This document shows, one piece after another, positions 1-64,000 of a DNA stretch of 64,000 nucleotides. Source of the stretch: Candidatus Ornithomonoglobus merdipullorum (GTDB taxonomy: Bacteria > Bacillota > Clostridia > UBA1381); NCBI GenBank assembly GCA_018714695.1, contig DVNB01000083.1:1-64000 (forward strand). The letters are read 5' to 3'. The position numbers and the translations under genes were made by a program. Numbering within the stretch: position 1 is the first letter of the stretch; every line of letters starts with the position of its first letter. The notes beneath the pieces are model-generated. The model was not told the DNA's origin. It worked only from the letters and a program-made list of their open reading frames with translations, and ran no database searches.

Positions 1-126
1 TACAACTCCTCCTACCGTGTTTTGTAGTGTATTTTTCCTCAAATACAGTATATCAAAAAAACAGCCGCTTGTCAGCACTTTCATTCCTATTTGTGCCGAC
101 GCTTTAGCGGCGGAATGGAGATTTTT

Positions 127-642
127 ATGAAGCTTATGATAGCATCGGATCTTCACGGATCCGAATATTACACGCGTCTGCTTTTGGACGCATATAAAAG
201 GAGCGGGGCAGAGCGTCTGGTATTATTGGGGGATCTGCTCTACCACGGGCCTCGAAACGATCTGCCGAAGGGCTACGAGCCCAAAGCCGTTATCGAGCTT
301 TTGAATTCCGTATCGAAGGAGATCATCTGCGTTCGCGGAAACTGTGATACGGAGGTCGATCAGATGGTGCTCGATTTTCCGATAATGGCGGATTATGCGG
401 TGCTGTTTCTGGACGGCAGAGCGTATTATATAACGCACGGGCACAAATACGGCACTGATGATATGCAGTATGTGAAGCCGGGCGATGCGATAATACAGGG
501 ACACACGCACGTTCCCATGTATGAGGAGAGGGAAGGTGTGCTGTGCATAAACCCGGGCTCCGTATCGATACCGAAAAACGGGAGTGCGCATCAATGCATG
601 ATCTATGAGGACGGTAAATTCGACACGCTGATACTGGAGTAA
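127..642 (+). CDS. yfcE: YfcE-type metallophosphodiesterase
   Basis: ORF from internal ATG; metallophosphoesterase motifs SDLHGS, GDLLYHGP, RGNCD, THGHKYG, GHTH. Confidence 0.85.
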   Translation: MKLMIASDLHGSEYYTRLLLDAYKRSGAERLVLLGDLLYHGPRNDLPKGYEPKAVIELLNSVSKEIICVRGNCDTEVDQMVLDFPIMADYAVLFLDGRAYYITHGHKYGTDDMQYVKPGDAIIQGHTHVPMYEEREGVLCINPGSVSIPKNGSAHQCMIYEDGKFDTLILE

Positions 643-649
643 TTTTAGC

Positions 650-676
650 TTGACAAAACGGTGTATCCATGGTAAA
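650..676 (+). promoter_or_regulatory. sigma-A-like promoter upstream of thiS leader
   Basis: TTGACA followed about 17 nt later by TAAAAT, just upstream of the thiS leader RNA. Confidence 0.5.
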
Positions 677-723
677 ATAGTTGATGTCAAGATACCAAGG
701 ACGCTTTGGCAATGAAATTCTGA

Positions 724-784
724 GGGATCAAAATAAGGGGGCGCACCACCACGGGTACGAAGCTCTTGTTTTGCTCCCTTTTTT
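724..784 (+). ncRNA. Terminator-embedded leader RNA, candidate HMP-PP (thiS motif) riboswitch
   Basis: GGGATCAAAATAAG (724-737) pairs with CTTGTTTTGCTCCC (765-778) with one mismatch and one G-U, followed by TTTTTT; the loop region GGGGCGCACCACCACGGGTACGAAGCT is structured and lies directly upstream of thiS. Confidence 0.65.
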
Positions 785-802
785 GATATGAGGGGTGATA
801 AG

Positions 803-1000
803 ATGATAAAGGTGAACGGAGAGACGCTTGAAGGCAGGGACGGGATAACCGTTGCGGAGCTGTTAAAGGAGCGCGGCTATAAGACCGTGTTTATCGCTGT
901 CGAGGTAAACGGCGTTATCGTCAAAAAAGACGAATATGCCGCTTATGTTCTGAACGACGGCGACAAGGTCGAAGTCGTGAATTTTGTCGGCGGAGGTTGA
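803..1000 (+). CDS. thiS: Sulfur carrier protein ThiS
   Basis: 66 aa, C-terminal VNFVGGG; first gene of thi operon. Confidence 0.9.
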   Translation: MIKVNGETLEGRDGITVAELLKERGYKTVFIAVEVNGVIVKKDEYAAYVLNDGDKVEVVNFVGGG

Positions 1001-1004
1001 TTTG

Positions 1005-1649
1005 ATGAAAAAGATGATACCGTCTGCGGAGGAGTTTGAGCGTGTTATGACAGAGCGCCACACGCGTTCGGTGTATTGCAGACTTAAGAAGGCGTCGGTC
1101 GCGGTCGCGGGCCTTGGCGGACTTGGCTCTAATATTGCCGTATCGCTTGCAAGAGCCGGTGTGGGCAGACTTTTTCTTGTCGATTTCGACAGGGTGGATA
1201 TTACTAATCTGAACCGACAGCAGTATGGGGTAAGCGATATAGGTGAATACAAGACCGAGGCATTAAAACGGATAATAGGCGGCATAGCGCCGTATGTAAA
1301 GGTAGAGACCGAGAACGTTCGAGTAACGGAAGAGAATGCGGCGGAGCTTTTTTACGGCTTTAAAATAGTGTGTGAGGCATTTGACGGTGCCGCGCAGAAG
1401 GCTATGCTGATAAACGAGCTTCTCGGGAAATGCCCGGAGACCGTTGTAGTGTCGGGTTCCGGCATGGCCGGGATGCTGAGCTCCAACACGATAGTTACGC
1501 GCCGGGCGTTTTCAAGGCTCTATCTCTGCGGCGACGGAGTCACGGATATTGCAGATGCAAACGGATTGATGGCGCCGCGTGTCGCAATATGCGCAAATCA
1601 TCAGGCAAATATGGTCCTTCGTCTCATAATGGGTGAGACGGAGCCGTAA
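1005..1649 (+). CDS. thiF: ThiF-family sulfur carrier adenylyltransferase
   Basis: GLGGLGSNIAVSLARAGVG nucleotide-binding motif, DITNLNRQQY; follows thiS. Confidence 0.85.
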   Translation: MKKMIPSAEEFERVMTERHTRSVYCRLKKASVAVAGLGGLGSNIAVSLARAGVGRLFLVDFDRVDITNLNRQQYGVSDIGEYKTEALKRIIGGIAPYVKVETENVRVTEENAAELFYGFKIVCEAFDGAAQKAMLINELLGKCPETVVVSGSGMAGMLSSNTIVTRRAFSRLYLCGDGVTDIADANGLMAPRVAICANHQANMVLRLIMGETEP

Positions 1650-1653
1650 CATA

Positions 1654-1671
1654 AAGCCCTGAGAAGGGCTT
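1654..1671 (+). repeat. Intercistronic hairpin between thiF and thiG
   Basis: AAGCCCT-GAGA-AGGGCTT perfect 7-bp stem with GAGA loop. Confidence 0.4.
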
Positions 1672-1718
1672 ACATATGTGAAAAGAGCTTTATATATAAT
1701 CGAAAGGGGAACGATACA

Positions 1719-2486
1719 ATGAAAGATACATTTAAGCTGGGAGATCATGAATTTACGTCGAGGTTCATATTAGGCTCCGGCAAATACTCGCTTGACCTGA
1801 TAAAGGCGGCTGTAGAGAATGCCGGTGCGCAGATAATAACGCTTGCGCTGCGCCGTGCCGTAACGGGCGATGTTGCGAATATCCTCGACTACATACCGGA
1901 GGGCGTGACGCTGCTCCCGAACACGTCGGGCGCGAGAAACGCAGAGGAGGCCGTAAGGATAGCGCATCTTGCCAGAGAGGTCGGCTGCGGCGATTTTATA
2001 AAGATAGAATGCATAAGAGATTCGAAATATCTGCTGCCGGATAATTACGAGACTGCCAAAGCCACGGAGATCCTTGCAAAGGAAGGTTATGTGGTAATGC
2101 CGTACATGTATCCGGATCTCAACGCTGCGCGCGATATGGCAAATGCGGGCGCTGCCTGCATCATGCCGCTCGGCGCGCCTATAGGCACGAATAAGGGGCT
2201 TTGCACAAAGGAATTCATAAAGATACTAATCGACGAGATAGATCTGCCTGTGATAGTTGACGCGGGTATAGGCAGACCGTCACAGGCGTGTGAAGCTATG
2301 GAGATGGGAGCCGCGGCTGTTATGGCGAACACAGCTATAGCTACGGCGGGCGATGTTCCGGCGATGGCGGAGGCGTTCAAGAAGGCTATAGAGGCGGGAA
2401 GAACGGCATATTTGAGCGGACCGGGACGCGTGCTTGAAAAAGGAGCCTCAGCATCATCGCCGCTTACGGGATTTCTTGAGGATTGA
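1719..2486 (+). CDS. thiG: Thiazole synthase ThiG
   Basis: Typical Thi[37 protein letters not shown]. Confidence 0.95.
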
Positions 2487-2497
2487 GGTGAGAGACG

Positions 2498-3655
2498 ATG
2501 GCTGAAAGGATAGATCACATGAAATACCTCCCGGATATGGAAGTAATAGATTCCGATATGCTTGACAGGGTAGTTTCCGAGATGGATGCTTACGATTATA
2601 ATACTTATTCCGAGGCTGATGTAAGGGCTGCTCTTGATGCGGACGTGCTTTCGCCGCATGATTTCCGGGCGCTGCTCTCACCGGCAGCCGAGCCGTTTAT
2701 AGAGGAGATAGCTCAGCGTGCTCAGACTGAGACGAGAAAGCATTTCGGAAATTCGGTAATGATGTTTACTCCTGTTTACATTGCGAATTATTGTGAGAAT
2801 TATTGTATCTATTGCGGCTTTAACTGTCACAACAAGATACGCCGCGCAAAGCTTAATATGGAGGAGGTGGAGCACGAGTTTTCCGAGATAGCAAAGACGG
2901 GATTACAGGAGGTGCTCATCCTCACGGGCGAGAGCCGCAGGATGTCAGACGTTAAATACATCGGAGAGGCGTGCAGGATCGCGAAGAAGTATTTCAAGGT
3001 GATAGGCGTGGAGGTCTATCCGATGAATTCGGACGAATACAGGTATCTCCATGAATGCGGTGTCGATTACGTCACGGTATTTCAGGAGACATATAACAGC
3101 GATAAATACGAAACGCTACATCTTGAGGGCCACAAGCGTATATTCCCGTACAGATTTTACGCTCAGGAGCGTGCTGTGCTCGGCGGGATGCGCGGAGTGG
3201 GATTCGCGGCATTGCTTGGGCTTGATGATTTCAGAAAGGACGCATTTGCTACAGGATATCATGCGTACCTGCTGCAGCAGAAGTATCCGCACACTGAAAT
3301 AGCGATCTCGTGTCCAAGGCTCAGACCTATAATAAACAACGATAAGATCAATCCGAAGGACGTGCATGAGAAGCAGCTTCTGCAGGTGATATGCGCGTAC
3401 AGGCTGTTTTTGCCGTTTGCGAGCATCACGATATCGACGCGTGAGCGCGCGGGTTTCCGTGACAATATCATAAAGATCGCGGCGACGAAGATCTCCGGCG
3501 GCGTGAGCGTAGGTATCGGCGGACACGGCGAGAATGAGGAAGAAAAGGGCGACGAGCAGTTCGATATTTCCGACGGCAGAAGTGTCAAGGAGGTATATGA
3601 CGCGATAGAGAAAGCCGGTATGCAGCCGGTCATGAGTGATTATATATATGTGTGA
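2498..3655 (+). CDS. thiH: 2-iminoacetate synthase ThiH (radical SAM)
   Basis: CENYCIYCGFNCHNKIRR radical SAM motif; in thi operon. Confidence 0.95.
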   Translation: MAERIDHMKYLPDMEVIDSDMLDRVVSEMDAYDYNTYSEADVRAALDADVLSPHDFRALLSPAAEPFIEEIAQRAQTETRKHFGNSVMMFTPVYIANYCENYCIYCGFNCHNKIRRAKLNMEEVEHEFSEIAKTGLQEVLILTGESRRMSDVKYIGEACRIAKKYFKVIGVEVYPMNSDEYRYLHECGVDYVTVFQETYNSDKYETLHLEGHKRIFPYRFYAQERAVLGGMRGVGFAALLGLDDFRKDAFATGYHAYLLQQKYPHTEIAISCPRLRPIINNDKINPKDVHEKQLLQVICAYRLFLPFASITISTRERAGFRDNIIKIAATKISGGVSVGIGGHGENEEEKGDEQFDISDGRSVKEVYDAIEKAGMQPVMSDYIYV

Positions 3656-4262
3656 GCTTATATGCGTGACCAACCGGAAAATATTCTATGATACATTCGG
3701 GATCACTGCATCGTTTGCCGGAAGAGTGCGCGAGATCCTGAGTGAGGGTATCCGTGTGATACTCAGAGAAAAGGATCTCTCGGAGGATGAATATTACAGG
3801 CTGCTGTGCGAGGTGGGAGACAGGCGTGTGACAGCCCACAGTTTTCCTGATGCGGCACGCCGTTTCGGCTGTACCTCGCTGCATATGCCGCTGAACGCTT
3901 TAAGCTCCTCAGATGTGTCGGAGTTTGAGACGGTCGGCTGCTCCGTGCACTCTGCAGAACAGGCGGTTTTGGCTTATAAATACGGAGCAACGTATCTCAC
4001 CGCGGGACATATATTCGTTACCGACTGTAAAAAAGGTCTGGCGCCGCGCGGTACAGAGCTTATAAAGGATATACTTTGTGTGACGTCGCTTCCCGTATAC
4101 GCAATAGGCGGGATAACACCGCAAAATGCGGGTATGACAGCAGAGGCCGGAGCCGCCGGCGTGTGCGTAATGTCCGGTTTTATGAAATGTGCCGATCCCG
4201 CGGAGCTTGCGGATAAATTCAGAACAGTTTTTCGGAATAACGGGCAAAAGAGTAACATATAA
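3648..4262 (+). CDS. tenI: TenI-like thiazole tautomerase
   Basis: TIM-barrel ThiE/TenI fold with TenI-like GCSVHS, GHIFVTDCKKGLAPRG and GVCVMSGF; start overlaps thiH stop. Confidence 0.75.
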   Translation: MCELICVTNRKIFYDTFGITASFAGRVREILSEGIRVILREKDLSEDEYYRLLCEVGDRRVTAHSFPDAARRFGCTSLHMPLNALSSSDVSEFETVGCSVHSAEQAVLAYKYGATYLTAGHIFVTDCKKGLAPRGTELIKDILCVTSLPVYAIGGITPQNAGMTAEAGAAGVCVMSGFMKCADPAELADKFRTVFRNNGQKSNI

Positions 4263-4271
4263 CTAGATCAG

Positions 4272-4380
4272 GATGTCCCCGCCTTTCGGGCGCGGATCCG
4301 GATCCACCGCACGGACATCGCGTCGGCAGCTGGCCGATATTTAATGTTCGGAGCGAGATCATACGGAAGGGAAGGATAAG
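4272..4380 (+). other. Structured 5' leader of SLH/glucosaminidase gene
   Basis: GATGTCC/GGACATC stem (4272-4278/4313-4319), inner GGATCCGGATCC, then TCGGC-AGCTG-GCCGA. Confidence 0.3.
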
Positions 4381-5520
4381 ATGCTGAAAAAAATAATAGC
4401 CGCTTCGCTTTGTGCAGCTATGCTCTGTGCGCAGACCGCATCGTGCGCATCTGCGGCCGGTGATTACTCATGGGCAGAAACGGAAATAGAATACTGCCGA
4501 CAAAACGGGATAATGACAGGTGATGAAAACGGTGACCTTGATCCCGGCGGAACACTCACACGGGCGCAGATGGCAAAGATGCTGATCGAAAGCTTCGGCG
4601 CTGATGACGCGGCAGATGCGGGCGGGCAGCAGTTCTCTGATATATCGCCCGATCAGTGGTATTACGATTATGCGCGGGAGATCAGACAGTATATGACCGA
4701 GCCGGGTGCTGAGTTTAACGGCAATGAGCCCGTTACGCGAGAGGAATTTGCGTCGACTCTTGTCCGCGCAAGCGGGCTGACGGCGGGAAATGTGAGGAAC
4801 AGCGATATTCTGACAGATAATTTTCCGGATGCGGACGAGGTCTCGGATAAGTATAAAACGCTGATGTGCATAGCCGTTGAGCGGGCATATTTCCGCGGGT
4901 CCGACGGTTACCTTCGTCCGAAGGATGATCTGACCCGAGCCGAGGTCTGCGCGCTTTTGTACAGGGTGATAGAAAGTGTCAAGGGAGAGATCGAGCTCAC
5001 ATGGGAGGATCTCGGGGTACCCAAAACATCCACACCGATACTCGGAGCCGCCGAGATAACTGTTGACGCGGCGAAGGAATGGGCGGCTTCAAGAGGCGCG
5101 GCGCAGCTGTTTTTAGACGCGGCGGATATATATTGGAAATACGGAGAGCTTACCGGGATACGTCCTGAGGTACTGTATGCTCAGGCTGCAAAGGAGACAG
5201 CGTTCGGCAATTACGGAGGCGCAGTGCTGCCGGAGATGAACAACTTTGCCGGAATAAAAAAATACGGTGCCACCGGTGACGCTACCGAGGATCATGAAAG
5301 CTTTGCGACTCAGGACGACGGAGTAAGAGCGCACTTCAATCATATGTCGGCATATGTCGGCCTCGAACCGATAGGGGAGGTACACGGAAGGTATAACTCG
5401 GTAAAATCGCTCTCATGGGCGGGGACAGTAAAATATGTGGAAGCGCTCGGCGGAAGATGGTGCCCGGATCTGTACTACGGATATTCGATAGTAAAGACCA
5501 TGCTTGCGGATATGTATTGA
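4381..5520 (+). CDS. Secreted SLH-domain protein with glucosaminidase-like C-terminal domain
   Basis: Signal peptide, SLH-type repeats (LDPGGTLTRAQMAKML, LRPKDDLTRAEVCALL), C-terminus similar to endo-beta-N-acetylglucosaminidase. Confidence 0.75.
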   Translation: MLKKIIAASLCAAMLCAQTASCASAAGDYSWAETEIEYCRQNGIMTGDENGDLDPGGTLTRAQMAKMLIESFGADDAADAGGQQFSDISPDQWYYDYAREIRQYMTEPGAEFNGNEPVTREEFASTLVRASGLTAGNVRNSDILTDNFPDADEVSDKYKTLMCIAVERAYFRGSDGYLRPKDDLTRAEVCALLYRVIESVKGEIELTWEDLGVPKTSTPILGAAEITVDAAKEWAASRGAAQLFLDAADIYWKYGELTGIRPEVLYAQAAKETAFGNYGGAVLPEMNNFAGIKKYGATGDATEDHESFATQDDGVRAHFNHMSAYVGLEPIGEVHGRYNSVKSLSWAGTVKYVEALGGRWCPDLYYGYSIVKTMLADMY

Positions 5521-5562
5521 CTTATTTGCTGCGGAAATTGGTGATATTCACTTTATGGACAT

Positions 5563-5609
5563 AAAAAGACAGGGACAGAAAACCATTGATTTTCTGTCCC
5601 TGTCTTTTT
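5563..5609. terminator. Bidirectional intrinsic terminator
   Basis: Perfect 20-bp inverted repeat AAAAAGACAGGGACAGAAAA / TTTTCTGTCCCTGTCTTTTT between convergent genes. Confidence 0.9.
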
Positions 5610-6877
5610 TATGCAGCCGGTGCGGCTGCCTGATCCGCTGCGTCTGTGCCGGTCGTATCCGCCGGAGTTTCAACGGTGCTTTCAGTTGTGCTGTCTGCAG
5701 CCGTTTCGGTGACAGACGTGTCAGCAGCCGGAGCGGACTCCGCCGCGTCGGTGCGGATCGAAAGATCCACATATCCGCCGAAAGAGATGCGAAGCGTTAC
5801 CGGATTCCACTGATCACGTGCATCGAAATTATAGAATTTCGTATCCGCGGAGTAATACGGAACGGGATCGGCGCTGATCTCGATGTAGTCAGATGTTATA
5901 TACGATTGTGCCGCATCGAGAGTAAAGTTCTCAATATTTGTTATCGTTGCCGAGTCATGCTTATACATATTCGATGTGTCACATGTTATGTATACTGTTT
6001 TGGTATTGCCGTCCCAGTCGACCTGTGCGCCGAATGCTTCAGATATGACTCTTAACGGAACATATGTGCGGTCATTTATTATCACCGGCTGAAAATCCGT
6101 TATCGGTATTTCGGTCCTGGTTGACGAGGATGTGTCCGCGTTCTCCCATTTTGAGAGAGACCATACATTGTATCCGGACTCGTTGAATGTCCTTAAAAAC
6201 TGAACTATCGTCGAGTTTTTCGTGCATGTTATCGACTGCGCTCTGAGAATGTCTGTCCTCTGATAATCGTCCCAGTATACGTTTATGCCCATATCGTCGA
6301 AAACACTTCTGAGCGGGACATAGGTATAGTCGTTTATGATCGTGGGACGGATGCTCACCGGGAAGCTTACCGGCGCGTTGTTGAGCATGACCGTTATTCC
6401 AAGGTCGGGAGCCGGAGTTGTGTCAACGAACGTGGGCGGCTGTGTCGGAGCGGTGTAAGGATCAAGCGTGAACTGCGGATACATTATCCCGTCAAAAAGA
6501 TGCTGACCCTGATCCGAATCGCATGACAGTCTCACACACCAGCTGTCAAGCGTCATTACCATCGTTCCCCCCGTTACATAGCTTCCGTCCTGATAGCTGA
6601 CGTTAAATCTTATAGTGCCTTTGTTGTCGTCCATTGTACCGTCGAGACATTCGTATATGAGCTGCTCGTTATTGTTTTTAACAAATTTGAATCTGACCGA
6701 TACCGATGTATCCGTGCAGGAAAGTATATCGAGACTCGCGTAATTATCGCTTGTGGCGCCCGCGGAAAGGTATGATCCGACGAACGCTTCGTTTACGAAG
6801 GTGTTTGCGTATGCCGACGGCATAAGCGATGCCGTAACGGTGAATGCCGCCAGAACGGCTGCTGCTTTTTCAATCAT
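5609..6877 (-). CDS. Secreted protein with two copper-amine-oxidase-N-like domains
   Basis: Signal peptide; repeats PTIINDYTYVPLRSVFDDMGINVYWDD and PVIINDRTYVPLRVISEAFGAQVDWDGNTKTVYI. Confidence 0.8.
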   Translation of the reverse strand: MIEKAAAVLAAFTVTASLMPSAYANTFVNEAFVGSYLSAGATSDNYASLDILSCTDTSVSVRFKFVKNNNEQLIYECLDGTMDDNKGTIRFNVSYQDGSYVTGGTMVMTLDSWCVRLSCDSDQGQHLFDGIMYPQFTLDPYTAPTQPPTFVDTTPAPDLGITVMLNNAPVSFPVSIRPTIINDYTYVPLRSVFDDMGINVYWDDYQRTDILRAQSITCTKNSTIVQFLRTFNESGYNVWSLSKWENADTSSSTRTEIPITDFQPVIINDRTYVPLRVISEAFGAQVDWDGNTKTVYITCDTSNMYKHDSATITNIENFTLDAAQSYITSDYIEISADPVPYYSADTKFYNFDARDQWNPVTLRISFGGYVDLSIRTDAAESAPAADTSVTETAADSTTESTVETPADTTGTDAADQAAAPAA

Positions 6878-6911
6878 GTTTTCTCCCACTCCTTTGTTCC
6901 GGTTCCTGTAC

Positions 6912-6945
6912 AAAACTAATGCAGGACGCCTTTTGCGCCCTGCAT
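6912..6945 (-). terminator. Intrinsic terminator downstream of fba
   Basis: Minus strand ATGCAGGGCGC-AAAA-GCGTCCTGCAT followed by TAGTTTTG. Confidence 0.6.
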
Positions 6946-6971
6946 GATCTGTCACATTGCGCTTCTTTGCG

Positions 6972-7835
6972 TTAAGCCTTGCCGATCGAGCCGAACAGCT
7001 CCATCTTTTCTTTAACTATAGCCTTTATGCCCTCATATCCGGGTGCGAGAAGCTTTCTCGGATCATAGCCCTTGCCCTGGAGATCCTTGCCCTCTTCGAT
7101 ATATTTTCTTGTTGCCTCCTGGAAATAGAGCTGGCATTCTGTGTTTACATTGATCTTTGCAACGCCGAGCGATATAGCCTTCTTTATCATATCAGCCGGG
7201 ATTCCTGTGCCGCCGTGGAGAACGAGCGGAAGATCGCCTATGAGTTCCTTGATCTTTGCAAGAGCATCAAAATCGAGTCCCTTCCAGTTCTCGGGATACT
7301 TGCCGTGGATGTTTCCGATGCCTGCAGCAAGGAAATCAACGCCGAGATCGGCTATCATCTTGCACTCGGCAGGATCAGCAATCTCGCCCGCGCCTACAAC
7401 GCCGTCCTCTTCGCCGCCGATCGAGCCTACCTCAGCCTCGATCGAAAGACCCATGTTGTGAGCCGCGTGAACGAGCTCGGTCGTCTTTGCTATATTTTCA
7501 TCAATGGGGAAATGCGAGCCGTCAAACATGATCGATGAGAATCCGGCTTTTATGCACTTGTAGCATCCCTCATATGTTCCGTGATCAAGATGAAGAGCGA
7601 CAGGAACTGTAATGCCGAGCGATTCTATCATGGCCTTTACCATTGCAGCGACCGTGCCGAAGCCGGTCATGTACTTGCCTGCGCCTTCTGAAACACCGAG
7701 GATCACAGGTGAATTGTTCTCCTGCGCGGTAAGAAGTATAGCCTTTGTCCATTCAAGATTGTTGATGTTGAACTGACCTATGGCATAATGGCCTTCAACC
7801 GCCTTCTTTAGCATTTCTGTAGCTGTTACCAACAT
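6972..7835 (-). CDS. fba: Class II fructose-bisphosphate aldolase
   Basis: HLDHGTYEGC, FDGSHFPIDEN, VLHGGTGIP, KINVNTECQ motifs. Confidence 0.95.
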   Translation of the reverse strand: MLVTATEMLKKAVEGHYAIGQFNINNLEWTKAILLTAQENNSPVILGVSEGAGKYMTGFGTVAAMVKAMIESLGITVPVALHLDHGTYEGCYKCIKAGFSSIMFDGSHFPIDENIAKTTELVHAAHNMGLSIEAEVGSIGGEEDGVVGAGEIADPAECKMIADLGVDFLAAGIGNIHGKYPENWKGLDFDALAKIKELIGDLPLVLHGGTGIPADMIKKAISLGVAKINVNTECQLYFQEATRKYIEEGKDLQGKGYDPRKLLAPGYEGIKAIVKEKMELFGSIGKA

Positions 7836-7947
7836 AATTTTATATCCTCCCTTAGGTAATTTTAAGTTCCGGCGCCCGGCTTTGATTGGGCGCCGATCTA
7901 TATTTAACCGCGCAGCCCGTTTACGCGCTGTGCGGTCGGTAGCTTTT

Positions 7948-8574
7948 TCAGCCTCCAATTATCACTTCGCTTGCGTTCATCAGCCGCAAAAGGTTGTCCT
8001 TTGTGGCGGCGAATGCTTTTTTTCTGCCGCAGCGACTGCAGATAATGAGTATATCGTTGTTTTCATAATCGAATTTTATATCGGAGCTTCCGCATACACA
8101 GTTTACCGAGTGCTCCGAGCACATCCTGTCAAAGATCATAAGGATCTCCGCAAGTATAGGGTCTGTGCCGGGAGCGATAAACAGCTCGTCCGGACCTGCT
8201 GTCTCATCCGCATCCAATGCTGATTCTTCAAGCTCATGCGACAGCTTGTCAAGATCGCCGCCATAGAGAAACAGCTTTATCCCGAACGCCGGACAGCAGA
8301 GCGACGCGCTGTCCGCGGTCCAGAGCTCGGACCCGGATATGGTCCTGCTGTGAGTTTCGCCGCAGTACGGGCATTGCGCGCTTATCCTGTATTTGCCGTC
8401 ATTCAGCTTCTTTATCTCGGCGCATGCCGAGCCGCATACGCTGTCGGCACATCTGAATCTGTACGGCTTGCGGTCTGAAAGTCTGAACAGGCTGAAGCCG
8501 GTCGTATAGGTCCCGAAGCATACGGGGCAGACGTATATAAAATGACATGTTTCGTTGATGTTCATATCGGTCAC
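7948..8574 (-). CDS. Hypothetical zinc-ribbon-like protein
   Basis: Multiple CxxC pairs (CPVC, CPYC, CVCG, CSRCG). Confidence 0.6.
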   Translation of the reverse strand: MTDMNINETCHFIYVCPVCFGTYTTGFSLFRLSDRKPYRFRCADSVCGSACAEIKKLNDGKYRISAQCPYCGETHSRTISGSELWTADSASLCCPAFGIKLFLYGGDLDKLSHELEESALDADETAGPDELFIAPGTDPILAEILMIFDRMCSEHSVNCVCGSSDIKFDYENNDILIICSRCGRKKAFAATKDNLLRLMNASEVIIGG

Positions 8575-8576
8575 CG

Positions 8577-9458
8577 TTATTTTGTCCCTATGCGCAGCTC
8601 ACGCGCATAGAAAAACAGGTACTGCTGAGCCATGCCGCCGAGCTCGCCGAATTTTTTATCGGCAAATTCCGATATGGTCTTGATGCTCTGCGGAGTATTG
8701 TCAAAGTAGCAGTATTCCATAATACGCTTTATCCATACATCGACGGGGAACGAGTCACATCTGCCGAGACCGAAGAGTAATATGCAGTCCGAGACCTTGT
8801 TGCCGATCCCCCATATGCTCATGAGAGCTTTTTTTGCGTCGGGAGTAGGCATTGCACGTATCGCGTCGAGATCAATCTCTCCCGAGACGACCTTTTTTGC
8901 GCAGTCCAGGATGTATTTACTGCGAAAGCCCGCGCGGATGATATCCAGCTCCTCGAGCGACAGACCGGCTATCCGCTCGGGTGAGGGGAACGAATAGTAT
9001 ATTTTGCCGCGGTATTCATGCGGTTCTCCGAAGCTTTCGCATAAAGTGCCTATGATCTTCTTTATACGCGGTATATTATTGCTTGCCGAAATTATAAATG
9101 AGATCATCGTCTCCCAAAGCTCCTGCCTCAGTATGCGTATCCCGTTCCCGAAGCGCACAGCCTCAGCCATTACCGGATCGCCGTCTTCCGTCAGCGAACG
9201 TTTTATAGCGCTGTAGTCGCGGCTGAGATCGAGATAATCATACCACACATCGTTAAAGTCCTCCATAGCTGTGTCGTGCAGTATTATACTGTTTCCCTCA
9301 GCAGTGAGCTTTACCGTTTTTCCGAACGCCGTGCCGATATATGAGTCATCGCCGTCGGGATCGAAACGGAAGCACTGTCCGCAGTCAAAAATATGCCTCA
9401 GGTCAAAATCGCTCTGACCCGTTATATGTATGTCTTTATCTATAGTTTTTACTTCCAT
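8577..9458 (-). CDS. ogg: 8-oxoguanine DNA glycosylase/AP lyase (Ogg family)
   Basis: HhH-GPD pattern (LMSIWGIGNKVSDCILLFGLGRCDSFPVDVWIKRIM). Confidence 0.85.
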   Translation of the reverse strand: MEVKTIDKDIHITGQSDFDLRHIFDCGQCFRFDPDGDDSYIGTAFGKTVKLTAEGNSIILHDTAMEDFNDVWYDYLDLSRDYSAIKRSLTEDGDPVMAEAVRFGNGIRILRQELWETMISFIISASNNIPRIKKIIGTLCESFGEPHEYRGKIYYSFPSPERIAGLSLEELDIIRAGFRSKYILDCAKKVVSGEIDLDAIRAMPTPDAKKALMSIWGIGNKVSDCILLFGLGRCDSFPVDVWIKRIMEYCYFDNTPQSIKTISEFADKKFGELGGMAQQYLFFYARELRIGTK

Positions 9459-9656
9459 GTTATTATTATAACACAATCCTTCGTCATTATCAAGGAAATA
9501 ATCAAAATATTTTAACTTTGTAAAAATTGCAAACAACAGGTATGCAACCCGGGTGCCAGATATGAATATTGAATAAAAGCACGAGTCATACTTGAAATAA
9601 AGAAAAAAATGTGGTATGATGTAAGCAGTAATAACTATAGAAAGAAGGTATATATT

Positions 9657-11063
9657 ATGACGGATAAGGAGCTTTATAAGAGTCTTTCATACGAGAAGAA
9701 GAACGCATATCTCGCGATGAGCGAAGATGAGCTTTCTAAGATGCGGTCGCTCTCATCTGATTACATGAAATTTCTCGATAACGGCAAGACGGAGCGCGAA
9801 TGCGTGCGTGAGGCTGAAAAAGCTGCCATTGCCGCAGGATTCAAAAAATTGAGTGACATATCGGAATTGAAGCCGGGCGATAAGGTGTACAAGATAAACA
9901 GGGGCAAGAATATATTCATGGCGGTCATAGGTACGGAGGATATACTTGACGGTATAAATATAGTCGGAGCGCATATAGATTCGCCGAGACTCGATCTCAA
10001 GCAGAATCCGCTCTATGAGAGCACTGATATGGCGCTGTTAAAGACGCATTATTACGGCGGACTCAAGAAGTATCAGTGGCCCACGCTCCCGCTTGCGATA
10101 CACGGTGTCATATACAACAGTAAGGGCGAAAAGCTTGATATATGTATAGGCGAAAAGGATGATGATCCTGTATTCGTTATAACCGATCTTCTTCCGCACC
10201 TTGCGAAGGATCAGATGTCAAAGAAGATGACGGAGGGGATAGAAGCGGAAAATATGAATGTCCTTGTCGGAGGTATGCCTGTTGAAGCTGAGGATGTAAA
10301 AGAAAAGGTCAAGTTTGCGATCCTAAAGCTCCTGAACGAGCGTTACGACATAACCGAAAAGAGCTTCCAGAGCGCGGAATTTGAGATAGTCCCGGCACAG
10401 AAGGCGAGAAACGTAGGTCTTGACGAGAGCTTTATAGGCTCGTACGGTCATGACGACAGAGTATGTGCTTATACGACGCTCCGCGGGATAATAGACATAC
10501 CGTCGCCGAAACGTACAGCGGCGGCTATACTTGTCGATAAAGAGGAGATCGGTTCAATGGGCAACACCGGAGCCCAGAGCGCGTTTATGATGATGGCGAT
10601 AGCGGAGATGGTAGAAAAGGCGATCGGGACATGCACAGTGACGCAGCTCAACCGTGTTATAGAGAATTCGGCGTGCATGTCATCGGATGTTTCCGCGGCT
10701 GTTGATCCGAATTATCTTAGTGTTTCGGAGGAGCGCAATTCCTCGTATGCCGGTTACGGTGTAGCAATAATGAAATACACCGGTTCAAGAGGCAAATATG
10801 ATTCGTCCGATGCCGGGGCGGAATTTGTGTACGAGATAGGCAGCATCATGGACAGCAATGATGTTATCTGGCAGACAGGCGAGCTCGGCAAGGTAGACCA
10901 GGGCGGCGGCGGAACGATAGCGCAGTATGTCGCAAACCTAAACATGAACGTCATAGACTGCGGCGTTCCCGTGCTTTCTATGCATTCTCCGTTCGAGGTC
11001 GTGGCAAAGAGCGACGTGTATATGGCATATAAGGCATATAAGGCGTTTTATATGAACAGATGA
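9657..11063 (+). CDS. M18 family aminopeptidase
   Basis: VGAHIDSPRLDLK, DKEEIGSMGNTGAQS, VLSMHSPFEV motifs. Confidence 0.9.
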   Translation: MTDKELYKSLSYEKKNAYLAMSEDELSKMRSLSSDYMKFLDNGKTERECVREAEKAAIAAGFKKLSDISELKPGDKVYKINRGKNIFMAVIGTEDILDGINIVGAHIDSPRLDLKQNPLYESTDMALLKTHYYGGLKKYQWPTLPLAIHGVIYNSKGEKLDICIGEKDDDPVFVITDLLPHLAKDQMSKKMTEGIEAENMNVLVGGMPVEAEDVKEKVKFAILKLLNERYDITEKSFQSAEFEIVPAQKARNVGLDESFIGSYGHDDRVCAYTTLRGIIDIPSPKRTAAAILVDKEEIGSMGNTGAQSAFMMMAIAEMVEKAIGTCTVTQLNRVIENSACMSSDVSAAVDPNYLSVSEERNSSYAGYGVAIMKYTGSRGKYDSSDAGAEFVYEIGSIMDSNDVIWQTGELGKVDQGGGGTIAQYVANLNMNVIDCGVPVLSMHSPFEVVAKSDVYMAYKAYKAFYMNR

Positions 11064-11148
11064 ACAAAACTTAATATCGTATCAAAAAGCCGCATCTGCG
11101 CAGGACTTCATAAAACAGTAAAGTAAATGGCTGTCAGACACGGCACTG

Positions 11149-11185
11149 AAAGGGCATATCGCAGCAGCTGTGTGATATGCCCTTT
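11149..11185 (+). terminator. Inverted repeat / terminator after M18 peptidase gene
   Basis: AAAGGGCATATC ... GATATGCCCTTT perfect 12-bp arms. Confidence 0.6.
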
Positions 11186-11362
11186 CCTCGTGTGCCGGGA
11201 GGAAATCCGCATGATCTGTAAGCAATAAAAAGCTTATATGCACGGAACGATGATATTTTGATAAAATACATAGCTATCATGAAAAATACATTCCAACTTA
11301 AATGCAGCTTTTGCGTGTAATATCATAGAGACAGGCAAACGCAAAATACTGCCTCGTTTTAT

Positions 11363-11671
11363 TTGCCACTTATATTATTACAGTTGCGAAAAACACCTTT
11401 ATCGATCATACACGCAGAAACAGAGCCGTGTTCAGCGATATATCGGAGCTGGAAATGCAAAGTACAGATGATGTTGAGAGCAGAACAATGTGATGTTTAT
11501 GATATATTGGATAATAATTGCACTGTGGGTGTATCAGAATGCGCAGCGTTCGCACTTATCGGGTCCTGTGTGGGGGCAGGGCACATAGAATCATACTACG
11601 CGGCGCGAGATGAATACGAGCGAAAGATAAGCGAATTTTTTGGCTTTTCGATGCCAACGGATAGATCATAG
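11363..11671 (+). CDS. Small hypothetical ORF
   Basis: ORF followed by a terminator; no convincing RBS. Confidence 0.25.
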   Translation: MPLILLQLRKTPLSIIHAETEPCSAIYRSWKCKVQMMLRAEQCDVYDILDNNCTVGVSECAAFALIGSCVGAGHIESYYAARDEYERKISEFFGFSMPTDRS

Positions 11672-11698
11672 AAAAAATGTTCTATGTAACATATACAG

Positions 11699-11730
11699 AA
11701 GACCGGGGCTAAACAATAGCACCCGGTCTT
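11699..11730 (+). terminator. Intrinsic terminator
   Basis: AAGACCGGG-GCTA..TAGC-CCCGGTCTT followed by AAATTT. Confidence 0.6.
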
Positions 11731-11853
11731 AAATTTCTGAAAGTTAAAATGCCGATCTAAACAATGATTACCTTTGCAGCAGCCCATTTTTCTGATTCTG
11801 CTTGACCGACAATATAATTTACTGTTTTAACAGTGTCAGCCAAAGGCTATATT

Positions 11854-12495
11854 TTACTTATACCTTGAGCGAAGCTTTATCCCGCCGCGTTTCCTTGAGC
11901 CCGAATACAGCTTTCCGCCCATGCGTCTGTGCTTGGGTCTGAACATCTTTTCCATCCCGGACGAAAGATGCATCTTATGTACCGATCTTGATCTTTTGCT
12001 TCCGCCCTTGAACACGCTTGCAACGTTTACGTTCGAGCGTCTCTTTCCCATAGCGTCAACGTGCTTCTTGGGATTGAACTTGCGCACTTTTTTGAGCGAT
12101 TCGTTTGTGACCTTTACGATCATCAGAGCTATAATGAAGAACAGAGACGAAAGTATCGTAGGCAGAAGTCTTATGCATATCGTCCTCTGTGAAAAGAACA
12201 ACGCTATCGATACGAATACCGGCCATGCAAGCGATGCCGCTCCAAGCAGGATCTGTAAATTTATCCTTGCCATCGCTTTTTTATCAATGAGCGCGAACAG
12301 CCCGCAGGCAAATACCAGAACACCGCTGATAAACACGAGATATGAAAGCTGTATGCCGCCGGTCTCGATCACGGTCGATGCATTTGTCTTCATGATCCCG
12401 GTAAATTCGACAATGCCACAGCCTATAAGGAACAGCCCCAGAAGCAGATCTATAAAAGCCGCGACCGTCCATAGCTTCATGTGTTTGAGATTCAT
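11854..12495 (-). CDS. Membrane protein with four predicted TM segments and a basic C-terminal tail
   Basis: Hydrophobic segments then R/K-rich tail (RRSNVNVASVFKGGSKRSRSVHK...RKRGGIKLRSRYK). Confidence 0.6.
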   Translation of the reverse strand: MNLKHMKLWTVAAFIDLLLGLFLIGCGIVEFTGIMKTNASTVIETGGIQLSYLVFISGVLVFACGLFALIDKKAMARINLQILLGAASLAWPVFVSIALFFSQRTICIRLLPTILSSLFFIIALMIVKVTNESLKKVRKFNPKKHVDAMGKRRSNVNVASVFKGGSKRSRSVHKMHLSSGMEKMFRPKHRRMGGKLYSGSRKRGGIKLRSRYK

Positions 12496-12588
12496 TTGTA
12501 AAACACCCCTTAGACAAGATTTACATTTACAATTATAGCACGATTAACGTTTTTTGTAAAGGGGATTTTCGGTTTTTATTTCAATTCT

Positions 12589-13206
12589 TTACGAGAGCGG
12601 AGTTATGCTCACTTCACCTTCGATCTTTATCTTCTCGCCGGAGCTTATTTCGAATTCGTATGAATGGCTGTCTATGGTCGAAAGATTCTCGCGGACGGTG
12701 AGGGAATTGGCTATGTTATAGACATAGATAGTACCCTCGCCCTCGGCGCGGTATCTGCCGCTTTTGAGATCGGCGGGACATTTGTATTCGCCGTCCTTGA
12801 GCTCTCTCGCTTCACCCTCGGCGCTGTCAGTGCCTATGGATGACAGATTGTCGAGATACTCCTGTTTTTCGGTGAGCTGCGAATTGAGTTCCGAATTCCT
12901 TTGCCTTGCGTTCTCAAGATCGGCGTTATAGCTGTCAAGCTCACTGTTGAGTGAGGTTACCTCGTTTATGAGAGTGCTGTTGGCATTTATGATCTGGTTG
13001 TAACCTGCGATCTCGATATTAAGGTCATCGATCTGTGAATTGAGCTCCGAGATCTGCGAATTCATATCATTTTTTTCGCCGGCGACCATAAGCGCCGCCT
13101 TTGAGCTCGTGCCTATGCTGTTGTGGAACACAAGAAGCAGAACGCCGATAACGACGCTGACAATTATTGGTATCATTGTGATATAAAAGCTTTTTCCGTT
13201 ACGCAT
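12589..13206 (-). CDS. Membrane-anchored coiled-coil protein with C-terminal beta domain
   Basis: N-terminal TM, heptad-rich middle, C-terminal CPADLKSGRYRAEGEGTIYVYN. Confidence 0.6.
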   Translation of the reverse strand: MRNGKSFYITMIPIIVSVVIGVLLLVFHNSIGTSSKAALMVAGEKNDMNSQISELNSQIDDLNIEIAGYNQIINANSTLINEVTSLNSELDSYNADLENARQRNSELNSQLTEKQEYLDNLSSIGTDSAEGEARELKDGEYKCPADLKSGRYRAEGEGTIYVYNIANSLTVRENLSTIDSHSYEFEISSGEKIKIEGEVSITPLS

Positions 13207-13224
13207 ATTTTCACCTCGTATATA

Positions 13225-14154
13225 TCAGTTGAGCGGTGTGAATTTTGTGGTCGAGTTGAGCGATATCCTGTCGCCGTCCTCAAGCGTTACCTCAACTCCC
13301 GACTCTATCTGCTCATTCACCTTGGATTCGCCCTCGCTTGACGCCACGACAAGGTTTCCCGTGCCGGTCACCGAATATCTTCCGGGCGCTATCTGCTCTC
13401 CCGCTGTGTATCGTCCTGCCGAGAGCGTTATGGATGATCCGACCCTGTTCTGTATCTGAGCGTCAAGATCATTGACCTGCTGCTGGAGCGCCGTGTTTTC
13501 ATCGTTTACAGTCACAAGCTCCGATTGGAGTGATGATATCTGAGATCTCAGCGCGGCACGCGTGTTTTCGAAATCAACGAGACCTTCGGAAAGCTCCTTT
13601 TTTTCGGCTGCGCTTTCCTCCAGCGCCGCCGCCTCCGCAGCGACAGACTCGTATTCGTTCTTCAATGAGATGTAATCATCTTCCGCGCGAAGAGCGTCGG
13701 CAGCCGCGTTTAAGACCTCCTCGTCCTTGGGCATGTTCAGCGCGCATACGAATGCCGCGGCTATGACAGCGAGCGATACTGCGCCGCTTATGCAGTATGA
13801 GAGGATCTTTTTTGCTCTGTCCGAAAGTCCGTTTGAGCTGTCGTGTATGTTCTCGTCACCGCTCTCCGACATTATCCCGCCTTCGGCTATCGTTTCGTCC
13901 TTGATATCGTTATCGTCCGTCTTGCCGGAGTAGTATTCGGCTATATCGTCTAGCTTTTCCGCCTCGATAAGGCTCTCAAGCTCATCCGCAGTGTATTCAT
14001 CCGGAAGCATTCCCTTATACTCCGGTACCTTGGATATATCCGAGACGGCTGTGGACTCAGACTTTACCTCGTTCTGCGCCTCTGTGTCCGAGACTGCTGA
14101 GCCGTCCTCCGGGAGCTGCGGGCTGGTATTCGGTTTTTCGTTATCATTGCTCAT
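13225..14154 (-). CDS. Paralogous membrane coiled-coil protein with the same C-terminal domain
   Basis: Acidic N-terminus, TM, coiled coil, C-terminal YTAGEQIAPGRYSVTGTGNLVVASSEGESKV. Confidence 0.6.
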   Translation of the reverse strand: MSNDNEKPNTSPQLPEDGSAVSDTEAQNEVKSESTAVSDISKVPEYKGMLPDEYTADELESLIEAEKLDDIAEYYSGKTDDNDIKDETIAEGGIMSESGDENIHDSSNGLSDRAKKILSYCISGAVSLAVIAAAFVCALNMPKDEEVLNAAADALRAEDDYISLKNEYESVAAEAAALEESAAEKKELSEGLVDFENTRAALRSQISSLQSELVTVNDENTALQQQVNDLDAQIQNRVGSSITLSAGRYTAGEQIAPGRYSVTGTGNLVVASSEGESKVNEQIESGVEVTLEDGDRISLNSTTKFTPLN

Positions 14155-14198
14155 TCTGCTCTGTCTCCTCTCATGACGCGTTCTAAAATGACGCCGTT

Positions 14199-15080
14199 TC
14201 AGTTTACCGGCTCTGTTATGAACACGTCCTTGAATTGGTATGCGAAGCTGTCGTGCGACCGCTTTGCCGATGCGAAATCCGGGAATATCCCGAACACGGT
14301 CGGTCCGGAGCCGCTCATCTCGGCGCCTATTGCGCCGTTCTTTATCATTTTTTCCTTTATGCCGCGAACGATGGGATACATATCCTCCGTGACCGCACCC
14401 ATCACATTTGAAAGTCCCGCGGCTATCTGTTCTATATCACCGCGTCCGAGCGCGTCGGAAACGGCTTGTGTATCGGGCCTAAGCTCGATCTTTGCATTGT
14501 CTATGGCGTTGTACACCGCGGCTGTCGATACGTTTATCGCAGGCTTAACCATAAGTATTGTGCATTTCGGCATAGGGGGAAGGGGAGTGAGCCTTTCGCC
14601 TATGCCCTCTGCGAGATATGTTCCGCCGAGTATGCAGTACGGAACATCTGCGCCGAGTCTCAGACCTATCCGGCAGAGCTCATCCGCCGTAAGACCTGCG
14701 CCGCAGAGTTTGTTGAGCGCCGCGAGCACCGCAGCCGCGTTGCCGCTCCCGCCTGCAAGCCCGGCCGCGACCGGGATGTTCTTGTGTATCATTATCTTGC
14801 ACCCGCCGCGTATGCCTGTGGCGCTGAAAAATTCGCGCGCCGCAAGGTATGCGAGATTTTTCTCGTTCACCGGCAGGAATTTCAGGTTCGTCTTTACCCC
14901 GATACCCTTCTCGGTCCTGTCAACGAGGACGAGATCAAAAAGTGATACGGTCTGCATTATCATCCGCACGTCGTGATAACCATCATCGCGTCTGTCAAGC
15001 ACGTCAAGCGTCAGATTGATCTTCGCGAACGATCGCGATATCGCGCGGTTCCCTGTTATAATTATATGATCGGAAAGCAT
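14199..15080 (-). CDS. ispE: 4-diphosphocytidyl-2-C-methyl-D-erythritol kinase
   Basis: AKINLTLDVLDRRDDGYHDVRM, PVAAGLAGGSGNAAAVL GHMP motifs. Confidence 0.95.
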   Translation of the reverse strand: MLSDHIIITGNRAISRSFAKINLTLDVLDRRDDGYHDVRMIMQTVSLFDLVLVDRTEKGIGVKTNLKFLPVNEKNLAYLAAREFFSATGIRGGCKIMIHKNIPVAAGLAGGSGNAAAVLAALNKLCGAGLTADELCRIGLRLGADVPYCILGGTYLAEGIGERLTPLPPMPKCTILMVKPAINVSTAAVYNAIDNAKIELRPDTQAVSDALGRGDIEQIAAGLSNVMGAVTEDMYPIVRGIKEKMIKNGAIGAEMSGSGPTVFGIFPDFASAKRSHDSFAYQFKDVFITEPVN

Positions 15081-15092
15081 GATTATTCTCCT

Positions 15093-15911
15093 TTATCTGT
15101 CGAGCTCGGCATGTGACTCTTGAACCGTCGCCTCTATCATCTCATCTGTTATGCTTCTTTCAAGCCCCTTGTCGGGCGATTTTACAAGGTATGCAAGGTA
15201 TTCTATGTTGCCCTCCGGACCCTTTACCGGCGAAAAGGAGAGCCCCTCGGTCAGGAATCCCGCATCCGCCGCAAAATCGAGCACCGTCTTGATCACCTCA
15301 AAATGTACGTTTTTATCACGGACAACCCCTTTTTTTCCGACCTGACCGCGTCCGGCTTCAAACTGCGGCTTTATAAGCGCCGCCACCTCGCCGCCGTCCC
15401 TCAGAAGACTGTAAGCGACTGGAAGAACCAGCCTCAGCGAGATAAACGAAACGTCGATCGACGCGAAGTCGAGCGCCTCGCCTATATCCTCGGGTGTTAC
15501 GTAACGTATGTTCGTGCGTTCCATGTTTACCACACGCGGATCCTGTCTGAGCTTCCACGCGAACTGACCGTAGCCGACGTCTACCGCATAGACCTTTTTC
15601 GCGCCGTTCTGGAGCATGCAGTCTGTAAATCCACCGGTGGAGGCACCTATATCCATCGCTGTCTTTCCCTCAAGCGTTATCGGGAATTCCTTCATGGCTT
15701 TTTCAAGCTTGAGTCCGCCGCGGCTCACGTATTTAAGCTGCTCGCCGCGTATCTCCACATCCTTTTCGTTTTCGTCTATCATAGTTCCCGCCTTGTCGCA
15801 TTTCTGGTTCTTTACGAACACCTGACCTGCCATAATGAGCGCCTTTGCGCGCTCGCGGCTCTGTGTCATGCCGTTTTCGACAAGGTATGTGTCAATTCTT
15901 ATCTTTGCCAT
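15093..15911 (-). CDS. tlyA: TlyA family rRNA 2'-O-methyltransferase
   Basis: S4 domain then FtsJ-like domain (AMDIGASTGGFTDCMLQNGAKKVYAVDVGYGQFAWKLRQDPRV). Confidence 0.9.
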   Translation of the reverse strand: MAKIRIDTYLVENGMTQSRERAKALIMAGQVFVKNQKCDKAGTMIDENEKDVEIRGEQLKYVSRGGLKLEKAMKEFPITLEGKTAMDIGASTGGFTDCMLQNGAKKVYAVDVGYGQFAWKLRQDPRVVNMERTNIRYVTPEDIGEALDFASIDVSFISLRLVLPVAYSLLRDGGEVAALIKPQFEAGRGQVGKKGVVRDKNVHFEVIKTVLDFAADAGFLTEGLSFSPVKGPEGNIEYLAYLVKSPDKGLERSITDEMIEATVQESHAELDR

Positions 15912-17778
15912 CCTGTTGTTTCCTCACCATTCTGATCATAGTATCCGCTATTGTCTGCGCGTCTGTGCCGTATTTTTTGTCCAGCTCGTCTACAGTGCCG
16001 TGTTCTATCGGCACGGACGGGAATCCGAACGACTTAAACGCGCATTTGATCCCCTTATCCATCAGCAGTGCGGCGATGTGCTCGCCGAAACCGCCGGAGA
16101 GTACGTTATCCTCTATCGTTATGACGGTACCTGTTTTCATTGCCGCCGCGATTATCGCCGCCTCGTTCAGCGGATGTGCCGTCGGAACCTCAGTTATCTC
16201 TGCGCTTATGCCGTGGGATCTCAATATCAGCTCCGCCTCAGCGGCGCGCCGAACCATCCTTCCGAGCGTTATAATGGTTACGTCATGTCCGTGCATACGC
16301 GTATATACGGCGTTCGGAACAAATCCGTCATAGGGATACGGCGACTGTGTACCGCCGCGCGGATAGCGTATCGCTATCGGTCCCTTATGCACGTTCACCG
16401 CGTATTCGAGCATATCCTCAAGCTGCGCAAAGGACGAGGGTGACAATACCGTCATGTTCGGCATCGCTGATAGGTATGAGAGATCATACACACCCTGATG
16501 CGTCTCGCCGTCAGCTCCCACAAGCCCGGCTCTGTCTATCGGGAATACTACATGCAGATCCTGCAGGCATACGTCGTGAAGCGTCTGATCGTAGGCGCGC
16601 TGCAAAAATGTCGAATAGAGCGGTATCACCGGAGTGTATCCTGCCGCAGCCATCCCGGCGGCAAAAGTGACGCCATGCTGCTCTGCGATCCCCACGTCAA
16701 AGAACCTGTCTTTAAAGCGTTTGGAGAATTCAACAAGCCCCGTCCCGTCCGGCATCGCGCAGGTTATCGCGGTAACGAGTCTGTTGCGTTCCGCTATCTC
16801 AATAAGCTTTTTTCCGAACCGAGAGCTGTAGCATTCTCCGCCCGGCGCTATCGCTCCTGTTTTCGGATCAAATGTGCCGACACCGTGGAAACAGTCGGGG
16901 TGTTTCTCAGCCGGCGGGTATCCCTTGCCCTTTACCGTCTTTACATGTATGAGCACCGGCTTTTTCTCCGATCTTGCGTATTCGAAGCAGGCTATGAGCG
17001 AGCCGAGATCGTGACCGTTCACAGGCCCGATATACTTAAAGCCCATATCCTCGAAAAGCGTTGTCGGCAGCACCTTGCGCCTTATCCATGTCTTGCAGCG
17101 CTCTATCATATGCTTTATAGGCGGTCCTGCCAATGGTATATGATCGAGCACATTTGAAACATGACGCTTCGAACGGAAATAGAGCCTGTTTATGCGTATG
17201 TTCCTGAGATGGCGCGATACCGCGCCGACGTTTTTTGCGATCGACATCGTGTTGTCGTTAAGAACAAGTATAAGAGGCGTTTTCGTGTGTCCCGCATCGT
17301 TCAGTGCCTCGTATATCTCGCCGCCGGTCAGGGCGCCGTCGCCGAAAAGCGCTATAATATTTGAATGCCCGCCGTCGAGATCGCGCGCTCTCGCCATACC
17401 GAGCGCCGCGGATACGGACGTGGACGAGTGTCCCGTATCGAACACGTCGTATTCGCTCTCCGCGCGTTTCGGGAACCCCGAAAGCCCGCCGAATTTTCTG
17501 AGCGTGGCGAATTTATCCTTCCTTCCGGTAAGTATCTTGTGCACATATGCCTGATGTCCCACATCGAAAACGATCTTGTCCGACGGAAAGTCGAATACGC
17601 GGTGCAGCGCCACCGTAAGCTCCACCACGCCGAGATTCGACGCGAGGTGCCCGCCGGTCCTGCTGATGTTTTCGACAAGAAAGCCGCGTATCTCGCCGCA
17701 CAGCTGTTTCAGTCCCCGAATATCAAGCTTTTTGACATCACCGGAAGCTTGTATATTGTCAAGCAAATTTTCCATCAT
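15892..17778 (-). CDS. dxs: 1-deoxy-D-xylulose-5-phosphate synthase
   Basis: Typical Dxs TPP-enzyme motifs (GGHLASNLGVVELT, FGDGALTGGEIYEALN, DRAGLVGADGETHQG). Confidence 0.95.
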   Translation of the reverse strand: MMENLLDNIQASGDVKKLDIRGLKQLCGEIRGFLVENISRTGGHLASNLGVVELTVALHRVFDFPSDKIVFDVGHQAYVHKILTGRKDKFATLRKFGGLSGFPKRAESEYDVFDTGHSSTSVSAALGMARARDLDGGHSNIIALFGDGALTGGEIYEALNDAGHTKTPLILVLNDNTMSIAKNVGAVSRHLRNIRINRLYFRSKRHVSNVLDHIPLAGPPIKHMIERCKTWIRRKVLPTTLFEDMGFKYIGPVNGHDLGSLIACFEYARSEKKPVLIHVKTVKGKGYPPAEKHPDCFHGVGTFDPKTGAIAPGGECYSSRFGKKLIEIAERNRLVTAITCAMPDGTGLVEFSKRFKDRFFDVGIAEQHGVTFAAGMAAAGYTPVIPLYSTFLQRAYDQTLHDVCLQDLHVVFPIDRAGLVGADGETHQGVYDLSYLSAMPNMTVLSPSSFAQLEDMLEYAVNVHKGPIAIRYPRGGTQSPYPYDGFVPNAVYTRMHGHDVTIITLGRMVRRAAEAELILRSHGISAEITEVPTAHPLNEAAIIAAAMKTGTVITIEDNVLSGGFGEHIAALLMDKGIKCAFKSFGFPSVPIEHGTVDELDKKYGTDAQTIADTMIRMVRKQQDGKDKN

Positions 17779-17882
17779 TTAAGCAACTCTTTCCCCAAAA
17801 TATAATATCGGTTATCTGTCGTTTTTCTTATTATAACATAGCAGTAAACAAAAGTCAATGAACGTCATGTTAATTATATTTC

Positions 17883-17955
17883 TTGACAGGGTGTGCCTGT
17901 AATGGTATAAAATACGGCGTGGATGTTGACACGTGGTGTCGGTATATGTTATAAT
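17883..17955 (+). promoter_or_regulatory. Tandem sigma-A-like promoters upstream of rhuM-like gene
   Basis: TTGACA-17-TATAAA (17883-17911) and TTGACA-18-TATAAT (17926-17955). Confidence 0.55.
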
Positions 17956-18026
17956 CGAATAAAGCCAAGAAATATAGATAATAACAAGCAATATAGTACA
18001 GCATGATCGCGGAAAGGAAAAATATC

Positions 18027-18647
18027 ATGTCAAAGGTCGACAAAAACGAGATAACCATTCGTTCAAGCGCAGCAGAATATTTAACTTATGTTGCGTCTAT
18101 AGGCGACGAATCGAGCAGTATGGAAATGCGCTATGAGGACGAGGACATTTGGTTGACTCAAAAAATGATGGCAACATTATATGATGTTGATGTGAGAACA
18201 ATAAATTATCATATAAAAAAGATATTTAACGACAGCGAATTACAGGAGAATTCAGTTATCCGAAAATTTCGGATAACTGCTCAGGACGGAAAAATAAAGA
18301 AAAGCGATGTTACCATTGCAAAAAATTATTTATCTGAATTTGAAATGAGGCAGCTTGACCGTATGGTTTCGGCTTATTTGGATTTTGCTGAAAGTATGAC
18401 TTTAAGACATATTCCCTTAACTATGCAGGATTGGGAAACAAGACTTAACGGATTTATTGAAATGTTTGAATATGGACTTCTGAAAGATGCCGGTAAGGTA
18501 TCAGCTGAAATAGCGAAGCTTCATGCAGAGACAGAATTTGAAAAATACAGAGTAATTCAGGATAAGCAATTTATGTCCGACTTTGACAGGTACATGCTTG
18601 AGCTTGAAGAGATCGAAAAGACTGTCGGAAAACAAAAAAATAACTAA
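18027..18647 (+). CDS. RhuM-family protein lacking its central region
   Basis: N-terminal DIWLTQKMMATLYDVDVRTINYHIKKIF...RKFRITAQDGK joined directly to C-terminal KKSDVTIAKNYLSE...DAGKVSAEIAKLHAETEFEKYRVIQD. Confidence 0.7.
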   Translation: MSKVDKNEITIRSSAAEYLTYVASIGDESSSMEMRYEDEDIWLTQKMMATLYDVDVRTINYHIKKIFNDSELQENSVIRKFRITAQDGKIKKSDVTIAKNYLSEFEMRQLDRMVSAYLDFAESMTLRHIPLTMQDWETRLNGFIEMFEYGLLKDAGKVSAEIAKLHAETEFEKYRVIQDKQFMSDFDRYMLELEEIEKTVGKQKNN

Positions 18648-18722
18648 ATTATATAATAAACACGATATAGGTTATACTAAAGAAAAAACACGCGCAGACG
18701 GCGCCGGATTTACGGAGATTAC

Positions 18723-20999
18723 ATGGACAGAAAAGAAAAACTGATAAATTATATGTCGTCAAGCACATATGTACCGCTGAAGCTTGACGAGCTTGAGATC
18801 GTGCTTGACGTGCCCAAGGATGACCGCGGGGAGCTTGAGGAGCTGCTCTCGGAGCTCATAAACGAGGGCAGGATATTTAAAACGAAAAAGGGACGCTATT
18901 GCGCCGTGAGCGGCAAAACACTTACGGCGTCTGGAAAGCTCATGTGCAGCGCCCGCGGCGGGTTCGGCTTTGTGCGCCCGGATGAGGAAGGCGCGCAGGA
19001 TATATTTGTGGCGGCTGAAAACCTCGGCGGCGCATATGACGGTGACAGGGTGCTTGTGCGCATAGACAAAAAGGATAACAGCTACGGTCACAGTGAGGGA
19101 CACGTGACCGCTGTTATAGAACGCGGTAACGAAACCCTTGTGGGAATCATATCCGGGATAAAAAACAAAACGTACCGGTTGATCCCGGACAGGCGCTCGT
19201 TTTTCTCTCAGGTGCGTATCTCGCCCGCAAAGCTGGGCGGGGCGGCTGTAGGCGACAGGGTAATAGTAAGGATAGATGAGTACAACAAAAAGGGAAAGCC
19301 GGTCGGCGAGGTAATTACCGTGCTCGGAAGGGCGGACAGCGCCGAGAGCTGTCTAAACGGCATTATTTCGGAAAACGGGATAAGGGCACGTTTCCCGAAA
19401 CCTGTGACAGACGAGGCGGAAAAGGTTCCGGAGAGTGTATCCAAGTCGGCGATCAGGGGGCGTGAGGACCTGCGCTCCATGAAGATATTCACCATAGACG
19501 GCGATGATTCAAAGGATTTTGATGATGCCGTTTCGCTCGAAAAGCTCGATAACGGAAACAGCCTGCTCGGTGTGCACATTGCGGATGTGTCGCATTACGT
19601 AAAGGAGGGCTCCGAGCTTGATAAGGAGGCTTTAAAGCGCGCAACGAGCGTATATATGCCGCATAAGGTGATACCGATGCTCCCGAAAAAGCTGTCAAAC
19701 GGCATATGTTCTCTTAACCCGGGTACAGACAGGCTCACTTTTACGGTGTTTATGGAGATAGACGGGGACGGAAAGATCGTATCTCACAGGCTCGTGAAAT
19801 CGGTGATACACTCGTGCGAGCGTTTGACTTACAATAACGTGAACAAGCTGCTCGACGGCGATACGAGGCTGAGGGAGCGTTATTCCGAGATAGTGCCGGT
19901 GCTCGAGGCGATGGACAGGCTTTCGGATAAGCTTGCGTCGCTGAGGAGCGAGCGCGGCGCGATAGATTTCGATTTTCCGGAGACAAAGGTCATATGCGGA
20001 GAAGACGCGCAGCCGCGCGAGATAGCCGTAGCGGACCGCGGAAGGTCGCAGCGGATGATAGAATCGTTCATGCTTGCCGCGAATGAGACGGTGGCGGAGG
20101 ACGCATACTGGGCGGAGCTGCCTTTTGTGTACCGTGTGCATGAGCCGCCGAGCGCCGATAAGCTCACTGCGTTCAATGAGTTTATAAAGAATTTCGGATA
20201 TTCGCTGAGGGGAAAGCTGGATCCCGATACGATACACCCGAAGGATCTGCAGAGAATAGCCGAGCAGGCAAAGGGAACGCCTGAAGAGCTGATGATCTCA
20301 ACGGTGATGCTGCGCTCCCTCATGAAGGCGGGCTACCGTGACACGAACAGCGGTCATTTCGGGCTTGCTGCGCGGTATTACTGCCATTTCACTTCCCCGA
20401 TACGGCGTTATCCCGACCTTATGATACATCGTATACTTTCGGAGTATATAGACGGCGGGATAGACGACAGCGAGCACAACCGGCTCGTGCCGATAGTCAG
20501 GGAGGCGGCGGAGCAGTCTAGCGAGAGAGAGATAGCGGCTGAGAAGGCCGAGCGCGACGCGGAAGACCTTCTGAAGACGGTGTACATGCAGGCATATCTC
20601 GGCGAATCGTTCGATGCGGTAATATCGTCGGTCACATCGTTTGGGATCTTTGCAATGATGAACAACTCATGCGAGGGACTTATCCGGTGCGAGACGATGA
20701 CGGCGGACTATTTCGAATTTGACGAGAGCCGCCGCATACTCACGGGAAAGCGCACCGGCAAGGTATATAAGATAGGCGACAGGATACGCGTGACGGTAGC
20801 CGGGTGCAGCGTGCTTTTAAGACAGATCGATCTTGTATTGGAGGAGGACGCGAACCCGTCTCTTCTGCGGCGCGTGAGCGAGAGGGCTCAGAAAGCGGAG
20901 CGCAGAAGTGACGAGAAGAAGGAAAAGACAGGCAAAGCGAAACGGCGCGGGTATCAAAAACGAGGACGCCGCGGTAAACGCAACGGGAAAAAGAGATGA
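18723..20999 (+). CDS. rnr: Ribonuclease R
   Basis: RNB motifs (TIDGDDSKDFDDAVSLE, YCHFTSPIRRYPDLMIHR), C-terminal S1 and basic tail. Confidence 0.95.
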   Translation: MDRKEKLINYMSSSTYVPLKLDELEIVLDVPKDDRGELEELLSELINEGRIFKTKKGRYCAVSGKTLTASGKLMCSARGGFGFVRPDEEGAQDIFVAAENLGGAYDGDRVLVRIDKKDNSYGHSEGHVTAVIERGNETLVGIISGIKNKTYRLIPDRRSFFSQVRISPAKLGGAAVGDRVIVRIDEYNKKGKPVGEVITVLGRADSAESCLNGIISENGIRARFPKPVTDEAEKVPESVSKSAIRGREDLRSMKIFTIDGDDSKDFDDAVSLEKLDNGNSLLGVHIADVSHYVKEGSELDKEALKRATSVYMPHKVIPMLPKKLSNGICSLNPGTDRLTFTVFMEIDGDGKIVSHRLVKSVIHSCERLTYNNVNKLLDGDTRLRERYSEIVPVLEAMDRLSDKLASLRSERGAIDFDFPETKVICGEDAQPREIAVADRGRSQRMIESFMLAANETVAEDAYWAELPFVYRVHEPPSADKLTAFNEFIKNFGYSLRGKLDPDTIHPKDLQRIAEQAKGTPEELMISTVMLRSLMKAGYRDTNSGHFGLAARYYCHFTSPIRRYPDLMIHRILSEYIDGGIDDSEHNRLVPIVREAAEQSSEREIAAEKAERDAEDLLKTVYMQAYLGESFDAVISSVTSFGIFAMMNNSCEGLIRCETMTADYFEFDESRRILTGKRTGKVYKIGDRIRVTVAGCSVLLRQIDLVLEEDANPSLLRRVSERAQKAERRSDEKKEKTGKAKRRGYQKRGRRGKRNGKKR

Positions 21000-21003
21000 G
21001 GTG

Positions 21004-22158
21004 ATGGACATGAATGAGACGTTTGAAATAATAATACCTACGCTGTTCGGACTTGAATCGCTCGTGTCAAAGGAGCTTTACAGGCTCGGTTATGACACGA
21101 CGCGTGTGGAAAACGGCAGAGTGACTTTCAAGGGCGATTACGACGCGGTATGCCGTGCGAATATGTGGCTCAGATGCGGCGAGAGGGTGCTCATAAAGGT
21201 CGGCGAGTTCAAGGCAGAGACCGCGGACGAGCTTTACGAGGGCGTAAAGGCGCTTGAATGGGAGAATTTCATAGACCGACGCGACGCGTTCCCTGTAAAG
21301 GGGCGCACCACGCGGTCAAAGCTTGCAAGCGACAGATCGAGCCAGATCATGATAAAGAAGGCGATAGCCGACAGGCTGGGCGAGGAGTACGGCATTTCGT
21401 GGCTGCCGGAGGACGGCGTGACGTATCAGATACAGTTCACAATAATTGCCGATACTGTAACGCTGATGATAGACACGACCGGGGCGGCGCTCCATAAGCG
21501 CGGCTACAGGGCGCAGTCGAACCTTGCGCCGCTGAGGGAGACGATCGCGGCGGCGATGGTGATGCTGAGCTTCTGGAAATTCGAATATCCGCTTTCGGAT
21601 CCGTTCTGCGGCTCCGGTACGATCCCTATCGAGGCGGCGATGTTCAAGCGCAATATTGCGCCGGGACTTAGGCGGCGTTTCGCGTTCATGGATTTCCCGC
21701 AGATAACGGAAAGCATGGTAAGGGATATCATAGACGAGGCGCGCTCGGAGGTGCACGAGAACGTGAAGCCGGAGATATTCGCAAGCGATATAGATCCCGA
21801 AGCAGTGGAGCTGACTAAGCAGAATGCCCAAAAAGCGGGGGTAGGGGAGTATATAAACGCATTTGCAAAGGACGCGAGACGCATAAGCTTCTCAAGACCG
21901 TTGGGCACAATAATCACGAACCCGCCCTACGGTGAGCGGTTAAGCGATATAGATGAGTGCAAAAAGCTCTACAGGGACATCGGCAGAAACTTCTCGAAGC
22001 TTGACAGGTGGTCATATTACATCCTCACCTCGCACGAGGAATTCGAAAAGGAGTTCGGCAGGACTGCCGATAAACGCAGAAAGCTCTATAACGGCATGCT
22101 GAAATGCTGTTTGTATCAGTATTACGGCGCACCGCCGAAGAAAAAGAGGGAACAGTGA
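21004..22158 (+). CDS. THUMP-domain class I SAM-dependent RNA methyltransferase (RlmL/YpsC-like)
   Basis: THUMP N-terminus, DPFCGSGTIPIEAA, IITNPPYGERL. Confidence 0.9.
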   Translation: MDMNETFEIIIPTLFGLESLVSKELYRLGYDTTRVENGRVTFKGDYDAVCRANMWLRCGERVLIKVGEFKAETADELYEGVKALEWENFIDRRDAFPVKGRTTRSKLASDRSSQIMIKKAIADRLGEEYGISWLPEDGVTYQIQFTIIADTVTLMIDTTGAALHKRGYRAQSNLAPLRETIAAAMVMLSFWKFEYPLSDPFCGSGTIPIEAAMFKRNIAPGLRRRFAFMDFPQITESMVRDIIDEARSEVHENVKPEIFASDIDPEAVELTKQNAQKAGVGEYINAFAKDARRISFSRPLGTIITNPPYGERLSDIDECKKLYRDIGRNFSKLDRWSYYILTSHEEFEKEFGRTADKRRKLYNGMLKCCLYQYYGAPPKKKREQ

Positions 22159-22703
22159 TGGCACGGTATATAACTACATACACCGGAGCCCATTTCTATC
22201 CAACGGAGCCGAGAGCGGAGGATATATGTATCGAAGATATAGCTCATTCGCTCTCAATGCTCTGCCGTGCGAACGGTCACTACCGCAGATTTTATTCGGT
22301 AGCCGACCACTGCATAGACTGCGCGGCAGAGGCGGAGGCGCGCGGACTTGGAGACAGAATGGTGATGTTCTGTCTTCTTCACGATGCCGCCGAGGCATAC
22401 ATATCCGACATCCCGCGCCCGGTAAAGCGGGAGCTTGCCGGGATAGATGAGACAGAGGAGCGGCTGATCTGCATGATATTTGAAAAATTTGCGGGAAGGC
22501 TCCCGGATGCGGCAGAGATGAAACAGATACGCGAAATAGACGATGCGATGCTGTTTCACGAATTCAAGGCGAACATGGGTGAGATACTCGGGCAAGCTGA
22601 GATAAAGGCAAAACGCACATTTGAAACAAGACCGCCCGAGACAGCGGAACGGGGGTTTTTGGAGCTGTTTGATAGAACAGAAAAAGCGCTGCAAGCGCTG
22701 TGA
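22158..22703 (+). CDS. HD-domain phosphohydrolase (YfbR-like)
   Basis: RFYSVADHC, LLHDAAEAYISDIPRPVK. Confidence 0.8.
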   Translation: MARYITTYTGAHFYPTEPRAEDICIEDIAHSLSMLCRANGHYRRFYSVADHCIDCAAEAEARGLGDRMVMFCLLHDAAEAYISDIPRPVKRELAGIDETEERLICMIFEKFAGRLPDAAEMKQIREIDDAMLFHEFKANMGEILGQAEIKAKRTFETRPPETAERGFLELFDRTEKALQAL

Positions 22704-22713
22704 TATAACGGAG

Positions 22714-22821
22714 GTCAAGCTGATCAACGATAAAACGATGGTACCGCTGCGGTTCCTGTCGGAGAATATGGGCTACACGGTAACATGGGATGAGGCGGCA
22801 AGGACTGCTGTTATTGAGTGA
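22714..22821 (+). pseudogene. C-terminal fragment of a copper-amine-oxidase-N-like domain
   Basis: VKLINDKTMVPLRFLSENMGYTVTWDEAARTAVIE, no N-terminal part upstream. Confidence 0.65.
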
Positions 22822-22830
22822 GGGTTATTT

Positions 22831-24060
22831 GTGGAAAAATCAATGAATAAGAATATAAATAACATGAATATGTACAATGATCCTTTCAAGGAATATATAA
22901 AACAGGTCGAGCCGGATAAACGATATAAAGGCTATGTATGGAGCACTGCCATAGGACTTCAAGCGGTGGATGGGCTGAAGCCGTCAGAGCGGCTTTTGAA
23001 AACAGCCGTAGACAACATCGAGGGCAATATTTCCATCGAGGATGCCGAAAGCGTGATCGATAGCTATTATGCCGCAAGACCGCATAGCTCCGGAAGTGAC
23101 AGAACGGAAGAGGCGGACAGGGTGTCTGTGCGCATTGCTGCGATCCTTTCGGAAACGTCGTTTTCCTTTGCGGCTAGTGAATATATCGGTATCCATAAGA
23201 AGCTTTTTTCAGGTATATACAAACACGCCGGAAAGATAAGAGATTACAACATCACAAAAAAAGAGTGGGTCCTTGGCGGCGATACGGTTATATATGGAAA
23301 TGCTGCATACCTTCGTGAGACATTGGAGTACGACCTCGCCGAGGAACGGAAATTCAGCTATAAAGGACTTTCTCAGTATGAGATCATCAAGCATTTAGCA
23401 TATTTCATTTCAAGACTGTGGCAGATCCATATTTTTGGTGAAGGCAACACGAGAACAACTGCGGTATTCTTTATTAAATATCTAAGATCACTCGGCTATG
23501 ACGCTACGAATGATATATTTGCCGAAAATGCATGGTATTTTCGCAATGCGCTTGTAAGAGCGAATTATACCGATCTGAAGCGTAATATACATGAAACAAC
23601 GGAATATTTGGAGATGTTCATCAGGAATCTTCTACTGAATGAAAATAATGAACTTAAGAACCGTTATTTACACATCAATGGTCTGCTTGTGCCTGAAAAA
23701 CAGGCTATTGACAACGAAAATCGAGCTATTGAGGCAAAAAAGCAGGCTATTGACAGCGAAAATCGAGCTATTGAGGCAAAAAAACAGGCTATTGAAAGCA
23801 AAAATCAAGCTATTGAGACGAGAATAGAGGGACTCGGGTTCAATATTAACACAAAAAACAATGTGGTAATCTTATACTCAAGACTCGGTACGAGAGGTAT
23901 ATTTGGAAGAGGGATTGTTTCCGATGTCTGCGGTATCTCGTATTCGGCGGCGGGTATGCTTCTCTCAAAAATGAAGGAGCATGGGCTTGTCGAAGAAGTA
24001 AAGGGCCACGGAAAAGGAAAATACAAATTTGCAATTAACGATACAAACGAGATAGTTTAA
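22831..24060 (+). CDS. Fic family protein with heptad-repeat linker and C-terminal winged-helix-like region
   Basis: HIFGEGNTRTTAVFFIKYL Fic motif; AIDNENRAIEAKKQAIDSENRAIEAKKQ repeats; C-terminal HTH-like region. Confidence 0.85.
   Translation: MEKSMNKNINNMNMYNDPFKEYIKQVEPDKRYKGYVWSTAIGLQAVDGLKPSERLLKTAVDNIEGNISIEDAESVIDSYYAARPHSSGSDRTEEADRVSVRIAAILSETSFSFAASEYIGIHKKLFSGIYKHAGKIRDYNITKKEWVLGGDTVIYGNAAYLRETLEYDLAEERKFSYKGLSQYEIIKHLAYFISRLWQIHIFGEGNTRTTAVFFIKYLRSLGYDATNDIFAENAWYFRNALVRANYTDLKRNIHETTEYLEMFIRNLLLNENNELKNRYLHINGLLVPEKQAIDNENRAIEAKKQAIDSENRAIEAKKQAIESKNQAIETRIEGLGFNINTKNNVVILYSRLGTRGIFGRGIVSDVCGISYSAAGMLLSKMKEHGLVEEVKGHGKGKYKFAINDTNEIV
23701..23826 (+). repeat. Six tandem 21-bp in-frame repeats
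   Basis: Units such as CAGGCTATTGACAACGAAAAT / CGAGCTATTGAGGCAAAAAAG. Confidence 0.9.
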
Positions 24061-24061
24061 A

Positions 24062-24090
24062 GGGGGCTGCAGCAAAATGCATGCGCCCCC
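24062..24090 (+). terminator. Terminator of Fic gene
   Basis: GGGGGC...GCCCCC then GTGCTTATTTT. Confidence 0.6.
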
Positions 24091-24099
24091 GTGCTTATT

Positions 24100-26877
24100 T
24101 TATACCACGATCTCCGTGCGGCTCCCGCCTGCACGGTCTTTTTTTACTCTTATCTGCTTATCTATACGTTCTTTCAGCTCCGCTACATGCGAGATTATAC
24201 CGACGGTCCTGTTCCCTTCGGCAAGCCCGGAGAGCGCGCTTATAGCGTGGTTCAGCGCCTCGTCATCGAGCGAGCCGAAACCCTCGTCAACAAACATCGC
24301 ATCAAGTCGGATGCCGCCCGAATATGACTGTATCTCGTCCGAGAGCCCGAGCGCGAGGGACAGCGACGCCATGAACGATTCGCCTCCCGAAAGCGTGTTG
24401 ACGCCGCGCACCGAACCGTTGTAATGATCCTTAACGTCCAGCTCAAGTCCGCTCTGCGAGCGTATGCTCCCGTTCTCTGTGCGTCTCCGAAGCTCGTACT
24501 GACCGTCGCTCATGATAAGTAACCTCTCATTTGCGCGGGCAAGTATCCTGTCAAAGTAGATCGTCTGCGCAAACGTCTCAAGTGAGATCTTGTCCTTGCC
24601 GGTGATCACGCCGTTGAACGTGTCGGAGAGCGACCGCACTGCCGAAAGCTCTTTTTCGGCTTTTTCAAGCCGCGGCAGCTCGCGTCCGATATGATCTTTT
24701 ATGGACGTATTCGTTTTTATCCTGAGCATCAGCGTGTCGCGTTTCTGCGTTATTCCTGAGAGTTTTTCTTCAAGCTCCGCCGATTCCAAGCTTAATTTGC
24801 CGGTATCTCCGGCATCGGCCGCGGCTATCTGCTTTTTCAGTGTTTCCGCCGCAGCGCGGCTCTTTTCTGTCTCGGCGCGGCAGGTCTCATATTCCTTTTT
24901 TGCCTTATCAGCCGCCGATACGCGTTCGTCTATCCTGCGTCTTAATTCGTCTATGTGCCTCTGCGCCGCGCTCCCGCTCTCAAATGTCAGAGACGCCAAT
25001 ATTTCCGAATGACGTTTCTTGAGCGCCGCATGCTCTGTTTCGGCAGCCGCAAGCTCCTTCTCTGCGGCGTGCTGCTCATCGGAAAGCACCTCAAGCTGCT
25101 TTTCACCGTCAGCTATTACCGCCTCAAGTTCATCATACCGTTTGCGACCGTCTTTTGCCTCTTTAAGACTTATTTTAAGCATGTCGACTTCCTTTGAAAG
25201 CTCGTTGGAAAGCTCCGCAGCAGCATCTTCCAACGATCCAACGGTTTGTGTGTCTCCGAACAGCTTTGACGCATGCGCAAGCACGCTGCGTTCAGCTTCG
25301 TTTGCCTTCGTTTCTGCCGCAGCTCGTCTTGTGGAAGCTGCACTGGCATCGTTTCTGAGCTTTTCGACATTCTCCTTGATGGCTTTAAACTCTTCTTCGG
25401 ATGGGGCGTTTTCGGCTTTTTTTGCAGGATGCGGATGCTCTGTCGATCCGCATACAGGGCACGGCTCATTGGGCTTGAGTTCACTGTTGGCAAGTATTCC
25501 TGCCATGTTGGCGATGAACAGAATGTCTGCTTCTTTGTATGCGTCATGTCCCAACTTCAATTTTTCGTTTGCCTTTACGAAAGCCTTGTCTGCCTTCTCA
25601 AACTCTTTTTTCAGCTTGCCAAGCTTTTTAAACTCATCCGAAACAGCTCTGCATTCTTCGAGATTCTTTTCTACGCGCTCTATATCCGCCTGAAGCTTTA
25701 TGCACCTTTCACCGCAGTTCTTTAAGCGTTCACGTTCCGTTCCGAGATCCTCAAGCTCCTTAGAGAGCTTTTCACGCTTCGTTTCCGTGTTTTTCATATC
25801 AGTCTCAAGACAGCCGATCTTTTCCGTAAGCGCGTCGGTGTCCTTTCTGACCTTATCGGCATCGTCATAGGCGGAAAGCTCGCGCTCTATCGCCGCCGCC
25901 TCCACAAGCAAAGAGTCATTTTCCTTCAACGCTTTTTCAGCAGTCTCAAAAGCCTCCTTGAACTCCGAAAGCTTAGGCTCCGCGTTTTTCAAAAACTCGT
26001 TTTCCCTGTCAAGCTCCTTTTGCGCCTGCGCTTTTGCTTCGGCTTTACCTAGCTCTGTATTTAACTCGTCAAGCCGTTTTCTTATTTCCGACATGCTTTC
26101 CGAGAGCGTCTTTGCTTCGGCTTCGTCCTCGGCTATGACGTGACCGATAAGCTCCGGTATCTCTTTAGCATCAGGGAAACCGCCCAAGGTTCTGATACGC
26201 TCTACATCTTCGCAATAACAGCTCTCTTCGGAGCATTCCGTTTCGGAGACCCTGCTGCTTATGCTCTTTGATATATCGTCAAACTCGTCCGTAAGCTGTT
26301 TCTTTTCAGCTTTGAGCCGTTCCTGCAGCTTTGCGTATATGCCAGTATTGAATATCCTGCTGAGTATCTTTCCGCGCTCTTTGGTCTTTGCGAGCAGCAG
26401 CTTCAGAAAATCGCCCTGCGCTATCATCGCGATCTGCGAGAACTGCTCCTTGTCAAGCCGTATCAGATCCGTAACGGCGCGAGTAACGTCTCGCTCGGAG
26501 CTGACCGTCTCGCCGTTCGGATAAGTCAGGACAGCGTCGCCCTTCTGCATCGTAACTCCGCCGCCGCGCAGCTTCGGACGCTCGTAGGACGGACTGCGCC
26601 GCACGTTATACACCTTGCCGCCTATACGGAAATCCATATCGACGTATGTCGCGGTCTCCGGCTCGGCATATTTGCTTCTGAGACTGTCCGCCGTTCTTGC
26701 GCTGCCGCTCGCCTCGCCGTAGAGCGCATAGGATATGGCGTCGAATATAGTGGTTTTTCCGGCGCCCGTGTCGCCGGTTATAAGGTACAGTCCGCTTTCT
26801 CCCAGCTTTGTGAAATCTATTTCCTCTTTGCCGGAATAAGGTCCGAACGCTGATATTGTAAGCTTCAACGGTCTCAT
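24100..26877 (-). CDS. sbcC: SbcC/Rad50-type exonuclease ATPase subunit
   Basis: Walker A GDTGAGKTTIFDAI, CxxC zinc hook CPVCGSTEHPHP, LSGGESFMASLSLALGLSD, long coiled coils. Confidence 0.95.
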   Translation of the reverse strand: MRPLKLTISAFGPYSGKEEIDFTKLGESGLYLITGDTGAGKTTIFDAISYALYGEASGSARTADSLRSKYAEPETATYVDMDFRIGGKVYNVRRSPSYERPKLRGGGVTMQKGDAVLTYPNGETVSSERDVTRAVTDLIRLDKEQFSQIAMIAQGDFLKLLLAKTKERGKILSRIFNTGIYAKLQERLKAEKKQLTDEFDDISKSISSRVSETECSEESCYCEDVERIRTLGGFPDAKEIPELIGHVIAEDEAEAKTLSESMSEIRKRLDELNTELGKAEAKAQAQKELDRENEFLKNAEPKLSEFKEAFETAEKALKENDSLLVEAAAIERELSAYDDADKVRKDTDALTEKIGCLETDMKNTETKREKLSKELEDLGTERERLKNCGERCIKLQADIERVEKNLEECRAVSDEFKKLGKLKKEFEKADKAFVKANEKLKLGHDAYKEADILFIANMAGILANSELKPNEPCPVCGSTEHPHPAKKAENAPSEEEFKAIKENVEKLRNDASAASTRRAAAETKANEAERSVLAHASKLFGDTQTVGSLEDAAAELSNELSKEVDMLKISLKEAKDGRKRYDELEAVIADGEKQLEVLSDEQHAAEKELAAAETEHAALKKRHSEILASLTFESGSAAQRHIDELRRRIDERVSAADKAKKEYETCRAETEKSRAAAETLKKQIAAADAGDTGKLSLESAELEEKLSGITQKRDTLMLRIKTNTSIKDHIGRELPRLEKAEKELSAVRSLSDTFNGVITGKDKISLETFAQTIYFDRILARANERLLIMSDGQYELRRRTENGSIRSQSGLELDVKDHYNGSVRGVNTLSGGESFMASLSLALGLSDEIQSYSGGIRLDAMFVDEGFGSLDDEALNHAISALSGLAEGNRTVGIISHVAELKERIDKQIRVKKDRAGGSRTEIVV

Positions 26878-28010
26878 TGCTCCGCCTCCTTTATCTCATC
26901 AAAAAGCCTTCTCACAAGCTCCGCCTGCTCCTCGGTCATCTCCGTGCCGTTCTGACTTCTGTAAAAATCTGCGGCAAGCTCCATCGGCGTTCTGCGCTCT
27001 GATGCGGACAGCTCGCTGAGCTCCGGTCGGGTGCGGGTCGAGGTGTTGTCATAGGCAAGCTGCATTATATTGGGGTATATAGCACGCAGCCGGTCCATAG
27101 CGCGGGGTATCTCCGTCTCGTCCGTCAGCACGGCTCTTATGTAATCGTGTCTGTTCTCTTCGGTATATGACTTTCTGTCCGCCAGTTCGTCATACGTTCC
27201 GCGTATCTCGCGCAGATCGTGAAGCGGCTTGAGCGGACATTTCGTTATTTCGATATCACCCTTCCTTTTTATATCCACTATAGTCACCGACTTTTCATCA
27301 TTCGCCTCAGAGAACGAATATTTTAGCGGCGTTCCGCAGTAGCGTATGCGTCCGCCCTCCATACTCTGGGGTCGGTGGATATGTCCGAGAGCTGTATAGT
27401 CGAATTTATCGTACAGCGCCGCATCCACGTTTTCAAGCCCGCCGACTGACAGCTCCTCAGACTCGGATGTGACAGCCCCGGTCACAAACTGGTGAGAAAC
27501 GATAACGTTTCGTTCAGCCGGATACGTCTCTATCGCGCCTATAGCGGCAGCGAGCGCGTCATTGTGTGTCTCTATCTCCGCATCCGGGAAAAACCGGCGC
27601 ACGTTTGCCGGCTTTAGGAAGGGGAGAAGGTATATGTATATGGCTCCGTATTCGTCGTTTAATACGACCGGCTCGACGGATCCGGAATATACGGGTGAGA
27701 AATATATCCCGCCGCGTCTCATGACCGAGGAGCCGAACGCGACACGCTCTGCGGAGTCGTGGTTGCCGCTTATGATAAGCGCGGTCACTCCGGAATCCGA
27801 GAGCGAGGTGATGAATTTATCAAAAAGCTTTACAGCCTCCGCAGGCGGGATCGGCTTATCGTAAACATCGCCCGCGATAATTACCGCGCTTATATCCTCT
27901 TTTGCCGCAATATCAAGTATCTGATCAAGAATATGCTCCTGATCCTCAAGCAATGAAAACTCGTTGAGCCTTTTGCCGAGGTGCAGGTCTGAAATATGCA
28001 TAAATTTCAT
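26874..28010 (-). CDS. sbcD: SbcD/Mre11-type exonuclease subunit
   Basis: MHISDLHLGK, IIAGDVYDKP, ISGNHDS, LGHIHRPQ. Confidence 0.95.
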   Translation of the reverse strand: MKFMHISDLHLGKRLNEFSLLEDQEHILDQILDIAAKEDISAVIIAGDVYDKPIPPAEAVKLFDKFITSLSDSGVTALIISGNHDSAERVAFGSSVMRRGGIYFSPVYSGSVEPVVLNDEYGAIYIYLLPFLKPANVRRFFPDAEIETHNDALAAAIGAIETYPAERNVIVSHQFVTGAVTSESEELSVGGLENVDAALYDKFDYTALGHIHRPQSMEGGRIRYCGTPLKYSFSEANDEKSVTIVDIKRKGDIEITKCPLKPLHDLREIRGTYDELADRKSYTEENRHDYIRAVLTDETEIPRAMDRLRAIYPNIMQLAYDNTSTRTRPELSELSASERRTPMELAADFYRSQNGTEMTEEQAELVRRLFDEIKEAEQ

Positions 28011-28219
28011 ACCGCAATACATCCTTTCGATTAATTTGGTAATATTGTATCATACTTTTGTGAAAAAATCTATAGCAAACGACAATATTTGCAGCCGTAT
28101 TATATTTTTTGAAAATGCTATTGAAAAAAGACTCGGTTTGTGATAAGATATTACATATATTGATCAGAGAGGGGAAAATATATCGGTGCGTGTACGCGCC
28201 GTTTTAAGGAGGAACAGCT

Positions 28220-29284
28220 ATGCAAATGACATTTCGCTGGTACGGCGAAGGCAACGACAGCGTAACGCTCGATCAGATCCGCCAGATCCCGGGCGTTGAG
28301 GGCATCGTGTGGGCGCTGCACGGCAAGCAGCCGGGCGAGGTTTGGGAAAAGGAGGAGATCGCCGAGGTCAAAAAGCAGCTTGACCGCTATGGCTTTAATA
28401 TGGATGTCGTGGAGTCGGTGAACGTGCACGACGACATAAAGATCGGGCTGCCGACGCGCGATAAGTACATCGAAAATTACTGCAAAACGCTCAGAAATCT
28501 GAAGGAATTCGGAGTAAAGGTGGTATGCTACAACTTTATGCCGGTATTCGACTGGACGAGGACAGATCTTTTTCATCCGGTGGGCGACGGCTCGACCGCG
28601 CTTTTTTACGAGAAGGACAAGATAGTTGATGATCCGGAGGAGATGGCAAAATACATACTTGAAAAGAGCGGGGATTACACAATGCCCGGCTGGGAGCCTG
28701 AGCGTATGGCAAAGCTCAGGGAGCTTTTTGAGGCGTACAAGCCGGTCACGAAGGAAAAGCTCTGGGAAAATCTGAAGTATTTCCTTGAGGCAATAATGCC
28801 GACATGTCACGAGTGCGATATAAAGATGGCGATACATCCCGACGATCCGCCGTGGGATATATTCGGGCTTCCGCGCCTTTTGGTAAATGAGGAGTCGATC
28901 GGCAGATTCGTATCGATGGTGGACGACCCATACAACGCGCTTACACTCTGTTCCGGCTCTCTCGGTGCAAACCCGGATAACAATGTCGCTGAGATAGTTA
29001 GAAAGTACTGCGACAGGATAGCGTTCGCGCATGTGCGCAACGTAAAGCATTTTGAAAACGGTGATTTCAGCGAGGCATCGCACCGCGACTGCGACGGTGA
29101 CACGGGGATACTGGAGATAATGAAGGCGTATCACGACTGCGGCTTTGGCGGATACATGCGTCCCGATCACGGCAGACATATCTGGGGCGAGAAGTGCAGA
29201 CCCGGCTACGGGCTTTATGACCGCGCATTGGGCATTATGTATCTTTTGGGCATCTGGGACACTCTCGAAAAATACGATATATAA
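28220..29284 (+). CDS. uxuA: Mannonate dehydratase
   Basis: TFRWYGEGNDSVTLDQIRQIPGVEGIVWALH, HPDDPPWDIFGLPR, RPDHGRHIW. Confidence 0.95.
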   Translation: MQMTFRWYGEGNDSVTLDQIRQIPGVEGIVWALHGKQPGEVWEKEEIAEVKKQLDRYGFNMDVVESVNVHDDIKIGLPTRDKYIENYCKTLRNLKEFGVKVVCYNFMPVFDWTRTDLFHPVGDGSTALFYEKDKIVDDPEEMAKYILEKSGDYTMPGWEPERMAKLRELFEAYKPVTKEKLWENLKYFLEAIMPTCHECDIKMAIHPDDPPWDIFGLPRLLVNEESIGRFVSMVDDPYNALTLCSGSLGANPDNNVAEIVRKYCDRIAFAHVRNVKHFENGDFSEASHRDCDGDTGILEIMKAYHDCGFGGYMRPDHGRHIWGEKCRPGYGLYDRALGIMYLLGIWDTLEKYDI

Positions 29285-29318
29285 AGACCGCGTGTCTGTA
29301 ATAAAGTCTGCAAGCTTG

Positions 29319-29362
29319 AAGCCTTCTGTGTCAGAATATGATCAAACACAGGAGGCTTTTTT
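29319..29362 (+). terminator. Terminator of uxuA
   Basis: AAGCCTTCTGTGT...ACACAGGAGGCTT then TTTT, 13 bp with one wobble. Confidence 0.8.
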
Positions 29363-29407
29363 ATTCTGTTAATACATAATGTAATAAAAAATGATACGGA
29401 GAGGGCT

Positions 29408-30679
29408 ATGACGCAGGAAGAATTGATAAACGTTTTAATAGTATTTTCGCATACCTTTCTTGGGGCGTATGTAATGATGTTTACAGAGTTCCGTGAACCC
29501 CGGCGTGTATGGAGACTGCGTTGGGCTGTGACGGCAGAGCTTGATATAGCGGCGAATGGATTGCTGTGTGCTGTCATAGGCAGGGATATATGGATGTACT
29601 GCGCGGTATTCACGCTGACCATACCAATCATTATTATTACTGTTTTCTGTTCTCTGCATAAAGGTCTGCGTGTAGTATTCAGTGTATGTACTTGTCTTTG
29701 GGTAGGATGTGTGGCGTTTTCGTGTTCGGAGACAGCATATTGGCTTTCAGGAGGCAATTTATGGATCAGGCTTGCGGTTCACGTAGCGGCATATGTGGCA
29801 CTGTATTTTGTCCTGTGCCGTTTCCGTCCGTATTATAAAAGGATGGTGCGCCTGCTTGATCACGGATGGAGCGTTCTGTGTATGATCCCGACTGTTACCT
29901 TTTTAGTTGCCTTGTATATAATAAATTTCCTGTTGACAGAAAAAACGATGATATCAGTCATTGCGATATGTGGCATAACGATCATCTGTACCTGTGCATA
30001 TAGTCTTATCTATTTGTTTTTTGTCAAGGTGTTGGATGACTATGAGCTGAAAACCAGCAGTGATCTTGCCGAAGTAAGACGTTTTGCGCTTGAGCGCCAG
30101 CTTGAAGAAACCAGAGAGGCTGAGAATCTGATGCGTGTACAGCGCCGTGATATGAGCTGTCGCTGGATGATGCTTTCGAGTTTTGTGGAAAAAAATGATA
30201 CTAGTGCGATAGCAGAGCTTATCGGCGGGGCACAAAAGAAGCTTGATGAATCCGTATCGGTGGTTTGGTGTAAAAATCAGATGCTGAATGCAACTGTAGC
30301 TGCTTATTTTACAAAGGCAAAACGTGAGGGAATAACCGTTGAAGCAAAATTAGATATTCCTGACGATATACCGGTAGATGCGGCAGAATTATCGATGGTG
30401 TTTGCGAACGCCCTTGAAAATGCAATTAATGCCTGTACACTGCTGCCGCCGGGAAAGCGTAAGATCATATGTAAATGTGTAGAATATCCTAGGTTTATGC
30501 TGAAGGTGGAGAACACTTACAACGGTAAAGTGAGGTTTGGCAGTGACGGGCTGCCGCTGTCTTCGGAAGACGGGCATGGCATCGGAACACGTTCAATAGC
30601 GGCGTTTTGTAAAAAATACGATGCCTCATGGAGCTATGATGCTTCGGACGGGTGGTTTACATTGAGAATAGCGTTTTAA
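29408..30679 (+). CDS. GHKL sensor kinase-like membrane protein with degenerate H-box (His to Arg)
   Basis: Multi-TM N-terminus, MRVQRRDMSCRW, ATPase region NALENAINAC and GHGIGTRSI. Confidence 0.8.
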   Translation: MTQEELINVLIVFSHTFLGAYVMMFTEFREPRRVWRLRWAVTAELDIAANGLLCAVIGRDIWMYCAVFTLTIPIIIITVFCSLHKGLRVVFSVCTCLWVGCVAFSCSETAYWLSGGNLWIRLAVHVAAYVALYFVLCRFRPYYKRMVRLLDHGWSVLCMIPTVTFLVALYIINFLLTEKTMISVIAICGITIICTCAYSLIYLFFVKVLDDYELKTSSDLAEVRRFALERQLEETREAENLMRVQRRDMSCRWMMLSSFVEKNDTSAIAELIGGAQKKLDESVSVVWCKNQMLNATVAAYFTKAKREGITVEAKLDIPDDIPVDAAELSMVFANALENAINACTLLPPGKRKIICKCVEYPRFMLKVENTYNGKVRFGSDGLPLSSEDGHGIGTRSIAAFCKKYDASWSYDASDGWFTLRIAF

Positions 30680-30762
30680 CTTATATTTTGGCTGCTCCAT
30701 CATGGTCCGTTCGGTCTGACATCAGATGTACGGATATAAAAAGTGGATTTGAGGGAATTTAT

Positions 30763-31629
30763 ATGGTATACAATAATTATATGAATGCGCTGATGGTGCT
30801 TTTAACGCAGATGTTTCTCGGCAGTTATGTCTTGATGCTGACGGAGTTTAGGGAACCTGTGCGTATATGGAGATCTATTTGGACAGCTGTCATCGTTTCG
30901 GTGGTGTGCATAAATATTCTATTGATATTGTTTTTTGATTTTTTGGATATTTATAAACGAGTTGGGATATTGACGGTCACGCTTCCGTATGTTTTGATGA
31001 CCTTGCTGTGTTCACGCTATAAGGGGCTTCGGGTCGTATTTAATATATGCACATGCCTTTGGATCGGATGCATAGGGAATGCCAACGGTATAGCGGCTCA
31101 TGCACTGATGCCGGAAAATGTTTGGATAAATGTAGCAGCACGCAGTGCTTCATATTTTGTGCTGTATTTTGTGGTAAGATTTTTTAAACCGTATTACAGT
31201 CAAATGCTTCAGCTTTTGGATAAAGGGTGGGGCACATTATGCCTGATCCCTTTTACTACTTTTATATTGACTCTTTGCATGATAAATAATCTTCTTCAGG
31301 AGGAGCCTCTGGCTGCGTCTGTAATTATTTATGGGATCATGATATTATGCACATGCTCATACATTCTCATATATCTGTTCTTTATGAGGGTATTGCAGGA
31401 ATATGAGCTTAAAAACAGCCGTGAACTGATCAACGTTCAAATAGCAGCGCTTGAACGTCAGTCGGAATCAAATCGGGAGATCAATGAGAAAATGCGTATA
31501 CAGCGTCATGATATGCGCCATCAATGGATAACTGTATCAGCTTTGATAGAGAATGGCGACAAGCGGGCTGTATTGGAATTCATCGATACTGTGCAGAGAC
31601 AGCTCAATGGCATTGATCAGGAGCAATAA
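30763..31629 (+). CDS. Paralogous sensor kinase with intact H-box but no ATPase domain
   Basis: Multi-TM N-terminus paralogous to the preceding gene, QRHDMRHQW, stop after DTVQRQLNGIDQEQ. Confidence 0.8.
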   Translation: MVYNNYMNALMVLLTQMFLGSYVLMLTEFREPVRIWRSIWTAVIVSVVCINILLILFFDFLDIYKRVGILTVTLPYVLMTLLCSRYKGLRVVFNICTCLWIGCIGNANGIAAHALMPENVWINVAARSASYFVLYFVVRFFKPYYSQMLQLLDKGWGTLCLIPFTTFILTLCMINNLLQEEPLAASVIIYGIMILCTCSYILIYLFFMRVLQEYELKNSRELINVQIAALERQSESNREINEKMRIQRHDMRHQWITVSALIENGDKRAVLEFIDTVQRQLNGIDQEQ

Positions 31630-31675
31630 ATAGGCTGCCTTTCTGGTATTTAGGGTTAGTAAGAGCTTTTAAACC

Positions 31676-31729
31676 ACGGACAGGATCCATCCGTTTGCAG
31701 TATAATATTTTCGGATGAGTTCTGTCCGT
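31676..31729. terminator. Convergent terminator hairpin
   Basis: ACGGACAGGATCCATCCG ... CGGATGAGTTCTGTCCGT imperfect inverted repeat between convergent genes. Confidence 0.6.
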
Positions 31730-31781
31730 TCCGTATCTAAAATTATGCGGCTGAATTAGTTTCATAACGCGAAAATTTCAT

Positions 31782-32507
31782 CTATTCTTCCATCCAATAA
31801 TCCATCCATTTGTTCAGAATATCATTTCGTGCGCCTTTTGGTATTGCCAATGATTTTTCATTGGTCAATATCAGCTCTTTTTTGCCTACCTTTTTTATAT
31901 AATGGAGATTGATCAGGAAGCTTGAGCCGAGCATAATGAAATTGTCTCTTTCAAGCAATTCACCGACCGCTTTTTGAAATGATATCCTAAGTTTCTGGCT
32001 GTCAACAACGGTTTCGTTTATCAGATTGTACCGTACAGACCGCTCGTAAAGCTCAGCGTAAAGGATATCGGATATGTTTATGACAACTGTGCCGTCGGAT
32101 GTATTTACGGTTATCGAATGTGCTTTAAGCCGCGCGGTAAGTATCTCCGCCTGTTTTATAGCCGAAAACAATTTTTCTTTTTCGACAGGCTTTACAAGAT
32201 AATGAAGAGCATGTACACTGTAGGATTCAACAGCGTAGTCTTTTGAGCTTGTAAGGTAGATAATGGGCGCGCAAACGTCCATGCCGCGAAGCTGCAGTCC
32301 AAGCTCTATTCCGGAAAGCTCAGGCATGATCACATCAAGTATGTAAAGATCGAATAGTTCTTTTCCGCTCCATTCGACACGGTCAAGCAGCATTTGGCTG
32401 TTTGTAAACACAGTTAAATTTACGTCAGTTTTGAAATACTCCAAAATATATTCCTTGATTTTGTCAATTTGATCGACGTCATCATCACATAAAGCAATTT
32501 TCAGCAT
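31782..32507 (-). CDS. LytTR-family (AgrA/LytR-like) response regulator
   Basis: Receiver domain CDDD, YILDVIMPELSGIEL, K in VKP; C-terminal LytTR DNA-binding region. Confidence 0.9.
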   Translation of the reverse strand: MLKIALCDDDVDQIDKIKEYILEYFKTDVNLTVFTNSQMLLDRVEWSGKELFDLYILDVIMPELSGIELGLQLRGMDVCAPIIYLTSSKDYAVESYSVHALHYLVKPVEKEKLFSAIKQAEILTARLKAHSITVNTSDGTVVINISDILYAELYERSVRYNLINETVVDSQKLRISFQKAVGELLERDNFIMLGSSFLINLHYIKKVGKKELILTNEKSLAIPKGARNDILNKWMDYWMEE

Positions 32508-32585
32508 AGCATCATCTCCTGTATAATAATCAATCTTAATTATATCAGAAAAGTATGAAATAATCAACTTTAATATTTTTATAAA

Positions 32586-32615
32586 TCGTCACAAAAAGAA
32601 CCTGAATTGTCACAA
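32586..32615 (+). promoter_or_regulatory. Candidate LytTR operator (9-bp direct repeats, 12-bp spacer)
   Basis: TCGTCACAA (32586-32594), 12 bp, TTGTCACAA (32607-32615), just upstream of TACAAT (32643-32648). Confidence 0.6.
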
Positions 32616-32735
32616 TATCTTATAAAATGAGAATTTTTATGTTACAATAGAATAAAGATATTTTTAATATAGACATATTTCCAACCGCGGATGGATCGAC
32701 ACCGTGTATCGGATAAAAGAGGAGATGAAAAGCGT

Positions 32736-35423
32736 ATGAAATGGACAAAGTTTTTCAAGAATACAGTGAGTATCGCGGCAGCGGCGGCAGCGCTTTTTAC
32801 GGCAATTGCGCTCCCATCCCCGAACCGCGCTGCGGCTGCCGGGGAAGATCAGGTTTCAGATTTACCAACAAAGCTTATGAACGGTGATTTTGAATGGCCG
32901 AATATTGACACGGCGTTGGAGAAGGCTAGTATAGATGCAAACAGCAGCGGAACCACGAGCGGAACGTATCGCGGAACGTATCGCGATTATTCGATATCAA
33001 ATAATGATACCGAGGATACGGATATCATTTTCAGACGGCACCGCATTAGCTCGGGCGGGTGGTGGAATCCGACATATACCAATTATGATGATCCGTGGTT
33101 CGTGACCACGCGTTCTATATATGACGATATTTCTTCCGATCAATCCTCGGATCACGATAAACGCGAGTTTTACTGGAAGACTACCGCGTCAGATGACAGG
33201 ATAGAGCTTGCGGCGGCACGAGATATACGATCTTGGGATGGTGGTAGCACAGTAGGTTATTTCAGAGACGGGAACACTGAAACGAGGACGAATGAGGCGG
33301 CAAGCGGCGGTCAGTTCGCGGAGCTTGTGGCTACAGAACAGTCTTCGCTTTACCAGACCATACAGACTGCCGAGGACAATGTTCTCACATGGAGGCTTGA
33401 TCACCGTGCCAGAACCAGTACAGGAGGCATGGATTCCATGGCGGTGTTCATCGGTCCTAAACAGGACGGACTGAAAAAAGCGAGTGAGTCCGCGCAGGAT
33501 GTATTCAGCGCAATGGTCGATCTGATCAGAGAAAATCCCGGAGAGACAACGCAGCCGGGGATGTCGGTGGCGGCAAGAAAGATCTATTCGGCAAAAATAA
33601 GTGACGGTATGAAAATAACAGATGCCGATGTCAGCAATAATAAAACCGATCACTGCGATCAGGAATGGACCTGCTGGATAATAACGAGTGATGACATGTC
33701 GTGGCAGGAGTACAGCGGTACTTATAAAGTGCCGGAGGGACAGAACGCAACTACATTTGCTTTTGCGGCGCTTAACAGAGCTGCCGCCAATCCTGAAGGA
33801 AACTGTCTTGATAACATTGTGTTCGGAATACAGTATCCGCTTACTGTTACAGCAACAGCAGGCGGGACCGGCACCGTATCCGGCGGCGGCATTTCAAATG
33901 CTGAGGTCTCACACGGCAATGCGTATAACGGAAGCGCAAATGAGGGCGAAACCGTTACAATAACAGCGAGACCTAATGATGCTAATCACAAATTTGTCGG
34001 CGCGACGGTTAACGGCAATTATGTCAGGATAGGAGAAAACGGATTCGTTCAGCAGCAGGATGGTTCGTACACGTATCAGCTGACAATGGATGGAGCCAAA
34101 AATGTCGAGCTGATATTCGCCTCCGTTGGCTATGTCACATATGATCTTAACGGCGGAACCTGGGATAGCGATATCCAAACTTCATACGAACTGGATAGCT
34201 TGCTAAATAACGATTTTGAGCAGAAAAATGAGCCCGAACTGACGGGCAGTAGATTCCTTCACTGGGAGGTGTACGCGGCAAACGGCACGGACTCGTTAAA
34301 TGGTAAAGTATATACTCCCCATACAATAACGTATACGGTGGATGAGGGTGACTGGTGGAATCCATGGGATGATGATACGCATACGTTCACGATCACCGAC
34401 AGCAGCGGAGAAAAGGTTATTGAGATAGAAGACGGTGCTGACGAGTATGCGATAGTGCTTCGCGCGGTATATACTCACACTGTAGACGCCGTATCCTGCA
34501 CGAAATATTTCGCCTCAAACGATGCTAATCATAAAGATGCCACGGGAGGCTCGGTCACGATCAAAAAAAATACTGACACGACCTCAAATACCGATACGGG
34601 ATCTATATCGGTAGAAAACGGTGATTCATTCACGGTAACGGCAACGCCGAACGAAGGGTTTGAGGTTGATTCATGGTGGTATTCATATATTGATGACAAT
34701 GAAAACGAGGTGCTCGAGTTGATACCTGACGCTTCCGGCGATTCATACACAGCAACGTATAACGGGAGCCGAAATGTAACGATACATGCTCAGTTTGCGG
34801 AATTGCCCATAGGTCCGTATCTGTCTGTGGTAGCAGAGAACGAAGAGACACGGAAACAGCTTGATGAAAAGGGTATAGAGTCAGAGCATGGTCATGTTAA
34901 AGGAAACGGATCAGACACGCCTGTGAGTAAGCTTTACGGCGGTGAGAAATACGGCAATACGATCTCTACCGGATTTTTTGCAAAACGCAAGTTTGAAGGT
35001 GCCACTGTTGATCTCAGCGGTACATGGTCGATAAATATTCCTGCGAACGGGACATATTTCAAGATAGCTGTTGAAGATGTAAATAGTTATGAGCATATAA
35101 ATAAAACGCCCGTATTGGGTGATGATAAGGCGGAATACAACAGCGGCGCGATCTATAAAGCGGCTGATAATACAGAAAACAATTATAATAGGCAGGTGCA
35201 ATTCTACGTTGATGGTCCTACGGTCAGCGGAAATTCTGAGATCATCTTCGGGATAATAGTCGATAACCTTTACGCCCCGAATGCGCAGGCAGGTTTCAGG
35301 CTTGGAGATAATACAGCGGGACTTGGCGAGCTCAACGAGAGCAATTCAGTTACAGTGACCGAGCAAAATAAATATGATCCGACAGCGCTTGACAATTTGT
35401 CGGATACGCAAACTATAGACTAA
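32736..35423 (+). CDS. Large secreted protein with jelly-roll-like N-terminus and bacterial repeat domains
   Basis: Signal peptide, LMNGDFEWPN start, TVTATAGGTGTVSGGG / ETVTITARPNDANHKFVGATVNG repeat segments. Confidence 0.7.
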   Translation: MKWTKFFKNTVSIAAAAAALFTAIALPSPNRAAAAGEDQVSDLPTKLMNGDFEWPNIDTALEKASIDANSSGTTSGTYRGTYRDYSISNNDTEDTDIIFRRHRISSGGWWNPTYTNYDDPWFVTTRSIYDDISSDQSSDHDKREFYWKTTASDDRIELAAARDIRSWDGGSTVGYFRDGNTETRTNEAASGGQFAELVATEQSSLYQTIQTAEDNVLTWRLDHRARTSTGGMDSMAVFIGPKQDGLKKASESAQDVFSAMVDLIRENPGETTQPGMSVAARKIYSAKISDGMKITDADVSNNKTDHCDQEWTCWIITSDDMSWQEYSGTYKVPEGQNATTFAFAALNRAAANPEGNCLDNIVFGIQYPLTVTATAGGTGTVSGGGISNAEVSHGNAYNGSANEGETVTITARPNDANHKFVGATVNGNYVRIGENGFVQQQDGSYTYQLTMDGAKNVELIFASVGYVTYDLNGGTWDSDIQTSYELDSLLNNDFEQKNEPELTGSRFLHWEVYAANGTDSLNGKVYTPHTITYTVDEGDWWNPWDDDTHTFTITDSSGEKVIEIEDGADEYAIVLRAVYTHTVDAVSCTKYFASNDANHKDATGGSVTIKKNTDTTSNTDTGSISVENGDSFTVTATPNEGFEVDSWWYSYIDDNENEVLELIPDASGDSYTATYNGSRNVTIHAQFAELPIGPYLSVVAENEETRKQLDEKGIESEHGHVKGNGSDTPVSKLYGGEKYGNTISTGFFAKRKFEGATVDLSGTWSINIPANGTYFKIAVEDVNSYEHINKTPVLGDDKAEYNSGAIYKAADNTENNYNRQVQFYVDGPTVSGNSEIIFGIIVDNLYAPNAQAGFRLGDNTAGLGELNESNSVTVTEQNKYDPTALDNLSDTQTID

Positions 35424-35485
35424 TAGGGAATACTGCATCAAAACGGCAGTCTGAGGAGACTAACATAAAAGGAGGAATGCACATC

Positions 35486-35689
35486 ATGGTGAAATATGAC
35501 ACTCCAAATATAGAGATAACTTATTTTGATGAGCTTATAGGCATGACCAATACTGCCATGGTCTCTGATCCAACAAGGACCGCAGCTCAGAATATGAATG
35601 AGGCCGCATTTATGCAGAACGGTCCTATAAATGCGGCGGCGGCAAGGACTGTGAGAGTGCAGACCATTCTGCAGTTCAACACGGAATAA
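35486..35689 (+). CDS. Small 67-aa protein downstream of secreted protein
   Basis: AAAGGAGG RBS about 10 nt upstream of ATG; followed by a strong terminator. Confidence 0.55.
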   Translation: MVKYDTPNIEITYFDELIGMTNTAMVSDPTRTAAQNMNEAAFMQNGPINAAAARTVRVQTILQFNTE

Positions 35690-35727
35690 TTGACACAGGG
35701 AGAACAGTAAACGGATATGATCACCTA

Positions 35728-35769
35728 AAAAGGCTGAGATCTGCCACATAGCATGGATCTCAGCCTTTT
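35728..35769. terminator. Bidirectional terminator
   Basis: AAAAGGCTGAGATC...GATCTCAGCCTTTT perfect 14-bp arms. Confidence 0.85.
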
Positions 35770-35830
35770 CATCCATTTATTACAGCCTTATTTTAATCAC
35801 GTCATATGATCGAGTGACCTTGCAATTTTA

Positions 35831-37252
35831 TTATTCTTTTCCGTTCCAGCAGTATGTGCAGAGCTTGCATGGATCTATCTCGACCGAGTCTATCAGATCG
35901 TCAAGTCTGGTATACGCCAGAGTTGTGAAATGCAGCTTCTCACCGATCGTTTTGACCATTTTCTTGTATTCCTTGCTTTCGGGATCGGCATATTTCTGAA
36001 GCGTCTCCTCATCCGGCTCTCCGCCTTCAAGCTCCTTTATAACGCGGCGCGTTATCAGCTCCATCTCGGATTTCGATCTCGAGAAATTAAGGTATTTGCA
36101 GCCATAGAGAAGGGGAGGACAGCCTGTCCTTATGTGGACCTCCTTAGCGCCGCTCTCGTAGAGAAACTCGGTGGTCTCCCTGAGCTGTGTGCCGCGGACG
36201 ATGGAATCGTCGATAAGCAGAAGTTTCTTGTCCTTTATCAAATCGTGTATCGGTATAAGCTTCATCTTCGCTATAAGATCTCTCTTGCTCTGATGCGTGG
36301 GCATGAACGAGCGCGGCCATGTCGGAGTGTATTTTACGAACGGACGCGAGAATTTTATTCCCGACGCGTTTGCGTAGCCCACCGCATGGGCGATGCCCGA
36401 ATCAGGAACGCCCGCGACGTTGTCGGGAGCGATGTCCCCGAGCTCTTCCTTGTCACGCTCCGCAAGATGCTTGCCGCAGTTGTAGCGCATCCTCTCGACG
36501 CTTATTCCTTCATATGAGGATGACGGGTAGCCGTAGTAGACCCATAGGAACGTGCATATCTTCATATCCTTGCCGGGTGTGACCAGCGTCTTGACGCCGT
36601 CAGGTGTCATCACAGCGATCTCGCCGGGCCCCAGCTCACGGTTATCTGTATAGCCGAGGTTCAGATATGCAAAGCTTTCAAAGCTTGCGCAGTAGCCTTC
36701 ATCCTTCTTTCCTGTGCAGATAGGAGTTCTTCCGTGCTTATCGCGCACAAGGTATATTCCTTTCGGAGTGAGTATCATCATACTCATCGAGCCGTCAATT
36801 ATCTCCTGCGCGTAACGGATGCCTTCGATAAAGTTTTCCTTACGGTTTATTATCGCCGCAACTAGCTCCGTCTGGTTTATGTCTCCGCCCTGCATCTCAA
36901 AGAAATGCGTGTGCTCCTTTATTATATCGTTTACGATCTCGTCGGAATTGTTTATCTTGCCGACGGTCGTGATGGCAAACGTGCCGTGGTGCGAGCGAAC
37001 GAGTATAGGCTGAGCCTCAAAATCGGAGATACATCCGATGCCCAGCTCTCCGTGCATCGAGTTCGATTCGCTTGTGAACTTTGTCCTGAACGGAGCGTTC
37101 TCGATGTTGTGTATTGCCTTGTCAAAGCCGTTCTCGCTGCTGTATACCGCCATGCCGGCGCGGCGCGTGCCGAGATGCGAATGGTAGTCAGTGCCAAAAA
37201 ACAGATCGAAAACACAGTCTCCCTTTAATGCTGTACCGAAAAAACCGCCCAT
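35831..37252 (-). CDS. PurF-like (amidophosphoribosyltransferase-family) protein lacking N-terminal Cys
   Basis: PRTase motif LLLIDDSIVRGTQL, C-terminal DPCKLCTYCWNGKE; N-terminus MGGFFGTALKGD with GAAAGGAAG RBS. Confidence 0.8.
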   Translation of the reverse strand: MGGFFGTALKGDCVFDLFFGTDYHSHLGTRRAGMAVYSSENGFDKAIHNIENAPFRTKFTSESNSMHGELGIGCISDFEAQPILVRSHHGTFAITTVGKINNSDEIVNDIIKEHTHFFEMQGGDINQTELVAAIINRKENFIEGIRYAQEIIDGSMSMMILTPKGIYLVRDKHGRTPICTGKKDEGYCASFESFAYLNLGYTDNRELGPGEIAVMTPDGVKTLVTPGKDMKICTFLWVYYGYPSSSYEGISVERMRYNCGKHLAERDKEELGDIAPDNVAGVPDSGIAHAVGYANASGIKFSRPFVKYTPTWPRSFMPTHQSKRDLIAKMKLIPIHDLIKDKKLLLIDDSIVRGTQLRETTEFLYESGAKEVHIRTGCPPLLYGCKYLNFSRSKSEMELITRRVIKELEGGEPDEETLQKYADPESKEYKKMVKTIGEKLHFTTLAYTRLDDLIDSVEIDPCKLCTYCWNGKE

Positions 37253-37327
37253 ATTTTTCTTCCTTTCACGTATCTTAGAATTAATTGCAACAGTATTTTA
37301 TCATAAACCTTCATCAGTTTCAATAGG

Positions 37328-38566
37328 CTAATTCGACAAATTATCCCCGGATTTTTCGGTATCAGCCGTGTCGCTGTCCGGCGGAGATATCTGAGCTTCA
37401 AGCTGTCCCGATTCCTCCGCGATCTTCATCTCACGGTGCTCCGTCGCCTCACGGACGAGCGTGTAGAGCGCGGAAGCGGTGGGTACGCCTATAAGCATTC
37501 CCAGGGGACCGCCGATGGATCCGCCGACAGTTACGGCGGCAAGCACCCACATAGCAGGAAGTCTTATGGACGCTCCAACGACCTTCGGGTAAATAAGATT
37601 TCCCTCTATCTGCTGCAAAACGAGCAGGAATATGACAAAGATCACGGTCTTTATGGGATCTACAGCAAGTATCATAAACGCGCCTACTATCGTTCCTATG
37701 AACGCGCCTATTACCGGTATCAGCGCTGTGACTCCGACAAGCGCGCTTATCATAGGCACATACGGGAGCCTCAGGATCATCATCCCGACAGCGCAGAGCG
37801 AGCCCAGTATCAGTGCCTCGGTCGTCTGTGCGGTTATGAAGTTTTTGAATGTTTCACAGAACACCGAAGCCACATGCTGCGAATAGCGGGAAATCCTCGA
37901 AGGAAGCCACGCATTCATCAGTCTTCGCGCCTGCGACTGGAGCTTTTCCTTATGGAAAAGCGAGTATATCGAGAACACCGTTCCCACAACGAAATTGAGA
38001 AGCCCGCCCGCGACCGAACCGACGGTGCCGAGCGCGGTGTTCATAAAATCGCCGCTGTAGGTTCTTAAGATAGAGTTGATCGCGTCTCTTGCCGAGTTCC
38101 AGTCAATATCAAAGAAGTTGGCGAGATAATCCCCGAACGGAAGATCCTCAAGCGGCATGCTCGATTCGAGTGTTGCCAGTTTGTCGATCAGGTCCAGGAG
38201 CATATTAGCCAAAAGCGGAACGGCATTTATAAGCTCCGGTATTACCAGCGCCGCTACGAGCATGAATATACCGAAGACAAGAAGCTCCGCAAGGATTATC
38301 GCAAGCGGTCTTTTCAGCTTCAGAAGTCTTGGCTTATTTGTCTTTGTAAAGAGCCGCTTTTCTATCGAGCTCATCGGAACGTTTATTATGACTGCTATTA
38401 TAACGCCGACTATAAGCGGCATAAACAGGCCTATTATGTTCGATATTACCGACAGTATCACGTCAAGATTGCTTGCCGCGATGAATATGAGTATACAGGC
38501 AGCGGCTATGCCTATTATCCATTTTGTAAGGCGTTTTATCCTGCGATCGGATCTTTTTGGTTCCAT
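37328..38566 (-). CDS. AI-2E family transporter
   Basis: Multi-TM protein with YprA/YdiK-like motifs (VLALIPVIGAFIGTIVGAF; GNLIYPKVVG). Confidence 0.8.
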   Translation of the reverse strand: MEPKRSDRRIKRLTKWIIGIAAACILIFIAASNLDVILSVISNIIGLFMPLIVGVIIAVIINVPMSSIEKRLFTKTNKPRLLKLKRPLAIILAELLVFGIFMLVAALVIPELINAVPLLANMLLDLIDKLATLESSMPLEDLPFGDYLANFFDIDWNSARDAINSILRTYSGDFMNTALGTVGSVAGGLLNFVVGTVFSIYSLFHKEKLQSQARRLMNAWLPSRISRYSQHVASVFCETFKNFITAQTTEALILGSLCAVGMMILRLPYVPMISALVGVTALIPVIGAFIGTIVGAFMILAVDPIKTVIFVIFLLVLQQIEGNLIYPKVVGASIRLPAMWVLAAVTVGGSIGGPLGMLIGVPTASALYTLVREATEHREMKIAEESGQLEAQISPPDSDTADTEKSGDNLSN

Positions 38567-38593
38567 CGTATCAGCTCCTTTATATTTTATCGG

Positions 38594-39283
38594 TCATGCC
38601 GCGCCCTGCGCGCCGCGCTTCTTTATCCGCTTATAGATACAGTAAAACAGCGCGGAGCCGGCGGAAAGCGCCGCTGTCAGTATCACTGAGCAGAAGAATG
38701 CCGGAGAGGCCGGATCGGATATGCTTCCGCCGATGATCGTAGCAGCGATCACGCCGGGCGCCGCCCCAAGCATACTTGCGGCGATGTATTTGCCGTAAGG
38801 TATACCCGACGCGCCGAGATACATGCTTACGATGTCAAGCGGCAGTGAATTTACGATCCTAAGAAAGAATGCGATGAAGAAATCGTTGTCGTCCTGCCAT
38901 TTCATCACCGTTTCGAGCTTCGGATATTTTAAACGCAGCTCCGATACGAGTCCGTGCCCCGAAAAGCGTCCGAAAGCGTAGGAGACCGTAAGGCTCAGCG
39001 CCATTCCCATAAGGCTTACGGCTGCCGCGGTCACAGGATCAAAAATATATCCGCTTACCGCGCACAGCACAAGAATGGGAAATACAATGGAGATACTTTT
39101 TAGAGCAAACAGGAGCAGCAGCACGCCTGCCGCAAGCAGCGGGCTGCTCGGTGTATACGAAAGCAGAGCCTCAGCCGAAAACTCATTGCCGGAGAAATAA
39201 TAGACTGCTATAAGCGCGAGACATACCGCAAACGGGAGAAGTCTCAGAGCTGTCATAAGCTTCTTGTTCTTGAAAAAATTCAT
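38594..39283 (-). CDS. TVP38/TMEM64 (VTT) family membrane protein
   Basis: FGRFSG, FFIAFFLRIVNSLPLDIVSMYLGASGIPYGKY. Confidence 0.8.
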   Translation of the reverse strand: MNFFKNKKLMTALRLLPFAVCLALIAVYYFSGNEFSAEALLSYTPSSPLLAAGVLLLLFALKSISIVFPILVLCAVSGYIFDPVTAAAVSLMGMALSLTVSYAFGRFSGHGLVSELRLKYPKLETVMKWQDDNDFFIAFFLRIVNSLPLDIVSMYLGASGIPYGKYIAASMLGAAPGVIAATIIGGSISDPASPAFFCSVILTAALSAGSALFYCIYKRIKKRGAQGAA

Positions 39284-39518
39284 ATACAGATATTCACTTT
39301 CCTTATTAAAAATTTACGCCGGAGCGCCTTTTCGGGCAGAAAAGCCCCATGATCTCAATTATATCATACGTTAAGAAAAAATACAATATATTTTAAAAAT
39401 TCTTTACAATAATAAAAGCATAAGGCGTCTGAACTGAAGGGGGAAATAAAAAACGCCCTGTTCACAATATGAGAACAAGGCGCATACGGACACAGCCGTA
39501 TCATATTTTCATTATGTA

Positions 39519-40043
39519 TCAGCGCAGGAAACCCAAAGATCTTACGATCGGAGGTTCTTTTGCCTTTCCGCCGCAGACATAGAAAAAACAGATGATCTTT
39601 ACTACCCACAGGATCACCATGCAAATTACACAGGCTATAGGAACTATGAATGTTACGAGCAGTACACTTCCTATTATGGCTAATAGTATGTTCAGTACCG
39701 TGAATTTGAGTGCCTGACGGACATGGAATGCCGCATATGCGGAACGGTTACTGCCGAGCAGAGCGATTATTATCCCGATCGTCCCCGTGAGATAGCACAG
39801 CATTGCCAATACCTTATTGTCGGAAATATCCTTCGCATCAAATTCTGCCGTATGGTCATAAGGCGGCGTATACGCGTAACCTCCCATAGGCTGCTGATAC
39901 GGCGGCTGCTGACGGTACGACTGCTGTTGCTGCTGTTCCTGTTGATTTTGCTCCTGCTCCTGCTGCTCCAGCCGTGTGCCGCAAGCTGTGCAAAACAGCG
40001 AATCGTCCTGCATCTGTGCGCCGCAGTTAGGACATGTTTTCAT
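39519..40043 (-). CDS. Zinc-ribbon plus DUF4870-like membrane protein
   Basis: CPNCGAQMQDDSLFCTACG, Q-rich linker, YAAFHVRQALKFTVLNI. Confidence 0.75.
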   Translation of the reverse strand: MKTCPNCGAQMQDDSLFCTACGTRLEQQEQEQNQQEQQQQQSYRQQPPYQQPMGGYAYTPPYDHTAEFDAKDISDNKVLAMLCYLTGTIGIIIALLGSNRSAYAAFHVRQALKFTVLNILLAIIGSVLLVTFIVPIACVICMVILWVVKIICFFYVCGGKAKEPPIVRSLGFLR

Positions 40044-40234
40044 TTTATCCCCACCTTTCGTTTCTTACGGTGTCATAAAGACGCCTTTTTGTGTGTATTA
40101 TCCATGATAGGCCGTATATCACGGACACGATAATTATATCACGCATCCGCATGAGTGTCAACACATATTTGTCTGAGCACCATGTCTTTTGAATGAGTGA
40201 ATTTTTGAAGCGTCTGTGCAAGCTCGCGCTGCCT

Positions 40235-40302
40235 CGACCTCCCTCCAGATCCGCATTGCGGATTTGGGCAAGGGGGTCGAAACGCCTTAGCGTTTCGGGG
40301 GG
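40235..40302. repeat. Left copy of an inverted hairpin element
   Basis: CGACCTCCCTCC-[ATCCGC ATT GCGGAT]-TTGGGCAAGGGGGTCG-CGAAACGC CTTA GCGTTTCG-GGGG. Confidence 0.6.
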
Positions 40303-40399
40303 TTCAAGTGCCGTATTAAGCTGAAGCGGCATAGAGCACAATCACAACGCGGTTCAGCGTGCAGCTCACACTGTGCAGCATAGTGTAAGGCGGCGCTCG

Positions 40400-40499
40400 G
40401 ACCCCCTCAACACCTTCGGTGTTTGGCGTCGCTTCACTTTGCCGACCCCTTTGCCCGAATTTATTCGCGCGCAGCGCGATAAATTCGGAGGGGGTCAAG
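40400..40499. repeat. Right, inverted copy of the hairpin element with different palindromic core
   Basis: Reverse complement TTGACCCCCTCC-[GAATTTATCGCGC TGC GCGCGAATAAATTC]-GGGCAAAGGGGTCG...AAACACC GAA GGTGTT-GAGGGGGTCC. Confidence 0.6.
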
Positions 40500-40546
40500 G
40501 AGTATCACTGAGGCTCACATTGACTGTGAATAGTAACAAAATATTA

Positions 40547-40882
40547 TTATTTCGCTTCCTTCTTTTCTTTTTCTTCAAGCATTTCTGCATACTCAAGCAC
40601 TTTTTGTTTATTGGTATCGGAAAGTCCAACATATATACGAACGATTTCAAATACACTGTTGAGAGGGACAGATTGAACCGAATGATCATTAGGGCGTTCC
40701 AAGAGGTAATCTACGGTCACATTGAAATAATCCGCTATTTTAATTATAGATGAAATATCGGGTACGCTGACCCCTCGCTCATATGCACTGTATGTTTGAC
40801 GCTTTATGTTCAGCATCTCAGCCATATCATCCTGCGTTACGCCCTTTGCTGCTCTAAGTTTTTTTAATATTTCCGATAGCAT
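40547..40882 (-). CDS. XRE-family transcriptional regulator
   Basis: LRAAKGVTQDDMAEMLNIKRQTYSAYERGVSVPDISSIIKIADYFNVTVDYLL. Confidence 0.9.
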   Translation of the reverse strand: MLSEILKKLRAAKGVTQDDMAEMLNIKRQTYSAYERGVSVPDISSIIKIADYFNVTVDYLLERPNDHSVQSVPLNSVFEIVRIYVGLSDTNKQKVLEYAEMLEEKEKKEAK

Positions 40883-40949
40883 AAAATCCACCCCTTAAAG
40901 TTATACATTATTTACATTATAGCAAAAATAATTCATGTTTTCAATGATA

Positions 40950-41057
40950 GCAAACAATTATTGCGGAAGTTAAAACAAAGCAAATATTTTTTGCGAAAGC
41001 TATTGACACAGCAATGAGTATTTGCCACAATAAACCCAATAAGCAAATATTAATTGC
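40950..41057. promoter_or_regulatory. Three 15-bp operator-like sites around divergent promoter
   Basis: GCAAACAATTATTGC (40950), GCAAATATTTTTTGC (40980), GCAAATATTAATTGC (41043); TTGACA at 41003 and ACAATA near 41027 lie between sites 2 and 3. Confidence 0.7.
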
Positions 41058-41080
41058 CAAACATATAAGGAGGGCTTACA

Positions 41081-41371
41081 ATGAATTTTATAGAAGAACT
41101 ATATTACGGAAATATTGATCCTAACCGGAAGAAGTTTGATAAAAATACACAAATTGCAGAGGCTTTAAAGCTGTTTTGCGAGAACGAAAGCAGGCTGAAC
41201 GAAGTTTTGACAGGGGATGACCTGAGACTATTTCATGACATGGTCAATGCCGGTGATGAAATAACGGCTTGTACAGGTGTGGAAAATTTTAAGATAGGAT
41301 TTATACTTGGTGTTCGTATAATGATCGATTGCTTTAAGTCAGATGAAAATATGATATTTAAGGACATTTGA
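41081..41371 (+). CDS. Small DUF6809-like hypothetical protein
   Basis: 96 aa, divergent from XRE regulator, AAGGAGG RBS. Confidence 0.6.
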   Translation: MNFIEELYYGNIDPNRKKFDKNTQIAEALKLFCENESRLNEVLTGDDLRLFHDMVNAGDEITACTGVENFKIGFILGVRIMIDCFKSDENMIFKDI

Positions 41372-41450
41372 ATCAGAAACTAATTAAATAAAAAGTATTG
41401 AATTTTTTTTGTTTTTATTGTATTATATTTATATGAAAGGGGATGATCCT

Positions 41451-42260
41451 ATGGCTGCGGAATATTTGCGTGTATGGGATGATTTTTGCTGTGAGTATTC
41501 GATGAGAAGAAAGGGATGGTGCATGAACAAGATGCACTATCACCGCTCATACGAGCTTTTCATCATGACCTCAGGTGAGACCGAGCTCATGAACGAGGAT
41601 CACATTATCAGCATGAAAAAAGGCGATGTGGCTCTTTTCAGAAAAAATGTCCTGCACAAAAACAACGGCGGATCCGCTCACGGGCGTTATGCGGTGAATT
41701 TTTCGGATAACTTTCTCTCCGAGCATTTTATGCCTAATGTCATACCCGAGATGCTCCGCTGCTTTGACCGCGAGAAGATAAGCATATCGAAGGAGTATTT
41801 CGAGTATGCCGCCGCGCTTCTCAAGCGAATGAGAGAACCCGGAGGCGAATACGCGTATCTTGCGGCGCTGCTGACAGCGCTCGGGGATATAGCGGAACGA
41901 AGCGGCAACGCGGGAACGGGCGCGGTTAAGCGCGGCAATGTCGATCCCATACTTGAATACATCAATAAGTATTACGGCACGATCGAGAATATAGACGAGA
42001 TAGCCGATTTTGTGCATATGTCAAAGTCGTATCTTTGCCAGAAATTCAAGCGCGAGACCTCAATGACCGTTTCGGAATACTTAAACAGCGTACGTATAAA
42101 AAACGCCTGCGCCATGCTTGCCGACGGTTTCAGCGTCAGCGACACGGCTCTGCGCTGCGGCTACAGCACATCCTCATATTTCTGCAAGATGTTCAAGAGC
42201 ATAGTGAGCATGACACCGAGCGAATACAGGCGCTATGACGAGGACATGCGCAATATCTGA
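41451..42260 (+). CDS. AraC-family transcriptional regulator
   Basis: Cupin N-terminus, IADFVHMSKSYLCQKFKRETSMTVSEYLNSVRIKNACAML...GYSTSSYFCKMFK. Confidence 0.9.
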   Translation: MAAEYLRVWDDFCCEYSMRRKGWCMNKMHYHRSYELFIMTSGETELMNEDHIISMKKGDVALFRKNVLHKNNGGSAHGRYAVNFSDNFLSEHFMPNVIPEMLRCFDREKISISKEYFEYAAALLKRMREPGGEYAYLAALLTALGDIAERSGNAGTGAVKRGNVDPILEYINKYYGTIENIDEIADFVHMSKSYLCQKFKRETSMTVSEYLNSVRIKNACAMLADGFSVSDTALRCGYSTSSYFCKMFKSIVSMTPSEYRRYDEDMRNI

Positions 42261-42336
42261 CTTACGTATCATATTGCGGAAAGATATGTGATAAAACATA
42301 GAATATGAAAAAGAAAAAACGGAGGTAACGGTACGA

Positions 42337-43419
42337 ATGAAAAACGTAAAGGTATATAAGATATCCAATGGAGAGAATTCGACGCTTACAGGGATGAACG
42401 GCGGAGATATAGAGAGTCCCGACGGATCAATGATAGTTTATGCGGCAAAACCGGATCTTGACGATCCTCACACAGAGCTTTGGGTGTGCGACAGGGATCT
42501 TAAAGGGCACAGAAGGGTGTATACAGTGTCATGCATGAACCATAACGGTCCCTCCGCATCGTTTGTGGATAACGACACGATAGTGTTCAGAGATATGAAA
42601 GACGATATCCCGTCCTTTATACTTTACGATGTAGAACGGAACGAGGAAAAGTGCAGGATATACGGTAAGATGGGGCATCGTGTTTCGGGTGAGCTGTTTC
42701 CGTTCTCGGTCCGCGAGGGGCAGCTTGGGAAAAACGGCGCGTTTCCGAATATCGACAGGTGCGGCGTATATATGATAAACGTGAGGACAGGGGAGATCAC
42801 TTTTCTGATAAGCGATGATGAGATGAACGATATAGCTCTGAGCCGCGGATACGGCATAAAGCCGAACACATGTGATGTGAGCCATCTGCAGCTGAGCCCA
42901 GACTGCTCCGCCGTAATGATGCGCATGGGCATACCGGACTGCCCGACCTTCGGGGCGCTCGGCTGCATGGACCTGGCGACAAGGAAAACGCATCTGATAC
43001 CTGATAAGCCTGTGCATCAGCTCTGGTTCGACAATGACACGTATATGGCGACAAGACAGTTTGAGATCGACGGCAGGATCGATATGGCAACAAGCTACAT
43101 TGCGAGGTTTTCGAAGGACGGCGAGGAGCTTGAGGTCTTGGGCGGAATAGGGAATCATATAGACGGAAATGCCGACAGAACGCTTTTTGCGGGTGACCGC
43201 TGTTATCCCGGATACGCGACAAACGTGTACGTCTACGAGCGAGGGAACAAGACTCCCATTGCAGAAATAGAGATCGATGATCTGCCGGAGACAGTGTGGA
43301 AGAAGCAGGTACACCCAAACCCATCGTTTTCGGGCAACGGAAAAAGACTGTATTTCAACAGACCGGTTTCCAATGACAGGACAGAAGCGTCGTTTGTAAA
43401 GATAGATGAAGTGCATTAA
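42337..43419 (+). CDS. Beta-propeller protein, oligogalacturonate-lyase-like
   Basis: Repeated blade-like motifs and KKQVHPNPSFSGNGKRLYFNRPVS. Confidence 0.5.
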   Translation: MKNVKVYKISNGENSTLTGMNGGDIESPDGSMIVYAAKPDLDDPHTELWVCDRDLKGHRRVYTVSCMNHNGPSASFVDNDTIVFRDMKDDIPSFILYDVERNEEKCRIYGKMGHRVSGELFPFSVREGQLGKNGAFPNIDRCGVYMINVRTGEITFLISDDEMNDIALSRGYGIKPNTCDVSHLQLSPDCSAVMMRMGIPDCPTFGALGCMDLATRKTHLIPDKPVHQLWFDNDTYMATRQFEIDGRIDMATSYIARFSKDGEELEVLGGIGNHIDGNADRTLFAGDRCYPGYATNVYVYERGNKTPIAEIEIDDLPETVWKKQVHPNPSFSGNGKRLYFNRPVSNDRTEASFVKIDEVH

Positions 43420-43443
43420 ATGCGGAATTAAAATAGTTAAAGC

Positions 43444-44556
43444 ATGAAGAAAATAATAAATTTTGTAAAAACGGAAAGCGTGCTCACTATCTCGGTGCTG
43501 CTTGCGGCAGTGTCGTGCTTTGCCGTGCCGCCCGACTCGGAATATGCGGGGTATATAGATGTGAAGGTCATTTCGCTGCTGTTTTCGCTTATGGCGGTGA
43601 TGGCGGGCTTTCAGAGCATGTTTGTGTTCCGAAGGATCGGCAGAGCGCTGCTTTCAAAAACAAAAAATACAGTTGAGCTTGCGGCGGTGCTCGTCATGCT
43701 CTGTTTTTTCTCGAGCATGTTCGTGACGAACGATGTGGCGCTGATCACTTTTGTGCCGTTTGCGGCGGAGCTTTTCATGATGTGCGGCAAGAGGAAGCAG
43801 CTGCTTGTGACCGTGGTACTCCAGACAATAGCGGCGAATCTCGGCAGTATGCTGATACCTCCGGGCAACCCGCAGAATCTGTATCTCTACTCCGTTTCCG
43901 GGATGAGCATGGCGGAATTTGTATCGGTGATGCTGCCGTTTTCGGCGCTTTCGTTCGCGCTCCTCTGCATATCGCTCATTTTCGTAAAAAAAGAGCCGAC
44001 CGAGCTGCCGGAGCAGAAGGAGGTATATCCTGCTGTAAACCGTAAAAGGCTCATCATGTACATACTGCTTTTCGCTGTGTGTCTCTGCGCGGTATTAAAG
44101 CTTATACCGCACTATCTGTCGTTTGCGGCAGTGGCTGTGTGTCTTGCGCTGTTTGACAGACGGATATTTGCGCGCATCGATTACGGACTGCTTCTGACCT
44201 TTGCAGCACTCTTTGTACTTGTCGGGAATCTTGCGAGGATCCCGGCGGTATATGGGTTTGTCTCATCTCTTACGGAGTCTCATCCGTTTGCTGTATCCGT
44301 CGGCGCAAGTCAGGTCATAAGCAACGTACCCGCGGCGCTTCTGATAAGCGGATTCACGGAGAATTATACGGAGATACTGAAGGGCGTAAACATAGGAGGT
44401 CTCGGCACGCTCATCGCATCTATGGCAAGCCTTATATCCTATAAGCTTTACGTAAGAACGGAGGGCGCTGAAAAGGGGAGATATATGGCGGTTTTCACAC
44501 TGCTGAATGTGGTGTTTCTTGCGGCGCTGTGTGTGTTGAATATGATATTACACTAA
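43444..44556 (+). CDS. SLC13/ArsB-like anion permease
   Basis: Multi-TM; TNDVALITFVPFAAE, ANLGSMLIPPGNPQNL, VISNVPAALLISGF. Confidence 0.8.
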   Translation: MKKIINFVKTESVLTISVLLAAVSCFAVPPDSEYAGYIDVKVISLLFSLMAVMAGFQSMFVFRRIGRALLSKTKNTVELAAVLVMLCFFSSMFVTNDVALITFVPFAAELFMMCGKRKQLLVTVVLQTIAANLGSMLIPPGNPQNLYLYSVSGMSMAEFVSVMLPFSALSFALLCISLIFVKKEPTELPEQKEVYPAVNRKRLIMYILLFAVCLCAVLKLIPHYLSFAAVAVCLALFDRRIFARIDYGLLLTFAALFVLVGNLARIPAVYGFVSSLTESHPFAVSVGASQVISNVPAALLISGFTENYTEILKGVNIGGLGTLIASMASLISYKLYVRTEGAEKGRYMAVFTLLNVVFLAALCVLNMILH

Positions 44557-44762
44557 GTAATTGCAAAACGCGGCAGCGCTTTGTAATTACTTCCCTATAC
44601 TGGGGTGCTCGAGGGTAATACCCTCGAATTGGATCAATTTCTGACGACATGCGCGTCAGAAATTGGGGTTAAAAAAGTTTCAACGAACAGTTTTATCCTA
44701 TCGGATGGAACTTTTTTAACCTACCTATGCTTGATGGATTGCGAAACGAATGTTTCGCAATC
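44555..44762. repeat. Cluster of five successive hairpins
   Basis: Stems of 13 (one G-U), 8, 12, 13-15 and 11 bp at 44555-44592, 44609-44627, 44635-44665, 44667-44721, 44737-44762. Confidence 0.8.
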
Positions 44763-44798
44763 ACCTAATGATATTGTATTGATTTGGAGATGATATTA

Positions 44799-45413
44799 AT
44801 GGAGCTGTCAAGGCTTTATGCAATAACCGACAGAAAACTTATACAGTCCTCGCTCGGCGAGGACATAGCCGCCGCGGTAAAAGGCGGCGCGGGGCTGATA
44901 CAGCTGCGTGAAAAAAATGTGACAGAGGATGAATATATCGCTTATGCAAGGGAGGCGCTTGCGGTCTGCCGCAGTCTCGGCGCAAGACTGATAATAAACG
45001 ACAGTGTAGCCGTGTGCGCCGCTGCCGGCGCCGACGGCGTGCATCTTGGGCAGGGTGATACAGATCCGAAGGAGGCTCGGCGGATCCTTGGCGGCAATGC
45101 GATAATCGGCGTTACGGCGAAGACTGTAGAGCAGGCGCAGAGGGCAGAGACGGACGGCGCCGACTACCTCGGCAGCGGAGCCGTATTCGGAACATCGACA
45201 AAGGCGGACGCTGTGAAAATGGATATCGAAACGCTGAGAGAGATCGTATCATCTGTAAGCATACCGGTCTACGCTATAGGCGGGATAAATGCGGAAAACA
45301 TATCGCAGCTCAGGGGCAGCGGCATATATGGAGCGGCTGTCGTGTCGGGGATATTCAAGGGCGATATAGAAAAAAATGCGGCGCGGCTCAAGGAGGAGGT
45401 CGAGCTTCTGTGA
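44799..45413 (+). CDS. thiE: Thiamin phosphate synthase
   Basis: LIQLREKN, LIINDSVAVCAAAGADGVHLGQGD, ADYLGSGAVFGTSTKADA. Confidence 0.95.
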   Translation: MELSRLYAITDRKLIQSSLGEDIAAAVKGGAGLIQLREKNVTEDEYIAYAREALAVCRSLGARLIINDSVAVCAAAGADGVHLGQGDTDPKEARRILGGNAIIGVTAKTVEQAQRAETDGADYLGSGAVFGTSTKADAVKMDIETLREIVSSVSIPVYAIGGINAENISQLRGSGIYGAAVVSGIFKGDIEKNAARLKEEVELL

Positions 45414-46195
45414 AAACATTTTTGAGTATCGCAGGCTCCGATCCGAGCGGCGGCGCCGGCGTGCAGGCGGATATAAAGACGGCATCTGCGTTTGGACTTT
45501 ATGCCATGGGGGCTGTGACCGCGCTGACCATTCAGAATACCACCGGAGTGAAGGACATGATCCCCGCGGGCGCAGATGCGGTATACCGCCAGGCGGAGGC
45601 GGTGTTTGAGGACATATTCCCGGACTGCGTAAAGATAGGGATGTGCGCCGATGCTGATACGGTATCAGCCATAGCCGATCTGCTGAAGCGTTTCAGACCG
45701 CGTAATGTCGTGCTCGACACAATACTGCTCTCAACGAGCGGGCACGAGCTGTTGAGCCGTGAAGGCGCTGAGATAATGAAGGAACGGCTGTTTTCTATGG
45801 CTGACATAATAACGCCGAACGTTCCGGAGGCGGAGTATATAACAGGAGAGAAAATAGAAACGAGAGCCGACATGGAGCGTGCCGCGGCGGCGCTTTATGA
45901 AAAATACGGCTGCGGCGTGCTAATAAAAGGCGGACACCTGGGCGGCTGCGATGTGTTCTATGACGGTACCTTGTCGGTATTTGAGCATAAGCTGACGGAC
46001 AGCAAAAACACACACGGCACCGGCTGTGCGCTGTCATCTGCCGCAGCATGCCTATTGGCACTCGGGAAAACGAAAAGCGAGGCAGCTTTGGGAGCCGCGC
46101 GGTACGTGGTAGGGGCAATAGAAGCGGGGCTTGATCTCGGCAAAGGAAACGGCCCGCTCGATCTGTTTTACGGGAGGAGAAAACAATATGGATAG
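45410..46195 (+). CDS. thiD: HMP/HMP-P kinase
   Basis: IAGSDPSGGAGVQADIKTASAFG, KNTHGTGCALSSAAA. Confidence 0.95.
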   Translation: MKTFLSIAGSDPSGGAGVQADIKTASAFGLYAMGAVTALTIQNTTGVKDMIPAGADAVYRQAEAVFEDIFPDCVKIGMCADADTVSAIADLLKRFRPRNVVLDTILLSTSGHELLSREGAEIMKERLFSMADIITPNVPEAEYITGEKIETRADMERAAAALYEKYGCGVLIKGGHLGGCDVFYDGTLSVFEHKLTDSKNTHGTGCALSSAAACLLALGKTKSEAALGAARYVVGAIEAGLDLGKGNGPLDLFYGRRKQYG

Positions 46196-46844
46196 ATACA
46201 AAAAGATCGCCGTACCTATAATGCTCGCCGCATTGGCGGCGGCGCTGATATTTGGCGGCTGGAGACATTTTAGGCAGGGTATCTACATTGCAGACAGGTT
46301 TTTCTATAGAATAGATGAAAATCTGTACAGAAGCAATGAGGATAATAGGATAAGCCGCAGTGAGGCGGACGGTGTTATACGCTTTGACTGTGTTTTTGAA
46401 GGCGAGAATTCAAGCGCTCTGCTTGAGCGGAGCGGGGATAATATAACACTTACATATGATGACGGTACGGCTGTAAGCGGCGTCTGGAAGAATGACAGAC
46501 TCTTGGATGGAGAAGGGATACCGGCAGCATATTCGGAGGGAATATCTGTTACATTCAATGATGAACGGATGTCTATAGGAAAGGGAGCGCTCAGTGATGC
46601 TCTATGCCGGATAGAATTCGGTGACACGGAGGTAAGGGGATATTGGGGCTTGCCTGTCATAGGCGTACTTATATATGCACTCGGCGTGTTTGGATTCCTT
46701 TTCCCTGATAAGACGCACTTTTTCTTGCGCGGATGGGCGTACCGGGTTCCCGAGCTTTCCGAAGAAGGGGCAGCCGCGCAGCGGATAGGAGGCATTGTGC
46801 TTATGATCTTGGGAGTGCTTGCAATAACGATGCCGTTTTTGTGA
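46188..46844 (+). CDS. Hypothetical membrane-associated protein
   Basis: N- and C-terminal hydrophobic segments; start overlaps thiD end. Confidence 0.5.
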   Translation: MDRYKKIAVPIMLAALAAALIFGGWRHFRQGIYIADRFFYRIDENLYRSNEDNRISRSEADGVIRFDCVFEGENSSALLERSGDNITLTYDDGTAVSGVWKNDRLLDGEGIPAAYSEGISVTFNDERMSIGKGALSDALCRIEFGDTEVRGYWGLPVIGVLIYALGVFGFLFPDKTHFFLRGWAYRVPELSEEGAAAQRIGGIVLMILGVLAITMPFL

Positions 46845-46867
46845 AGATTTTAAAGGAGTGGCAGCAT

Positions 46868-47380
46868 ATGAAAAAATATATTGGCTATATACCTGCAGTT
46901 ATTTTAACTGCGGCGTATATGATCTTCAGCCGGGGCACAGTCATGCCAGTTATTATCGTGGGACTTCTGCTGATCTGGGCCTCGGCATTTTTATTACATA
47001 AGGGATTCTTTTGGGGCGGTGCTTTCGGAACGCTTTCTGCGGTTGGGCTGATCTGTACGGGAATAAAATACACCGCTGCGGCTGAGCTGCTGATAGGGAT
47101 CGCTTTGGCCGTATTTTACGTAATATGCGGTATTTTTCTACGAAAGAAAGGGGATCCCGTAAAAACACCAAATTCCGAAGCCCTGAAAATGCTGGTCAGG
47201 GTAGTACTTACAATAGCGGTTATACCGATAAGTATGTATGCAGCCATTGTATCTGCAATGTTTTTGATGTGGAATCAAATAAATCATGTATTGGCATACA
47301 TCGGGATGATAGCGCTCCCGTCATTGGCTTTGGTATTATCGAACAGGTCTCTGATTACAAAAACAAATCAAACTCCATAG
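46868..47380 (+). CDS. Hypothetical multi-TM protein with abnormal C-terminus
   Basis: Several hydrophobic segments; last ~13 codons run out of frame through a PstS-like fragment. Confidence 0.5.
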   Translation: MKKYIGYIPAVILTAAYMIFSRGTVMPVIIVGLLLIWASAFLLHKGFFWGGAFGTLSAVGLICTGIKYTAAAELLIGIALAVFYVICGIFLRKKGDPVKTPNSEALKMLVRVVLTIAVIPISMYAAIVSAMFLMWNQINHVLAYIGMIALPSLALVLSNRSLITKTNQTP

Positions 47381-47628
47381 GATTCTCATTCAGATTCTAT
47401 GTTGAAGGCATAATAAAGAACCCTGATATCAAAATGATCGCGGTAGACGGAGCTGAACCGACGGCTGAAAATATAAGAAACGGAAGCTATCCGATCGTAA
47501 CACCTATATATGCCGTAACATATGCAGAAAACACAAACGAAAACACAGACAGGCTGCTTGAATGGATATTGTCCGAGGAGGGACAGTATATCATAGAAAA
47601 AACGGGATATGTCGGGATTCGGAGATAG
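47339..47628 (+). pseudogene. C-terminal fragment of PstS-like phosphate-binding protein
   Basis: IEQVSDYKNKSNSIGFSFRFYVEGIIKNPDIKMIAVDGAEPTAENIRNGSYPIVTPIYAVTYAENTNENTDRLLEWILSEEGQYIIEKTGYVGI. Confidence 0.75.
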
Positions 47629-47753
47629 GCGATAATATGGTGAAAGATGAAGATAAGTATAGATTGACATGATATTTTTCGTTGCAATCTTAGGATAATT
47701 ATGTTATAATTGTCTTAGATAATAAGATACTGTATGCTAAAGGATGTGAGATG

Positions 47754-48092
47754 ATGTGCGATAAATTATTGTTAAATGAGCTTATTTCAAAACTGACGGC
47801 ATATGCAAAAGAGCTTTTTGGCGACAAGCTTAGGCATGTTATTCTGTACGGTTCCTATGCCAGAGGTGACTATGATGAAGAATCTGATATTGACGTAATG
47901 ATAATGGCGGATCTGTCGCCGGAAGAATTGAGTCGCTACAGATGGGAGCTCAGTTGTTTCTGTGCAGATTTAAATGTAGAAAACGGAGTTTTTATAACTA
48001 CAAAGCTGCAAAGTTCAGAAACCTTTGAACGCTGGAAGACCGTTTTGCCATTCTATAAAAATGTTTTGAAAGATGGGATAATATATGCGTGA
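47754..48092 (+). CDS. MNT-type nucleotidyltransferase (MntA-like antitoxin)
   Basis: ILYGSYARGDYDEESDIDVMI. Confidence 0.85.
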   Translation: MCDKLLLNELISKLTAYAKELFGDKLRHVILYGSYARGDYDEESDIDVMIMADLSPEELSRYRWELSCFCADLNVENGVFITTKLQSSETFERWKTVLPFYKNVLKDGIIYA

Positions 48093-48492
48093 TGGTGCAA
48101 AATATGATCTTGCAATATATCGTTTGGAAAAGGCGGGTATTTGCTTAAAAGATGCTGTGTTATTGTTACAGAACAATAGATTCATGGCGGCTGCCAATAG
48201 AGCATATTATGCCATATTTCATAGTGCACGGTCTGTGCTTGCATTGAATGGTGAAGACAGAAAACGTCATTCAGGAGTAATATCATATTTTCAAGAGCAT
48301 TATATAAAAACGGGTATTATTGAAAAAACATATTCATATATTCTACAAAATGCTTTTGAAATACGTCAAGAATCGGATTATGAAGATTTTTATGTTCTAT
48401 CTAAACAAGACGCGGAGCAGCAAGTGGCAAATGCCGAAAAATTTTTGACAAGAATAAAAGAATATATATGCTGCTACAACGATAATCAATAG
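48085..48492 (+). CDS. HEPN-domain protein (HepT-like toxin)
   Basis: ANRAYYAIFHSARSVLALNGEDRKRHSGVISYFQEHYIKTG; overlaps MNT gene. Confidence 0.85.
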   Translation: MRDGAKYDLAIYRLEKAGICLKDAVLLLQNNRFMAAANRAYYAIFHSARSVLALNGEDRKRHSGVISYFQEHYIKTGIIEKTYSYILQNAFEIRQESDYEDFYVLSKQDAEQQVANAEKFLTRIKEYICCYNDNQ

Positions 48493-48524
48493 GATCTGGC
48501 ATAGAATTATGAAGCGTATCGGGG

Positions 48525-48562
48525 TGCAAAAGGGCGATCGTTGTTTCGATTGCCCTTTTGCA
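48525..48562 (+). terminator. Intrinsic terminator
   Basis: TGCAAAAGGGCGATC...GATTGCCCTTTTGCA, 15 bp with one wobble. Confidence 0.8.
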
Positions 48563-48600
48563 ATACATATGCTAAACTCTATCAGAAGGAGAGATAAAAC

Positions 48601-49071
48601 ATGGATCAGAAGATCATCAGCTTAAGGGAGAGACCGGAATTAAAGGAGCAGGCTGCTGCTTGGTTCCATGAAAAATGGGGTGTTCCTTTAAAAGAATACC
48701 GCGACAGCATGGATGCGTGCTTAAATGGAGGCGGCGCAGTTCCGCAGTGGTATATGGTTATGGAAAATTCCCGTATCATTTGCGGCATGGGTGTTATAGA
48801 AAATGATTTTCATAACAGAAAGGATCTTTCGCCGAATGTATGCGCTGTCTATACAGAGAAAGACCGCCGAGGCAGAGGCATCGCGGGCGCGCTTCTCGAT
48901 CATGTTTGCAAAGATATGAGCTCAATGGGTATCGATACATTGTATCTTCTGACTGATCACACCTCATTTTATGAGAGATACGGATGGGAATTCCTCTGTC
49001 CCGTTCAGGGTGGCGGTGAGACCGAAATGTCGAGAATGTATATCCACAGAGCACGGCAGAAAGGGAGATAA
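48601..49071 (+). CDS. GNAT-family N-acetyltransferase
   Basis: AVYTEKDRRGRGIAGALLDHVCKDMSS. Confidence 0.85.
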   Translation: MDQKIISLRERPELKEQAAAWFHEKWGVPLKEYRDSMDACLNGGGAVPQWYMVMENSRIICGMGVIENDFHNRKDLSPNVCAVYTEKDRRGRGIAGALLDHVCKDMSSMGIDTLYLLTDHTSFYERYGWEFLCPVQGGGETEMSRMYIHRARQKGR

Positions 49072-49073
49072 AC

Positions 49074-49730
49074 ATGAAGCATATACTTGTGACAGAGGAC
49101 GACAGGGCGTTAAACGACGGAATAAGGCTGTCCTTGAGCGGAGCGGATTATTCCGTATCTCAGGCATTTTGCATTGAGGATGCGCGGGCGGCAGGAAAGA
49201 CGGACCTTGTCATACTTGACATAAATCTGCCGGACGGCAGCGGCATTGATCTTTGCCGTGAGATAAAGGAGAAATACGGAACGCCGGTGATATTCTTGAC
49301 GGTGAACGATCTTGAATCGGATATTGTCACAGGTCTTGAAAGCGGCGGAGACGATTACATAACAAAACCGTTCTCACTGGCAGTGCTCCGCGCGAGAGTA
49401 AACGCTGTGCTGCGCAGGAATGAACCCGGAGTGAAAAGCGGCGGGATAGAGCTTGATTTTGAAAATATGCGCTTTTACAAAAACGGCAGGGAGCTTGAAC
49501 TGAGCAAAACGGAGCAGCGGCTTTTAAGGCTGCTCTCGAAGAATCCTGGTGTTACGATGCAGCGGGAGCGCCTTATAGACCGGATATGGTCTGACGGCGC
49601 CGAATTTGTAGACTCGAATGCGCTGTCTGTGGCTGTAAAAAGGCTGCGCGACAAGATCGAAGACGATCCACAGAAGCCGGAGCTGATAAAGACGGTCTAC
49701 GGTATAGGATACGTTTGGAACGGAAAGTGA
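49074..49730 (+). CDS. OmpR-family response regulator
   Basis: VTEDDRALNDGI, LVILDINLPDGSGIDLC, winged helix C-terminus. Confidence 0.9.
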   Translation: MKHILVTEDDRALNDGIRLSLSGADYSVSQAFCIEDARAAGKTDLVILDINLPDGSGIDLCREIKEKYGTPVIFLTVNDLESDIVTGLESGGDDYITKPFSLAVLRARVNAVLRRNEPGVKSGGIELDFENMRFYKNGRELELSKTEQRLLRLLSKNPGVTMQRERLIDRIWSDGAEFVDSNALSVAVKRLRDKIEDDPQKPELIKTVYGIGYVWNGK

Positions 49731-49735
49731 CTGAT

Positions 49736-50635
49736 ATGGAACTGATTTGTATTTTTATAGCCGCGGCATCGCTGATGTATGCAGTTTTTACCAAGATGAA
49801 AACTGCAGGCACGATAGGCAGGCTCGACGCAATGACGGAAAGCGCCGTAAACAGGACTTTAAAAGAGACGGAATTTGACGAGAGCAGGCTTTCACGTCTG
49901 GAATCACGGCTTTATCGGTTTTTGAAGGAAAATACGCTTTCCGAACAAACTATGGCAAATGACCGTGAAAAAATAAAATCACTTATAGGCGATATTTCGC
50001 ATCAGACCAAAACACCTGTGGCAAATATCACGCTTTATTCCGAGCTGCTCTGCGAGCGGGAGGACATGAGCCGTGATGCTCACCTGCTTGCCGAGCAAGT
50101 GCACAGCCAATCGGAAAAGCTTACATTTCTCATAAACTCGCTTGTTAAGACCTCGCGGCTTGAAAGCGGCATAATAACGCTTTTACCCGAACGGAACAAT
50201 CTTAAGGAGCTTGCTGAAACGGTCGCGGAGGCATGCGGAGCGGCGGCAGAGGAAAAGAGAACGGAGCTTATATGCTGTGCGGATGCGGATGTTTACGCGG
50301 TCTTCGATATGAAGTGGACGGCAGAGGCGGTGCTGAATATCGCCGATAATGCCGTAAAGTATACCCCGCCGGGCGGAACGATAGTCATATCATATATGGA
50401 ATACGAAAGCTTCTCGGCGATATCCGTGACTGATAACGGAGAGGGGATAGACGAGGAGGAGAGCGCAAAAATATTCGGCAGATTCTTCCGCGGCAGACAT
50501 CATTCGGATATACCAGGTGCGGGAATAGGTCTGTATATTGCGAGAGACATAGTCTCGCGTGAGGGCGGGTATATACGGCTGAGATCAAAGCCGGGCGAGG
50601 GCTCGGAGTTCACAGTGTTTCTGCCGAAACGATAA
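49736..50635 (+). CDS. Sensor histidine kinase with minimal N-terminal region
   Basis: GDISHQTKTPVANITLY, NIADNAVKYTPPGG, GAGIGLYIARDIV. Confidence 0.9.
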   Translation: MELICIFIAAASLMYAVFTKMKTAGTIGRLDAMTESAVNRTLKETEFDESRLSRLESRLYRFLKENTLSEQTMANDREKIKSLIGDISHQTKTPVANITLYSELLCEREDMSRDAHLLAEQVHSQSEKLTFLINSLVKTSRLESGIITLLPERNNLKELAETVAEACGAAAEEKRTELICCADADVYAVFDMKWTAEAVLNIADNAVKYTPPGGTIVISYMEYESFSAISVTDNGEGIDEEESAKIFGRFFRGRHHSDIPGAGIGLYIARDIVSREGGYIRLRSKPGEGSEFTVFLPKR

Positions 50636-50721
50636 ATCTTTCAAAACCGTAAGATTTCGGAAAGACTCTCGAAAGAGCGATATTGTATAATGAAATAAAC
50701 AAATCGAAAGGAGAGGGTCTT

Positions 50722-51399
50722 ATGGACATACTAAAAACAAAGGATCTGAAAAAATACTACGGCAGCGGTGACAATGTTGTAAAAGCGCTTGACGGTATCG
50801 ATCTCACGGTCGCCGAAGGTGAATTTGCGGCTATAGTCGGAACATCCGGAAGCGGCAAATCGACATTGCTGCATATGCTAGGCGGGCTTGACAGACCGAC
50901 CTCCGGCAGTGTAACGGTGGACGGTCACGACATGTTCAGTCTGCGTGACGACGAGCTTACGATCTTTAGGCGCCGGAATATAGGCTTTGTGTTCCAGAGC
51001 TATAATCTCATACCGACACTGAGTGTATACGAGAATATAGTAATGCCGATAGAGCTTGACGGGAACAGGGCTGACGATTCGTATATAGGCGAGATCGTGC
51101 GCACCCTTGGGCTTGAGGAACGGTTAGACAGCTTCCCGAATCAGCTTTCGGGCGGACAGCAGCAGCGCGTGGCTATCGCGCGTGCTCTTGCGGCAAAGCC
51201 CGCGATAATACTTGCGGATGAACCGACAGGCAACCTTGACAGCAGGACAAGCCTTGATGTGATAGGACTTCTGAGAGTGACGAGCGAAAAATTTGCTCAG
51301 ACTATAGTGATGATAACCCACAATGAGGAGATCGCTCAGACTGCGGACAGGATAGTCCGTATAGAGGACGGAAGGATCGCAGGTGAGAGCCATGTATAA
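50722..51399 (+). CDS. ABC transporter ATP-binding protein (MacB/LolD type)
   Basis: [40 protein letters not shown]. Confidence 0.95.
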
Positions 51400-53908
51400 G
51401 GTGAACAGCAAAAAGGCGATAAACCGTCTCACGAGAGGAGCCCTCAGCGGAAACAAGACGAGAAACATAATAGCCGTGGCTGCTATAGCTCTTACAGCAA
51501 TGCTGTTTACGGCGCTTTTTACAGTGGGCAGCGGTATGATCGAAAATATACAGCGTCAGACGATGCGTCAGGCGGGAGGCGACGGGATGGCTGTGCTCAA
51601 ATACATCACCGATGAGCAGTATGAGGCTGTCAGGGATCACGAGCTTATAGACGAGATATCATATAACAGGCTGATGTGCAGCAGTGTAAATGATCCGGAG
51701 CTGATAAAACGGCGCGGTGAGCTTTATTATATGGACGATACCGCGATAAAGCTCGGTTTCTGTGAGCCTGTCGAGGGGCATAAGCCGACAGCTGAAAATG
51801 AAATAATGATGGACACCACAACGATAAGGCTACTTGGGATAGAGCAGCGTATAGGCGAGCCTGTTACGCTCAGCATCACGGTACACGGTGAAGATATCAC
51901 GCGTGAATTTGTGCTTTCCGGCTGGTGGGAGGCTGATCCGGTGTTCAATGCATCTATAATGATAACGTCGCGGGCATACATGGAGGCACATGCAGACGAG
52001 CTGCAGAACACATTCGGAGAAAATGGCGACATGACCGGTACGATAAACAGCTATATAATGTTCAAAAATTCGTTCGGTCTGCAGGAAAAGCTTGAGCGCG
52101 TAATAACCGAGAGCGGTTATTCAATGGACGAAAACGCTCAGAACTATATAGCATGCAATGTCAACTGGTCGTATCTTTCCACAAACTTTGATCTTTCACC
52201 CGGCATCATCGCCGCGGCTCTGGCGGGGATACTGGTAGTTGTATTTACCGGGTATCTTATAATCTACAATGTGTTCCAGATATCCGTTATAAAAGACATA
52301 CGCTTTTACGGACTGCTTAAAACGATAGGCACGACAGGCAGACAGATAAAAAAGCTCATACGCCGCCAGGCTGCGGTGCTTGCGGTCATTGGAGTTCCGA
52401 TAGGGCTGATACTCGGCTATCTTATCGGCAAGCAGCTCGTTCCGCTCATAATGGAGCAGAGCGCGTATGCGGCATCGGATTATACTACCTCGGCAAACCC
52501 GGTGATATTTATAGGCAGCGCGGTATTTGCAGTTGTTACGGTATTTATCGGCACGAACAAGCCGGGGCGGATAGCGGCTAAGGTGTCGCCGGTGGAAGCT
52601 GTGCGCTATACGGAGACTGCGGATGGGAAACATAAAAGACGCTCTGCGCGCAAAGGCGCGGGCATATTGCGTATGGCTGCGGCGAATCTCGGCAGGAACA
52701 AAAAGTCTACGGTGCCGGTGATAGTATCGCTTTCTTTGAGCCTTGTGCTTTTCAATACCGTCTACACGTTCAGCCTCGGCTTTGATATGGATAAATTCCT
52801 TTCAAAGTTTGTAGACAGCGACTTTCTCATAGCTTATGCTTCGTACTTCAGCTATATATATTCCGGAACAGACACGGCTCTTTCGGAAAGTATGATATCT
52901 GCGGTCAGCGAACAGCCCGGATTTACCGAGGGCGGCAGGATATACGCAAATGTGCGTGACGCGGAATATTTTTCGGTAAAAACCGATGATCCCGAGGAAA
53001 GCGACTGTGTTGTGTACGGGCTTGACGATTTCCCGCTTGGAGAGCTTGAGATAATCGAGGGAGAGCTTGATCCGGAAAAGCTCAAAAGCGGAAAATATAT
53101 AATAGAGGGCGTAAGACTTGACGACAACAACCGTCCCATTTGGGAAAGTGCGAAATATGAGATAGGCGATAAGGTGACACTCTCAAACCATAGAGGGAGC
53201 GGCGGGACAGCGTCACAAAACGAATACAGCGAATATGAGTATGAGGTCATGGCGAAGGCTGCGATCCACTACTATACCAACTCATGCGGAGTTTGGTATT
53301 CGAATTCATTCTATCTGCCGAGTGAGGTGTATTTTACTATGGTCGATGAGCCGGCAGTCATGAATTACTGGTTCGATGTTGAGGACGGCGGGGAGAACGC
53401 GATGGAGTCGTTCCTCAAAAGCTATACGGAGACCATTGAGCCGATGATGAGCTACAGCTCTAAAGCGACAAGAGCATCGCAGTTTGAAGGGATGCGGAAC
53501 ATGATCCTTGTCGTAGGCGGCTCGCTGAGCGTGGTCATAGGTCTTATAGGAGTGCTGAACTTTGTAAATTCGGTCATGACGAGCATAATATCGCGGCGCA
53601 GAGAGTTTGCAGTATTAAGCGCCGTTGGGATGACTGTAAAGCAGCAGCGGCGGATGCTCATACTCGAAAGCTTGTTCTGCGCAATGGCGGCTGCGGCTTC
53701 GGGAACGGTGCTTGCCGCCGGCTTTTCGGCGCTCGCGGCGGGAACTATAGCGGAAAGCCTGTGGTTCTTCACATATAAATTCACGCTCGTACCGGTGCTT
53801 GCGTCTATACCTGTGCTGGCTGCGGTGAGCGTGATTCTGCCGGTGATCGTATTCTCAAGGATAGGGAAGCAGAGCGTGGTGGATCGCCTTCGTGAAAACG
53901 AGGGCTGA
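51392..53908 (+). CDS. FtsX-family ABC transporter permease
   Basis: Large multi-TM FtsX-like protein directly after ATPase gene. Confidence 0.9.
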   Translation: MYKVNSKKAINRLTRGALSGNKTRNIIAVAAIALTAMLFTALFTVGSGMIENIQRQTMRQAGGDGMAVLKYITDEQYEAVRDHELIDEISYNRLMCSSVNDPELIKRRGELYYMDDTAIKLGFCEPVEGHKPTAENEIMMDTTTIRLLGIEQRIGEPVTLSITVHGEDITREFVLSGWWEADPVFNASIMITSRAYMEAHADELQNTFGENGDMTGTINSYIMFKNSFGLQEKLERVITESGYSMDENAQNYIACNVNWSYLSTNFDLSPGIIAAALAGILVVVFTGYLIIYNVFQISVIKDIRFYGLLKTIGTTGRQIKKLIRRQAAVLAVIGVPIGLILGYLIGKQLVPLIMEQSAYAASDYTTSANPVIFIGSAVFAVVTVFIGTNKPGRIAAKVSPVEAVRYTETADGKHKRRSARKGAGILRMAAANLGRNKKSTVPVIVSLSLSLVLFNTVYTFSLGFDMDKFLSKFVDSDFLIAYASYFSYIYSGTDTALSESMISAVSEQPGFTEGGRIYANVRDAEYFSVKTDDPEESDCVVYGLDDFPLGELEIIEGELDPEKLKSGKYIIEGVRLDDNNRPIWESAKYEIGDKVTLSNHRGSGGTASQNEYSEYEYEVMAKAAIHYYTNSCGVWYSNSFYLPSEVYFTMVDEPAVMNYWFDVEDGGENAMESFLKSYTETIEPMMSYSSKATRASQFEGMRNMILVVGGSLSVVIGLIGVLNFVNSVMTSIISRRREFAVLSAVGMTVKQQRRMLILESLFCAMAAAASGTVLAAGFSALAAGTIAESLWFFTYKFTLVPVLASIPVLAAVSVILPVIVFSRIGKQSVVDRLRENEG

Positions 53909-53926
53909 ACGATATGATGCGGAGGA

Positions 53927-54874
53927 ATGGATATGAAGATACGCGTAATGGACAACGTGTTCAAGGATGATATGCGGCTCTACATGGAGCATATATGGGT
54001 AGACCATCATGTGTGTCCGGCGGAGCGCAAATATATCGCGCTCGCGTATATAGCATACGGAAGCGGAACGGTGATAATAGGGAACGAGAGATTCGATGCA
54101 TCTGCAAAGGATATCTTTGTCGTGCTGCCCGGAATAAAAGCCGAATTTATCTCCAGAAACATGTCAGCGGAAAATTACGATCTGGAGATCCATTATATCT
54201 TCTTTGAAAAGGAATTTCTCCGAGGCGAATGGGAGCGATACGGCGATGAGTTTTCAGATCTCGAACGCTTTTTTGACGGTACGGGGCAATATCATATAAA
54301 AGCCGCCGACAACGAAATGTCGGAGATCAGAAACTATATCGTCAGAATGACCAACGAATACTATGAGGATGCGCCGGGGAGGGAGAGCGCGCTTTTTGGA
54401 CAGCTCCTCTCCCTTCTGCCCATCGTTTTCAGACGTTACAATGTGAAAGAAGAGCGGCTTTTCAGCAGGAACATGCTCGTTGACCAGACGATAAGGCAGA
54501 TAAGGCATACCATATATTCCAATCCCAAGCCGGGCGAGATCGCCGCGCACAGATTTGTTACGACCGATCATCTCGGCACCGATACCGGGTTCGACGAAGC
54601 GGACCTCACGGCGCTGAAAAAAGGCGCCGGAACCCAGATCGGCAGCGATTTCACCGATACCGCAGCGAGGACATTGTCGTTTGATGTGGAAGCGGGACAC
54701 ACATACTCGATCCACACATATAACAGCGCATCATATATTACAGAAATGTATTATGAGTCCGAGGGCATCACGCCTCAGCCGACAGATACGCCAAGCGAGC
54801 AGCCGAGTGACGCTCCGACGGATACACCAAGCGAACAGCCGAGCGCGGAGCCGACAGACACACCGAGTGAGTAG
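53927..54874 (+). pseudogene. Chimera: AraC-type regulator N-terminus fused to C-terminal part of a surface/secreted protein
   Basis: AraC cupin and start of HTH (IAAHRFVTTDHL) then GTDTGFDEADLTALKKGAGTQIGSDFTDTAARTLSFDVEAGHTYSIHTYNS and PTDTPSEQPSD repeats; TAG at 54872, same frame continues to TAA near 54960. Confidence 0.7.
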
Positions 54875-55034
54875 CCGACAGCGGACCCGACGGATGCGCC
54901 GACCGGACAGCCTACGGCGGAACCTGCCGACACATATCCGGTCACACTCGGAGCGTATTAAATATATCTTGCATTCAAGCCTTTAATATGATATAATATG
55001 CTTAAGGAAATCACATATGAAAGGCGGCGATCAA

Positions 55035-55358
55035 ATGGACAACGAAACAAGAGAAATGTTCAATACTTTGTTTGAGATGATAAAAGACATGCAAAACGAC
55101 ATGAAAGACATGCAAAACGACATGAAAGACATGCAAAACAAAGTTGACGGTCTAAGCTCCGAAGTCCACGACCTACGCGGACTGATCGAGAACGAGACTA
55201 ATAAGAATATCAAAATCATTGCTGAGGCGCATGAATTGCAGGTTGACAAACTCAACGATATTCAAAAAACCGTTGAAAATGTGCGTGCAAGACAAAATCT
55301 GACGGAAATTAGGCTTAACATCATCGAAGCCGATATTAAAATGCTCAAACGTGCATAA
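55035..55358 (+). CDS. Small coiled-coil protein
   Basis: KDMQNDMKDMQNDMKDMQNKVDGLSSEV heptads. Confidence 0.6.
   Translation: MDNETREMFNTLFEMIKDMQNDMKDMQNDMKDMQNKVDGLSSEVHDLRGLIENETNKNIKIIAEAHELQVDKLNDIQKTVENVRARQNLTEIRLNIIEADIKMLKRA
55083..55145 (+). repeat. Three 21-bp tandem repeats in coding sequence
   Basis: AAAGACATGCAAAACGACATG repeated twice exactly plus a diverged third copy. Confidence 0.85.
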
Positions 55359-55399
55359 CTTAGAAAGATGTGGGATGACACAGCTAAGCATCACATATG

Positions 55400-55429
55400 A
55401 GGGACTGTATGACGCAGTCCCTATTTATT
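55400..55429 (+). terminator. Intrinsic terminator
   Basis: AGGGACTG-TATGACG-CAGTCCCT followed by ATTTATTT. Confidence 0.7.
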
Positions 55430-55531
55430 TGCCGGCACTGAAAAAGTGTCCCAAAAATCAACATATTTCCGCATAGTTATGCGGTTTATATATAAATATT
55501 TATAAAATAATACAAAATCGTTCAAATTCTC

Positions 55532-55560
55532 TTGACAAATCGGCTCACAGATATTATACT
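55532..55560 (+). promoter_or_regulatory. Sigma-A promoter of ilvB
   Basis: TTGACA, 17-nt spacer, TATACT. Confidence 0.8.
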
Positions 55561-55577
55561 ATATTAATGAGTGTTTA

Positions 55578-55701
55578 GTGTAATTACCTAATAATGATGC
55601 CGACATGACATGGAGATGATCAAAAGCATATCCGGTATTACACCGCGCCGTACAACGGCGCGGCGCTGCTTTTTCGGGAAAACAAGCCCTTTACCGGCAT
55701 C
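55578..55701 (+). promoter_or_regulatory. Structured ilvB leader with mutually exclusive pairings
   Basis: GTGTAATTACC/GGTATTACAC, CCGGTA/TACCGG, GATGCCG/CGGCATC and hairpin CCGCGCCG-TACAA-CGGCGCGG. Confidence 0.45.
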
Positions 55702-55732
55702 GATAATCTTAAATCGTAAAGGAGCTGCAATA

Positions 55733-57412
55733 ATGCAATTAACAGGTGCACAGATCGTTATTGAATGTATGAAGGAACAGGGCGTGGATACGATATTCGG
55801 GTATCCGGGCGGTGCGATCTTGAATATTTATGATGAGCTTTATAAGCATTCGGATGAGATACGCCATATACTCGTCTCGCACGAGCAGGGCGCGTCGCAC
55901 GCGGCTGACGGATATGCCCGCGCCGCTGGAAAGACGGGCGTATGCTTTGCGACATCGGGACCTGGTTCCACGAATCTCGTTACGGGTATCGCGACGGCGA
56001 ACATTGACTCCATACCGGTCGTTGCGATAACATGCAACGTCGGTACTCCGCTTCTCGGAAAGGACAGCTTTCAGGAGGTCGCCATTTCCGAGGTGGTAAA
56101 GCCGATCACAAAGGCAAGCTTTATCGTTATGGACGTAAACGAGCTTGCGGACACTATAAGAAAGGCGTTTTCGATAGCAGAGAGCGGCAGAAAGGGACCG
56201 GTCCTCATAGACATCCCCAAGGACGTTACGGCTGCTAAGGCTGAATACGAGGCGAAGGCTCCCGTAAAGCCGGAGCCTGTAACGGATACGATAGACGACG
56301 CCGCGATAGCAAGAGTCGCGGAGCTTATAAAGAATTCGAAAAAGCCGTATGTGTTCTGCGGCGGCGGTGTGGTATCGTCGGGTGCGTCAGAGGAGCTGAG
56401 AGAGCTTGTTAACAAGATAGACGCGCCGGTATGTGACACGCTCATGGGCAAGGGCGCGTTCCCCGGGACCGACCCGCACTATACCGGCATGCTCGGTATG
56501 CACGGGACGAAGACATCGAATTTCGGCGTTTCAAGCTGTGATCTTCTGCTTGCCGTAGGCGTGAGATTTTCTGACAGAGTTTACGGCAACGCCAAAAACT
56601 TTGCGAAGGATGCCAAGATAGTCCATATTGAGATAGACGAGAAAGAGGTCAATAAGAATATTGAGACCGACGAGCATATAATAGGCGATGCCAAGGAGAT
56701 CTTAAAAAGGCTCAGCGCGCTTATCGGTACATATGAGCATACCGAATGGCGAAACGAGCTTAAAGAGAAGTCAGAAAGATTTCCGCTCCGTTACAGAACG
56801 GACGTGCTTTCCGGCGGCGGCGCGATAACAGAGATATACCGTCAGACAAAGGGACAGGCTCTTATCACCACAGAAGTCGGACAGCACCAGATGTGGGCGG
56901 CTCAGTTCTACTATTACAGTGAGCCGAGGCAGTTCATAACCTCGGGCGGACTGGGAACGATGGGCTACGGCTTGGGCGCTGCGATAGGCGCGAAGACGGC
57001 AAGACCGGATAAGACAGTCGTAAACATAGCCGGTGACGGCGGATTCAGGATGAACATGAACGAGATAATCACATCAGTGCGGAACAATATACCGATAATC
57101 GAGGTCATCATCGACAACCGCGTTCTCGGCATGGTCCGCCAGTGGCAGACGCTTTTCTACGGCGGCAGATACTCGCACACCGTGCTTGAGGACCGGACCG
57201 ATTACGTAAAGCTTGCCGAGTCGATGGGCGCCATAGGTCTGAGGGCTGAAACTCCCGAGGAGTTCAGAGACGCGTTTGCAAAGGCGCTGAAAGCCGACAG
57301 GACTGTAGTTATCGACTGCCGCATCGATAAGGATGAGAACGTGTATCCTATGGTCGCGCCCGGAGATGCGATCTCACAGGCGTTCGACGCGGAGGATATG
57401 CAGAATATGTAA
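55733..57412 (+). CDS. ilvB: Acetolactate synthase large subunit
   Basis: TPP enzyme: FGYPGGAILNIYDELY, HEQGASHAADGYARAAGKTGV, GDGGFRMNMNE. Confidence 0.95.
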   Translation: MQLTGAQIVIECMKEQGVDTIFGYPGGAILNIYDELYKHSDEIRHILVSHEQGASHAADGYARAAGKTGVCFATSGPGSTNLVTGIATANIDSIPVVAITCNVGTPLLGKDSFQEVAISEVVKPITKASFIVMDVNELADTIRKAFSIAESGRKGPVLIDIPKDVTAAKAEYEAKAPVKPEPVTDTIDDAAIARVAELIKNSKKPYVFCGGGVVSSGASEELRELVNKIDAPVCDTLMGKGAFPGTDPHYTGMLGMHGTKTSNFGVSSCDLLLAVGVRFSDRVYGNAKNFAKDAKIVHIEIDEKEVNKNIETDEHIIGDAKEILKRLSALIGTYEHTEWRNELKEKSERFPLRYRTDVLSGGGAITEIYRQTKGQALITTEVGQHQMWAAQFYYYSEPRQFITSGGLGTMGYGLGAAIGAKTARPDKTVVNIAGDGGFRMNMNEIITSVRNNIPIIEVIIDNRVLGMVRQWQTLFYGGRYSHTVLEDRTDYVKLAESMGAIGLRAETPEEFRDAFAKALKADRTVVIDCRIDKDENVYPMVAPGDAISQAFDAEDMQNM

Positions 57413-57419
57413 GAATGCA

Positions 57420-57447
57420 GGGGAATGGCTTCATTCCCCGTTTTTTA
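57420..57447 (+). terminator. Terminator of ilvB
   Basis: GGGGAATG-GCTT-CATTCCCC-GTTTTTT. Confidence 0.9.
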
Positions 57448-57466
57448 TACATGAAAGGGAAATGAT

Positions 57467-59032
57467 ATGATCAGAATTTCAAACATCAAGTACCCGATAG
57501 AGATGCCGGAGGAAAACATAATTGAGTTTGCGGTGCGGAAATACAGGATAAACGGTATTACCGACGTGCGTATAGTCAAAAAATCTATCGACGCGCGGAA
57601 GAAGGATGATATACACTATGTGTATACTCTGGATATAAGCGCGCAGGGCGAAAAAAAGCTTTTAAAGAGGCTGAAAAACGCATCAGAACCGAAATATGAG
57701 AGCTACGTTTTCCCGGATGGCAGACTGCCCGAAAAGCCTGTGGTCGTGGTCGGTTTCGGTCCGGCGGGCATGATGTGCTCGTATATGCTCGCAAAGAACG
57801 GATGCAAGGTCATAGTGCTTGAGCGCGGCAAAGCTGTGGATGAAAGGATGAAAGACGTTGCGGCGATGCGCGAAAGCGGCATACTCGATCCCGAATCGAA
57901 CGTTCAGTTCGGCGAGGGCGGCGCGGGGACGTTTTCCGACGGAAAGCTCACCACAGGCACGAACGACAGGCGCATCGGCTGTGTTCTCGAGGAGTTCGCG
58001 GCACACGGTGCGCCGGGGGATATACTATATAAGGCAAAGCCGCATGTGGGGACGGATAAGCTCGTGGGAATGGTGAAGTCGTTCCGGAAGAGTATAGAGA
58101 AAAGCGGGGGAGAGGTCAGGTTTTCATCAAGGCTTGACGGCATCAAGACCGAAAACGGCCGCGCTGCGGGCGCTGTCGTGCACTGCGGCGGCGAAACGTA
58201 TACGATAGAGACGGATCACATAGTGCTTGCCGCAGGTCACAGCGCAAGGGACACATTTTTGATGCTGAAAGAGCTTGGAGTGAAGATGGAGCGCAAGGTG
58301 TTCGCTGTAGGCGCGAGGATAGAGCACAGGCAGGAGGACATAAGCCGCAGCCAGTACGGTGAAATGTATAAAATGCTTCCGGCAGCAGATTATAAACTGT
58401 CGGTCAGAACTCCGACCGGCAGGAGCGCATACACCTTTTGTATGTGTCCGGGCGGAACGGTAGTCGCGTCGGCATCCGAGCCGGGCGGAGTTGTTACGAA
58501 CGGCATGAGCGAATACGCCCGCGACGGCGAAAACGCGAACAGCGCGCTGCTCGTGAATGTTATGCCGGAGGATATACCGGGTGATGACGTGCTCGGCGGG
58601 ATAGAGTTCCAGAGGAAGATAGAGAGAAGGGCATGCGATATTGCGGGGGGATATTTCGCGCCTGCGCAGACGGTGGGCGATTTTCTTCATGGTAACGGCG
58701 CGGAGCCAACCGTTGAGCCAACCTACAGACCGGGTGTGAGATTTTGCAGCCTTGACGATATTCTCCCGCCTTTCGTGACGGAAACGATGCGCGAGGCGCT
58801 GCCGCTTCTAGATAAAAAGCTCCACGGCTTCGCGGCAGACGGAGCTGTGCTCACCGCGCCCGAAACACGGTCCTCGTCGCCGGTGAGGATACTGCGCGAC
58901 GAAACGGGGCAGGCGAGTATAAAAGGGCTTTACCCATGCGGTGAGGGCGCAGGCTATGCCGGAGGCATAATGACGGCGGCTGTGGACGGGATAAAGACTG
59001 CGGAGAAGATCGTACTGGAAAACAGAAAATAA
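57467..59032 (+). CDS. FAD-dependent dehydrogenase
   Basis: VVGFGPAGMMCSYMLAKNGCKVIVLERG dinucleotide-binding motif; GAGYAGGIMTAAVDGI. Confidence 0.85.
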   Translation: MIRISNIKYPIEMPEENIIEFAVRKYRINGITDVRIVKKSIDARKKDDIHYVYTLDISAQGEKKLLKRLKNASEPKYESYVFPDGRLPEKPVVVVGFGPAGMMCSYMLAKNGCKVIVLERGKAVDERMKDVAAMRESGILDPESNVQFGEGGAGTFSDGKLTTGTNDRRIGCVLEEFAAHGAPGDILYKAKPHVGTDKLVGMVKSFRKSIEKSGGEVRFSSRLDGIKTENGRAAGAVVHCGGETYTIETDHIVLAAGHSARDTFLMLKELGVKMERKVFAVGARIEHRQEDISRSQYGEMYKMLPAADYKLSVRTPTGRSAYTFCMCPGGTVVASASEPGGVVTNGMSEYARDGENANSALLVNVMPEDIPGDDVLGGIEFQRKIERRACDIAGGYFAPAQTVGDFLHGNGAEPTVEPTYRPGVRFCSLDDILPPFVTETMREALPLLDKKLHGFAADGAVLTAPETRSSSPVRILRDETGQASIKGLYPCGEGAGYAGGIMTAAVDGIKTAEKIVLENRK

Positions 59033-59138
59033 TGAAAAGCAGGGCTATTTTAGCGATAGGATGGAAAAAACACGAAAAAGGAGAGAGAGATTATCCGGAG
59101 TCTTTAAAAACTAATATAAAACAGAATTTTAAGGAGAG

Positions 59139-61490
59139 ATGAATATGAAGAAAAGAATTATTTCACTTATACTGTGCGGATGTATGTTTGCAAGCATGCC
59201 GGCAGTATGGGCAGCGGATGAGGATGCAACAAGAGGAGAAGTTGCCGAAATGCTTTTGCAGGCGGCTGATGACTATAATCCCGGAGTGGAAAAAACGGAC
59301 ATCATCAAAGGCTATGAGGACGGAGAGCTGCATGAGGATCGGTATGTCACCCGTGCCGAGGCGTTGGTGATGCTAAAGCGCGCTTTTGGTGATCTGCCCG
59401 AGCCGACTGGACACAATGCAAGAGTTGCCATACCGGCTGAGAGTTTCACCGACGTTCCCGAATGGGCGAAGACGGAGCTTGACGATGTGTTTGATGCGGG
59501 GATCGTAGCGGGAACTTCTGAGGGGATATTTTCACCCGACGAAAACGTGACGACAGAGCAGATGGAGCTTTTCATTGAGCGCGTATATTCGCTTTTTGGA
59601 ACAAATCTGAAAGACGATTTTTATGCCGCGGTGAATAAGGACACGTTAAACAGCCTCGTTATCCAGCCCGGACGTGTGATAAGCGGTACATTATATGACC
59701 TGCAGGATAAGAGCGCCGCTGCTGTCGATGAGATCATTCAGGAGCTTGTAAACGGTGAGTATGAAAAAGGCACAAAGGAGCAGAAGATAGCCGACTTTTA
59801 TAAAAATGTAGCCGATATGGATTCGAGAAATGAGATCGGCGCAGCCCCGCTCATGCCTTATATGGAGCTTATAGACACCGCGGAGACTATAGATGATCTT
59901 ATTGAGATACAGAGCAGATTGGTCGATGAATTATATATCTATCAGTACATGGGTTTCGGCTTGACGATCGACATGAAGGACAGCACAAAATACACGCTTG
60001 TGTTTTCACCGATCGCCATCAATCTTCCTAAGGATACGTATCAAAACGGGACCGAGCAGCAAATAGAGAGCTATCTTAATTATATGAAAACGCTGTTCGT
60101 ACTTGGCGGTGAAACGGAAGAGGATGCCGATAGAATGGCAAACGCTTGTTTTGAGATGGAAAAGGACTTGTCCTCGTCCATGATGAACACCGAGGATTCC
60201 GGAAATGTGGACAAAATATATAATGTATTCACCATGCAGGAGATACGCGACATGTTCCCGAATGTGGATATGGACGCGGTGTTTGCCGACTCCGGCTTAC
60301 AGCCGTCTGATGAGATAATCGTTGCCGATCTCGGATTTACCAAGGCGTTCTCCGATTATTTCACGGATGAACATGTTGACACCTTGAAGGCATGGGCAAA
60401 GCTTACGGTACTTCTCAGCTGGGGTGGTGCGTTCAATCAGGAGTTTATTGACGCAAGCAACACATTTAATCAGGAGTTTATGGGTGTATCCGGCAGCTAC
60501 ACGCCGGAGGAACGCGCAGCGCTCACGGTACAGAACACCATGCCCGATTATATCGGTGAGCTGTATGCCGAGAGGTATTTTTCGGAGCAGGCAAAGCAGG
60601 ATGTTGAACAGATGGTGCGCGATATTATAGAGGTGTACCGCACACGCATACAAAACCTTGACTGGATGAGCGACACGACAAAGGAGCGTGCGATAAATAA
60701 GCTTGACACCATGGGCGTCAAGATAGGCTATCCGGATGAATTTGAGTCTGCCATAGACAATGCGGAGATATTATCCGCTGAGGAGGGCGGAAGCTATTTC
60801 ACAAATATGCTCTCTATCACAGCAGCGCAGAAGAAGGAGAATATCGAGCTGCAGGGAAAGCCGGTTGATAAATCGGAATGGCTTATGTATCCATTCACCG
60901 TAAATGCCTGCTACAGTCCGCAGCAGAACGACATCACATTCCCGGCGGCGATATTACAGGCGCCGATGTATGATGTGAACGCGTCTTATGAGCAGAACCT
61001 CGGCGGCATAGGATATATAATTGCCCATGAGATAACCCACGCCTTTGACAACAACGGCGCAAAATTTGACGAGAACGGCAACGCCGCCGATTGGTGGACC
61101 GAAGAGGACTATGCTGCATTCCAGCAGCTTTGCCGGGAGATGATAGATTTTTATGATGGCAAGGAAGGTGTTCCCGGTATACCGATGAACGGTACGCTGA
61201 CCTTGAGCGAAAACGTAGCGGATCAGGGCGCAGTGGCATGTATTACAGAGATCACAGCCGGACTTGAAGATCCCGACTTTGAAACTCTTTATACGAGCAT
61301 GGCGAACAGCTGGGCGGCGACAGCCAGCCGTGAATATTGTCAGTATGCGGCGCAGGCGGATGTGCACAGCACCGAAAAGCTGCGTGTCAATCGAGTAGTC
61401 GTCAACTGCGACGAGTTTTACGAGACATTTGATATTAAAGAGGGTGACGGCATGTGGGTCGCACCCGAGGATCGTGTACAAATCTGGTAA
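59139..61490 (+). CDS. SLH-domain M13 family zinc metallopeptidase
   Basis: N-terminal SLH-like repeats; HEITHAFDNNGAKFDENG zinc motif and ENVAD. Confidence 0.9.
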   Translation: MNMKKRIISLILCGCMFASMPAVWAADEDATRGEVAEMLLQAADDYNPGVEKTDIIKGYEDGELHEDRYVTRAEALVMLKRAFGDLPEPTGHNARVAIPAESFTDVPEWAKTELDDVFDAGIVAGTSEGIFSPDENVTTEQMELFIERVYSLFGTNLKDDFYAAVNKDTLNSLVIQPGRVISGTLYDLQDKSAAAVDEIIQELVNGEYEKGTKEQKIADFYKNVADMDSRNEIGAAPLMPYMELIDTAETIDDLIEIQSRLVDELYIYQYMGFGLTIDMKDSTKYTLVFSPIAINLPKDTYQNGTEQQIESYLNYMKTLFVLGGETEEDADRMANACFEMEKDLSSSMMNTEDSGNVDKIYNVFTMQEIRDMFPNVDMDAVFADSGLQPSDEIIVADLGFTKAFSDYFTDEHVDTLKAWAKLTVLLSWGGAFNQEFIDASNTFNQEFMGVSGSYTPEERAALTVQNTMPDYIGELYAERYFSEQAKQDVEQMVRDIIEVYRTRIQNLDWMSDTTKERAINKLDTMGVKIGYPDEFESAIDNAEILSAEEGGSYFTNMLSITAAQKKENIELQGKPVDKSEWLMYPFTVNACYSPQQNDITFPAAILQAPMYDVNASYEQNLGGIGYIIAHEITHAFDNNGAKFDENGNAADWWTEEDYAAFQQLCREMIDFYDGKEGVPGIPMNGTLTLSENVADQGAVACITEITAGLEDPDFETLYTSMANSWAATASREYCQYAAQADVHSTEKLRVNRVVVNCDEFYETFDIKEGDGMWVAPEDRVQIW

Positions 61491-61499
61491 TGTGTAAAA

Positions 61500-61530
61500 A
61501 ACGAACGGGCGCCCATGCGCCCAGTTCGTT
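61500..61530 (+). terminator. Terminator of M13 peptidase gene
   Basis: AACGAACGGGCGC-CCAT-GCGCCCAGTTCGTT. Confidence 0.7.
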
Positions 61531-61624
61531 TGCTCTGGATTTAGAACCCACAATCATATTTTCCATTATTACACAAAGCAAGCCGCCCGCACATCAGACA
61601 CCGGCGCAGACGGCTGTTTGATTT

Positions 61625-62266
61625 TTATACACCTTTTTTATACAGCACAAATGAATACACCGTAGGCAGGAAACATGCTATAAGCGCAAGCGCAAATACC
61701 GTTACCGCGGCATATCCTCCGAAAAATGCTGCCAGTATCATAAATAATCCGGCTATAACAAACATTTTTCCGCCGAACCGATGTGTCCTTTCCCAGTTTT
61801 CCTCGCTGTTCAGCGTCCATGGCAGCTTTATTCCCATTGTATAATTCTGTCTGCACTTAGGGAGATAGTTTCCCATCAGGACAAACAGTACACCTATCAG
61901 GATCGGGATGAATCTTACAAGATTAAGAGAATTGTCAAGCGCATACGATATTGTTATGCACTGCACAACTACACTTAAAATCGGTATTATCCATCGTGTT
62001 ATTGCCTTGAGCCTACCGTCCATCCCTCGTTTTTTTGGATCGGTCTCAAGCAGACAGATACATAAAACGAACATAGCTGTCATGAATGCCGGTATCCCGA
62101 ACAGCGCAAATTCGCGGCTGCTGTAATCGTCCGGCTGAAAATTATAGTCAAAATGTGTTGCCATCTGCTCCGGCATACGTCTGTAAAATACCGCGCCTAT
62201 CACAAACGGCAGAAGACATACGGCAAATGGTATAAGAAAGCTTCTGCTTTTAAATATGTTCTTCAT
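61625..62266 (-). CDS. sdpI: SdpI-family immunity-like membrane protein
   Basis: DUF1648-like MPEQMATHFDYNFQPDDYSS and SdpI C-terminus NYLPKCRQNYTMGIKLPWTLNSEENWERTHRFGGK. Confidence 0.85.
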   Translation of the reverse strand: MKNIFKSRSFLIPFAVCLLPFVIGAVFYRRMPEQMATHFDYNFQPDDYSSREFALFGIPAFMTAMFVLCICLLETDPKKRGMDGRLKAITRWIIPILSVVVQCITISYALDNSLNLVRFIPILIGVLFVLMGNYLPKCRQNYTMGIKLPWTLNSEENWERTHRFGGKMFVIAGLFMILAAFFGGYAAVTVFALALIACFLPTVYSFVLYKKGV

Positions 62267-62358
62267 AAAGATCACTCCGTTCTGCCGCATATCGCGGCAA
62301 TTTTTTTTGCTGAAACGCGTCACTGGTATGCAAATTACAGCCGGTTCTACTGCGCAGT

Positions 62359-62628
62359 TTATTTCTGACCGTTCTGAAATTGCGCAAACCACATCATGAT
62401 ATCCTCAAAGACAGACGTATTCAGCTTGTAAAATATAAAGTTCTTTTCCTTTTCCTCGGTAATAAGTCCGGCTTTTTTTAATATAGATAAGTGGTACGAC
62501 ACCGTAGCATTTGTCATATCAAAACACGAGGCTATCTCGCCCGCAGATTTTTTTCCGCTGCGCAGCATAAGAAGTATCTCACGCCTTACCCCGTCGGACA
62601 AAGCCTTGAATGTCTCCTGAAAGCCCAT
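62359..62628 (-). CDS. sdpR: SdpR-like ArsR-family repressor
   Basis: FKALSDGVRREILLMLRSGKKSAGEIASCFDMTNATVSYHLSILKKAGLI. Confidence 0.85.
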   Translation of the reverse strand: MGFQETFKALSDGVRREILLMLRSGKKSAGEIASCFDMTNATVSYHLSILKKAGLITEEKEKNFIFYKLNTSVFEDIMMWFAQFQNGQK

Positions 62629-62646
62629 CGGCAATGCTCCTTTCAC

Positions 62647-62676
62647 AATCTATTTAGAAAATTTTCTAAATAGATT
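62647..62676. promoter_or_regulatory. Perfect 30-bp palindromic operator
   Basis: AATCTATTTAGAAAATTTTCTAAATAGATT, 18 bp upstream of the sdpR start. Confidence 0.8.
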
Positions 62677-62974
62677 ATAGCACGAGGTGTATCAGTTGTC
62701 AATATATTTTATAAAAAATTTATGATGCGCTGTTTGAGGACGAAATTGTTATTAAAAGCGTGTGGTAATCGATTATATATTGAATTGTTAATGTAAAGAC
62801 AAAGAGTATATCACATAATTACGCGAATGATCATTGAAAAATATTGATTTTTGTGTTAATTTATGATATAATGACATATGTTCTGATTTTTTTTGCTTAA
62901 GCCGTGCAAAACCGGGGAGAATTCAGTGTTTTGCGGACGGCTGCAAAAATTTAAAACACGGAGGGAAATTTTTT

Positions 62975-64000
62975 ATGGATTCAAACCAAATCAAAGTATT
63001 GATCGCCATGAGTATCTATATGGCGGCAGTGATCTGCATAGGCTTAGCCTTTGCAAAACGCGCAAGTCAGAGTTCAGAGAACTATTTTCTCGGCGGGCGC
63101 TCGCTCGGACCTTGGGTCACGGCGATGAGCGCAGAAGCGTCGGATATGAGCGGCTGGCTGCTTATGGGTCTGCCAGGAGTGGCATATTGGTGCGGCATTG
63201 CGGACGCGGCATGGACAGCTATAGGTCTTGCTGTCGGCACATATATAAACTGGCTCATCGTTTCAAAACGTCTGCGCCGGTACAGCATTAAAGCCGATAA
63301 CTCTGTCACTCTGCCGGAATTCTTTTCAAACCGCTACCATGAGAACAAAAAGGTTATTATGACGATCTCGGCGGTCTTTATACTGATATTCTTTACAGTT
63401 TACGCCGCAAGCTGCCTTGTTACCTGCGGAAAGCTGTTCTCAACGCTGTTTGGTGCGCCATACATACCGATGATGATCTTGGGCGCACTGTTTGTGCTTG
63501 TTTACACAATCCTCGGCGGTTTTCTGGCGGAAAGCGCCTCGGATTTTATGCAGGCGATAGTTATGTTTGTCGCGCTGATCTGTATCGTTGTTGTAGGAAC
63601 GGTCTCAGCCGGGGGTATCTCTTCAGTAATCGAAAACGTAAAGGATATACCCGGATTCCTTGAAATGTTCGGAATGGCAGCTCCTGTGACCGAAGGCGGA
63701 GTGCAGCAGGTGTCAAACGGTGTTCCGCTGTTTGGCGCGCCCGAATCGTACAGCTTTATAAACATATGCTCAACACTTGCATGGGGACTGGGTTATTTCG
63801 GTATGCCGCAAGTGCTTCTGAGATTTATGGCTATACGCAGCGAGCGCGAGCTCACAAGCTCACGCCGGATCGCTACCGTATGGGTAGTTATATCACTTTC
63901 GGTTGCTGTATTTATCGGTGTTGTCGGACGTTCTCTTTTCCCGACCGCTCTCACGACCAGCTCTGAGGCGGAGAACATCTTTATTATACTGTCCACAAAT
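62975..64000 (+). CDS. putP: Sodium/proline symporter (PutP family), truncated by window end
   Basis: Open frame from ATG 62975 with GGAGGG RBS; FLGGRSLGPWVTAMSAEASDMSGWLLMGLPG; not in supplied ORF list because no stop. Confidence 0.9.
   Translation, partial: MDSNQIKVLIAMSIYMAAVICIGLAFAKRASQSSENYFLGGRSLGPWVTAMSAEASDMSGWLLMGLPGVAYWCGIADAAWTAIGLAVGTYINWLIVSKRLRRYSIKADNSVTLPEFFSNRYHENKKVIMTISAVFILIFFTVYAASCLVTCGKLFSTLFGAPYIPMMILGALFVLVYTILGGFLAESASDFMQAIVMFVALICIVVVGTVSAGGISSVIENVKDIPGFLEMFGMAAPVTEGGVQQVSNGVPLFGAPESYSFINICSTLAWGLGYFGMPQVLLRFMAIRSERELTSSRRIATVWVVISLSVAVFIGVVGRSLFPTALTTSSEAENIFIILSTN

Follow-up and report, generated by a model that had tools for sequence, protein, structure and literature searches.

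Two adjacent genes in the 64,000-nucleotide stretch of DNA analyzed here (the window) encode paralogous membrane sensor proteins, K1 and K2, which probably form the halves of one obligate heterodimeric histidine kinase. Judging from the two sequences, the ATPase of K1 would act on His249 of K2, which in turn would serve a neighboring LytTR response regulator. The acceptor and the ATPase lie on separate proteins that are conserved together, and the pair resembles a natural version of the classic two-mutant trans-phosphorylation complementation test, fixed in evolution and with an apparent intermediate visible. If this reading is true, a homodimeric receptor kinase can turn into an obligate heterodimer via complementary losses.

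Anatomy of the tandem kinases

The coordinates of the locus are collected in Table 1. The initial annotation described K1 as a kinase that keeps its GHKL ATPase and has arginine in place of the H-box histidine, and K2 as its paralog with an intact H-box and a stop before any ATPase domain; the reading frames, the codons, and the stop position all agreed with this description. The H-box of K1 is encoded by CAG CGC CGT GAT ATG AGC TGT CGC TGG and that of K2 by CAG CGT CAT GAT ATG CGC CAT CAA TGG. The second histidine of the motif is also gone from K1 (H+4, now Cys251), as is the glutamine at H+5, while K2 retains all three residues. The likely true start of K2 is 30763, as opposed to the first GTG of its reading frame at 30652.

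Table 1. Features of the kinase locus, with positions in the window
Feature	Position	Strand	Description	Remarks
K1	29408..30679	+	Six-TM sensor, DHp with His-to-Arg H-box (Arg247), intact GHKL ATPase	423 aa
K1 degenerate H-box, V-QRRDMSCRW	30137..30166	+	Arg247 codon CGT at 30146-30148	G008 residues identical; G340 Arg identical
K1 ATPase (HATPase_c_5)	30380..30676	+	N box NALENAINAC, G box GHGIGTRSI	
K2	30763..31629	+	Six-TM sensor, complete two-helix DHp, intact QRHDMRHQW (His249), without ATPase	288 aa
LytTR response regulator	31782..32507	-	REC and LytTR DNA-binding domain	Convergent; probable cognate partner
Probable (predicted) regulator binding site	32586..32615	+	TCGTCACAA-N12-TTGTCACAA direct repeat	21-bp period
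Secreted protein	32736..35423	+	Weak InlB-repeat match	G008 ortholog at the same place; probable target gene

The Pfam profile search assigned residues 325-422 of K1 to HATPase_c_5 (E 5.6e-15) and gave no ATPase match in K2. Over about 276 residues that include the transmembrane (TM) region (K2 residues 7-282), the two proteins are 45% identical (E 6e-78). No ATPase remnant was present in any reading frame downstream of the K2 stop, nor did the rest of the window's assembly, which is about 86% complete, contain a displaced ATPase domain of the K2 type. The kinase family is held by six genomes (G000, which is the window's genome, G008, G042, G084, G127, and G340), and a search of six genomes with this ATPase domain as the query yielded from G000 only the copy in K1 and one remote kinase. 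The K1 ATPase is 68% identical to that of the single full-length kinase of G042. In about 30 other GHKL homologs from relatives the H-box histidine is present in every one, the K1 rows being the only ones without it.

In the AlphaFold models, each protein has a bundle of TM helices and a DHp of two helices. The DHp hairpin of K2 is complete, with helices at 182-263 (continuous with the last TM helix) and 267-284, and the chain ends directly after the second of these (mean pLDDT 77); the K1 model has in addition an alpha/beta ATPase fold at low confidence (mean pLDDT 65). Compared with Agr-type (HPK10) kinases, both K1 and K2 have a polytopic TM sensor that lacks a large extracellular domain, with six to seven N-terminal helices before or into the DHp (AlphaFold; the K1 model is of low confidence). 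HATPase_c_5 scores above the Pfam cut-off in K1 and the single kinases and not in K2, and the phospho-acceptor histidine of the H-box is present in K2 and the single kinases and replaced in K1. Neither protein alone is a complete Agr-type kinase, and the pair jointly has all of the parts. K2 also departs from the Spo0B plan of a SPOB_a hairpin followed by an inactive ATPase-like domain, its SPOB_a match (E 0.05) lying below the curated cut-off and the C-terminal domain being absent. A PDB sequence search with the K1 alignment returned no match, a Foldseek search with the model of K2 nothing meaningful, and NCBIfam no kinase family match.

Conservation of the pair and the state of its relatives

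The search for the same pair in related genomes, proposed in the initial annotation, located it in G008, another genome of the same genus, with the same arginine and the same stop. The lengths are equal in the two genomes (K1 423/423 aa, 79% identical; K2 288/288 aa, 81% identical), the H-boxes of G008 read QRRDMSCRW in K1 and QRHDMRHQW in K2, and a full K1 beside a truncated K2 was seen in these two genomes only. Since an independent genome has its K2 stop at exactly this position, a sequencing error was rejected as the cause. Between G000 and G008, pairwise Nei-Gojobori dN/dS was 0.18 (0.14-0.26) for K1, 0.25 (0.16-0.36) for K2, and 0.15 for the regulator, and 0.43 for the DHp segment of K2 alone, a loosely bounded value (0.21-1.0). 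Neither kinase gene contains indels or internal stops at about 20% protein divergence. Both genes are under purifying selection, and K2 was therefore rejected as a fresh or simple pseudogene.

The order K1, K2, convergent regulator, and secreted gene is kept in G008, and the genes upstream of the pair differ, being uxuA in the window and, in G008, a gene that by eye is quinolinate-synthase-like. When the K1s of G000 and G008 were compared with the residue common to the K2s and the single kinases, the differences clustered in the H-box (244, 247, 250, and 251), with further K1-specific columns just before it (224 and 225) and only three in the ATPase region. The codon of the K1 arginine varies synonymously, with CGT in G000 and G008 and CGG in G340.

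G042, G084 (L053), and G127 (L054), all more distant than G008, have one full-length kinase each with an intact H-box. A contig scan, which added L054 and found G042, G084, and G008 again, revealed no further pairs. G340, which belongs to another family of the class, carries the kinase twice in tandem. An ATPase follows the H-box QRRDMRRQW in the first copy; the second copy has QRHDMRHQW and extends beyond the point at which the K2 of the window stops, as far as the end of the contig. Another G340 contig starts with the remainder of an ATPase of this kinase family, 59% identical to that of G042; about 2.9 kb beyond it lies the ortholog of the regulator, oriented convergently. The G340 pair most likely consists of a K1 without the histidine and a full-length K2, the latter read from two contig ends (L127 1-291 and L101 1-897) that leave about 28 codons unseen. 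The glycine box of this K2 is altered (EIGVGVRSI versus GHGIGTRSI), which is perhaps the start of decay.

According to the initial annotation, a full-length second kinase in a relative would mark K2 as a simple pseudogene. A longer K2 does exist in G340, but the K1 beside it has already changed from His to Arg, and the purifying selection in G000 and G008 argues against a simple pseudogene. G340 is an apparent evolutionary intermediate or a parallel case. It may be parallel and not ancestral, because the tree does not unite its K1 with those of G000 and G008 in one clade; a single His-to-Arg origin shared with G340 was neither demonstrated nor rejected (AU p 0.18). A duplication private to G000 and G008 was disfavored (AU p 0.016, 0.032, and 0.028, with long branches present).

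The LytTR regulator and a conserved direct repeat

The gene convergent with the pair contains Response_reg (E 2.2e-15) and LytTR (E 2.1e-07) domains; as expected of a LytTR system, a REC and LytTR regulator is genetically linked to the kinase. Every one of the six genomes with this kinase family has an ortholog (60-85% identity). The order's other 91 genomes have none, their best match being 34% or less. The regulator adjoins the pair in G000 and G008, lies on the contig with the K2 end in G340, and is on a contig separate from the kinase in the single-kinase genomes.

A TTGTCACAA direct repeat with a period of 20-21 is found beside the kinase locus in six of six genomes. It lies between the regulator and the secreted gene in G000 and G008, directly after the kinase in G042, G084, and G127, and in two places in G340. 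The repeat of the window is the only genome-wide match in G000. Five loci gave 10 matches (both strands of some sites counted) against a shuffled-motif mean of 0.23 (maximum 4 of 200 trials), and in five loci a -10-like hexamer follows 26-27 bp downstream of the repeat (TACAAT at 27 bp in the window). LytTR sites consist of two repeats of 9-11 nt with spacers of 11-13 nt (PMC4847170), and the predicted sites at the six kinase loci fit this layout with 9-bp repeats and a spacer of 11-12 bp.

The repeat with its fixed spacing to the -10-like hexamer is a candidate regulon marker. The gene next to it in G042 and G084 encodes a permease-like membrane protein (named by eye). A second such repeat in G042 (L047 4498-4526, minus strand) lies upstream of an apparent fused amino-acid ABC transporter gene, which suggests that the regulon may cover transporters. 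In both G084 and G340 the regulator adjoins a similar substrate-binding lipoprotein (L090 3218-4360 and L127 1726-2499), with IMQMAPSDIF in both, which perhaps contributes to the input signal or is itself a target.

Proposed mechanism, rival explanations, and known systems

K1 and K2 would pair through their paralogous TM bundles and DHp helices. Since K1 is without an acceptor and K2 without an ATPase, the ATPase of K1 would phosphorylate His249 of K2 in trans. K2~P would in turn phosphorylate the neighboring LytTR regulator at Asp58; the surface for docking this regulator is expected in K2 only, together with the intact H-box. The regulator would bind the TTGTCACAA direct repeat and switch the neighboring secreted-protein gene and perhaps its own gene. 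Under trans chemistry, K2's own ATPase would face the His-less DHp of K1, and the ATPase of K1 would face the histidine of K2; under cis chemistry, the opposite domains would have had to survive, that is, the ATPase of K2 and not that of K1. The surviving set of domains fits trans-phosphorylation in a heterodimer, a geometry predicted here from sequence alone. AgrC itself works in trans. Among histidine kinases, trans autophosphorylation is common, not universal (PMC5956149).

The route to such a heterodimer would begin with the duplication of an ordinary single kinase, followed by loss of the acceptor histidine in K1 (the state of G340) and finally of the K2 ATPase, which would be useless in a heterodimer with a His-less partner. 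The DxxxQ following the histidine, which supports phosphatase activity in some other kinases, is kept in K2 alone. A K2 homodimer could be a phosphatase, in which case the K1:K2 ratio or the signals of the two sensors would set the output. A rather doubtful extension is that, in an obligate heterodimer which arose by complementary decay of tandem paralogs, the K1 histidine disappeared independently in G340 and in the lineage of G000 and G008, and that two separate sensor inputs set a switch between a K1:K2 kinase and a K2:K2 phosphatase.

It is unlikely that K1 is instead a regulatory pseudokinase, with an ATPase that responds to ATP or to conformation without phosphorylating K2, and that K2 is a module for phosphotransfer or phosphatase activity (Spo0B-like or DivL-like), the two tuning a LytTR regulator that receives its phosphate from another kinase or from acetyl phosphate. 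Such an arrangement would accommodate the Spo0B-type layout of K2 (a DHp without an active ATPase) with its weak, sub-threshold SPOB_a match, the other GHKL kinases in the window's genome, and the precedent of DivL, a His-less kinase turned regulator (PMC4211667). However, the ATPase boxes of K1 are as conserved as those of the single kinases, the single kinases have ordinary full-kinase anatomy together with orthologs of the same regulator, and a purely regulatory K1 leaves the loss of the K2 ATPase unexplained.

As a complete ATPase carrier in a genome with other GHKL kinases, K1 could also phosphorylate itself on a different residue or serve another DHp protein in trans, with K2 working separately with another ATPase. 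We consider this very improbable: the K1s have no alternative cytoplasmic histidine in common except that of the ATP box, the assembly, about 86% complete, is without a displaced K2-like ATPase fragment, and K2 is the obvious partner because it is adjacent and has a TM/DHp region 45% identical to that of K1. That both genes are being lost, K2 as a pseudogene in decay and K1 as a failing kinase, is scarcely credible even though each protein alone is without something essential and G340 has a longer K2, being largely refuted by equal lengths, uninterrupted frames, dN/dS of about 0.2 in both genes at such divergence, and retained synteny with the regulator and its site.

The split kinase that we favor, in which K1 acts on K2, shares with AgrC/AgrA-type quorum-sensing systems the six-TM sensor, the DHp with HATPase_c_5, and a LytTR regulator that binds direct repeats (here predicted). 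Unlike K1/K2, AgrC is one complete protein that works as a homodimer, and no AgrB/AgrD-like genes were noted in an informal look around K1/K2. Synechocystis Hik36/Hik43 with Rre6 has been described as a split histidine kinase, with bacterial two-hybrid interactions between kinases and regulator and a phenotype for each mutant (PMC7656254); in contrast to K1/K2, it is of the CheA/Pil type (Hpt in one protein, DIM and CA in the other), its genes are far apart, and its kinases are not paired paralogous membrane sensors. Mycobacterium tuberculosis HK1-HK2-TcrA (Rv0600c-Rv0601c-Rv0602c) is listed as a three-protein system (PMC8965865). Its kinase and regulator families differ from those of K1/K2. 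It reportedly has the ATPase on one kinase protein and the phospho-acceptor on the other, with the regulator adjacent, and HK1 and HK2 are said to be two halves of one kinase, not full-length paralogs with complementary decay. The literature outside most subscription journals yielded no description of a paralogous membrane pair whose lesions are complementary.

In the split kinase CheA3/CheA4 of Rhodobacter sphaeroides, neither protein autophosphorylates alone, the two together phosphorylate the regulator, and free CheA3 is the main phosphatase (PMC3591291). As in K1/K2, the acceptor is on one protein and the ATPase on the other. CheA3 and CheA4 are cytoplasmic CheA-type proteins with whole domains missing and are held in a chemotaxis cluster, whereas K1 and K2 are membrane Agr-type GHKL sensors with a point loss in an otherwise kept DHp, and probably pair via the DHp and TM regions. 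Being small and experimentally tractable, K1/K2 could serve as a system for examining the theory that splitting a kinase makes its output switch-like (PMC3591291).

Follow-up and report, generated by a model that had tools for sequence, protein, structure and literature searches.

A probable operator with atypical half-sites between a LytTR response regulator gene and a divergent exported-protein gene in Candidatus Ornithomonoglobus merdipullorum

Two 9-bp direct repeats lie between a gene for a response regulator with a LytTR domain and a divergent gene for an exported protein in Candidatus Ornithomonoglobus merdipullorum, within the 64,000-nucleotide stretch analysed here (the window). Comparison with relatives makes it quite likely that these repeats are the operator of the adjacent regulator, a dimer of which would activate the divergent promoter and probably also act on its own gene, through half-sites whose letters lie outside the published LytTR consensus. 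The features concerned are as follows.

29408..30679, + strand: HK1, a GHKL sensor kinase homologue with an ATPase domain and RRDMSCRW in place of the RHDxRHx H-box
30763..31629, + strand: HK2, a truncated sensor kinase homologue with an intact RHDMRHQW H-box and without the ATPase domain
31782..32507, - strand: response regulator with a LytTR domain (Pfam), 241 amino acids, the putative binder of the repeats
32539..32547, - strand: extended -10 TGATATAAT of the regulator's own promoter
32562..32567, - strand: -35 TTGATT of the regulator's own promoter (TTGATTAT is invariant in four aligned orthologues)
32586..32594, + strand: half-site 1, TCGTCACAA, distal to the divergent promoter and proximal to the regulator's promoter
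32595..32606, no strand: 12-bp spacer between the half-sites, poorly conserved (8/12 against the orthologous locus L039)
32607..32615, + strand: half-site 2, TTGTCACAA, proximal to the divergent promoter
32620..32625, + strand: -35 position of the divergent promoter, TTATAA, poor
32640..32648, + strand: extended -10 TGTTACAAT of the divergent promoter, the best extended -10 among 65 positions
32736..35423, + strand: divergent exported protein, 895 amino acids, with a signal peptide, the proposed main target

The regulator has the receiver and LytTR domains expected of a LytTR-type response regulator (Pfam Response_reg, 2.2e-15; LytTR, 2.1e-7; both above the gathering cut-offs). Its AlphaFold model has a mean pLDDT of 87.5, and the best PDB match of that model over its whole length was full-length ComE (4cbv; Foldseek), with 19% identity over the alignment. 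The matches listed for it by VIA-align were all to the receiver domain, which took up the whole list, and the LytTR fold was judged from Foldseek and Pfam. Receiver residues D8, D9, D58, T86 and K106 were invariant in all 13 subfamily members compared. The LytTR regulatory systems (LRS) are defined by a stand-alone LytTR protein together with a small membrane inhibitor; this regulator carries a receiver domain and is not followed by a membrane gene on the same strand.

The two half-sites are exactly 12 bp apart with a 21-bp period, as the first-pass annotation had described, and agree at 8/9 positions, or at 10/11 when the longer direct repeat is taken. Two repeats of about 9 bp, about 12 bp apart, are characteristic of LytTR operators; published systems have 9-bp repeats 12 bp apart, placed 4-11 bp before the -35 in Streptococcus mutans (PMC6193735). 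Here the pair lies just upstream of both -35 positions, at 4 bp from the divergent one (about 5 bp in the first-pass annotation) and at 18 bp from that of the regulator. TTATAA, 17 bp upstream of TACAAT (32643-32648), had been called a poor -35, which is confirmed; the -10 also proved to be of the extended kind, with an upstream TG (TGT-TACAAT), and is located 32 bp from the repeat core. The promoter of the regulator gene comes near the consensus and likewise has an extended -10. The exported protein and its L039 counterpart gave a weak Divergent InlB B-repeat match, just under the model cut-off, and their genes have the RBS and start position in common. No RNA element was found in the window with Rfam.

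The relation of the repeats to the divergent promoter became apparent across the wider subfamily. Forty-seven distinct upstream regions of regulator homologues were taken, and 22 of them contained a clear repeat pair 20-22 bp apart with differing letters (TGTGAC in the window, TGTGAA, TGCGAA, CACTAA, CATGAA, CTGAAC and others); this proportion with a usable pair was counted against the operator reading. Distant subfamily members (30-47% identity) also had repeats of 20-22-bp period, with other letters, upstream of the regulator. Period-21 repeats occurred in 10 of 41 homologue upstream regions against 0.40 expected, with other offsets near background. Among unrelated LytTR paralogues of the related genomes just 3/60 had an offset-21 repeat, and such a repeat was therefore rejected as a property of all LytTR genes. 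With repeat anchors set by hand from autocorrelation hits, 11 of 16 distinct intergenic clusters had their best divergent-side extended -10 at 31-35 bp from the repeat core; 2000 trials with random anchors averaged 1.3 such clusters and never gave more than 6. None of 22 homologous promoters had a divergent -35 with more than 3/6 matches to TTGACA. Because this distance is held in most clusters whereas the regulator-side -10 distance depends on the clade (46, 31-32, or none in range), we conclude that the divergent promoter is the likely conserved target of the repeats, in agreement with the first-pass expectation that the gene at 32736 would be regulated.

Most distant members are regulator-kinase operons facing a divergent exported-protein gene. 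The divergent proteins of L198, L200 and L204 carry SLH and Listeria-Bacteroides repeats, that of L199 is ricin-lectin-like, and others are lipoproteins or large signal-peptide proteins (signal peptides were called by a simple hydropathy rule and inspection). SLH or Listeria-Bacteroides-repeat surface proteins are the typical divergent partners. Two local variations were seen. By eye, L134 and L135 have three to four CATGAA-type half-sites in tandem upstream of the regulator, in 21-22-bp steps, rather than two. In L203 (G657; regulator at 7287), where the next sizeable ORF is codirectional, a perfect divergent extended -10, TGTTATAAT, is nevertheless spaced from the repeats as in the rest of the family; it might drive a divergent transcript that is short or non-coding.

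Five regulator orthologues were found in the genomes searched (G008/L039, 85% identity; G070, 64%; L040/G127, 64%; L042/G030, 61%; L041/G340, 60%). The repeats are kept in three of these other species, L039, G070 and L041 (60-85% regulator identity). Between the window and L039 the half-sites are identical at 17/18 positions (half-site 1 at 8/9, half-site 2 at 9/9), whereas the spacer agrees at 8/12 and the leader of the secreted-protein gene at 59/88. In G070 and L041 the equivalent of half-site 2 is TTTGTCACA and half-site 1 is also matched, while the flanking letters have changed. Equivalent repeats were not found upstream of the regulator in L040/L205 and L042 (61-64% identity), which counts against the operator reading. 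The large SLH/Flg_new gene of L205 is convergent with the regulator and runs off the contig, so that its promoter is not readable. Two further observations concern these orthologues: an arginine-to-lysine change near the regulator C-terminus was seen by eye only in L040/L205 and L042, and upstream of the L205 regulator (7918; the same sequence as L040), where the direct repeats are absent, there is a 10-bp perfect inverted repeat, TCGATGGTAT ... ATACCATCGA.

In the direction of the regulator, the spacing GTGA-21-GTGA-25-TTGATT-23-TATAAT is identical in the window, L039 and G070, with 20-24-23 in L041; the regulator's -10 is 46 bp from the repeat core in the first three and 45 bp in L041. In G070 there is no divergent gene, the gene upstream being codirectional with the regulator, and still neither the repeats nor their distance from the regulator's promoter has changed. 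In L041 the divergent gene encodes a GGDEF protein rather than a surface protein. Both cases were counted against a divergent surface-protein target. In the G070 locus L109 (about 560-580), this codirectional gene, which is acyltransferase-like, has its stop codon within the first half-site, so that the coding end overlaps the operator. Because the repeats are fixed relative to the regulator's promoter even where no divergent gene exists, the regulator gene is proposed as a second target, and in the clade of the window these repeats probably also mediate autoregulation. The first-pass view of an operator of the divergent promoter is retained, though it had overlooked the regulator's own promoter as this probable second target.

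That the repeats serve the regulator's own promoter alone, leaving the divergent secreted-protein gene outside their control, was our first reading; it draws on the identical spacing from the repeats through TTGATTAT to TATAAT in three species and on G070 without a divergent gene. It was dropped after the test of divergent-side -10 geometry and is now considered improbable, since distant members conserve the divergent distance of 31-35 bp while the regulator side differs by clade, and since the divergent promoters are without a -35. Repression by the bound regulator in place of activation, whether of the divergent promoter or of its own, is likewise unlikely. The near-consensus extended -10 promoter of the regulator may need no activation, and PMC2714321 describes PlnD as a repressor acting through the same repeat type as the activator PlnC; on both sides, however, the repeats are upstream of the -35 and not over the core promoter, and a defective -35 such as the divergent one is the usual sign of activation. 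The preferred reading is still that the adjacent regulator would activate the divergent promoter.

LytTR domains contact DNA through strands and loops, not through a recognition helix, and we know of no recognition code for them. The AgrA half-site letters were used in the consensus comparison. On either strand, the half-sites of the window (TTGTCACAA / TTGTGACAA) are off the published LytTR consensus (e.g. ACCACTTAT, ACAGTTAAG; LRS table, PMC6193735). LytTR domains carry an FhRhHRS signature, which in AgrA reads FFRCHNS, with R198, N201 and S202 at the DNA and H200 implicated (PMC4227749). Where FhRhHRS is expected, the window regulator has FIMLGSS and thus departs from the DNA-contact signature, as do its orthologues (FMMIGSS, FMMLGSS or FIMLGSS). 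In the sister clade the signature ends in GKS, GAG or SQS, relatives with TGCGAA-, CACTAA- or GCGCAA-type repeats have GKS, GSS or GAG, and CATGAA-type relatives keep HRS. The repeat length and spacing given in the first-pass annotation as those of LytTR operators hold, while the letters and the signature, which that annotation did not take up, depart from the LytTR norm. The signature varies in step with the half-site letters and with the promoter spacing (31-32 against 34-35 bp); this is a correlation among two or three clades and not proof of a code. The half-site letters probably differ from those of other LytTR operators owing to the loss of FhRhHRS in this clade.

These unusual letters, together with the two orthologues without repeats, speak for the alternative that an unrelated regulator binds here. 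Each half-site is near-palindromic (TTGTnACAA), so that the strand on which it is read cannot be told from the window alone. Such a binder is nevertheless very unlikely: the repeats follow the regulator gene into genomes with another divergent gene or none, their letters and their spacing to the promoter differ from one LytTR clade to another, and the genome has no second copy of the pair. The genome-wide motif scan proposed in the first-pass annotation was run on all 2.65 Mb, and the window pair was the sole match at fewer than three mismatches. Matches with three mismatches numbered 16 (both strands, the site itself counted) against 8 for the reversed-pattern control, which is near the control level, and no further copy was convincing. 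When the 228-bp intergenic region was shuffled with its dinucleotides kept, a repeat of at least 8/9 at offset 21 arose in 4.4% of the shuffles and one of at least 10/11 in 0.7%; by these statistics the window pair taken singly is weak evidence, only suggestive, and it is conservation in relatives together with the subfamily-wide offset-21 signal that establishes it. Chance similarity in AT-rich intergenic DNA, which the 4.4% figure might favour, is scarcely credible given conservation in four species and the period-21 signal of the subfamily.

Under the proposed operator function, a phosphorylated regulator dimer would bind both half-sites, which are two helical turns apart, from the same face of the DNA. 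It would bring RNA polymerase to a divergent promoter that has an extended -10 and no usable -35, so switching on the secreted repeat protein; the geometry comes from the comparison, while the activation is inferred. The same bound dimer would stand about 58 bp upstream of the regulator's start site, as placed from its -10, with autoregulation as the probable outcome. Phosphorylation may be supplied by the nearby kinases, which are convergent to the regulator. HK1 is without the H-box histidine and HK2 stops before the ATPase domain, where distant relatives have one intact kinase. Since these states are shared with L039, with dN/dS of 0.17 (HK1) and 0.22 (HK2), the two look like working, complementary halves of a split kinase; HK1 is a possible input partner of the regulator, and HK2 a possible phospho-acceptor partner of HK1. 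We suggest, as somewhat less likely than not, that the subclade without FhRhHRS may read another half-site (TGTGAC/TGTGAA type) at a promoter spacing of 31-32 rather than 34-35 bp, forming a natural series from which a LytTR recognition code might be read, and that in the window's genus this regulator may be fed by a naturally split sensor kinase, with the ATPase domain on one protein and the phospho-acceptor histidine on the other.

ComE of Streptococcus pneumoniae, a LytTR regulator of direct repeats, is the closest solved full-length structure (4cbv) to this regulator; it differs in its 19% identity, its competence output and its half-site letters. As here, the HdrRM and BrsRM systems of S. 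mutans have 9-bp direct repeats with a 12-bp spacer just upstream of the promoter, and they autoregulate, which is likely here too (PMC6193735). They differ in their half-sites (ACCnCTTAn) and in a regulator paired with a membrane inhibitor (PMC6193735), compared with the receiver-domain response regulator, TTGTCACAA half-sites and divergent exported-protein promoter of the window. The agr P2-P3 region of Staphylococcus aureus with AgrA is similar in its LytTR response regulator, direct repeats centred near -60 and divergent promoters (PMC4227749), and its autoregulation with an output transcript (PMC4227749) is counted as a further likeness, predicted here. Each agr promoter has its own repeat set and AgrA carries FFRCHNS, whereas one pair is shared here and the signature is FIMLGSS; no AgrB or AgrD was seen by inspection among the ORFs flanking the regulator. 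The operator may work like those of AgrA, ComE and the S. mutans regulators, apart from its half-site letters and the FhRhHRS signature. Its first-pass assignment to the LytTR type finds support in the regulator's domains, the ComE match and the conserved distance to a divergent -10 without a -35. No paper on this regulator/surface-protein module was found in the open-licence literature.

Many gut Clostridia have this arrangement of repeats and promoter, although the letters differ. It points to a subfamily-wide module in which a LytTR response regulator, usually with a kinase, faces a divergent SLH or Listeria-Bacteroides-repeat surface protein, with a putative operator at fixed geometry between the two genes. 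A direct way into the LytTR recognition code is offered by relatives whose contact residues covary with the half-site letters and the spacing to the promoter, and the module predicts when uncultured gut Clostridia switch on their surface proteins.
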